Source: Clostridium sp. (GTDB lineage: Bacteria; Bacillota; Clostridia; Clostridiales; Clostridiaceae). Taken from it: a stretch of 33,575 nt of DNA. Of the stretch, positions 1 through 33,575 are shown piece after piece. The stretch's first letter is position 1. Every line of letters starts with the position of its first letter. The stretch is taken from NCBI RefSeq assembly GCF_030532265.1, contig NZ_JAUNLM010000022.1:1-33575 (forward strand), given 5' to 3'. Below the pieces are notes generated by a model that was not told where the DNA came from, made no database searches, and saw only the letters and a list, made by a program, of their open reading frames with translations. The position numbers and the translations under genes are program-made.

Positions 1-1904
1 TAACTAAAAAGGACTTAACTCAATGGTTCTTAAAAATTACTGATTACGCTGACGAGTTACTTGAAAAACTTGATGGACTTAACTGGCCAGAAAAAACTGT
101 AGCTATGCAAAAACACTGGATTGGTAAATCAACTGGTGCTGAAGTTACATTTAAAGTTAAAGATAGTGATTTATCATTTAACGTATTTACTACAAGAGTT
201 GATACATTAAATGGAGTTTCATATGTTGTTTTAGCTCCTGAAAATGAATTAGTTAACAAGTTAGTTACTGATGAAAACAAAGAAGCTGTTGAAAAATACA
301 AAGAAGAAGCTATAAAGCAATCAGATATAGAAAGACAATCAAGTACAAAAGAAAAGTCTGGAGTATTTACTGGTGCTTATGCTATAAATCCTATAAACGG
401 AAAAGAAGTTCCAATATGGGTAGCTGATTATGTACTTGCAAGCTATGGTACAGGTGCTGTTATGGCAGTTCCAGCTCATGATGAAAGAGATTTTGCTTTT
501 GCAACTAAGTTTAATCTTCCAATAAACAGAGTTATAGCTCCAAAGGATGGCTTAGAAGTAGAACTTCCATACTGCGAGCATGGAATATTAGTTAACTCAG
601 GTGAATTTGATGGATTAACTACAAAAGAAGCTAAAGTTAAAATAGTTGAAAAACTAGCTGAATCTAATGAAGGAAGTCAAAAAGTTAACTTTAGATTAAG
701 AGACTGGCTTGTATCAAGACAAAGATACTGGGGAGCTCCAATTCCAATGATTTATTGTGAAAAATGTGGAACAGTTCCAGTACCTGAAAAAGACCTTCCA
801 GTTCAATTACCATATGATGTTGAATTTGCACCAGATGGTAAATCACCACTTGCTAAGTGTGAGGAATTTGTAAATACAACTTGTCCTTGCTGTGGTGGAA
901 AAGCAAAAAGAGAAGTTGATACTTTAGATACATTTGTTTGTTCATCATGGTATTACTTAAGATACCCAGATAACAAAAATGAAAAAGAACCTTTCAATAA
1001 AGAACTTATAGATAAAATGCTTCCTGTTGATATGTATGTTGGAGGACCAGAGCATGCTTGTATGCACCTTCTATATGCAAGATTTATAACAAAAGCATTA
1101 AGAGATATGGGATACTTAAACTTTGATGAACCATTCACTTCATTAGTTCACCAAGGATTAATTTTAGGACCAGATGGACTTAAAATGAGTAAATCAAAAG
1201 GAAATACAATTTCACCAGATGATTATATTAAAGAATATGGTGCTGATGTATTTAGAATGTACTTAATGTTTGGTTTTGCTTATACTGAAGGTGGAGCTTG
1301 GAGTGATGACGGAATTAAATCTGTTGCAAGATTTGTAGATAGAATCGAAAGAAACTTAGAAACTGCACTAGAAGCTATAAATGGAGACCAAACTAAAGAT
1401 ACAGTTGATAAGGCTGAAAAAGAACTTAACTTCTGGTTAAACACTGCAATTAAAGGTGTTACTGAAGACGGAGAAAAAATGCAATTTAATACTGCAATTG
1501 CAAGAATGATGGAATTTATAAATGCCCTATCAAAATACAACAAAGAACAAGTTAAAAATACTAAGTTCTTAAAAGAAGTATGCGAAAGCTTTATAAAAAT
1601 TCTAGCACCATTTGCACCTCACTTTGCTGAAGAACAATGGAGCAAGTTCTCTAATACTACTTCAGTATTTAACGAAGCTTGGCCAAAATTTGACCCGAGT
1701 GCATTAGTTAAAGATGAAGTTGAAATAGCTGTTCAAATTAACGGAAAAGTAAGAGCTAAAGTTGTTATTCCAAATGGAGCAGATGATGAAACTATAAAAG
1801 CTGCTGTTTTAGCTGATGAAAATGTAATTAAAAATACAGAAGGTAAAAACATAATTAAAATTATAGTTATAAAAGGAAAATTAGTTAATATAGTTGTTAA
1901 GTAA
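1..1904 (+). CDS. leuS: Leucyl-tRNA synthetase, C-terminal part (5' end outside window)
   Basis: This cytoplasmic enzyme charges tRNA-Leu with leucine. The reading frame is already open at base 3, upstream of any ATG, and gives 633 residues; bacterial LeuRS has about 800-880, so roughly the first 170-200 residues (including the HIGH motif) lie outside. Visible parts in order: the CP1 editing domain with a threonine-rich TTRVDTLNG segment and VPAHDERDF; the catalytic re-entry segment [16 protein letters not shown]; a CxxC pair followed by a second CPCC zinc-type pair; the KMSKS loop encoded at 1182-1196; the helical anticodon domain; and the C-terminal domain containing QINGKVRAK. Downstream is a hairpin shared with convergent adhE. 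The editing motif reads TTRV where many LeuRS have TTRP, probably lineage variation. The identification is secure; regulation cannot be judged because the leader is not in the window. Confidence 0.97.
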
Positions 1905-1910
1905 TTTAAT

Positions 1911-1948
1911 AAAAAGAGATTATCTATTATTTTAGATAATCTCTTTTT
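1911..1948. terminator. Bidirectional Rho-independent terminator between leuS and adhE
   Basis: A perfect 16-bp inverted repeat (1911-1926 and 1933-1948) surrounds a 6-base loop. It begins with AAAAA and ends with TTTTTT, so it can end transcription from both directions. It lies 6 bases after the leuS stop and 34 bases after the end of convergent adhE. Confidence 0.9.
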
Positions 1949-1982
1949 TAATTTCATATGTATTATAATATATTTATTTTAA

Positions 1983-4610
1983 TTAGACTTCTGTCTTATC
2001 TTCCTTAACTGGCTCTGCACCCCTATTTCCTTCATAAGCATTTATGTACATTTGTTTTATTTCGCTCATAAGTGGATATCTTGGATTTGCTCCAGTACAT
2101 TGGTCATCAAATGCTTGCTCAACCATTTCATCTAAAGTAGCATAGAATTTATCCTCTGAAACTCCAGCTTCTTTTATTGATTTTGGCATTCCAACTGTAT
2201 CATTTAAATCATCAATAGCCTTTAATAAACTTTCAACTTTTTCATCATCATTATCTCCTGGAAGTCCAAGATAAGCTGCTACCCTTGCATATCTCCACTT
2301 AGCATTTGGATATTTATATTGTGGAAATGCTGCTTGTTTTCTTGGTGCATCCTCTGCATTAAACTTAATTACTTCTTTTATTAATAAAGCATTTGCCATT
2401 CCATGTGGTATATGATGGAATGCTCCAAGCTTATGAGCCATTGAGTGACAAACTCCTAAGAAAGCATTTGCAAAGGCCATACCTGCCATTGATGCTGCAT
2501 GAGCCATTTTCTCTCTTGCTTTTATATTTTCTGAACCATTTAAATATGAAACTGGAAGATATTTAAACACTAATCTTATTGCTTCAAGTGCTAATCCATT
2601 TGTATATTCAGAAGCTAATACTGATACATAAGCTTCTAATGCATGAACTAATACATCAATTCCTGATGCCGCTGTAAGACCTTTTGGCATACTCATCATA
2701 AGTGCTGCATCAACAATAGCCATATTTGGTGTTAATTCATAATCAGCAAGTGGATATTTAACACCTGTTTCTTCATCTGTTATAACAGCAAATGGTGTAA
2801 CTTCTGAACCTGTACCTGCTGATGTTGGAATTGAAACCATCATAGCTTTTTTTCCAAGCTCAGGGAATTTAAATACCCTCTTTCTTATATCCATAAATCT
2901 CATTGCAAGTTCATCAAATTTAACATCTGGATGTTCATAAAGAACCCACATTATTTTTGCTGCATCCATTGGTGATCCACCACCAACTGCAATTATTACA
3001 TCAGGATTAAATGAAAGCATTTCTTTTGCTCCATTTTTTGCAGCTCCAAGTGTAGGGTCTGGCTCAACATCTGTAAATACTTTAAATTCTATATCACATT
3101 CTTCTAATATTTCTCTAATTTCATCTGTATATCCAAGATCAAATAAAACTTTATCTGTTACGATAAATGCTTTCTTCTTGCCCATTTCACATAATTCTTT
3201 AAGAGCAACTGGAAGACATCCATACTTAAAGTAAGTTTTTTCTGGAACTCTAAACCAAAGCATATTTTCTCTCCTCTCAGCTACACTCTTAATATTTAAT
3301 AAATGCTTAGGACCAACATTTTCTGCAACTGAGTTTCCACCCCATGAACCACAACCAAGGGTTAAAGATGGTGCTAGTTTAAAATTAAATATATCTCCAA
3401 TAGCTCCTTGTGATGATGGCATATTAACTAAAGTTCTTGCTGTCTTCATTGTTGTTCCAAACTTATCAATTCTATCTCTTGATTTAACTTGATCTGTATA
3501 AAGTACTGATGTATGGCCATATCCACCAAGTTCTATAAGTCTTGATGCTTTCTTTAAAGCCTCATCAAAAGTTTTTGCTCTATACATTCCAAGTATTGGT
3601 GATAGTTTTTCATGTGAAAATGGTTCGTCAAGTTCAACTGATTTTACTTCTCCAATTAAAACTTTAGCATCCTTTGGAACTTTAACCCCAGCCATCTTTG
3701 CAATCTTATATGCTGATTGACCAACTATGGCTGCATTTAATCCGCCCTTTTCATTTAAAATAACTTTTCTTACTTGATCACACTCTCTATCATTTAAAAG
3801 ATAAGCTCCTCTATCCATAAGCTCACTTCTAACTTCATTATAAACTTCATCTAAAACTATAATACTTTGCTCTGATGCACATATAACACCATTATCAAAC
3901 GTTTTTGAAAGTAATATAGAGTTAACAGCCATCTTAATATGTGCTGTTTCATCAATTATAGCTGGAGTATTTCCAGCACCAACACCTATTGCTGGCTTTC
4001 CTGATGAATAAGCTGCTTTAACCATAGCAGGTCCACCAGTTGCTAGTATAATATCTGCTTCTTGCATAACCTTTTGAGAAAGTTCAACTGATGGCTCATC
4101 AATCCAACCAATTATACCTTCTGGAGCTCCTGCCTTAACAGCTGCATCTAATATTATTTTAGCAGCCTTAATTGTTGCATTTTTAGCTCTTGGATGAGGT
4201 GATATAATTATTGCATTTCTTGTCTTTAAAGATATTAAAGCTTTAAAAATTGCAGTTGAAGTTGGATTAGTAGTTGGAACAATTGCTGCAACTACGCCAA
4301 TTGGTTCAGCTACTTTTGTAATTCCAAAAGTTTTATCCCTCTCTATAATTCCACAAGTTTTCATATCTTTATATTGATTATAAATATATTCAGATGCAAA
4401 ATGATTTTTAATTACCTTATCTTCTATTATTCCCATTCCGCTCTCTTTAACAGCTATTCTTGAAAGCTCAATTCTAGCATTATTAGCTGCCATTGCAGCT
4501 GCTCTAAAAATATCATCTACTTGTTCTTGAGTGTATGTTTGAAACTTTTTTTGAGCAGCTCTAAGCTGTTCCATCTTTTTAGATAATTCCTCTGAATTAG
4601 TGACCTTCAT
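1983..4610 (-). CDS. adhE: Bifunctional acetaldehyde-CoA / alcohol dehydrogenase AdhE
   Basis: This cytoplasmic fermentation enzyme reduces acetyl-CoA to acetaldehyde and then ethanol, using two NADH. At 875 residues it matches full-length AdhE. The N-terminal half (about 1-440) is a CoA-acylating aldehyde dehydrogenase with the catalytic cysteine at residue 244 in GVICASEQS. The C-terminal half is an iron-dependent alcohol dehydrogenase with the nucleotide motif GGGSPMDAAK (542-551) and the expected iron ligands D651, H655, H721 and H735. AdhE usually forms long filaments (spirosomes). The ATG start has a perfect AGGAGG 7 bases upstream. The 188-base gap before it suggests its own promoter, but I found neither a convincing sigma-A pair nor a classical Rex operator (TTGTTAA-N4-TTAACAA). 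A 15-base palindrome lies just upstream. The adjacent methyltransferase-like gene is co-oriented with no terminator between, so some read-through is possible. Confidence 0.98.
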   Translation of the reverse strand: MKVTNSEELSKKMEQLRAAQKKFQTYTQEQVDDIFRAAAMAANNARIELSRIAVKESGMGIIEDKVIKNHFASEYIYNQYKDMKTCGIIERDKTFGITKVAEPIGVVAAIVPTTNPTSTAIFKALISLKTRNAIIISPHPRAKNATIKAAKIILDAAVKAGAPEGIIGWIDEPSVELSQKVMQEADIILATGGPAMVKAAYSSGKPAIGVGAGNTPAIIDETAHIKMAVNSILLSKTFDNGVICASEQSIIVLDEVYNEVRSELMDRGAYLLNDRECDQVRKVILNEKGGLNAAIVGQSAYKIAKMAGVKVPKDAKVLIGEVKSVELDEPFSHEKLSPILGMYRAKTFDEALKKASRLIELGGYGHTSVLYTDQVKSRDRIDKFGTTMKTARTLVNMPSSQGAIGDIFNFKLAPSLTLGCGSWGGNSVAENVGPKHLLNIKSVAERRENMLWFRVPEKTYFKYGCLPVALKELCEMGKKKAFIVTDKVLFDLGYTDEIREILEECDIEFKVFTDVEPDPTLGAAKNGAKEMLSFNPDVIIAVGGGSPMDAAKIMWVLYEHPDVKFDELAMRFMDIRKRVFKFPELGKKAMMVSIPTSAGTGSEVTPFAVITDEETGVKYPLADYELTPNMAIVDAALMMSMPKGLTAASGIDVLVHALEAYVSVLASEYTNGLALEAIRLVFKYLPVSYLNGSENIKAREKMAHAASMAGMAFANAFLGVCHSMAHKLGAFHHIPHGMANALLIKEVIKFNAEDAPRKQAAFPQYKYPNAKWRYARVAAYLGLPGDNDDEKVESLLKAIDDLNDTVGMPKSIKEAGVSEDKFYATLDEMVEQAFDDQCTGANPRYPLMSEIKQMYINAYEGNRGAEPVKEDKTEV

Positions 4611-4633
4611 AATAATTCCTCCTAAGCTTTATT

Positions 4634-4648
4634 TAATAAGCCTTATTA
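4634..4648. promoter_or_regulatory. Short palindrome in the adhE leader
   Basis: TAATAAG-C-CTTATTA is a perfect 7-bp inverted repeat with a one-base centre, 24-38 bases upstream of the adhE start. It could be a regulator site, but such AT-rich palindromes arise by chance in this genome and it matches no operator I know. Confidence 0.25.
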
Positions 4649-4798
4649 CACTTTAGTAGTTTTAGAATTATTATGATAATTTATTCATTTTTTACTTATT
4701 TTAAATATTTGCTTTTATAATAAATTTATTTATAAAATAGATTATGTTTTAACTTAGAATTATTTTATATTAAATTAAGTTGACTTATAGTATAATTT

Positions 4799-5542
4799 TT
4801 ACTTATTAAGCTCTTCTTTAAATTCCTCTAAAATTTTAGATACAAGAGACCCATTTAGTTGCTTATACCATTTTAAGTAACCAGATTCCTGAAGTGAAAC
4901 AAAGATATGTTTGCTTAAATCCATCCAAAGTTCTGGAATATAAACCCATACTATTTCTTCATATCTACAACTTAATAAGAAATGTTCTACTCCCCAAAAG
5001 ACATAATCAGTTATTTTATGTGCTTTCATAAAATGCTTATAATCTTCAACAACTTTTTCTGTTAATTTGTATTCATATATATCAACATAAAAATAATCAA
5101 ATGTTTCTCCTTTTACTTTAAAAGCATCTTCATTAATTATTTTTATTTTTTCATTCTCTCCAAAATTATTTAAATAAAGATCTATAATATCTTTTTCAAG
5201 TTCATATACTATTATTTCTTTAACTTCTTTTCTCTTTGCCATTTCTTGAACAGTAAAACCAAGTCCAAGTCCAACAACTCCAACTCTTCCATGAGCATTT
5301 TTTATAATACCATAAGTACTTTCAACTTCTCTAAAATCTAATCTCATCCAATAATTATTTTTACCTACAAGTTCAAAGAAATCTAACTCTATACCTTGTT
5401 CATTTTCATAAAGATATCCTTCTGTACTTTTAAAAGGGCCCTTAAGCTTTACTATTTTATGTTCATTTATTTCTTTCTCTTTTAACTTGTCATTATATTC
5501 TTTAATTTTTTCTACTACAAATTTTTTTACATATGGTTTCAC
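4799..5542 (-). CDS. Spermidine-synthase-like / class I SAM-fold protein
   Basis: The 247-residue protein has a Rossmann core of the class I methyltransferase and spermidine synthase fold: the glycine-rich loop VGVVGLGLGFTVQEMA near residues 88-103, then an acidic strand end (IVYELEKD) that would bind the ribose, then NEDAF and DYFYVDIYEY. The spermidine synthase resemblance is in this core only. No polyamine genes such as speA, speB or speD are near, so the substrate is unknown. Translation starts at GTG (5540-5542), preceded by AAAGGATGG at good spacing; a later ATG in another frame is not used. The gene stands alone upstream of adhE on the same strand with no obvious terminator between. 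Calling it a methyltransferase would be over-specific; the fold assignment is fairly safe. Confidence 0.7.
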   Translation of the reverse strand: MKPYVKKFVVEKIKEYNDKLKEKEINEHKIVKLKGPFKSTEGYLYENEQGIELDFFELVGKNNYWMRLDFREVESTYGIIKNAHGRVGVVGLGLGFTVQEMAKRKEVKEIIVYELEKDIIDLYLNNFGENEKIKIINEDAFKVKGETFDYFYVDIYEYKLTEKVVEDYKHFMKAHKITDYVFWGVEHFLLSCRYEEIVWVYIPELWMDLSKHIFVSLQESGYLKWYKQLNGSLVSKILEEFKEELNK

Positions 5543-5657
5543 TAAAAACCATCCTTTCTACATTTAATACTATTTCCTTACTTAATAATAAATTCGCCTT
5601 AAAACTTAGTATACCTTTATTTTTTAAAATTTACATAATTTTTTTAATTCTGACTGG

Positions 5658-5685
5658 TTTACTTTGAATTAAATTGTGTTATAAT
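5658..5685 (+). promoter_or_regulatory. Sigma-A-type promoter of the HesB-like gene
   Basis: A -35 TTTACT (5658-5663) is followed by a 16-base spacer and a perfect -10 TATAAT (5680-5685). Transcription would begin near 5692, about 40 bases before the proposed ATG. Confidence 0.6.
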
Positions 5686-5733
5686 AATTATAAGTTCAAA
5701 ATTTAATTTTAATTATAAGGATTGGTGAAATAT

Positions 5734-6063
5734 ATGAAAAACATAACAATAAGCGATGCAGCTTACAATGAATTTAAAGAATTTTTAGATGAAAATAAAG
5801 TTGAAAATTATAATATAAGAATAAACTTAGCTGGAATGGCTTGTAGTGGTCCAGTATTCAACATTACTGTTGATGAAGCTAACGATAATGATGTTGTTGA
5901 AGCAGTAAATGAAGTAAACTTCATTATGGAAAAATCATTAATCGATGAATTTGGTGGATTTATCTTACTTGCATCAGAAGAAAATAACGGAAACGGATTA
6001 AGCTTAAAACCAGTAATCGCTCCAGAAGGTGGTTGCGGTTCATGTGGTGGTGGATGTCACTAA
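5734..6063 (+). CDS. HesB/IscA-related small cysteine protein (HesB-like selenoprotein family, Cys form)
   Basis: This 109-residue protein resembles the A-type iron-sulfur carrier fold and, more closely, the HesB-like family in which some members carry selenocysteine. The key segment is LAGMACSGP with Cys37, the position I believe is selenocysteine in related proteins. Here it is an ordinary TGT codon. The tail ends in GGCGSCGGGCH, with cysteines at 101, 104 and 108, so metal or cluster binding is likely. I chose the ATG at 5734 because GGTGA lies 5 bases upstream; an in-frame TTG at 5722 and GTG at 5725 would overlap that ribosome site. The gene has its own promoter and a strong terminator, so it is monocistronic. 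No other Fe-S assembly genes are near. Function in cluster delivery is inferred from the family. Confidence 0.8.
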   Translation: MKNITISDAAYNEFKEFLDENKVENYNIRINLAGMACSGPVFNITVDEANDNDVVEAVNEVNFIMEKSLIDEFGGFILLASEENNGNGLSLKPVIAPEGGCGSCGGGCH

Positions 6064-6071
6064 TTCACACA

Positions 6072-6101
6072 AAAAGGATGTCTTAATTAAGACATCCTTT
6101 T
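6072..6101. terminator. Bidirectional terminator after the HesB-like gene
   Basis: A 13-bp perfect inverted repeat (6072-6084 and 6089-6101) around AATT carries A-runs on one side and T-runs on the other. It sits between two convergent genes and probably serves both. Confidence 0.88.
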
Positions 6102-6125
6102 ATTTTTATTATTTACAAAATTTCA

Positions 6126-6803
6126 TTAATTTATTATTTTTGTTTTAACTACTTCTTTTGTAAAATCATAGTCTGTATAATTTTCATTTATTTGATTTAT
6201 TTTATTTAGCATATCAATCCAACATTTATCTTTTACAGCTTTTTCTTCTTTTTCTTTACCATCTAATCCACTTAAATTTTTATCATTAAATTCATGATAA
6301 AACATTTTAGTTTTCTCAGATAAACTCTTCATTACTTGGAAATCTTGAAGTTCTTTTCCTGAAAGCTTTAATTCATTTTCCTCTGTATTCATTATATTAC
6401 TTAAACTATTTTCTAAATAATTTTCTATTCTTGAATATACTTCATTTTGTAATATAGAACTTGTATCTATTTTCTTCTTAGAAAACACTCCTGAATAATT
6501 AGAGCTATAATAATTATAATCATCCCAAAGTTCAATTAGACATTCAGATAAAGCTCCATAATTTTTATATAATAATAATACTTCTTCATTGCTAATCTTT
6601 TTTATTTCAGTAGCCTTGTTTAATATATTATATATTTTATCATTACTAACTTTTATACTTACTATGTTCTTGTATGAATTCATTCCTACTCTATGTTCAT
6701 ATCTACTATTATTTAAATACATAATTATATTGAATACAAAACTTACAAACACTATTAATACAAGTAACGTTAAATACTTATTGTGCTTTTTTAACTTATG
6801 CAT
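6126..6803 (-). CDS. Membrane-anchored protein of unknown function
   Basis: The 225-residue protein starts with a lysine-rich stretch (HKLKKHNK) and one hydrophobic segment, about residues 10-29, that would anchor it with the remainder outside the cell. There is no lipobox and no clear cleavage site. The remainder is polar, rich in lysine, glutamate and asparagine, and predicted helical, with no catalytic motif I recognise. The ATG start has AAGGGGTG at normal spacing. The gene lies 162 bases downstream of the VWA-like gene on the same strand; I found no good terminator in that gap, so it may be the last gene of the repeat-MoxR-VWA unit, though the gap also has room for a promoter. The gene is probably real given its ribosome site and length; its function is unknown. 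Confidence 0.7.
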   Translation of the reverse strand: MHKLKKHNKYLTLLVLIVFVSFVFNIIMYLNNSRYEHRVGMNSYKNIVSIKVSNDKIYNILNKATEIKKISNEEVLLLYKNYGALSECLIELWDDYNYYSSNYSGVFSKKKIDTSSILQNEVYSRIENYLENSLSNIMNTEENELKLSGKELQDFQVMKSLSEKTKMFYHEFNDKNLSGLDGKEKEEKAVKDKCWIDMLNKINQINENYTDYDFTKEVVKTKIIN

Positions 6804-6965
6804 GTTAACACCCCTTATAAATTAATATTAACATAAAGTACACATTTTTTCTATTAACTTAACAAATTTAAAATATTTATAACCTTATATAATATATAAT
6901 CCTATTTAATTCTATTAATATTAATTTAATCATATAAATTTACACAACTATAATTTATATAAAAA

Positions 6966-8309
6966 TTACCTTGCCCAATCATGAATAACTCCTCTAATCA
7001 TTTGAAGGGCAGCATCTCCACTTTCTGATTTTTTTATTGTTTTATTGATATGCTTTATAGTTCCAAAAGGTTTTTTTAATGAAAGATTAGAGTCCCCTGT
7101 TATTACCCATATAACATTTTTTATATTTGGCTTTATAGTAAGTTCTGCCTCACCTTCACCATCAGTAAAATAAATTAAAACTCTATCTTGTAATCTATTA
7201 TCTTTTATATATTCAAAAACCTTTGAAAATTTAGTTGCTCCATTTTTTTTACTTCTCTCTTTAATATCTTTTGGAGTTTTTATATCATATACTCTTCTTA
7301 TTTCATCATCACATTCTATAACCTTTATTTTATCCACTCTACTTCTTGTTATAGAAAGTATTTCAATCATTATTTTATGTACTTCCTCATCACTCATACT
7401 TGCACTTATATCTATTGCAACAATAACTTCTGGAATAGAATCACGTAAAACACCTCTAAGGTCTACCCTATTTGGCTGTCTCCTATCTCTTCTAACTATA
7501 GTTTTCTTATATCCACTCTTTACTATTGGAAGTAATCTTTTTAAAGTATTTTGCCAATCAATTTCTTCTTTTTCTTTATATCCTTTAATAATATCTAATA
7601 TACTTTTTGGAGTATCACCTTTAGCTGAACTTATGGCAGTCTTTTTTGTAAGTTCTTTTACTCTTTCATTATCCATCTCAATATTTTCCCAAATATCATG
7701 AGCTGTTTCACTATCATATTCTCTTTTTACTTTATCGCTATCTTTTTTAGATTTATTTTTATCTATTCTTTTCTTAATAGCCTTATCTATTTCTTTTGCA
7801 TAATATTCTAATGGTTTATCTTCTTTAAGTTCAATATTATATTCCATAGCTACTGCTTGAAGTCTTTTGCATTCCATAGGAAGATGCTTTATAAATTGAT
7901 TTATTGATATATCCATAGCAACACTTACAGCTTCTTTGCTATAAGTATTTTTAAGCTCTTTTTCTCTCTCATAATGATTAAACATTATATGATATATTTC
8001 ATGTTTAAAAAGGGCTCCCATTTCTCTTTTTGTATTATTTAAAAATAATATTGGATTAAAAAACATTTTAAATCCATTTAATGTAGGAGTTGTAGCAAGT
8101 GGCCAAGATATATCAAGCTTTATATCTCTATCAATTTTAAGCATAAAATTACCAAAAAAGCTGTCTTCCTCTTCAATTTCATTTATTATTATTTTTTCTA
8201 TTAAACTGAAAAATTCTCTTTTAAACTTACTTGAAACATCATTTATATTTTGAAATTCAAGAGCTTCTTTTAAAAGTAAATTTCTCTTATCCTCAAAACT
8301 TGTAGCCAT
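6966..8309 (-). CDS. VWA-like protein with N-terminal HExxH metallopeptidase-like domain (DUF2201 type)
   Basis: The 447-residue protein has two recognisable halves. The N-terminal part holds HEIYHIMFNH (H103, E104, H107, H112), a zinc-peptidase-like signature, followed by an AMDISINQFI segment typical of the same domain. A lysine-rich charged linker spans about 175-230. The C-terminal half is a von Willebrand A-like domain with the metal-adhesion motif DISAS (D300, S302, S304), a candidate threonine at 359 and FTDGEGE (383 onward). This architecture matches the DUF2201 metallopeptidase/VWA family. Such proteins are partners of MoxR-type ATPases, and the gene sits 41 bases downstream of one. 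The ATG has GGAGGAAGG upstream. There is no signal peptide, so it is cytoplasmic. Whether the peptidase-like domain cuts protein is unproven; substrate unknown. Confidence 0.85.
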   Translation of the reverse strand: MATSFEDKRNLLLKEALEFQNINDVSSKFKREFFSLIEKIIINEIEEEDSFFGNFMLKIDRDIKLDISWPLATTPTLNGFKMFFNPILFLNNTKREMGALFKHEIYHIMFNHYEREKELKNTYSKEAVSVAMDISINQFIKHLPMECKRLQAVAMEYNIELKEDKPLEYYAKEIDKAIKKRIDKNKSKKDSDKVKREYDSETAHDIWENIEMDNERVKELTKKTAISSAKGDTPKSILDIIKGYKEKEEIDWQNTLKRLLPIVKSGYKKTIVRRDRRQPNRVDLRGVLRDSIPEVIVAIDISASMSDEEVHKIMIEILSITRSRVDKIKVIECDDEIRRVYDIKTPKDIKERSKKNGATKFSKVFEYIKDNRLQDRVLIYFTDGEGEAELTIKPNIKNVIWVITGDSNLSLKKPFGTIKHINKTIKKSESGDAALQMIRGVIHDWAR

Positions 8310-8350
8310 ATCCTTCCTCCTACTAATATACTTTTTAACGTAACATAACC

Positions 8351-9433
8351 TTAAGCATAAATATCAAAAAATGCTTCTAAAAACTCATCTGTATCAAGAA
8401 GAGCTTCATAAACTCTTTTACTTCCTTCATGCTTTATTTCTTTCATTATTCCAAGTCTTAAATCTCTTGGGTAACATCTTAAAACTTCTCCAAATATAGA
8501 AACTTCACTATTAAACTCATCTAATCCTTCTAAATATAACAAACTACTTTTAGCTAATATATATAGTCTTGAACTATTTTCACTAAATATTCTTTCTTTA
8601 ATATTTTCAGGTAAAATATCAAACTTAAATATTTCTTCTGGTTTAAGCATAGGTTTTTTCTTATTTTTTATAAAACTTGCAAAATCAGTTGATATATTAA
8701 CTCCTAAATTACCTTTAACTGTACTTAAAAATACATCAAAAGAATATCTTTCCTTATTATTTTTATAAACTTTATAAGCTTTAGAAACTCTCTCATAACT
8801 TCTTGGAGTAGCTTTAATACTTTCATTTGAGTTTGGAGTATTTAAATATTCCGGGAATGTACTTATAAATTCAATAATATCCTCATCAATATTTCCATCT
8901 TTGCTCATAGCCCATTTAATCCACTCTTTAACATCAACTTCCATATCAAGCCATACAAATCTATCTTCTTGAGCTGGGTCCATATCAACAACTGCATATT
9001 CACTATCTCTGTAATTATCATATTTATTTGATGGATTCATAGCTGCAATTATTTTAACTTCTTCTGGAAGGTTATATCCATTTATTTCTCTATTTAATAT
9101 TAAGTTCATAAGCTCTTGTTGAACAGCATGCTCACATCTGTTAAGTTCATCAATAAATAACAATACATTTCTTCCATTTTCTATAATCTCTGAAACTTTA
9201 GAAAGCTTATCATAAGTTGCATACACTGTTCTGCCTCGTACAACAGTTGGAAGTCCACCTATTTCCCCTTCCTTTAAAAGATTTGCATCTATTGTAATTA
9301 AAACATAATTATTTCTTTTTGCTATTTCTCTTGCAAGTGCAGTCTTTCCTATTCCACTTTCTCCAATAATAAGTGGAACATCATTTGAAGACATAACTAA
9401 CTCTGCTGCACTTAAAGTATCTGAATATCTCAT
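8351..9433 (-). CDS. MoxR-family AAA+ ATPase
   Basis: The 360-residue protein is a AAA+ ATPase of the MoxR/RavA kind, which act as chaperones that remodel or mature partner proteins, usually together with a VWA protein. Motifs: Walker A GESGIGKT (24-31), Walker B LLFIDELNR with D95 and E96, sensor-1 region AAMNPS (N133), and DPAQEDRF with R159 as a possible arginine finger. The C-terminal 150 residues form the lid and a less conserved helical part. The ribosome site GGGAGG overlaps the TAG stop of the upstream repeat gene (13-base gap), suggesting translational coupling. The next gene, 41 bases on, encodes the VWA partner. The family assignment is strong; what this ATPase acts on is unknown. 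Confidence 0.92.
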   Translation of the reverse strand: MRYSDTLSAAELVMSSNDVPLIIGESGIGKTALAREIAKRNNYVLITIDANLLKEGEIGGLPTVVRGRTVYATYDKLSKVSEIIENGRNVLLFIDELNRCEHAVQQELMNLILNREINGYNLPEEVKIIAAMNPSNKYDNYRDSEYAVVDMDPAQEDRFVWLDMEVDVKEWIKWAMSKDGNIDEDIIEFISTFPEYLNTPNSNESIKATPRSYERVSKAYKVYKNNKERYSFDVFLSTVKGNLGVNISTDFASFIKNKKKPMLKPEEIFKFDILPENIKERIFSENSSRLYILAKSSLLYLEGLDEFNSEVSIFGEVLRCYPRDLRLGIMKEIKHEGSKRVYEALLDTDEFLEAFFDIYA

Positions 9434-9446
9434 TTTGTCTACCTCC

Positions 9447-10235
9447 CTAAAGCTTACAATCCACTAAAAGTTTTTTAGTTTCTTTATCTCCGTATTCTCT
9501 TATGAAAGAAACCTTATCCATTTCTAATATTTCTAAATCCAAGAAGTTTTTCATATACTCCCTTGTCATTTCACCTTTATCTAATTTTTCAATTAATACA
9601 TCAACAACAAGTTCTGGATCTATACTTTCATAAAGATACTTAACAACATTTATATTATCCTCTATAAAAAGCTTCATTTCATCGTAAGAATATCCAGCTA
9701 TATAATTAATAGCTTCCTCATCTTTAATTACAGAAAGTCTTTTTACTTTAAGAGTTGGCTTTTCTATAAATCTTATTGCTCCCCAATAGTTTAATACTGC
9801 TGCCTCTTGAACTTCTTCTGAAGGATTTTTAATATATTTTATTGCATCATAATCCTTGTTTACAGCTAATAGCTTAAGTTCTTCTGAAGGATTCTCTACA
9901 TATTGAATTGCCCATCCTTTTGACTTAACTGCTTCTTCAATAATTTTTTCATTTGGATTTTTTATATACTTTAATGAATTCCATAAAGCTCTTACAGATG
10001 AAATAGCAACTTCCTCATCTAAATTATCAATATGCTCTATTGATAAAGGGTCACTTTTAACAGCAAGTCTTTGAAGTTCAACACTTGGGTTTTTCATAAA
10101 TTTAATCATCATTCCATTACCTTTAAGAGCTGCCTTTTTCATATCCTCTGTTGGATTTTCAATTTCAGCTATTCTTGTAGGATTTTGTTCTATCATTTTT
10201 ATTATTTCTTTTTCATTTAAATTAACGTCCTTCAC
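9447..10235 (-). CDS. Protein of 22-residue tandem helical repeats, first gene of the MoxR-VWA cluster
   Basis: The 262-residue protein is built almost wholly from a 22-residue unit repeated nine times, about residues 22-219. The pattern is roughly I-x-Y-I-x-N-P-S-E-E-x-x-x-x-A-V-x-x-x-x-x-A. The best units read IKYIKNPSEEVQEAAV and IQYVENPSEELKLLAV. Each unit would form a helix beginning at the NPSEE cap, then a short loop and strand or second short helix, so the whole is likely a solenoid binding surface. Resemblance to DUF4116-like or HEAT-like repeats is loose. There is no signal peptide or membrane segment. It starts at GTG with AGAGGTG upstream, and its stop codon overlaps the ribosome site of the MoxR gene. 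From position it may be the substrate adaptor or target of the MoxR-VWA pair; this is inference. Confidence 0.85.
   Translation of the reverse strand: MKDVNLNEKEIIKMIEQNPTRIAEIENPTEDMKKAALKGNGMMIKFMKNPSVELQRLAVKSDPLSIEHIDNLDEEVAISSVRALWNSLKYIKNPNEKIIEEAVKSKGWAIQYVENPSEELKLLAVNKDYDAIKYIKNPSEEVQEAAVLNYWGAIRFIEKPTLKVKRLSVIKDEEAINYIAGYSYDEMKLFIEDNINVVKYLYESIDPELVVDVLIEKLDKGEMTREYMKNFLDLEILEMDKVSFIREYGDKETKKLLVDCKL
9579..10172 (-). repeat. Nine 66-base coding repeats (22 residues each)
   Basis: Units begin at residues 22, 44, 66, 88, 110, 132, 154, 176 and 198 of the repeat protein, with no insertion between them. The first seven keep the I-N-P-E-A pattern well (units 3 and 7 lose part of NP). 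The eighth and ninth are degenerate. The DNA copies have diverged, so this is an old protein repeat, not a recent tandem duplication. Confidence 0.85.
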
Positions 10236-10476
10236 TATAACACCTCTTAAATAATATATAATAAAGTTTTCTATAACACTTTTTAAAACTAATATTTATA
10301 TTATATTTTTATATAATACCTTTTTAAAAATACAGTAATAAACTTCAAATTCAACTTAATTATTATATAATAATAATTATCATTTATAAATTATATCATT
10401 TCTTACTATTATACTCAACATTAAATCAAAAAATAAATATAAAACTAATAGAATTATAATCATATATTTAAAACAT
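10236..10476. other. AT-rich intergenic region upstream of the repeat-MoxR-VWA cluster
   Basis: This gap should hold the cluster promoter, read on the minus strand. Several TATAAT-like boxes occur (for example near 10301-10316), but none has a convincing -35 partner. I see no open frame with a ribosome site and no strong hairpin apart from the relQ terminator at its right edge. Confidence 0.4.
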
Positions 10477-10511
10477 AAAAAAGCTAGATACTTAAACTTT
10501 AAGCATCTAGC
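10477..10511 (-). terminator. Terminator of relQ
   Basis: On the minus strand GCTAGATGCTTAAA and TTTAAGTATCTAGC form a 14-bp stem with one G-U pair, followed by TTTTTT. It lies 24 bases after the relQ stop. Confidence 0.85.
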
Positions 10512-10535
10512 ACTATTTTCAAATTATATTTAAAA

Positions 10536-11327
10536 TTAATCTTTATATTTATCTATTTCCCTTTTTATAAGACATAGAAGATCATTAAGTTCCCAAACAT
10601 CTCCATCTTCTATTAATTTATTTAACGATTTTTCGTATCTACTTGCCTCAGGTATTTTTCCTAAAGATATTAAAACTAATATGTTATTCATAATATCTGA
10701 TATTATTCCTGATTTAACCTCAAATAATTTTTGAGCATCTTTAATCTCATCTTTTATCTCAAGCATTTCTTCATCAAGCTTAAATGCAGCATCTGCAGCA
10801 CTCTTAAGCTTCCTTTTCAGTTCAACTGGAATTTGCTGCTTGTACTTATAGTTTAATGAATGTTCTATAGTTGCCCAAAAGTTCATAGCAAGGGTTCTTA
10901 TTTGAAATTCTGCCAAAATATCAACTGGTCCTTCTGCCATATTTACAGTATACTTAATTATCATATGGTAGCTTCTATATCCACTTGATTTTACCCCTCT
11001 TACATAGTCCTTCTCATAAAGAACCTGCATATCATTTCTTCCCCTTAAAAGCTCAACAACCCTGTCTATATCATCAACAAACTGACACATAACTCTTATA
11101 CCAGCTATGTCTTCCATTTCATATCTTATTCTATCAACAGGAATCCCAAATTTATTGGCTTTTTCTAATATACTTGCAACTTCCTTAACTCTACCAGTTA
11201 CAAATTCAATTGGAGAATATTCTTTCTTTTTTCTGTATTCTTTTCTTATACTTTTTAGTTTAACTTTTAGTTCGTCTACTGCCTGATCATAAGGCACTAA
11301 AAAACTCTTCCAATCATTTATAGCCAT
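10536..11327 (-). CDS. relQ: Small alarmone synthetase RelQ (GTP pyrophosphokinase)
   Basis: This enzyme transfers pyrophosphate from ATP to GDP or GTP, making the stringent-response alarmones (p)ppGpp. The 263-residue length and the lack of HD hydrolase, TGS and ACT domains mark a small synthetase rather than bifunctional Rel. Family hallmarks: SPIEFVTGRVK with R46, EDIAGIRVMCQFVDDI with D73 as the Mg ligand, the substrate loop KSSGYRSYH, and EFQIRTLAMNFWATIEHSLNYKY near 150, typical of the RelQ/YjbM (SAS1) branch, whose members form tetramers with allosteric regulation. RelP (YwaC) is the alternative but fits less well. The ATG has AGGTGGG at slightly long spacing. Promoter and terminator indicate a single-gene unit. 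The B. subtilis relationship with an adjacent nadF/ppnK gene is not seen here. Confidence 0.93.
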   Translation of the reverse strand: MAINDWKSFLVPYDQAVDELKVKLKSIRKEYRKKKEYSPIEFVTGRVKEVASILEKANKFGIPVDRIRYEMEDIAGIRVMCQFVDDIDRVVELLRGRNDMQVLYEKDYVRGVKSSGYRSYHMIIKYTVNMAEGPVDILAEFQIRTLAMNFWATIEHSLNYKYKQQIPVELKRKLKSAADAAFKLDEEMLEIKDEIKDAQKLFEVKSGIISDIMNNILVLISLGKIPEASRYEKSLNKLIEDGDVWELNDLLCLIKREIDKYKD

Positions 11328-11362
11328 TTAAATAACCCACCTATTCCTTATTACTACACTAT

Positions 11363-11391
11363 ATTATACCAAAATTTAAACTTTATGTGAT
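11363..11391 (-). promoter_or_regulatory. Probable sigma-A promoter of relQ
   Basis: On the minus strand ATCACA (11386-11391) is followed by 17 bases and a perfect TATAAT (11363-11368). Transcription would start near 11356, about 30 bases before the relQ ATG. The -35 is a 4 of 6 match. Confidence 0.5.
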
Positions 11392-11471
11392 ATACCATTT
11401 ATAATTAAAATTATGTTAACTAATAAAAAATCTTAAATAGTATATCTATTATAAATTTAAAACCTAATTAA

Positions 11472-11495
11472 GAGCTAAAAATAAAATTTTAGCCC
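11472..11495 (-). terminator. Weak terminator after the phosphoesterase gene
   Basis: A 9-bp stem, GGGCTAAAA with TTTTAGCTC, forms with a G-U pair only in the minus-strand transcript, which points to that direction. The U-tract after it is poor (TTAATT), so termination may be partial. Confidence 0.5.
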
Positions 11496-11510
11496 TTTTA
11501 CAAAAATCAA

Positions 11511-12200
11511 CTATTCTTTTATAAGCTTAGGATTAAAATCAATAAAATCAGCTGCTGTCATTATATATTCTACTCCATGGAAATCTCCCTCTAAAACTCT
11601 ATTTAAACACTTTCCATGAAGATGCCCATATATAACCTTCTCAACACCATATTCCTTACATATTTCAGTAAACTGGGAAGGTTCAAACTTTTCATTTGTT
11701 GGAGGATAATGAAGCATAACAATAAATTTATTAAATCCCTTTTTCTTAGCTTCATCTAATGAAAGTCTAAGCCTTATACCTTCTCTTAAATATATTTTTT
11801 CATCATGTGCTGTAAATCTATCTGTCCCTGGGCATATCCATCCCCTAGTTCCACATATAGCATATTCTCCATATTCATAAAAATTATTTTGAAGAAATTT
11901 AGTATTCTCAAACATTTTATTTAACTTACTAATACTTCCCCACCAATAATCATGATTTCCTTTTGAAATTATTTTTCTACCTGGAAGATTATTTATCCAT
12001 TTAAGGTCTTCTTCACTTTCATCTGATTTCATTGCCCAAGATATGTCTCCTGCAATTAAAACAGTATCATCTTCTGTTATTTTAGATAACCAATTTACTC
12101 TTATTTTTTCATGATGGTCTCTCCAATGTTCTCCAAATATATCCATTGGCTTATCCCCACTTAAAGCTAAGTGTAAATCTGATATAGCATATAAAGCCAT
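11511..12200 (-). CDS. Calcineurin-like metallophosphoesterase
   Basis: The 229-residue cytoplasmic protein has the full set of metal-binding motifs of this superfamily: DLH (D8, H10), GDISW (D52), GNHDYWW (N82, H83), MLHYPP (H164) and YGHLHG (H193, H195). Two divalent metals would be held by these residues to hydrolyse a phosphoester. It has no signal peptide. The family covers nucleases, protein phosphatases and nucleotide hydrolases; sequence alone does not give the substrate. Conserved Clostridium and Bacillus homologues are usually annotated only as metallophosphoesterase. The ATG has AAAGGTGATT upstream. It lies upstream of relQ on the same strand but with a 183-base gap, a weak terminator and a separate relQ promoter, so co-transcription is unlikely to be essential. 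Confidence 0.9.
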   Translation of the reverse strand: MALYAISDLHLALSGDKPMDIFGEHWRDHHEKIRVNWLSKITEDDTVLIAGDISWAMKSDESEEDLKWINNLPGRKIISKGNHDYWWGSISKLNKMFENTKFLQNNFYEYGEYAICGTRGWICPGTDRFTAHDEKIYLREGIRLRLSLDEAKKKGFNKFIVMLHYPPTNEKFEPSQFTEICKEYGVEKVIYGHLHGKCLNRVLEGDFHGVEYIMTAADFIDFNPKLIKE

Positions 12201-12413
12201 GTCTTAAAATCACCTTTCCATATCTATATTTGTATATAAACAATCAATATTATTAATATATTCTATATAAAACTAAAATTAAAGAAATATTAATTAATGT
12301 ATAAATTAAACATAATAATTAATAACTATATTAATATTCTTTCATCATTTTATAAGCTAATAAACATTATATCATCATATACTTATTTTTTTCCAATGAG
12401 TTTAAAAATATAT

Positions 12414-12449
12414 AAAAAAATAGGGCTCTAATGTACTTAGAAACCCTAT
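12414..12449 (-). terminator. Terminator of the BCCT transporter gene
   Basis: On the minus strand ATAGGG pairs with CCCTAT, extended through CTAA/TTAG with a small internal bulge, followed by seven T residues. It begins 7 bases after the transporter stop. Confidence 0.85.
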
Positions 12450-12456
12450 CTTTATA

Positions 12457-14097
12457 TTAATTTATTTTGTGGTTTACATCATTAACATTTATAATTGTTA
12501 AGCCTTTAGGAAGTCTTAATTTAACAGTTCCTCTGTTTCCATTAAAGTTTCTATTTTCTGTTCCAACATTAATTTTTTCTTGTAACTTATCATTATAAAA
12601 TGCTTTGTCAACTTCCTTAATATTTTCACACCTAACTTCTTTTATAAATGATATTATACTTCCTAAAATAACTATACCAAAGGGCAGCGCCATTACAATA
12701 GTTGCGGTTTGAATCATATCAAATCCTCCTGCAAATAAAAATGCTATTGTAAGTAAACTTTGAGTAACTCCTATAATAATTTTTCTTGAATTTTTTGGTG
12801 CTAATATTCCATCACTTGCAATTACAGATAAAACATAAGTCGCTGAATCTGCTGATGTTATAAAGAATGTAAATAACAAGACAACTGCTATTATACTCAA
12901 TAAAAGTCCAACACCACTAAATTCATTTAATATTACAAAAAGTGCTGTTTCTGTTTTTTGTACTGCTCTATGTGCAACATCTAATGGTGCAGAAATACCA
13001 AGTGTTCCAAATACTAAAAACCAAAGCATACAAAATCCAGCTGGTACTAATAGTACCCCTTTAATAAACTCTTTTATTGTTCTTCCTTTTGAAACTCTAG
13101 CTATAAAAATAGCAACAAATGGTGCCCAAGCAATCCACCAAGCCCAATAAAATATAGTCCACTTAGAATACCAATCCCCTTTTGCAAATAAATTAAACTT
13201 ATCAACAGTTATTGCTTGTACATATTGTCCAATACTTACAGTAAAATTATTAAATAAATCTATCTTTGGAACTATAAGAAATACTCCTAAGAAAAATACT
13301 ACAGCAACACCTAAATTTAAATTTGATAATATTTTTATTCCTTTTTTAACTCCTGTTGTTGCTGATATTAAGAAAAGAACTGTTATTATAGCAATAATAA
13401 AAATTTGGACAGTTTTTGTTTCAGGCACTCCAAACAAATAATTAAGTCCACTATTTATTTGTAAAGTTCCCATTCCAAGAGAAGTAATTATACCCGCTAT
13501 TGTTACGAAAATAGTTAATATATCAACAGTTTTTCCAATAGGTCCTCTAGCTCTTTTCTCTCCTATTAAAGGAATTAAAACTGAACTTAGAAGAATTGGT
13601 TTACCCTTTCTAAAATGCATATATCCAATTATAAGAGCAAGTAATGCATAACAAGCCCAAGCTGATATTCCCCAATGTAAAAAAGATTTTCTAAAAGCAA
13701 AAGCTGCAGCTTCTTTTGTTGCGGCTTCAGCTCCAACTGGATTTAAATAATGGGTTAAAGGCTCTGCAACTCCCCAGAAAACAAGTCCAATTCCAATCCC
13801 TGCACTAAAAAGCATTGCAAACCAAGAAATATTTGAAAACTCTGGTTTTGAATCATCATCTCCAAGCTTTATATTTTTATATTTACTAAATAATAAATAA
13901 ATACTAAATACAAAGAAGAAGGCCATTAAAGCCATAAAATACCACGAGAAATTTTCCGTTGTAAATTTATATGCTTTATCAAAGAATGTTTTAAAATTAT
14001 CAGTAAAAATTCCTCCCCATATAAGAACTACTAAAGATATAATTATAGTTAAATAATAAGTTATATTATTTTTTATATTTTGAATTACACTTTTCAT
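12457..14097 (-). CDS. BCCT-family betaine/choline/carnitine transporter
   Basis: This is a secondary transporter that takes up compatible solutes such as glycine betaine, normally with sodium, to counter osmotic stress. The 546 residues show about 12 membrane segments. Family signatures are SAGIGIGLVFWG (98-109; the GxGxG substrate and sodium loop), SFLHWG (138-143), and the tryptophan-rich region FYWAWWIAWAPF (316-327), whose residues form the aromatic box for the trimethylammonium group. A soluble C-terminal tail of about 60 residues follows the last segment; in BetP-like carriers such tails sense osmotic strength. The ATG is preceded by AAAGGGTG. It is divergent from a BusR-like regulator and the shared 363-base region contains repeated AAAGTTGTCA boxes, so regulation by that protein is likely. 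Substrate (betaine, choline or carnitine) cannot be fixed from sequence; OpuD/BetL-type betaine uptake is my first guess. Confidence 0.92.
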   Translation of the reverse strand: MKSVIQNIKNNITYYLTIIISLVVLIWGGIFTDNFKTFFDKAYKFTTENFSWYFMALMAFFFVFSIYLLFSKYKNIKLGDDDSKPEFSNISWFAMLFSAGIGIGLVFWGVAEPLTHYLNPVGAEAATKEAAAFAFRKSFLHWGISAWACYALLALIIGYMHFRKGKPILLSSVLIPLIGEKRARGPIGKTVDILTIFVTIAGIITSLGMGTLQINSGLNYLFGVPETKTVQIFIIAIITVLFLISATTGVKKGIKILSNLNLGVAVVFFLGVFLIVPKIDLFNNFTVSIGQYVQAITVDKFNLFAKGDWYSKWTIFYWAWWIAWAPFVAIFIARVSKGRTIKEFIKGVLLVPAGFCMLWFLVFGTLGISAPLDVAHRAVQKTETALFVILNEFSGVGLLLSIIAVVLLFTFFITSADSATYVLSVIASDGILAPKNSRKIIIGVTQSLLTIAFLFAGGFDMIQTATIVMALPFGIVILGSIISFIKEVRCENIKEVDKAFYNDKLQEKINVGTENRNFNGNRGTVKLRLPKGLTIINVNDVNHKIN

Positions 14098-14114
14098 TGT
14101 AACACCCTTTCTTT

Positions 14115-14145
14115 TGACAACTCTTTTTTATTTTTAAAGTTGTCA
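14115..14145. promoter_or_regulatory. Inverted TGACAACT pair in front of the BCCT gene, candidate operator
   Basis: TGACAACT (14115-14122) and AGTTGTCA (14138-14145) form an exact 8-bp inverted repeat with a 15-base spacer, centres 23 bases apart. It lies 18-48 bases upstream of the transporter start. The loop and lack of a T-run after it on either gene's path argue against a terminator. BusR-type regulators are known to use bipartite sites, so this is a good operator candidate. Confidence 0.55.
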
Positions 14146-14188
14146 GTATTGTTAAAAATTTTTTATCTCTCATTGATACCACGTTATT

Positions 14189-14210
14189 AAATCAAAATCA
14201 AAATCAAAAT
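14189..14210. repeat. Hexamer repeat AAATCA
   Basis: Three full and one partial copies of AAATCA lie in the BCCT/BusR-like intergenic region, between the operator-like boxes. The array could vary in copy number and alter promoter spacing; no effect is shown. Confidence 0.7.
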
Positions 14211-14231
14211 GATAAGTTTATTCTAAATAAT

Positions 14232-14337
14232 AAGTTGTCACTTTATTTATTTTTTTATTTTTAATAACCTAATATCATATATAAATTAATGCAAAATTTA
14301 ATACTTCATTAATTTATATTATTCATCTAACAACTTT
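14232..14337. promoter_or_regulatory. Further AAGTTGTCA-type boxes nearer the regulator gene
   Basis: AAGTTGTCA recurs exactly at 14232-14240, and a one-mismatch inverted copy, TAACAACTTT, lies at 14328-14337. Centres of the boxes at 14138, 14233 and 14328 are spaced 95 and 95 bases, close to nine helical turns. The last box is about 125 bases before the regulator ATG, a plausible place for autoregulation. Confidence 0.45.
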
Positions 14338-14460
14338 ATAATAACATATAAGTTTTCAAATTTCAAATAATGTATACTTATCACGTTTAAATTCTTCCCT
14401 AATATCTATTAAGTTCATTACATTTATGGTACAATTAATCACTGATAGGGGTGATTCAAT

Positions 14461-15087
14461 ATGGCAAGAAAAGCATCAACTCCAGCATATTTAAAGATAG
14501 CAATTGATGTTGCTTCTAGAATAGTAAACGGTGGTTTTTTAGAAGGTGAAAAACTTTCAGGACGTTCTACTTTAGTAAGTATATATAATGTTTCTCCTGA
14601 AACAATTCGTCGGGCAATAGCACTATTAAGAGATATGAATGTTGTTGAAGTTGAAGAAAAAAGTGGTATTAGAATATGTAGTAAAGATAATGCCTTAAAA
14701 TTTTTAGAACAATTTAAAACTAAAAGTGAATTTACTAATTTAAAAGAAGAAATTTACGATTTACTTGATGAAAAGAAAAATCTTGAAAAAAATTTAGAAA
14801 ATAAAATCCAAAATTTAATAGAATTTGCAACACAACTTAGAAATGTTGGACTTATAGTCCCTTATGAAAGTATAGTTCAACCTAATAGCTTAATGATAGG
14901 TAAAAATTTAGGTGAACTTAATTTTTGGCATAATACTGGTGCAACAATAGTTGGTATAAAAAGAGATGACCACTTATTTCTTTCACCTGGTCCATACTTT
15001 AATATACTTGAAAAGGATATAATAGTTTATGTTGGTGAAAATGACGTTGTAAATAAAGTAAAAAATTACATAACATCAATAGATTAA
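14461..15087 (+). CDS. GntR-type HTH / RCK_C regulator, BusR-like (probable c-di-AMP sensor)
   Basis: The 208-residue protein has an N-terminal GntR winged helix (about 8-74, with the recognition region SPETIRRAIALLRDMNVV), a charged coiled coil (about 90-125), and a C-terminal RCK_C (TrkA_C) domain (about 135-205, with IGKNLGELNF and VGIKRDD). This is the layout of BusR, the c-di-AMP-dependent repressor of betaine uptake in Lactococcus and Streptococcus. RCK_C domains in that group bind c-di-AMP at the dimer interface. Here the neighbour is a single-gene BCCT carrier rather than the BusAB ABC transporter. The ATG has a strong GGGGTGAT six bases upstream. The gene ends directly in a terminator. 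Domain assignment is strong; c-di-AMP binding and control of the neighbour are inferred from family and position. Confidence 0.85.
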   Translation: MARKASTPAYLKIAIDVASRIVNGGFLEGEKLSGRSTLVSIYNVSPETIRRAIALLRDMNVVEVEEKSGIRICSKDNALKFLEQFKTKSEFTNLKEEIYDLLDEKKNLEKNLENKIQNLIEFATQLRNVGLIVPYESIVQPNSLMIGKNLGELNFWHNTGATIVGIKRDDHLFLSPGPYFNILEKDIIVYVGENDVVNKVKNYITSID

Positions 15088-15119
15088 AAAAACCTTGATA
15101 GCGTGCTACCAAGGTTTTT
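15088..15119. terminator. Bidirectional terminator between the BusR-like gene and tyrS
   Basis: AAAAACCTTG and CAAGGTTTTT pair, then one A-C mismatch, then TAG/CTA... closing on a 4-base loop. It has A-runs before and T-runs after, and starts on the base after the regulator stop. tyrS converges from the right. Confidence 0.88.
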
Positions 15120-15181
15120 ATAGTTTAAACTTATATAATTAACTAAAAACAATTTAAACTTTTAATTTTTATATAAATATT

Positions 15182-16408
15182 TTATTCTGCTATAAGCTTA
15201 TAGAATTTCTTTTTACCTCTTTTAATTAATGCTCCATCATCTTTTAAATCTTCTTCAGTAAGAAGTCTCATAAAGTCAGTAACCTTTTCTTCGTTTATTG
15301 TAAGACCACCTTGCTTTATTATTCTCTTACCTTCAGCTTTTGATGGGAATATTTTAACATCAACTAATGCATCTATTAAGCTTTTACCTATAAATTCTTT
15401 CTTTATAACTTCTGTTGGAACATTAGTCATATCATTTCCACCTGCAAAAAGAGCTTGTGATGCTTCTTCAGCTTTTTTAGCTTCTTCTTCTCCATGAACT
15501 AATTTAGTTACTTCAAAAGCAAGAACTTTTTTAGCTTCATTAATTGCTGCACCTTCAAGACTGCTAAGTTCTTTTATTCTATCCATTGGTACAAAAGTTA
15601 AAAGTTTTAAGCATTTTTCAACATCTGCATCTGCTACGTTTCTCCAATATTGATAGAAATCAAATGGTGAACATTTCTCTGGATCAAGCCATAAAGCTCC
15701 TCCAACAGTTTTACCCATTTTTTCACCTTGGCTGTTAGTTAAAAGTGCACAAGTCATTGCAAATACATTATCTCTTGATTTTTTTCTAACTAAATCAACA
15801 CCAGCAATCATATTTGACCATTGGTCGTCTCCACCAAGTTCCATCTTACATCCGTATTTTTTATTTAACACATAGAAGTCATATCCTTGCATTAACATAT
15901 AGTTAAATTCTAAGAATGAAAGACCATTTTCAGTTGCAAGTCTCTTTTTAAAACACTCTGCTGAAAGCATTTTATTTACTGTAAAATGAGCTCCAACTTC
16001 TCTTAAGAAATCAATGTAATTTAAGTCTAATAACCAATCTCCATTATTTACAATAAGAGCTTTATCATCTGTAAAATCAATAAATCTTTCCATTTGTTTC
16101 TTTATTGAGTCAACATTATGTTGAATTTGCTCTTTTGTAAGCATTTTTCTCATATCAGTTTTACCACTTGGGTCTCCAACCATTGCAGTTCCACCACCAA
16201 GTAAAGCTATTGGTCTATGTCCTGCCTTTTGCATATGAGCCATAAACATCATTGCTATAAAATGTCCAACGTGTAAACTATCAGCTGTTGGATCAAATCC
16301 TATATAGAAAGTTATTTTCTCTTTTTCTAATAATTCTCTTGTTTCAGCTTCATGAGTAAATTGCTTTATATAACCACGTTCTAATAATTCGTCTAATACA
16401 CTAGCCAT
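15182..16408 (-). CDS. tyrS: Tyrosyl-tRNA synthetase
   Basis: This enzyme activates tyrosine with ATP and loads tRNA-Tyr. At 408 residues it fits bacterial TyrRS. Motifs: a HIGH-type HVGH (46-49) after FDPTADSL, the tyrosine pocket segments GGDDQWSNM and LMQGYDF, the KMSKS-type KMGKT near 230, and a C-terminal S4 RNA-binding domain containing [15 protein letters not shown]. The frame is open to an ATG at 16429, but GGAGG lies inside that extension, 8 bases before the ATG at 16408, and the family begins at this [12 protein letters not shown]. The proposed promoter leaves a leader of only about 35 bases, with no T-box motif (AGGGTGGNACCGCG), unlike many Firmicute tyrS genes. Confidence 0.97.
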
Positions 16409-16449
16409 CTTAAATTCCTCCAAATCCATATACTAAATGCCTAATAAAT

Positions 16450-16478
16450 AGTATATATTTAATATGTAAATTTTGCAA
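16450..16478 (-). promoter_or_regulatory. Probable sigma-A promoter of tyrS
   Basis: On the minus strand TTGCAA (16473-16478), a 17-base spacer and TATACT (16450-16455). It would start transcription near 16443, leaving a short leader. The -35 is a 4 of 6 match and the -10 a 5 of 6 match. Confidence 0.5.
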
Positions 16479-16604
16479 TTAAAAAGGCACCTTATTATAA
16501 AATTTTAAGCATACTTTAACTTAAATAATACTTTAGTATAATTTAAATAAATTAATTTTAAATATTATAAAAAAGTTTGTCATTTAATATTCAATTAGAA
16601 TAAA

Positions 16605-16635
16605 TATAAAAGGACTGTAATTTTATACAGTCCTT
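16605..16635. terminator. Hairpin terminator in the gap between the P-loop gene and tyrS
   Basis: AAGGACTGTA (16610-16619) and TACAGTCCTT (16626-16635) pair perfectly around a 6-base loop. On the minus strand TTTTATATTTATT follows, so it most likely ends the transcript of the P-loop gene, about 200 bases after that gene stops. It lacks T-box sequence, so I do not read it as tyrS attenuation. Confidence 0.75.
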
Positions 16636-16836
16636 GCTTTTATTATTTTAAAAATTTTTTAATTTATAATTATCTTGATTTATACCCCATGCTAATATAC
16701 TCAAGTGTATTTCAAAACCTAAAAACAAATTTTAATCTAACTAAAAAACAAAATTTAAATTATTAAAGTAATTGTTTTCAACGAAAATATTTTTATAATT
16801 TTTAATCTTTTAACTTACTTTTTAAATATTTATCTT
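16636..16836. other. 200-base untranslated stretch behind the P-loop gene
   Basis: I see no gene here. A minus-strand ATG at 16690 opens only six codons (MGYKSR) and has no ribosome site. The region between the P-loop stop and the hairpin is unusually long for a simple 3' end and could hold an RNA or a decayed gene; nothing in it is conserved enough for me to recognise. Confidence 0.35.
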
Positions 16837-17253
16837 TTAAGCAGCATCACATATATACTCTTTTAAGAAGCTTGGAACATTCTCCTCTGAATCAATATTA
16901 ATAAATAAATTTATATTATATTGTTTTGTAAGTGATCTTAATTTATTAAATAAATAGTAGGTATCATTGATGTCACAAGAAACTATACTTAAAAACTCAT
17001 CTATATATATATTTTCAACATCATAATTTGCAGATATCATTCCGCAAAGAAATCCATAAAATCCATTACAATCAGATATTTTGAACTCTTCCATAGATAC
17101 AAATCTTATCTTCCAATTTAAACTGCTTCTGTGTTTAGTATTTTTATCTATATATACTGAGTCTCCTTTAGCTTTATCTATATAGTTATTTGCAAGCTCA
17201 ATTAATTTCTTAGTCTTTCCTGAACCTCTTCTGTTACAAAATACTCTAATCAT
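16837..17253 (-). CDS. Small P-loop protein of unknown function
   Basis: The 138-residue protein starts with a Walker A motif, CNRRGSGKTKKLIELA, within its first 25 residues. A likely Walker B, NIYIDEFLSI, follows around residues 80-90. It therefore binds a nucleotide, but the short length leaves no room for a sensor or effector domain. I do not recognise the family. The ATG at 17253 is preferred: AAGGAG lies at normal spacing, while the in-frame GTG at 17262 overlaps that site and cannot use it. It lies 74 bases downstream of the AlbA_2-like gene on the same strand, with no terminator between, so the two may form an operon. No signal peptide or membrane segment is present. Confidence 0.75.
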   Translation of the reverse strand: MIRVFCNRRGSGKTKKLIELANNYIDKAKGDSVYIDKNTKHRSSLNWKIRFVSMEEFKISDCNGFYGFLCGMISANYDVENIYIDEFLSIVSCDINDTYYLFNKLRSLTKQYNINLFINIDSEENVPSFLKEYICDAA

Positions 17254-17327
17254 TAGGACCACTCCTTATTTTTAGTTATATTACATTATATTCATAACTT
17301 TTAAATTAATCCTAACTTTAATAAATT

Positions 17328-18446
17328 TTATTTTATATTATTTGGTAATACTACACTAAAGCAATTTTCCTCACTTGAATTTATAAATTTAACTTTATTC
17401 TCTTTAAAAACTTCCTTTATTCTTGATAGTCCATTTCCATTATTTAAAAATCTTTTTTTACTATCTATTGTTATTAACTTTTCATAAATCCACATATTTC
17501 TTTTTCCACGTAGCTTTACAATATCTTTATCAATAAAGTCCCCAGGACTTGTAATTGTTATTTTATCATCATCTATTACAACTTCTATAAACTTATTAAT
17601 ATCTGTATATTCTCTATAAAGTATTGCATTTTTTATTGCTTCAAAAACTGCAATTTTAGGATAACTTTTATCCAAAATATTATTTAATTCCTTTTCAGCC
17701 TTGTCCACCATAGTAATTAAACTACCTTGTATTATTTTACTGTAGTTTCCTTTTACAATTTTTATAATATTATTTGGTATACATAAGCTATTAACTTCTG
17801 AAAATACCAAAAGGCCTCCATAGGTACATCTGTATTCATTTAATTCACTTACATAATTTATTATTCCTGATGCCTCTAATAATGCTATTTTATTTTTATC
17901 ATTAATATTTATTCCTTTTTGTAAAAAATAACTCTCTATTAAAGAATCATCTAACATGTTTATATTACTTCTAATAACACTCGTAGTTTCAACTGTTAAC
18001 TCCATATTATCTTCAAATGCAGATATAAGCTCACTTCTTCGCATAACATCAGTTGTAGATCCCCTTCTTATATAAAAAATACCATGCTCTTTAACTTGAT
18101 GTGGTTTTTCACTACTATCACATATAGTAATTACAGCAACTTTTTTCTTTTCTATCCTAAAAAACTCTACTAATAAAGGTATTGGAGGTTCAGTTCTTGA
18201 TGATATTATTTGCTGAATTTGCTCCTCTGAAAACATATCATCTTTCCTTATACCTTCTACACGCTTACTTTTATCTCTAATTCCAACTATTATATAACCT
18301 CTACCACCTTTTGAATTAGCAATAGCACAAATATCTTTTACAAATTCCTTTTTCCCACTTTCTGACCATAGGTCTAACTTCAATTTAAAATCTAATTTTT
18401 GCCCCTCATCTTTTTGAATTAAGGAGTGTAACTTTTTAATATCCAC
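17328..18446 (-). CDS. AlbA_2 / Schlafen-like ATP-binding-type protein, putative regulator
   Basis: The 372-residue protein has an N-terminal AlbA_2 (formerly AAA_4, Schlafen-like) domain. Its marks are an early glutamine-lysine-leucine-aspartate-phenylalanine segment (KLDFKLKL, about 17-24), AIANSKGGRGYIIVGIRD (about 41-58) and the FYIRRGSTTDVMRRSEL segment (about 124-140). The C-terminal part (about 255-365) resembles the ATPase-like lid region found in related putative transcriptional regulators (HATPase_c_4 type), with EAIKNAILYREY and NNGNGLSRIKEVF. Family members are variously called transcriptional regulators or ATP-binding proteins; Schlafen-like members include nucleases, so DNA or RNA action is possible. 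It starts at GTG with GGGGAAAGAG upstream, a moderate site. The P-loop gene follows 74 bases later. Function unknown. Confidence 0.8.
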   Translation of the reverse strand: MDIKKLHSLIQKDEGQKLDFKLKLDLWSESGKKEFVKDICAIANSKGGRGYIIVGIRDKSKRVEGIRKDDMFSEEQIQQIISSRTEPPIPLLVEFFRIEKKKVAVITICDSSEKPHQVKEHGIFYIRRGSTTDVMRRSELISAFEDNMELTVETTSVIRSNINMLDDSLIESYFLQKGININDKNKIALLEASGIINYVSELNEYRCTYGGLLVFSEVNSLCIPNNIIKIVKGNYSKIIQGSLITMVDKAEKELNNILDKSYPKIAVFEAIKNAILYREYTDINKFIEVVIDDDKITITSPGDFIDKDIVKLRGKRNMWIYEKLITIDSKKRFLNNGNGLSRIKEVFKENKVKFINSSEENCFSVVLPNNIK

Positions 18447-18746
18447 TAGCTCTTTCCCCTTTTTATATAAAGTGTTTCTCTATATATAATACTACTCTAT
18501 TTAAAGCATTGCTCCAAATTGTATAATTAAAAATTATTATTCAAATTAAATATATTATTATGAATTACTACTAAATTACCGATATCATAAAAATAATACA
18601 TAATTTTTTAATTTCATAAACAATATAATATATTTTCTTTAAAATAACACAACACTCTATTTATATTGAATTTAAATAATAAATAACTTATTTAAGTTTA
18701 TAACAATTCTTACTTAAAATTAATAAATAAACTATGCTTTAAATAA
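18447..18746. other. Intergenic region upstream of the AlbA_2-like gene
   Basis: About 300 very AT-rich bases lie between the gerKC terminator and the AlbA_2-like start. I find no open frame with a ribosome site, no hairpin and no convincing promoter pair. It must contain the promoter for the AlbA_2 gene. Confidence 0.4.
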
Positions 18747-18790
18747 AAACTCTTAGTAATATATAAAAAATCATATATTACTAAGAGTTT
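18747..18790 (-). terminator. Terminator of the gerKA-gerKC operon
   Basis: A perfect 18-bp stem (18747-18764 and 18773-18790) with an 8-base loop; on the minus strand it ends in TTTTTATTT. It lies 15 bases after the gerKC stop. Confidence 0.9.
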
Positions 18791-18804
18791 ATTATAATTT
18801 TATA

Positions 18805-19932
18805 CTAAAAATAACTATCCTCAACTCTATTACTTTCTGATATATTAACATCAACATTTATTCTTAAATCTATTTTTGATAATATATTTTCAACTTGAAG
18901 TTTTGGATATTTCATCTCTAAAAGCCTTTCAACTTGTAACACATCAACTTGACTGTTTGAAAATCTTTTAAAAAATTGCATTAAATATTGTTTAATGTTT
19001 GCTTCTTCATTTCTCTTAAGCTCTTTAAGTGATTCTTCAGTTACTATAAACCTTCCTTGTGATTCAGCAATTACAGCATTTATTTTTATATCTTTTGTTA
19101 ATATAACTTCATCATCCTTATATTCTATATCTGTTTTAGTATTACTATTTAATATTTCTAAACTTAAATAACCATCTTTCATCTGCGGATTTTTAACTTC
19201 CAAAGTGCCCGTTTTTATTCTATTTGTTAAAAAGTTATAGCTCATACATTCAATAACGTCTATTCTTTCTACCATTTCAGTCATTCTCATAAGAACACCA
19301 CCTGAAAGCTCTACTCTTTCATCTAATACATCTTTTCTAATGTCTAATCCTCCAAGTACTGTGTAGTTATTTCCTACCTTTGATTCAACTAAATAATCAT
19401 TTATATTAGTAGTTATTGCTCTTGGATTAGTTTTATTTTTTTGAACTAACTCACTTAAAAATACCCCTAGATACTCTTCATCACTTGAACTTATTTTTAT
19501 TAATTGTTCAACATCTCCAAAAAACACAAAAACATATGGCTTAACTTGGAACTCTTGATCAGTATTTATTAAACTAAGATATTTGTTTATTCCATCTCTT
19601 GCAGCCTTTTCTGTAAATATTATTGCTCTATTTTGAGTGAAGTTAACCTTATAACTTGATGCCATATTTATACTTCTTATTGCCTCAAAAGCAGTTCTTC
19701 CAGTACCTTTATATATTATTCTTTTACCTTTATCAGAACTTTCATTTGCATCTCTATAAGGCTTTACACAATCTAAATAAATTAATACATCTCCATTATC
19801 TGCTATATCAAATATAGCACAAGTTGTGAATGTAGCTGTATTTATTTCTTTATAATTAAAACAACCTGTCAATATAATTGGAATAAGCAAAATAACAATT
19901 AAAACTTTAAAACTTTTTCTTAATACTGTCAT
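18805..19932 (-). CDS. gerKC: Spore germinant receptor subunit C, lipoprotein
   Basis: GerKC is the lipoprotein subunit of a GerA-type receptor in the inner spore membrane. With the ATG at 19932 the product has 375 residues. It begins with a lipoprotein signal: basic MTVLRKSFK, a hydrophobic run, then the lipobox LTGC with the lipidated cysteine at about residue 24. The rest is the Ger(x)C fold, with blocks such as SSYKVNFTQNRAIIFTEKAARDG. An in-frame TTG at 19950 is less likely because it would overlap the GGGTGGAG ribosome site. The start lies inside the 3' end of gerKA (26-base overlap), so the two are translationally coupled. It shares the operon terminator. In C. perfringens GerK proteins are reported as major receptors for KCl, L-asparagine and dodecylamine. 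Confidence 0.93.
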   Translation of the reverse strand: MTVLRKSFKVLIVILLIPIILTGCFNYKEINTATFTTCAIFDIADNGDVLIYLDCVKPYRDANESSDKGKRIIYKGTGRTAFEAIRSINMASSYKVNFTQNRAIIFTEKAARDGINKYLSLINTDQEFQVKPYVFVFFGDVEQLIKISSSDEEYLGVFLSELVQKNKTNPRAITTNINDYLVESKVGNNYTVLGGLDIRKDVLDERVELSGGVLMRMTEMVERIDVIECMSYNFLTNRIKTGTLEVKNPQMKDGYLSLEILNSNTKTDIEYKDDEVILTKDIKINAVIAESQGRFIVTEESLKELKRNEEANIKQYLMQFFKRFSNSQVDVLQVERLLEMKYPKLQVENILSKIDLRINVDVNISESNRVEDSYF

Positions 19933-21337
19933 AATCTCCACCCTTTCCAATTATAGTTTTTGATATTCTACTTAATCTGCCTCTATATAATAAATCTTTA
20001 AATTTAAACTCCTCTAAACTTCCTAATGGGAATAAATATGGATATCCTGTACTCTTTAAATCTGCCAATATAGTAAGGAATACTATAAAGCATAAAAATA
20101 CACCAGGTAATCCATATATAGAACCAGCAATAACAAAAATTATAGACCAAATTGATACTGCACCATAAAGCTTTGGAATTAAGAAATAACTCAAAGAACT
20201 AAGTGCAACTACAATTATAGTTATTCTAGATGCAATTCCTGCACCAACTGCCGCATCACCTAAGATAAGTGCTGCTACTATACTCATTGCCCCTCCAATT
20301 GGCTGTGGAAGTCTAAGACCAGCTTCTTTTATTATTTGAAATGCAAACATCATCATGAGCACTTCAACGATAGTTGGAAAAGGTACCCCAGCTCTTGATA
20401 CAGCGAGCCTAAACAAAAATAATGACGGTATAAGCGCAAAATGATATGTTATTATTGCAACATAAATTCCTGGTACAAATGTAGCGAATATAAATGCTAA
20501 AATTCTTAATCCTCTTGTAAAGTTAGCAAAAATTCTATTTATATAATAATCATCTGGCATTTGAAAATTCTCTACAAAAAAATATGGCACTGTAACTACA
20601 AATGGAGTTCCATCTACTAATATAGCTACTCTTCCTTCCATAATCTTTGCTGCTACTTCATCAGGCTTTTCTGTATATCCAGTTGTGTCAAAGAGAGAAT
20701 TATTTTCTTTGAGTTTACTTTCAACATAGTTTGTATCTAGTACAAAATCTAAATCCATATCGTTAACACACTTTTTTACATAATCTATTAAATTTTTAGG
20801 AGCTATTCCCTTTATGTAAGCTACACAAATAACAGTCTGACTTTTTTCACCAACATAAACTGGTTCAAACTTAAGATCAGGATTTTTAATTTTTCTTCTT
20901 ATTAATGCAATATTATCAACAAAAAGCTCATTAAACCCTTCTCTTGGCCCCTTTATAACTGATTCAGTAACTGGTATGCCAATACCTCTTCTTACATATC
21001 CCTTTACCTCGCAATAAATCATTTCTTCATAGCCTTCAATAAATATTACAATATCTCCTGAAACTATATGAAGCATAGCATCATCTATATTTGTTTTATC
21101 CTTTACATAATTTGCAATATTTATCTCAAGTACATTAGTAATAAGTTCATCTAAGTTATTGCAAGGAACTCTTTGAGCTCTTATTGGCGCAACAATATAA
21201 TCACTTATAAACTGAGTACTACACAAATTATCAATAAATACTAAAGTCATTTTACCAAGCTCGCCGTTTATCTCTCTATATTTAACGTCAAAGCTATCCT
21301 TAAATCTCTCTTTTATTATTTGTAAATTTTTATCCAT
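19907..21337 (-). CDS. gerKA: Spore germinant receptor subunit A
   Basis: GerKA is the A subunit of the GerA-type receptor in the inner spore membrane, which assembles into an oligomeric ion channel. The 476-residue product has a long soluble N-terminal domain (about 1-280) and a C-terminal membrane domain with about five segments. The family block lies around 310-370: AGVPFPTIVEVLMMM, FQIIKEAGLRLPQPIGG and LILGDAAVGAGI. The ATG at 21337 is chosen because AGGTGA lies 5 bases upstream; two earlier in-frame starts at 21346 and 21343 overlap that site. gerKC overlaps its end. Upstream on the minus strand is a candidate sigma-G promoter. gerKB is divergent, as in C. perfringens, where gerKA-gerKC is bicistronic and gerKB monocistronic. 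Confidence 0.95.
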   Translation of the reverse strand: MDKNLQIIKERFKDSFDVKYREINGELGKMTLVFIDNLCSTQFISDYIVAPIRAQRVPCNNLDELITNVLEINIANYVKDKTNIDDAMLHIVSGDIVIFIEGYEEMIYCEVKGYVRRGIGIPVTESVIKGPREGFNELFVDNIALIRRKIKNPDLKFEPVYVGEKSQTVICVAYIKGIAPKNLIDYVKKCVNDMDLDFVLDTNYVESKLKENNSLFDTTGYTEKPDEVAAKIMEGRVAILVDGTPFVVTVPYFFVENFQMPDDYYINRIFANFTRGLRILAFIFATFVPGIYVAIITYHFALIPSLFLFRLAVSRAGVPFPTIVEVLMMMFAFQIIKEAGLRLPQPIGGAMSIVAALILGDAAVGAGIASRITIIVVALSSLSYFLIPKLYGAVSIWSIIFVIAGSIYGLPGVFLCFIVFLTILADLKSTGYPYLFPLGSLEEFKFKDLLYRGRLSRISKTIIGKGGDYDSIKKKF

Positions 21338-21374
21338 AAGCATCACCTAAAAATATTATTCCTCTATAAATGTT

Positions 21375-21403
21375 TAATATTCATTATTTTGCTAATACTA
21401 TAC
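21375..21403 (-). promoter_or_regulatory. Candidate forespore (sigma-G-type) promoter of gerKA-gerKC
   Basis: On the minus strand GTATA (21399-21403), a 17-base spacer and AATATTA (21375-21381). This fits the sigma-F/sigma-G pattern GnATA ... CATnnTA with one mismatch. Expression late in the forespore is expected for germinant receptors. No sigma-A pair competes. Confidence 0.45.
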
Positions 21404-21439
21404 TTGAATATGGTAAGTTATAGTTTTAGAGGTGATTAA

Positions 21440-22555
21440 ATGAATAAAATATCAAGTAAACATTATATATTTCTCATACTTATAGTTTCAGCAATAAGTC
21501 TTAGAAGTTATTCTTCTATATTTATAGATTTAGGTGATAGAGACACTTGGGTTGCAGCAATTATAGCTGGAATTATTTATATAGCTTTTTCATTTTTTAT
21601 TTTTTATGTATGTAAGAAAACTGATACTTTTGACTTCAAAGAAATATTTGAACTTACATATCCTAAAACATTAAGTAATATTTTTATATTTTTATTTTCA
21701 TTACATTTATTTATAACATCAGTAGAAACAGCTGCAATACAAGCTGATTCAATTCATACAAATATATTTTTAGAAACTCCAGTTTGGTATTCTTTATTAT
21801 TGTTTATAATTCCAACTGCTTATTTAATAACAAGAAGATTAGATACCATTATGATTGTTGTAATAATATCTTGTGCTTTTATATATATTTCAGTTTTCAT
21901 AGTAGAAATATTTACATTTAAATATATAAAGCCACAGCTTTTATTACCAATTATGGGCTATGGAATTAGTAAAAAATTTATATATGCAGTACTTCTTATA
22001 CTTGGTTCATTTGCTTCAACTGCAATAACATTTCCATTTTTAAAATATATGGATAAAAAAAATAAATTTTTAAAATATACAACTTTAACTAATATTTTTG
22101 TTGTTTTTATTGTAGTTATAAGTATAGCTGCAGCTATTGGAACTTTTGGACCTCTTAGAGCTTGTAATATTTATTATCCAGAATTTATAAGAGTACAAAG
22201 AATTCAAATTAACGGCTTTATAGAATTTGGAGATTTATTTTTTATAGCTAAAACAGTATGTATATGGACACTTAAATATACCCTTGCTGTAATAGCAATA
22301 AGACATATTTATTCAAATATATTTACTAACAAAATTTTATTTTCAATTATATATTCAATTTTAGTATTTGTATTGGCTCTTCCTTTAGCTAGACATCATT
22401 ACTTATTATTTGATTTATTAAAATTATATAAGCTTATTTCATTAATTGTATTTTGTCTTCTACCATTTGTAACATTTTTAATTTATTATATTAAATGGCG
22501 TAAAAAACTTATTCCTGACATAAAATCTAAAAATACAAATAAAAATATAACTTAA
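21440..22555 (+). CDS. gerKB: Spore germinant receptor subunit B, membrane protein
   Basis: GerKB is the B subunit of the GerK receptor, an APC-superfamily-like integral membrane protein (GerAB, spore permease family) thought to bind the germinant. The 371 residues form about ten membrane segments, with the family-type DRDTWVAAIIAG near segment 2 and YYPEFIRVQRIQINGFIEFGDLF in the middle (two parts of one loop). The ATG at 21440 has GAGGTGATT upstream. It is alone on the plus strand and divergent from gerKA-gerKC. A weak sigma-G-like pair, GTTTA (21372-21376) and AATACTA (21394-21400) with 17 bases between, could drive it and would overlap the gerKA promoter. No terminator is visible after it: only 73 bases separate it from trpS and those hold the trpS promoter. 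Confidence 0.94.
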   Translation: MNKISSKHYIFLILIVSAISLRSYSSIFIDLGDRDTWVAAIIAGIIYIAFSFFIFYVCKKTDTFDFKEIFELTYPKTLSNIFIFLFSLHLFITSVETAAIQADSIHTNIFLETPVWYSLLLFIIPTAYLITRRLDTIMIVVIISCAFIYISVFIVEIFTFKYIKPQLLLPIMGYGISKKFIYAVLLILGSFASTAITFPFLKYMDKKNKFLKYTTLTNIFVVFIVVISIAAAIGTFGPLRACNIYYPEFIRVQRIQINGFIEFGDLFFIAKTVCIWTLKYTLAVIAIRHIYSNIFTNKILFSIIYSILVFVLALPLARHHYLLFDLLKLYKLISLIVFCLLPFVTFLIYYIKWRKKLIPDIKSKNTNKNIT

Positions 22556-22565
22556 TATATACAAA

Positions 22566-22594
22566 TTGACATTAATATATATGCCCCCTATAAT
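22566..22594 (+). promoter_or_regulatory. Perfect consensus sigma-A promoter of trpS
   Basis: TTGACA (22566-22571), exactly 17 bases, then TATAAT (22589-22594): all twelve consensus bases match at optimal spacing. Transcription would start near 22601, giving a leader of about 28 bases, too short for a T-box or a trp attenuator. Confidence 0.9.
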
Positions 22595-22628
22595 TTTATA
22601 TATAACTAAAATTAAGGAGTGACGCACT

Positions 22629-23633
22629 ATGGAAAATAAAGATGCTAAGAAAGTCATCTTTAGTGGAATCCAACCTTCTGGTGATCTTACATTAGGTAAT
22701 TATCTAGGAGCTATAAAAAATTGGGTTAAGCTTCAAGATGAATACAATTGTTATTTCTGTGTAGTTGATTTACATGCTATAACAGTACCACAAAAACCAG
22801 CAGATTTAAGAAGAAGAACTTTAGAACTTCTTTCAATATATTTAGCATGTGGCATTGACCCTGAAAAGAATACTCTTTTCATTCAATCTCATGTACCTGC
22901 ACACTCAGAATGTGCATGGCTTTTAACTTGTAACTCATATGTGGGTGAGCTTTCAAGAATGACTCAATACAAAGATAAATCAAAAAAAGCTGGAAATTCA
23001 GTAGGAACAGGATTATTTACATATCCTGTACTTATGGCTGCTGATATTTTACTTTATCAAACTGATTTAGTTCCAGTTGGAAAAGATCAAATTCAACATT
23101 TAGAGCTTACAAGAGATATAGCTATAAGATTTAATAACAATTATAGTGAAACATTTAAGATTCCTGAAGGATATGTTCCTAAAACAGGTGCTAAAATAAT
23201 GAGTTTACAAGAACCAACTAAGAAAATGTCAAAATCTGATGATAATCCAAACTCATTCATATTATTAATGGATCCACCTGATGTTATAAGAAAGAAAATT
23301 TCAAGAGCTGTAACAGACAGTATCGGAATCGTTAATTATTCAGATGAACAACCTGGAGTTAAAAACTTACTTAATATACTAGCTGCAATAAATAATGTAG
23401 AACCTGAAAGTTTAGTTAAAAATTATGAAGGTAAAGGTTATGCAGATCTAAAAAAAGATGTAGCTGAAGCAATCATTAATGAATTATCTCCAATTCAAGA
23501 TAAAGTTAAAGAACTTATTAAAGATAAGAAAACTCTTGAAGCTATATATAAAGAAGGAGCTAATAAAGCTTCATATATAGCTAATAAAACTTTAAGAAAA
23601 ATGCAAAAGAAAATTGGATTTATTCCTAGATAA
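22629..23633 (+). CDS. trpS: Tryptophanyl-tRNA synthetase
   Basis: This enzyme joins tryptophan to tRNA-Trp in the cytoplasm. The 334-residue length matches bacterial TrpRS. It has the class I signature FSGIQPSGDLTLGNYLGA (11-28), where TLGN replaces HIGH, the central VGKDQIQHLELTRDIA, and KMSKS at 199-203. The ATG has AAGGAGTGA upstream. It is expressed from its own near-perfect promoter and ends in a 19-bp terminator, so it is monocistronic despite following gerKB closely. Regulation by uncharged tRNA through a T-box, common in Firmicute trpS genes, is not possible here with the leader seen. Confidence 0.98.
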   Translation: MENKDAKKVIFSGIQPSGDLTLGNYLGAIKNWVKLQDEYNCYFCVVDLHAITVPQKPADLRRRTLELLSIYLACGIDPEKNTLFIQSHVPAHSECAWLLTCNSYVGELSRMTQYKDKSKKAGNSVGTGLFTYPVLMAADILLYQTDLVPVGKDQIQHLELTRDIAIRFNNNYSETFKIPEGYVPKTGAKIMSLQEPTKKMSKSDDNPNSFILLMDPPDVIRKKISRAVTDSIGIVNYSDEQPGVKNLLNILAAINNVEPESLVKNYEGKGYADLKKDVAEAIINELSPIQDKVKELIKDKKTLEAIYKEGANKASYIANKTLRKMQKKIGFIPR

Positions 23634-23672
23634 AAAAAGAAGTTAAAGCAATATGCTTTAACTTCTTTTTTT
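23632..23672. terminator. Terminator of trpS
   Basis: A perfect 19-bp inverted repeat (23632-23650 and 23654-23672) around ATA, with A-run and T-run ends. It begins within the trpS stop codon and probably also stops transcripts from the convergent opp operon. Confidence 0.92.
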
Positions 23673-23701
23673 AAAACTAATTCTATTTAAAACTAATTCT
23701 A
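23670..23701. repeat. 16-bp tandem duplication after trpS
   Basis: TTTAAAACTAATTCTA occurs twice without a gap (23670-23685 and 23686-23701). It is exact, so recent, and lies in the non-coding gap between trpS and oppF. Confidence 0.9.
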
Positions 23702-23748
23702 TAAATCTTTATTTAAAATCAATTTTCAATTTATATTATTTTATAAAA

Positions 23749-24702
23749 TTAATATAAATGACATGCAACTAAGTGATCTTTCTTAACCTCTTTTAATATA
23801 GGTGTTTCACTCTTACATATATCCTTAGCAAACTTACATCTGCTTGCAAATCTACAACCTGGTTTCGGATTTATAGGACTACTTATTTCACCTTCAAGTT
23901 CTATTCTCTTTTTCTCACATTCACTATATTGTGCAACTGGTATAGCAGACATAAGAGCCTTAGTGTATGGATGAAGTGGCTCTTCATATAATTCATTACT
24001 ATCTGATAATTCCATTAAGTTTCCTAAATACATTACTCCAACCTTATCTGATATATGTCTAACCATTGATAAATCATGAGCTATAAAAAGATATGTTAAA
24101 TCCATTTTTCTTTGAAGCTCAATAAGCAGATTAACAACTTGTGCTTGTATTGATACATCAAGAGCTGATATAGGTTCATCACATACAATAAACTTAGGTT
24201 CAACAGCAAGTGCTCTTGCTATTCCTATACGCTGTCTTTGTCCACCTGAAAATTCGTGTGGAAATCTTGATGCATGCTCTTTATTAAGTCCAACAAGATC
24301 TAAAAGCTCATATATTCTATTTGTCCTTGCTTGACCTGTATAAAGTTTATGTATATCAATACCTTCTGCTATTATATCTCCAACTGTCATACGTGGATTT
24401 AATGATGCATAAGGATCTTGGAATATCATCTGTGCAAATCTTGCATGCTTTCTTCTTTCCTTATTGCTTAACTTGCTCATATTAACACCATCAAGCAATA
24501 CTTCTCCATCAGTTACATCATAAAGACCTATTATTGTTCTACCACATGTAGTTTTACCGCATCCTGATTCACCAACTAAACCTAATGTCTCACCCTTATT
24601 TATAGTAAAGCTAACTCCATCAACTGCCTTTAATGTTTTTCCTTTTCCTACATTAAAATACTTTTTTAAATCTTTAACTTCTAATAATACTTCTTTACTC
24701 AT
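23749..24702 (-). CDS. oppF: Oligopeptide ABC transporter ATP-binding protein OppF
   Basis: One of two ATPases that power peptide import. The 317-residue product has Walker A GESGCGKTT (about 43-51), the ABC signature SGGQRQRIGIARAL, Walker B FIVCDEPISALDVS, the H-loop AHDL and the C-terminal oligopeptide/dipeptide extension HPYTKALMSAIP. It ends in a cysteine cluster (CRFASRCKFAKDIC ... C) found in Opp/Dpp ATPases. The ATG is preceded by AGGAGG and overlaps the end of oppD by 8 bases, showing tight coupling. It is the last gene of oppABCDF; no strong separate minus-strand terminator follows except the trpS hairpin at 23632. Confidence 0.96.
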   Translation of the reverse strand: MSKEVLLEVKDLKKYFNVGKGKTLKAVDGVSFTINKGETLGLVGESGCGKTTCGRTIIGLYDVTDGEVLLDGVNMSKLSNKERRKHARFAQMIFQDPYASLNPRMTVGDIIAEGIDIHKLYTGQARTNRIYELLDLVGLNKEHASRFPHEFSGGQRQRIGIARALAVEPKFIVCDEPISALDVSIQAQVVNLLIELQRKMDLTYLFIAHDLSMVRHISDKVGVMYLGNLMELSDSNELYEEPLHPYTKALMSAIPVAQYSECEKKRIELEGEISSPINPKPGCRFASRCKFAKDICKSETPILKEVKKDHLVACHLY

Positions 24703-25720
24703 TAGCTTTTCCTCCTATCTTTAAAGGTGATACAACCTTTGGAGCATATTCATGCATAAGCCAACAATTAACCTTATGAGATTCTGAAAGTTTTGTTTCT
24801 TCTGGCATCTCTTCCTTACAAATTTCCATTGCATACTCACATCTAGCTGCAAATGGACATCCTTTTGGTGGATTTAAAAGGTCAGGTGGTGTTCCTTCTA
24901 TTGAATATAATTCAGCTTTATGCTCTGTATCTAGAGTAGGCATTGATCTTAAAAGCGCCCATGTATATGGATGTTTTGCATCCTCAAATATTTCTTTTAC
25001 GCTTCCTCTTTCTAATATTACTCCAGCATACATAACTTGAATTTTATCAGAATGTTCTGCAACAACTCCTAAATCATGAGTTATTAATACAACAGCTGTT
25101 TTAAATTTTTCTTTTAATTTATCTATAAGCTCCATTATTTGTGCTTGAATAGTTACATCAAGTGCTGTAGTTGGCTCATCAGCAATTAATACCTTTGGAT
25201 GACATGCAAGTGCAATTGCAATCATCATTCTCTGTCTCATACCACCTGAAAACTCAAATGGATATTGATTTATTCTAGTTTCAGGATTCGGAATATTAAC
25301 AAGCTTAAGTAGCCTAATAGCTTCTTGTTTAGCTTCTTCGCCCTTTAATCCTCTATGTATATTTAAAACCTCAATTATTTGCTTCCCAAGCTTCATAGTA
25401 GGATTTAAAGAAGTCATAGGATCTTGGAATATCATTCCTACATCCCCACCTCTTAAACTTTGAAGCTCCCTTTTATTTAAACTTAATACATCTTTTCCGT
25501 TACATATAATTTTAGAATCTTTATCTACTTCTGCTGGTGGTGTTGGTAATAATCTCATTATTGATTTAGCAGTTATACTCTTTCCACAACCAGATTCTCC
25601 AACTATTGCTAGAGTTTCTCCTTCTTTTAAATCAAAACTAACACCTCTAACTGCTTGAACAACCCCAGCGTAAGTTTTAAACCTTACTTTTAAATCTTTA
25701 ACTTCAAGTACTTTTGACAT
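24695..25720 (-). CDS. oppD: Oligopeptide ABC transporter ATP-binding protein OppD
   Basis: The partner ATPase of OppF, acting at the inner face of the membrane. With the chosen start it has 341 residues: Walker A GESGCGKS, signature SGGMRQRMMIAIAL, Walker B LIADEPTTALDVT, H-loop THDL, the HPYTWALLRSMP extension and the cysteine cluster CPFAARCEYAMEIC. The open frame reaches an ATG at 25747, but GGGAGG lies inside that extension, 7 bases before the ATG at 25720, and the family begins near MSKVLEVKDL. The start lies 29 bases after oppC ends; the end overlaps oppF. Confidence 0.95.
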   Translation of the reverse strand: MSKVLEVKDLKVRFKTYAGVVQAVRGVSFDLKEGETLAIVGESGCGKSITAKSIMRLLPTPPAEVDKDSKIICNGKDVLSLNKRELQSLRGGDVGMIFQDPMTSLNPTMKLGKQIIEVLNIHRGLKGEEAKQEAIRLLKLVNIPNPETRINQYPFEFSGGMRQRMMIAIALACHPKVLIADEPTTALDVTIQAQIMELIDKLKEKFKTAVVLITHDLGVVAEHSDKIQVMYAGVILERGSVKEIFEDAKHPYTWALLRSMPTLDTEHKAELYSIEGTPPDLLNPPKGCPFAARCEYAMEICKEEMPEETKLSESHKVNCWLMHEYAPKVVSPLKIGGKANE

Positions 25721-25749
25721 CTCTCTACCTCCCAAATCAAGAACCATTA

Positions 25750-26667
25750 TTACTGTCTAAGCTTAGGATCTAAAGCATCTCTTAATCCATCACCTAATAA
25801 GTTAAACGCAAGCATTGTTATTGCAATTGCTAATGATGGGAATATAAGCTGACTTGGGTAAAATTGCATTACTTGTTGTCCAGCTGATGCCATAGCACCC
25901 CAACTTGTTTGTGGTGGTTGAATTCCAAGTCCAATAAAACTTAAAAACGCTTCTGCAAATATGTAACTTGGTATATCAAAAGTTATATATACAATAATAA
26001 TCCCTAAAGTATTTGGAATCATGTGTTTCATTATAATTCTAAAAGGACTAGCACCTAAAGTTTTTGCTGCCATAACATACTCTGACTCTTTAAGTTGCAT
26101 TACTTGTCCACGAACCATTCTTGCAATACCTGTCCATCCTGTTATACAAAGTGCAATTAGAAGAGGTAATATACCATTTCCAAGTCTTATAGCTATTAAT
26201 ATAACAACAATTAAATATGGAATTCCACTTAAAACTTCCACTATTCTCATCATTATGCTATCTACTTTTCCACCAAAATATCCACTTACTCCTCCATATA
26301 TAATTCCAACTACACATTCAATTAAAGTACCAACAAAAGCAATAATTAATGATACTCTTCCACCAATCCATAATCTATCAAATAAATCTCTTCCTAGATT
26401 ATCAGTTCCAAACCAATGAGAAGCTGAAGGTCCTTGGTTCATAGCATTTATATTTTGAACCATATAATTATCACCTGCAATAATAGGTTGTATTATACAC
26501 ATAAGTATAAGTACTATTAAAATAATTAATGAGCTTAAAGCTACTTTATTTTTCCTAAGCCTTCTCCAAGCATCTTGCCAATATGTTAAGTTTGGCCTAG
26601 CTATTTGTTCTGCTTTATTTTTATCTATACCAACAACTTTAAACTTTTCTCTAGTTAATTCAGCCAT
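25750..26667 (-). CDS. oppC: Oligopeptide ABC transporter permease OppC
   Basis: A membrane permease that forms the peptide channel with OppB. The 305 residues include a soluble N-terminal tail (about 1-40), then six membrane segments. The binding-protein-dependent transport loop that contacts the ATPase reads EYVMAAKTLGASPFRIIMKH around 195-215. The family block HWFGTDNLGRDLFDR lies near 83-97. The ATG has GGAGGGGG upstream and follows oppB by 11 bases. Confidence 0.96.
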   Translation of the reverse strand: MAELTREKFKVVGIDKNKAEQIARPNLTYWQDAWRRLRKNKVALSSLIILIVLILMCIIQPIIAGDNYMVQNINAMNQGPSASHWFGTDNLGRDLFDRLWIGGRVSLIIAFVGTLIECVVGIIYGGVSGYFGGKVDSIMMRIVEVLSGIPYLIVVILIAIRLGNGILPLLIALCITGWTGIARMVRGQVMQLKESEYVMAAKTLGASPFRIIMKHMIPNTLGIIIVYITFDIPSYIFAEAFLSFIGLGIQPPQTSWGAMASAGQQVMQFYPSQLIFPSLAIAITMLAFNLLGDGLRDALDPKLRQ

Positions 26668-26678
26668 ATTTCCCCCTC

Positions 26679-27626
26679 CTATTTACCCTCTAATTTAATA
26701 CGTGGATCTACGACACTATATAAAATATCTACCATAAGAAGTGATAATATATAAAGAGCTGCAAAGAATAATGTCAGTCCCATAATCACGTTATAATCCT
26801 TTGTATATATTGCATCTACTAATCCATTACCAATACCAGGAATAGCAAATATTCTTTCAATAACTACAGTTCCTGTTATTATTGTAGCTATTTGTGGTCC
26901 AAGTATTGTTATTATTGGTAACATAGAATTTCTTAAAACATGTCTAAAAGTTATTGCCCCAAAAGATAAACCTTTAGCCTTTGCTGTTAATATATAATCT
27001 TGTCCAAGAACATCTAAAACTGAAGTTCTCATATATCTTGCATAAGTTGCTATACTACTAAAACTTAATGCTATTGTTGGTAATATTGTAAACTTAAATC
27101 TTTCTAAAAATGGAGTACTACTACTAAACCAACCTGCAATAGGAAGTCCACTATTTCCTCCTACAGTACTTTGTATTAAAGTTGCAAGAACAAAGCTTGG
27201 AATAGAAACTCCAAGTATTGCAATAAACATAACTACATAATCTATTGCTGTATTTCTCTTAAATCCTGCTATAATTCCAAGCAACACACCTACTACTAAT
27301 CCTAAAAGTACTGATTGAACTCCGACTCTTGCTGATGCTGGAAATCTATCTTTAATTATTTCTCCAACCCCAAGTCCTGGAGTTACAAAAGAATCACCTA
27401 AATCTCCTTTAACAAGATTCTTAATGTATAGCACATATCTTTCTGTAATTGGCTTATCTAATCCATATTTAGCTTCCATAGTCTTAAGTACTGACTCTGG
27501 TAATTTTTTAGCTTGTGCCCTTACAGGGTTTCCTGGCATACTATTCATTAAGAAAAATGTAGCTGATACTATAACAAATAAAGTTATTATCATTAATCCT
27601 AATCTTTTTAAAAGATATCTAACCAT
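26679..27626 (-). CDS. oppB: Oligopeptide ABC transporter permease OppB
   Basis: The second channel subunit of the Opp importer. The 315-residue protein starts with MVRYLLKRLGLMIITLFVIV, the usual first membrane segment of this family, has a long periplasm-side loop (about 35-95) and five more segments. The coupling loop is DYILTAKAKGLSFGAITFRH (about 205-224). The C-terminal block DILYSVVDPRIK is characteristic of OppB/DppB. The ATG has AAGGGGG upstream, 27 bases from the oppA end, so it shares the oppA transcript. Confidence 0.96.
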   Translation of the reverse strand: MVRYLLKRLGLMIITLFVIVSATFFLMNSMPGNPVRAQAKKLPESVLKTMEAKYGLDKPITERYVLYIKNLVKGDLGDSFVTPGLGVGEIIKDRFPASARVGVQSVLLGLVVGVLLGIIAGFKRNTAIDYVVMFIAILGVSIPSFVLATLIQSTVGGNSGLPIAGWFSSSTPFLERFKFTILPTIALSFSSIATYARYMRTSVLDVLGQDYILTAKAKGLSFGAITFRHVLRNSMLPIITILGPQIATIITGTVVIERIFAIPGIGNGLVDAIYTKDYNVIMGLTLFFAALYILSLLMVDILYSVVDPRIKLEGK

Positions 27627-27652
27627 ATATTTTGCCCCCTTATTTATTTAGC

Positions 27653-29293
27653 TTATTCTATATATGCCCATCTTAATTGATAATTTCCACCAAACTTTGG
27701 ATATTGCATTCCATGAACATATTTCTTTTGGAATGAATGTATATCTAAATAATATGTTGGAGCTACTGCTGGATTTTCAGCAACTTCAATTTTTTCTATT
27801 TCTTTATACATATCAAGCCTTTTATCAATATTTATTTCTGTCTGTAATTCTTCTAATAACTTATTAACCTTAGGATCATTATACTTTCCATAATTACTTC
27901 CATTTTTTGCCCCATATAAATCTAAGAAAGTCATAGGGTCATTATAGTCTGCACCCCATCCAGCCATTGCTATATCAAATTCTCCTGAATCTTCTTTTCT
28001 TAAGAAATCTGAAAAATCTGCTGGTATTGAAAGTTTAATATTTACTCCAATTTTATTTTTCCAAGTATTTTGTAAATATTCTCCTAAGTTTTTATAACTT
28101 GAACTACTTCCTTGAAGTAAAAAGTTTATATTATATTTTGAAGGATCTGGATCAAGTCCTAACTCTTTTAATCCTTCTACAAATAATTTTTTAGGATCTT
28201 CTTTTATTATTTCTTTCAATGGTTCTTTAACTTTTTTTCTATAATTCATGTCTCCAACTACAATTCCATCTGGAACTAATCCATAAGCTGGAACTCCACT
28301 TTTTAATATATCTTTTGTATATTCTTCTCTATTTATAGCTATGGATAAAGCCTGTCTTACTTTTGTATTTTGTAATATTTTATTTGACTTAAAATTAAAT
28401 TGATTATAGAAAACAGTTGGCATTACACCACTTACTTCATCCCATTTATTTTCACTAACTCCTTTTTGAAGTTCTTTTATGTATTCACCATTAACCTTAA
28501 ACATTACATCAAGCTGACCACTTAAAAACATTTGATATTGTGTATTTGCTTCATTAATTTGAGTTAAATTTACTTCATCTAATTTAATGTTTTTTGCATT
28601 CCAATAGTTTGGATTTTTAACTAATTCAACTTTAGCTCCTCTTTGCCAATTAGAAATCATAAATGGTCCACTAAATACTAATCCTTCTTCTCTACTTCCA
28701 TATTCTTCACCTTGCTTTTCAACCACATCTTTTCTTTGTGGTGCTAAAGCTGGAAATGCTACTAATTGAGAAAAATATGGAATTGGATTTTCAAGTTCTA
28801 CAACTAAAGTTTTATCATCTGGTGTTCTTATTCCAACATCTTCTGCTTTTGCTTTTCCATTAAAATAATTTTCTCCATTTTTTACACCAAATAAAAAGAA
28901 TGAATATCCAGCTGCAACATTAGGATCTAACATTCTCATCCATGCATATTTAAAGTCTTTTGATGTAAGATCTTTTCCATCACTCCACTTAAGACCATCC
29001 CTTAAATGAAATGTATATGTTTTTTCATCTTTACTCTTTTCAAAAGATTTTGCTGCTCCAGGCACTGGCTTATCATTATCATATACTAATAATGTTTCCT
29101 GAGTATTTTGAGATATGTTAAAAGACTCAGAATCAGTAGCCTTTACAGAATCCATAGTTTTAATTGCCCCAGTTGTTAAATTTAACTTTTTTAAATTTTT
29201 AGATGATGTAGAACTTTTACTTCCACACCCTGTGAATAAAATTACTATTAATCCGCTAATTAAAAATGTGCTTATTGCTTTTTTAGCTTTCAT
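27653..29293 (-). CDS. oppA: Oligopeptide-binding lipoprotein OppA
   Basis: The extracellular solute-binding protein (SBP_bac_5 family) that captures peptides for the importer. The 546-residue precursor starts with a lipoprotein signal peptide, MKAKKAISTFLISGLIVILF, and lipobox TGC with the lipid-bearing cysteine at residue 23, then a serine-rich linker. Family blocks include TYTFHLRDGLKWSDG (near 90-105), LSIAINREEYTKDIL (near 315) and ADYNDPMTFLDLYGAKNGSNYG (near 465-486; two adjoining parts). The ATG has a GGGGG-type ribosome site. It is the first gene of oppABCDF, and its translation is probably strongest. The upstream 580-base gap contains inverted repeats that might regulate the operon. 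Peptide length preference cannot be deduced. Confidence 0.95.
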   Translation of the reverse strand: MKAKKAISTFLISGLIVILFTGCGSKSSTSSKNLKKLNLTTGAIKTMDSVKATDSESFNISQNTQETLLVYDNDKPVPGAAKSFEKSKDEKTYTFHLRDGLKWSDGKDLTSKDFKYAWMRMLDPNVAAGYSFFLFGVKNGENYFNGKAKAEDVGIRTPDDKTLVVELENPIPYFSQLVAFPALAPQRKDVVEKQGEEYGSREEGLVFSGPFMISNWQRGAKVELVKNPNYWNAKNIKLDEVNLTQINEANTQYQMFLSGQLDVMFKVNGEYIKELQKGVSENKWDEVSGVMPTVFYNQFNFKSNKILQNTKVRQALSIAINREEYTKDILKSGVPAYGLVPDGIVVGDMNYRKKVKEPLKEIIKEDPKKLFVEGLKELGLDPDPSKYNINFLLQGSSSSYKNLGEYLQNTWKNKIGVNIKLSIPADFSDFLRKEDSGEFDIAMAGWGADYNDPMTFLDLYGAKNGSNYGKYNDPKVNKLLEELQTEINIDKRLDMYKEIEKIEVAENPAVAPTYYLDIHSFQKKYVHGMQYPKFGGNYQLRWAYIE

Positions 29294-29418
29294 ACTGCTG
29301 CCCCCTTTTTATATATTCTATCAAAAATTTAAAGAAGCAATTTTATATTTTTAGTAAACTTTAAACACGATTAATAAATTATTAAATAAATGCTTATTTT
29401 TTTATCATTTCGTTATAT

Positions 29419-29443
29419 GTACACATATAATATACATATGTAC
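29419..29443. promoter_or_regulatory. Imperfect palindrome upstream of oppA
   Basis: GTACACAT-N9-ATATGTAC is an 8-bp inverted repeat with one mismatch, about 125-150 bases before the oppA start. It stands out from the surrounding simple AT sequence and could bind a dimeric regulator. No matching known operator. Confidence 0.3.
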
Positions 29444-29512
29444 TTCACCCGTTTACTATACGTTTTTTCTTTAATATTCCATTGAAAACTTATCCAAATT
29501 TTTAAAAATTTA

Positions 29513-29555
29513 AAAATGGCTATATCCTTCATTTTAAAGGGATAATAGCCATTTT
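29513..29555 (-). terminator. Orphan hairpin terminator upstream of oppA
   Basis: AAAATGGCTAT (29513-29523) pairs with ATAGCCATTTT (29545-29555); after a bulged A the stem continues ATCC/GGAT. On the minus strand ATTTTTAAATTTTT follows. No gene ends just before it on either strand, so it is either the end of a small RNA, an attenuator in the opp leader, or a relic. Confidence 0.6.
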
Positions 29556-29675
29556 ATATATAATATGTAAATGTAAATGTTAACTAATATTTATATATTT
29601 TTTGGTTGTTTTATTCGGGATTTTTTAATAATTAACATTTGTTAGTTAATTTTATTATTTTTTGATTATTTGTAA

Positions 29676-29691
29676 TTTTACTTTAGTAAAA
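29676..29691. promoter_or_regulatory. Short perfect palindrome in the oppA-galU gap
   Basis: TTTTACT-TT-AGTAAAA is a 7-bp perfect inverted repeat with a 2-base centre. It may be an operator; it could equally be chance in AT-rich DNA. Confidence 0.25.
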
Positions 29692-29871
29692 ATATGTATA
29701 AAAAACCTCTATTTATTAATAATTTGTTTCTAATTAACATTTTAGAAACATTATTATTTATATTGATAGTTTATATGTATATTCTTTATCAAAAAGTACT
29801 ATATATTTAAATAAAATAATTAAAATATTAAACTTTAATATATATTTCTACTTATCTGTTTATTTATATAA

Positions 29872-29917
29872 AAAAGCTATTATGAAATAAATCAATAATT
29901 ATTTCATAATAGCTTTT
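29872..29917 (-). terminator. Terminator of galU
   Basis: A perfect 19-bp stem (29872-29890 and 29899-29917) with an 8-base loop. On the minus strand it ends in TTTTTT. It lies 72 bases after the galU stop. Confidence 0.88.
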
Positions 29918-29989
29918 AGTTTATACCTTCTATTCATGTTACTTTTTAAAAGTATTATTTTTTATTTTGTTTATATTTTTAATTTATAT

Positions 29990-30868
29990 TTATTTAAGAA
30001 CTTCTTCCCAGTCTTTATTTTCTAAATAATCTAAAAGCTGATTTCTTAACTCATCTTTCTTAAGTCCAAACTCTATTGTAGCTTTTAAGAAACCAAACTT
30101 ATCTCCAACATCATATCTTCTACCTTCAAAGTCATAAGCATACATAGCTTCTTGAGAAATTAATGTTTTTAAAGCATCTGTTAATTGAATTTCTCCGCCT
30201 TTTCCTGGTGCTGTATTTTCTAATATTTCAAATATTTGTGGAGTTATTATATATCTACCAAGAATAGCTACATTAGTTGGTGCTTCTTCTTGTTTTGGTT
30301 TTTCAACTAAATCCTTTACTTTGTATACTCTATCTTCAATATGAAGTCCATCAACTATACCATATTTTGAAACATCTTCTTCTGGAACAGTTTGAACTCC
30401 TAATATTGATGTTTTATATTCATCAAAGCAATCCATAAGTTGTTTTAAACATGGCTTTTTGCTATCTACAACATCATCCCCTAATAATACTGCAAATGGC
30501 TCATTGCCAACAAATGTTTTAGCACAATGAATAGCATGACCTAATCCCTTAGGTTCTTTTTGTCTTATATAATGAATATCAACCATATCTGATATATCTC
30601 TTACAAGTTCTAAAAGTTCATCTTTTCCTGATTTCTCAAGTTCCATTTCAAGTTCTACTGATTTATCAAAATGATCTTCAATGCATTTTTTATTTCTACC
30701 TGTTATAATTAATATTTCTTCAATTCCTGATGCAATAGCTTCTTCTATAATATATTGTATAGTTGGTTTATCAACTATTGGTAACATTTCTTTAGGTTGT
30801 GCTTTTGTTGCAGGTAAAAATCTAGTTCCAAGTCCAGCTGCAGGTATTATTGCTTTTTTTACTCTCAT
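29990..30868 (-). CDS. galU: UTP-glucose-1-phosphate uridylyltransferase
   Basis: This cytoplasmic enzyme makes UDP-glucose from UTP and glucose-1-phosphate, for capsule, glycolipid and wall polymers and galactose use. The 292-residue product has the nucleotidyltransferase signature IPAAGLGTRFLPATKAQPKE (8-27), the metal-site segment LLGDDVV (about 128-134), VEKPK (about 188-192) and GKGGEIQLTDAL (about 222-233). The ATG is preceded by AGAGGGGGAT. It is a single-gene unit with its own terminator, divergent from brnQ. No capsule or galactose genes are adjacent. Confidence 0.97.
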   Translation of the reverse strand: MRVKKAIIPAAGLGTRFLPATKAQPKEMLPIVDKPTIQYIIEEAIASGIEEILIITGRNKKCIEDHFDKSVELEMELEKSGKDELLELVRDISDMVDIHYIRQKEPKGLGHAIHCAKTFVGNEPFAVLLGDDVVDSKKPCLKQLMDCFDEYKTSILGVQTVPEEDVSKYGIVDGLHIEDRVYKVKDLVEKPKQEEAPTNVAILGRYIITPQIFEILENTAPGKGGEIQLTDALKTLISQEAMYAYDFEGRRYDVGDKFGFLKATIEFGLKKDELRNQLLDYLENKDWEEVLK

Positions 30869-31026
30869 TATTTATCCCCCTCTTTAGAACAATAATTTAA
30901 ATATTATCTACTAAAATTATCCTAGTAAAGTTAAATTTATAAAATTTATTAAAAATACGAATTTATTATATCATAACATTAAGTTATTTTTCTATATAAC
31001 TATTCATCAATGTTAAACGTTATCTG

Positions 31027-31061
31027 TTGATAATTTGATAATTTTTTTGCCATTATCAAAT
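31027..31061. promoter_or_regulatory. TTGATAAT repeat and palindrome cluster between galU and brnQ
   Basis: Two head-to-tail copies of TTGATAAT (31027-31034, 31035-31042) are followed, after TTTTTTGCC, by the inverted copy ATTATCAA (31052-31059). The second and third boxes extend to a perfect 10-bp inverted repeat, ATTTGATAAT / ATTATCAAAT (31033-31042 and 31052-31061). No T-run follows on either strand and no transcript ends here, so it looks like a regulator site rather than a terminator. It lies 158 bases from galU and 186 from brnQ. Confidence 0.5.
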
Positions 31062-31178
31062 CTATATTACATCATTTCCAAAGTTTATTTATTGAATTTT
31101 ATAAAATTTAATGCTAATATAGTTGATATATTAAAATGTAAATAAATAAAAAGTTTACAAACTTTAAATATATTTGAT

Positions 31179-31206
31179 TTTACGTTAAAAAATAAAATTA
31201 TATTAT
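31179..31206 (+). promoter_or_regulatory. Possible sigma-A promoter of brnQ
   Basis: TTTACG (31179-31184), a 16-base spacer and TATTAT (31201-31206), about 40 bases before the ATG. In such AT-rich DNA the -10 is common, so confidence is limited. Confidence 0.38.
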
Positions 31207-31246
31207 TTTAATTTTAAAAAGAATTTATAAAAGGAAGGTTTTAATT

Positions 31247-32545
31247 ATGAACAAAAGAACAAAAGATTTTTTAATAGTAGGCTTTGCTCTATTTGCTATG
31301 TTTTTTGGTGCTGGTAACTTAATATTCCCTCCGTTTCTTGGTAAATCGGTTGGAAGTGAATATATATTTGCTATAATTGGTTTTTGCTTAACTGGAGTTG
31401 GACTACCTTTACTTGCTATAATTGCATGTATAAAAGGTGATGGTACTTTTGAAACAATGGCTTCAAAAATTAGTCCTAAGTTTGCTTTAATTTTCGCAAC
31501 ACTTTTATTTGTAGCAATAGGACCTATGCTTGCAATTCCAAGAACTGCAGCAACAACTTATGAATTAACTATACATCCATTTTTCCCAGAAGTTCCATCA
31601 ATAGCTTGGATGGTTGTATATTTTGCTATAAACTTATTTTTTATATTTAGAAAATCAAGTGTTATTGATTTAATAGGTAAATTTTTAACACCTGCATTAC
31701 TTATTATATTAGCTATAATTATTTTTAAAGGAATAATATCTCCAATTGATGCTATTGAAAGTACTGGAGCTACATCAGTTCTTTCAAGTTCATTCCTTGA
31801 AGGATATCAAACAATGGATGCTCTTGCAGCATTACTTTTTGCAGCAATAGTATCTGGTAATATAATTGCTAAAGGTTATAAACAAAAAGATTTAGTTCCT
31901 ATGACTATAAAAGCTGGAGTAGTTGCTGCTATTGGACTAGCATTTGTGTATGGTGGTTTAACATTTATTGGAGCACAAACTGCTACTGCCGCACCAGCTG
32001 ATGCAACAAAAACAACATTACTTTTATTTATTTCAAAAAATATTTTAGGAAATGTTGGTCCAGCAATTATAGGAATAGCTATGGGACTAGCATGTCTTAC
32101 AACTTCAATTGGATTAATATCTGCTGGAGCATCATTCTTTACTGAAATCTCAAAAGGGAAATTACCTTATAAAGTTAATGCGTTAATTATTTCAGTAATT
32201 AGTATCGGAATTGGTTCTCTTGGTGTTGATCATATTGTAAAAATATCAGGACCAATACTTAATATATTATATCCAGTTGCTATAACTCTTATTGTAACAA
32301 CTTTATTAGATAAATTCTTAACTAATATAAATGCTGTAAGACTTGGAGTTTACACTTCATTAGTTTTTGGAGTAATCGGAATAATTCCTGGAATAAACTT
32401 AAACTTTATTCCACTTGGAGCTCAAGGATTCCCTTGGCTTATTCCAACAATAGTTGCTATCCTTTTAGGATATGTAATATTTAGATCTAAATCTAAAAAT
32501 GATGAAACTAATTTAAATAATTTAAATGAAATTGAAGCTTCTTAA
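31247..32545 (+). CDS. brnQ: Branched-chain amino acid transporter BrnQ
   Basis: A sodium- or proton-coupled importer (LIVCS family) for leucine, isoleucine and valine in the cytoplasmic membrane. The 432 residues form about 12 membrane segments. The family signature FGAGNLIFPPFLGKSVG lies at about 20-36, and VAIGPMLAIPRTAATTYEL at about 89-107. The ATG has AAAGGAAGG upstream. It is monocistronic. Its last codons (Glu-Ala-Ser-stop) form the left arm of its own terminator. The leader is too short and lacks the motif for a T-box. A repeat cluster 186 bases upstream may be involved in control. Confidence 0.96.
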   Translation: MNKRTKDFLIVGFALFAMFFGAGNLIFPPFLGKSVGSEYIFAIIGFCLTGVGLPLLAIIACIKGDGTFETMASKISPKFALIFATLLFVAIGPMLAIPRTAATTYELTIHPFFPEVPSIAWMVVYFAINLFFIFRKSSVIDLIGKFLTPALLIILAIIIFKGIISPIDAIESTGATSVLSSSFLEGYQTMDALAALLFAAIVSGNIIAKGYKQKDLVPMTIKAGVVAAIGLAFVYGGLTFIGAQTATAAPADATKTTLLLFISKNILGNVGPAIIGIAMGLACLTTSIGLISAGASFFTEISKGKLPYKVNALIISVISIGIGSLGVDHIVKISGPILNILYPVAITLIVTTLLDKFLTNINAVRLGVYTSLVFGVIGIIPGINLNFIPLGAQGFPWLIPTIVAILLGYVIFRSKSKNDETNLNNLNEIEAS

Positions 32546-32564
32546 TTTTAAGAAGCTTCTTTTT
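32534..32564 (+). terminator. Terminator overlapping the end of brnQ
   Basis: GAAGCTTCTTA (32534-32544) and TAAGAAGCTTC (32549-32559) pair perfectly around ATTT, followed by TTTTT. The left arm encodes the last three residues and stop of BrnQ. Confidence 0.88.
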
Positions 32565-32734
32565 AATCATTTCTTATTTAATATTAATTTTATTTTTCAT
32601 TTCATTAATTAAATTATTTTTTAACTTAGAATTTATTTATAAATATATTTCTTATAAATACATAATATAATTTTGCTAATATAATTTTTAAATTTATTGC
32701 TTTTATTGTAATTTAATCGTTATAAATAGTTAAC

Positions 32735-32763
32735 TTTACATTATTTTTTAATAATGATAAAAT
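32735..32763 (+). promoter_or_regulatory. Probable sigma-A promoter of the Cof-type phosphatase
   Basis: TTTACA (32735-32740), exactly 17 bases, then TAAAAT (32758-32763): five of six matches in each box. It would give a leader of about 57 bases. Confidence 0.55.
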
Positions 32764-32826
32764 TTTGAATGTGTAAATTTATAATATTTAATTTATTCAA
32801 AACTTAAGTAAAGGAGGTTTTTTTAT

Positions 32827-33575
32827 ATGTCTATAAAATTAATTTGTATTGATATGGATGGAACGCTTTTAGATAATAATCATCAAGTATCAGAAGATAA
32901 TAAAAAAGCTTTAATAGAAGCTAAAGAAAAAGGTATTATAATTGCTTTAACTACAGGTAGATTATTTACATCAGCTAAATATTATTCTGATTTAATAGGA
33001 ATTGATGCACCTATAATTTCATCTAATGGTGCCTACATAAGAGAAAAAAAATCATCTCATGTTTTATATGAAAGACCATTATCACTTGATGAATCTTTAG
33101 AAATATATAATATATCAAAAAAATACAGTTTTAATGCTTACTTTAATACTCATGATACAGCAATATCTACTACTGAGTTTAAAGAAAATCATGCTTATAA
33201 AATTACTAATAAAAATATCCCAGAAGAAGACAAAATTAAATTTATAGTATCTAAAGACTTAACAGATACTTTAATAAAGCTTGAAGGAGATATTTTAAAA
33301 TTTATCGCTGTAAATAATGAAGCTAATGATGAAGAACTTTTAAAAGCAAAAAATGAATTCCTAAGTCTTGGCAGATATGAAGTTGTAAGTTCAGGACTTA
33401 ATAATTTTGAAGTAATGAAAAAAGGAACTTCAAAAGGAAATGCAGTTAAGCATTTATCAGAAATGCTTAATATAAATAAAGATGAAATAATGTGTATTGG
33501 AGATAGTGAGAATGATCTTTCTATGATAAGATATGCCGGCATTGGAGTTTGTATGGGTAATGGACTTGATTTATT
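32827..33575 (+). CDS. Cof-type HAD-IIB sugar-phosphate phosphatase, 3' end outside window
   Basis: The frame is open from the ATG at 32827 to the window edge, giving 249 residues; the family usually has about 265-290, so only the tail is missing. It belongs to the haloacid dehalogenase superfamily. Motif I is DMDGT (D9 to T13; aspartate nucleophile D9 and D11), motif II is TTGR (near 47), and motifs III/IV are seen as KKGTSKGNAVKHL and GDSENDLSMI near 200-240. The C2-type cap lies between. Cof-like enzymes act on sugar phosphates or related small molecules; the substrate is not predictable. AAAGGAGG stands 8 bases before the ATG, an excellent site. Confidence 0.92.
   Translation, partial: MSIKLICIDMDGTLLDNNHQVSEDNKKALIEAKEKGIIIALTTGRLFTSAKYYSDLIGIDAPIISSNGAYIREKKSSHVLYERPLSLDESLEIYNISKKYSFNAYFNTHDTAISTTEFKENHAYKITNKNIPEEDKIKFIVSKDLTDTLIKLEGDILKFIAVNNEANDEELLKAKNEFLSLGRYEVVSSGLNNFEVMKKGTSKGNAVKHLSEMLNINKDEIMCIGDSENDLSMIRYAGIGVCMGNGLDL

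Follow-up and report, generated by a model that had tools for sequence, protein, structure and literature searches.

Three adjacent genes in a 33,575-nucleotide stretch of Clostridium sp. DNA (the window), which encode a DUF4116 solenoid protein, a MoxR-type AAA+ ATPase and a DUF2201 protein, are a real genetic unit that is present or absent as one block. This conclusion follows from their co-occurrence, fixed order, empty sites and apparent joint transfer. The suggestion of an earlier, sequence-only reading that these genes act together is thus borne out at the genetic level by the same observations and by their correlated divergence. Our model, to which we give about an even chance, is that the trio is one cassette for a single NorQD-like remodelling machine composed of a MoxR ring, a DUF2201 co-chaperone and a dedicated solenoid subunit.

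Organization of the locus and its products

Open reading frames, domain matches and the minus-strand tandem arrangement confirmed that the genes are tightly packed, with gaps of 13 bases between the repeat and ATPase genes and 41 bases between the ATPase and DUF2201 genes. Each gap contains, on inspection by eye, a ribosome site of the GGAGG type. A terminator-like hairpin separates the upstream gene from the trio. The pattern scan found one such site in the region versus 0.7 (sd 1.0) in shuffles, so that this count is uninformative by itself; folding of the stretch from 10511 to 10483 beat 200 of 200 shuffles (z −4.19). Promoter-like matches in the region were at chance (31 versus 28.4 expected).

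Table 1. Features of the trio and its flanks, in window coordinates.
Feature	Position	Strand	Basis
Repeat gene (first of three), DUF4116 alpha-solenoid protein (predicted fold), 262 aa, GTG start	9447..10235	-	Pfam PF13475, AF2 model
Eight predicted 22-residue two-helix repeats, residues 8-183	9687..10214	-	Helix spacing in model, phase conservation
Ninth helix pair and C-terminal cap (predicted), residues 184-262	9450..9686	-	Column conservation
MoxR-type AAA+ ATPase gene, 360 aa	8351..9433	-	AAA_5; PHROG phrog_1297
GESGIGKT (Walker A), residues 24-31	9341..9364	-	Conserved motif
LLFIDE (Walker B), residues 91-96	9146..9163	-	Conserved motif
DUF2201 gene, 447 aa: zincin-like N domain, linker and VWA domain	6966..8309	-	DUF2201_N, DUF2201
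HEIYHIMFNH (HExxHxxxxH metal-site motif), residues 103-112	7974..8003	-	Row conservation
Arg-rich linker KKTxxRRxRRQPxRxDxxG, residues 268-286	7452..7508	-	Conserved; mostly low-confidence in model
MIDAS DISAS, residues 300-304	7398..7412	-	Row conservation
MIDAS completed by T359 and D383	7233..7235 and 7161..7163	-	Row conservation
Terminator-like hairpin between upstream gene and trio	10483..10511	-	Pattern scan, folding versus shuffles
Upstream flank, outside trio: YjbM-type GTP diphosphokinase	10536..11327	-	NF053588, 321.2 bits, cut-off 320
Downstream flank, outside trio: c3, fast-changing 225-aa protein	6126..6803	-	Adjoins YjbM in trio-less genomes

Neither flanking gene is part of the unit. 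The c3 gene adjoins YjbM in five genomes without the trio. It is also absent from 9 of the 68 genus members, and eight of these carry the trio. YjbM was excluded by the same adjacency in trio-less genomes, and the hairpin between it and the trio also counts against its membership.

The repeat protein belongs to the DUF4116 family, as it matches PF13475 (E 8.1e-8, 32.1 bits versus a cut-off of 24.9) and has helical repeats in its AlphaFold model (mean pLDDT 94.5). Modelled helices start at residues 8, 30, 52, 74, 96, 118, 140, 162 and 184, exactly 22 apart, and the protein is confidently predicted to be an alpha-solenoid of 22-residue period with a conserved C-terminal cap. Within the ninth helix pair and cap, N194, Y200, K241, G249, D259 and L262 are invariant wherever a row has a residue at the position, and Y227 shows 99% identity (80 rows). 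Mean column identity was 61% for the solenoid and 60% for the ATPase. The length of the solenoid is near-constant (256-278 aa in 75 of 80 rows), unlike that of a diversifying sensor. Searches against the PDB ruled out a repeat class of solved structure: Foldseek gave no match at E ≤0.001, its top hit being importin alpha with E 0.044 and TM 0.15, and the sequence search gave none at E ≤1. DUF4116 proteins from giant viruses and phages made up most of the top matches among predicted viral proteins, and many of the remainder were unnamed. The sequence-only reading had listed a solenoid protein as the first gene among the less explained features; PMC8078820 had already modelled DUF4116 as an alpha-solenoid, and a C. 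difficile DUF4116 protein is also mentioned, in a different context, in part of a second paper.

The ATPase matches Pfam AAA_5 (E 3.1e-9), with AAA also above its cut-off, and PHROG phrog_1297 'ATPase' (E 2.6e-54). Its score against AAA_3 (PF07726), which we take to be the classical MoxR model, was 22.1 bits, below the cut-off of 27; the protein is MoxR-like, and this model does not place it in MoxR proper. Conservation of G24, E25, G27, G29, K30, T31 and L92-E96, residues of the Walker A and B motifs, was at least 97.5% (81 rows), confirming an AAA+ core. Residues 48-62 also show strong conservation, and an insertion is found farther along in type B. Section 8 of PMC7159879 describes a helix 2 insert within the AAA+ core as a MoxR feature. 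The gene for the VWA partner lies next to the ATPase gene in all 80 named loci, and MoxR with a VWA partner, the theme recognized at the outset, was the right one.

Both DUF2201_N (E 5.5e-8, 33.2 bits versus a cut-off of 23.2) and DUF2201 (E 9.2e-16, 58.5 bits versus 26.4) were matched by the third protein, which together with its His-rich metal motif places it among the DUF2201 zincin-VWA proteins. Its model reaches intermediate confidence (mean pLDDT 77.9, pTM 0.57) and runs from the N domain through a low-confidence linker to the VWA domain. The metal motif lies where H103 and E104 had been assigned, and H103, E104, H107, H112 and D133 are identical in 80 of 81 rows, the remaining row having a gap there. 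The metal site, the MIDAS (a motif name taken from a passage of PMC9976466) and the Walker motifs are all conserved across the trio rows. Because every named trio row spanning the HExxHxxxxH site preserves it in full, the DUF2201 protein may cut its target. However, a related DUF2201 branch has lost the glutamate but retains the histidines in its 18 rows, such that the metal site need not be catalytic. In the DUF2201 set, 19 of the 43 rows that could be read have the three histidines without the glutamate.

Distribution and inheritance of the trio

All three genes are present in the same 62 of 118 genomes, including 62 of 68 genus members (both counts include the genome studied here), and genomes without the trio have none of the three. 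A single gene order was observed in 80 of 80 named loci, indicating that the tandem arrangement is more than chance; the median gaps were 13 and 11 (measured by script at 79 of the 80). Every full-length repeat gene found adjoins a MoxR-DUF2201 pair by its coordinates, and none of the genomes searched had two full-length copies. In 12 genomes YjbM and c3 are adjacent, leaving an empty site where others carry the trio.

For the three proteins, pairwise divergences are correlated with one another at 0.90-0.95 and with rpoB at 0.37-0.42. Counting against a single machine, the MoxR divergence within type A correlates as highly with that of the neighbour YjbM (0.88, 66 pairs) as with that of the repeat protein (0.89, 91 pairs). 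Also within type A, c3 lies within about 1 kb of the trio in 43 of 52 type-A genomes. Over the same pairs the trio is 2.3 to 3.2 times more diverged than YjbM. In the repeat-gene tree the type-B trios fall into a single group (100/99), which the rpoB tree does not recover. Absence of the trio is scattered, the four 'none' rows of the rpoB tree corresponding to four changes. The empty sites and the comparison of gene trees with rpoB suggest that the trio moved horizontally as one cassette, although an old duplication with repeated loss could account for the type A/B pattern, an alternative weakened by the lack of two full-length copies in any genome searched.

The sequence-only reading had also proposed to test whether the repeat gene always accompanies MoxR-DUF2201 across Clostridia, and had held that its absence from most pair-bearing genomes would count against a common system. 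A full-length repeat protein was present in 11 of 61 DUF2201-positive Clostridia genomes and not in the other 50, and outside the genus the repeat gene was found at 4 of 40 DUF2201 loci and missing from 36. The repeat protein is therefore not a general MoxR-DUF2201 partner; the objection holds for the wide DUF2201 family and does not hold within the trio's own branch. A 221-aa gene upstream of the ATPase gene at one locus (L155) was rejected as a hidden solenoid homologue, as it gave no repeat-profile match with filters off. SNF2-type helicase genes adjoin the MoxR-DUF2201 pair at four loci elsewhere.

Relatives in jumbo phages and other MoxR systems

The branch that carries the repeat protein groups with MoxR/zincin-VWA pairs from jumbo phages of the PBS1/AR9 type and of staphylococci (support 100/99 for the VWA protein and 100/98 for the ATPase). 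Pairs in the PBS1, AR9, BpSp and PALS_2 records resemble the trio in the two proteins and their order and share HExxHxxxxH, DxSxS and the Arg-rich linker motif; the metal-site glutamate is present in all four phage proteins compared. The pairs differ in that the examined pair-bearing phage records have no match to the repeat protein, whereas six other phage records do match it. Thus the motor and co-chaperone are kin of a giant-phage gene pair, to which the added repeat protein may contribute target selection. As a domain, the HExxH part that the sequence-only reading had called less explained is already in Pfam as DUF2201_N, and PMC7824862 (2021) had described a MoxR and metallopeptidase-vWA pair in jumbo phages, proposing a role in virion assembly with processing. 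In contrast to that proposal, the AR9 record marks an early promoter before the pair. The portions consulted of two phage papers (PMC4870245 and PMC5312081) do not mention the pair by gene number.

Viral-contig scans with the repeat and ATPase alignments yielded one locus each. By eye, from lists of open reading frames, one (L337) has a run of DUF4116-like genes with no MoxR or VWA gene, and the other (L338) has a MoxR-VWA pair with no repeat gene. No full trio was found in viral contigs with these patterns, which derive from clostridial sequences, so that more distant viral trios could escape them. The same two-protein core can be studied independently in PBS1/AR9-type phages, which infect laboratory Bacillus subtilis.

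Among bacterial systems, NorQ-NorD resembles the trio in having a MoxR-type ring partner and an N domain, flexible linker and VWA domain with MIDAS (PMC9976466 and PMC13036017). It differs in its target, nitric oxide reductase. To our knowledge, NorD lacks a zincin domain, NorQ-NorD lacks a solenoid, RavA-ViaA and CoxD-CoxE lack both the DUF2201_N domain and a solenoid, and many MoxR-VWA pairs have no known target. Yeast Cdc48-Wss1-Doa1 combines an AAA+ motor, a zincin-type protease and a helical-repeat cofactor, a loose analogy of parts that is not based on sequence. Our literature search returned no paper joining MoxR with DUF2201, or MoxR and VWA with a solenoid. RavA-ViaA and CoxD-CoxE share the MoxR-VWA theme (named in section 8 of PMC7159879). 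Passages of the same paper describe vWA-MoxR-VMAP ternary systems that likewise contain MoxR, vWA and a third protein, which is VMAP or another protein with effector domains rather than a DUF4116 solenoid. Searches with Pfam, NCBIfam and PADLOC found no effector domain in the trio.

Proposed machine and its alternatives

We infer that the products of the trio form a physical complex. In the NorQD-like model, the MoxR-type protein would form an AAA+ ring and the DUF2201 protein, with its NorD-like build of N-terminal domain, flexible linker and VWA domain, would serve as the co-chaperone of the ring. By analogy with NorQD, the VWA domain would dock onto the ring and its MIDAS would grip an acidic residue on either the target or the solenoid. 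ATP-driven motion would then act on the Arg-rich linker, moving the N-terminal metal domain onto the target. The solenoid would be the dedicated third subunit, most likely an adaptor that presents the target. As the genome evidence defines a constant third partner for a MoxR-VWA pair, the question of the target is directly testable, the solenoid being a small bait well suited to tagging and pull-down.

Limited cleavage of the target appears somewhat more likely than pure remodelling because HExxHxxxxH is complete in the trio's branch. A stronger version, unlikely though quite conceivable, is a MoxR-driven protease with its peptidase within the VWA co-chaperone chain and its targets brought by the 22-residue-repeat solenoid. 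Such a protease would either descend from jumbo phages employing the two-protein core in early infection or be shared with them. It is also unlikely that the trio is purely a remodelling or metal-insertion chaperone, with the solenoid as client or part and a metal site that is structural or carries metal. NorQD inserts iron into its target (a passage of PMC9976466), the glutamate is missing from the DUF2201 rows noted above, and the solenoid, as the first gene and conserved about as well as the ATPase, could be a client; however, the glutamate does not vary among the named trio rows and is present in the four jumbo-phage proteins, and the 10 annotated neighbours, drawn from seven further trio loci (L082-L086, L148 and L149), include no constant metal enzyme. 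Pyruvate:ferredoxin oxidoreductase is one of these neighbours (L149).

Apparent movement as a cassette, scattered absence, rapid divergence relative to YjbM and jumbo-phage kin would suit a conflict or anti-phage system related to the vWA-MoxR-VMAP ternary systems, perhaps phage-derived and turned to defence. We consider this decidedly unlikely given the presence of the trio in most of the genus, the usual proximity of c3 in type A, the near-constant solenoid length and the lack of an effector domain in Pfam and NCBIfam searches. PADLOC gave no match for the repeat and VWA proteins and weak AAA matches only for the ATPase; among the 10 neighbours at other trio loci, PADLOC protease models picked out one, a trypsin-like protein (E 1.1e-10). 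Finally, the absence of the repeat gene from most DUF2201 loci outside the genus and from the examined pair-bearing phage records would fit an unrelated solenoid gene kept beside a MoxR-VWA pair by linkage, with no common machine. This explanation is very improbable, as every full-length repeat gene found adjoins the pair and the three genes are absent together.

Linkage and distribution of the three genes

The sequence-only reading had described a repeat gene, a MoxR-type ATPase gene and a VWA gene separated by 13- and 41-base gaps, and we confirmed these positions, all on the minus strand, in the sequence of the window, one entire contig of 33,575 bases from a 2.48 Mb genome in 131 contigs (G000). 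Relatives of this genome that bear a name belong to Clostridium. A GGAGG-like ribosome site is present in both intergenic gaps. Pfam assigned the products to DUF4116, AAA_5 and DUF2201_N plus DUF2201, respectively, while no trio product had an above-cut-off NCBIfam match among the matches listed (25 of 35 for the ATPase). The closest named relative of the repeat protein came from Clostridium sp. Ade.TY (95%), followed by C. sardiniense (80%). At the contig edge, a leucyl-tRNA synthetase frame matched its model from position 216 onward only.

All three products (repeat protein, VWA protein and, with a presence threshold of E 1e-20, ATPase) co-occurred in an identical 62 of the 118 genomes searched (own included), all of which belong to one of the 42 genera covered; the VWA search gave three extra weak matches (G023, G072 and G115). 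By coordinates, the genes lay together in the order repeat-ATPase-VWA in all 62, the exception being G056, where the VWA match was split over two contigs. The VWA frame was broken in G002, and in G042 the repeat frame contained stops and the VWA frame was split. Among named genomes, 80 of 94 loci were kept by the scan and inspected, the other 14 being left out, and our script found an ordered same-strand trio in 79, with median gaps of 13 and 11 bases. It missed the 80th (L257) because the gene caller had chosen an antisense frame; the ORF list places a 237-aa frame at the match position, followed by the ATPase and VWA genes. The VWA frame was split in three loci (L234, L244 and L267), and the contig ended within the VWA gene in a few. 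The trio is a real, discrete combination of already known parts, and our searches of an open-access literature collection yielded no description of this combination. It adds a constant third subunit to the MoxR-VWA pair and links a chromosomal pair of this kind to jumbo phages.

The expectation that a repeat gene would lie by MoxR-DUF2201 pairs as a rule across Clostridia did not hold. Across the class (391 genomes), 61 genomes had DUF2201 and 11 a full- or near-full-length repeat profile match, all 11 being DUF2201-positive; partial repeat matches only were found in seven further genomes, including the DUF2201-positive G121. Of the 57 DUF2201 places listed for other genera, we retrieved 40 (L148-L187). 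The repeat gene was present in four of these 40, and a MoxR-profile ATPase gene adjoined the VWA gene or lay one gene off in 39, the contig of the 40th (L153) starting just before a VWA fragment. In four other loci of the 40 (L156, L160, L161 and L174) an SNF2/ResIII-type helicase gene (1144-1263 aa) lies immediately upstream of, and overlaps, the ATPase gene; helicase plus MoxR-DUF2201 pair is a distinct three-gene combination in other Clostridia. Trees were built from 60 VWA and 59 ATPase rows after removal of rows of 300 aa or less. Because the 23 repeat-linked rows formed one group in both (VWA, 96/98; ATPase, 96/95), the repeat gene probably joined the pair a single time, as judged from these sequences. 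With 14 of the 23 repeat-linked rows plus phages, support for the group was 95/97 and 94/91, respectively.

Positions of the features discussed
Feature	Location	Strand
Repeat gene	window 9447..10235	-
MoxR-type ATPase gene	window 8351..9433	-
VWA gene	window 6966..8309	-
VWA protein C-terminal tail	window 6969-6986	-
YjbM-type GTP diphosphokinase gene, upstream	window 10536..11327	-
c3, downstream gene	window 6126..6803	-
Leucyl-tRNA synthetase frame	window 105-1904	
Helicase gene	L156:8705-12274	
Helicase gene	L160:8919-12353	
Helicase gene	L161:379-4170	
Helicase gene	L174:8208-11801	
NC_043027.1 gene 214	L332:7226-8641	
AR9 early promoter	KU878088.1:21869-21881 (L333:5932-5944)	
Viral-contig VWA protein	L338:2156-3784	
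Bacteroides fragilis plasmid (NZ_CP036547.1) DUF4116 region	L268:4123-7407	
Viral contig with short DUF4116-like genes	L337:127-4186	

Presence, absence and probable transfer of the cassette

Type A comprises 52 of the 62 trio genomes (repeat protein 49-100% identical to that of the window) and type B the other 10 (40-44%). The downstream gene c3 was at most about 1 kb from the VWA gene in 43 of the 52 type-A genomes, more distant or on a different contig in G036 and G057, and not found in seven. Nine type-B genomes had c3, by coordinates always on a different contig from the trio. This gene encodes a fast-changing 225-aa protein found in 59 of the 118 relatives, in a single genus, and adjoins YjbM in trio-less genomes. 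We checked the site in 18 fetched regions (six trio-less, nine type-B and three type-A controls). YjbM adjoined c3 with no space for the trio in five of the six trio-less genomes; the region of the sixth (G013) contained neither gene, merely a weak YjbM-like match. The same site was empty in seven of the nine type-B genomes, the other two contigs ending too early. As for the controls, the trio adjoined YjbM with c3 absent in G043, lay about 7.5 kb from c3 in G036, and was not on the c3 contig in G057.

All three trio trees recovered type B, which takes in a genome from another family (G383), as a single group, with support of 100/99 for the repeat protein and, with seven rows, 100/100 for both the VWA protein and the ATPase. 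In the rpoB tree, which covered 24 of 29 searched genomes (four without a match, G012 a fragment only), the five type-B rows required three changes and were grouped in 0 of 200 bootstrap trees; the four trio-less genomes required four changes. Most simply, these patterns would reflect a cassette that is transferred and lost as a whole. An old duplication followed by repeated loss could also have produced the type A/B pattern. Pairwise divergences among the three proteins correlated at 0.90-0.95 (23 genomes, 253 pairs), as against 0.37-0.42 between trio proteins and rpoB (190 pairs). For type A alone, the two ranges lay closer together (0.89-0.93 versus 0.75-0.78), and the MoxR-YjbM correlation was as high as 0.88 (66 pairs).

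Jumbo-phage relatives of the pair

The top phage-collection matches (best 40 of 210 and 497 records) were the pairs of PBS1, AR9, Goe21 and BpSp. Among the best 40 records listed, the phage ATPases were 34-35% identical over 98-99% (E to 2e-54) and the PBS1 VWA protein 30% over 91% (E 1e-48), with AR9 coverage of only 51%. The top PHROGs were phrog_1297 (E 2.6e-54) and phrog_1314 (E 1.6e-52). The 'HNH endonuclease' label of phrog_1314 and of NC_043027.1 gene 214 misfits; Pfam matched DUF2201_N, DUF2201 and VWA in gene 214 and, at an E threshold of 0.001, reported no HNH domain. When four phage pairs were added to the trees, trio, phages and loci L153 and L155 formed one group (VWA, 100/99; ATPase, 100/98, from which L153 is absent since it lacks an ATPase). 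In the ATPase tree the PBS1 type was the sister of the trio with modest support (94/79), and the tree program warned of long branches, including PALS_2 and L155. The linker motif T..R..RRQ..R.D..G occurred in 24 of the 60 VWA rows (22 of 23 repeat-linked rows, L153 and L155) and in none of the 35 rows outside these groups. Among five viral proteins, four also had it, the fifth (L338) having Cys in place of Gln, and the strict motif was present in 70 of 81 named-set rows, four of the 11 misses being short fragments. The six phage records with a repeat-protein match include none of these jumbo-phage records.

The jumbo-phage pair has already been described, with virion assembly and processing proposed (PMC7824862). 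In AR9, an annotated early promoter is directly ahead of the MoxR-zincin-VWA pair, and this position suggests an early role, which does not fit a function confined to late virion assembly. A paper on a staphylococcal jumbo phage considers a MoxR-like ATPase to be possibly co-packaged (PMC10638138). The contigs that carry L153 and L155, near kin of the trio's pair, measure 4.7 and 6.3 kb and belong to incomplete genomes, and the L155 pair neighbours a helicase-like frame and an HNH gene; both contigs may be of phage origin.

Protein features and a candidate mechanism

AlphaFold modelled the repeat protein (19-row alignment) with a mean pLDDT of 94.5. Helices start at exact 22-residue spacing from residue 8 to 184, which bears out the period read from the sequence, and more helices extend to residue 261. 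In the model the protein is an alpha-solenoid, the fold that a 2021 paper had predicted for DUF4116 (PMC8078820). Its length was near constant across 80 rows, made up of 79 named loci plus the window's own protein (256-278 aa in 75; median 259, shortest 169). The repeats are not equivalent to one another, conservation peaking in the sixth (118-139; mean entropy 1.02). W85, G107, D128 and D130, which lie where the short second helix begins or in the turn ahead of it, and N194, Y200, K241, G249, D259 and L262, from the final helices, were invariant wherever a row had a letter; some of these residues may cap helices instead of forming a binding surface. Solved structures gave no sequence match and no significant Foldseek match; by fold, the protein matched DUF4116 proteins from giant viruses and phages. 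DUF4116 runs were found by tblastn in nine plasmid and six phage records, none of which matched past residue 238. Thus, the 22-residue repeat itself is widespread, and the clostridial family is marked by the repeats and C-terminal part jointly. On the B. fragilis plasmid, the DUF4116 gene directly follows an annotated zincin-like metallopeptidase gene, an adjacency that may be chance, with a helicase-related gene further along. Viral contig L337 carries several short DUF4116-like genes.

In the VWA protein, H103, E104, H107, H112 and D133 were identical in 80 of 81 named trio rows, with a gap in the 81st, and each MIDAS residue was identical in 76 or 77 of the 77 rows with letters there. In a wider set of 45 rows, 43 readable at this site, 23 had HExxH and the third His, 19 had three His without Glu, and one lacked Glu with Asp replacing the third His; 18 of the 20 Glu-less rows coincide exactly with a single VWA-tree branch. 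Metal binding at this site is thus probable throughout the family, and the site may be catalytic in the trio branch. The viral-contig protein L338 has its first His replaced (LELLHIMNLH), and its site is perhaps inactive. In the structural model (mean pLDDT 77.9), the metal motif ends a well-predicted helix after three strands, followed by a poorly predicted linker (264-284) and the VWA domain. Foldseek matched solved VWA domains, one with E < 0.001 (5a8j, 4.1e-4).

The nearest worked-out model, by analogy, is NorQD, in which a VWA finger enters the ring pore, the MIDAS grips an acidic residue of the target and ATP drives force on the linker (PMC9976466; PMC13036017). The parts of the DUF2201 protein follow one another as in NorD, with a zincin-like domain where NorD has its N domain, and the DUF2201 linker is unusually conserved (mean commonest-residue frequency 0.77, versus 0.58 in the N domain and 0.65 in the VWA domain). 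Given this shared order, the natural reading is that the solenoid would serve as an adaptor of a MoxR-DUF2201 machine. The main rival is that the solenoid is instead a client of the pair. A conflict role for the trio is possible, as the apparent mobility of the cassette and its jumbo-phage kin would fit such a role, but the prevalence of the trio (62 of 68 in the genus), the site shared by type A and the absence of effector-domain matches argue against it. The VWA protein has a short C-terminal tail that follows a low-confidence stretch of the model; of the 81 trio rows, 29 have a tail ending HDWAR and six one ending NQEPIF. The NorD C-terminus contacts the ring (PMC13036017).
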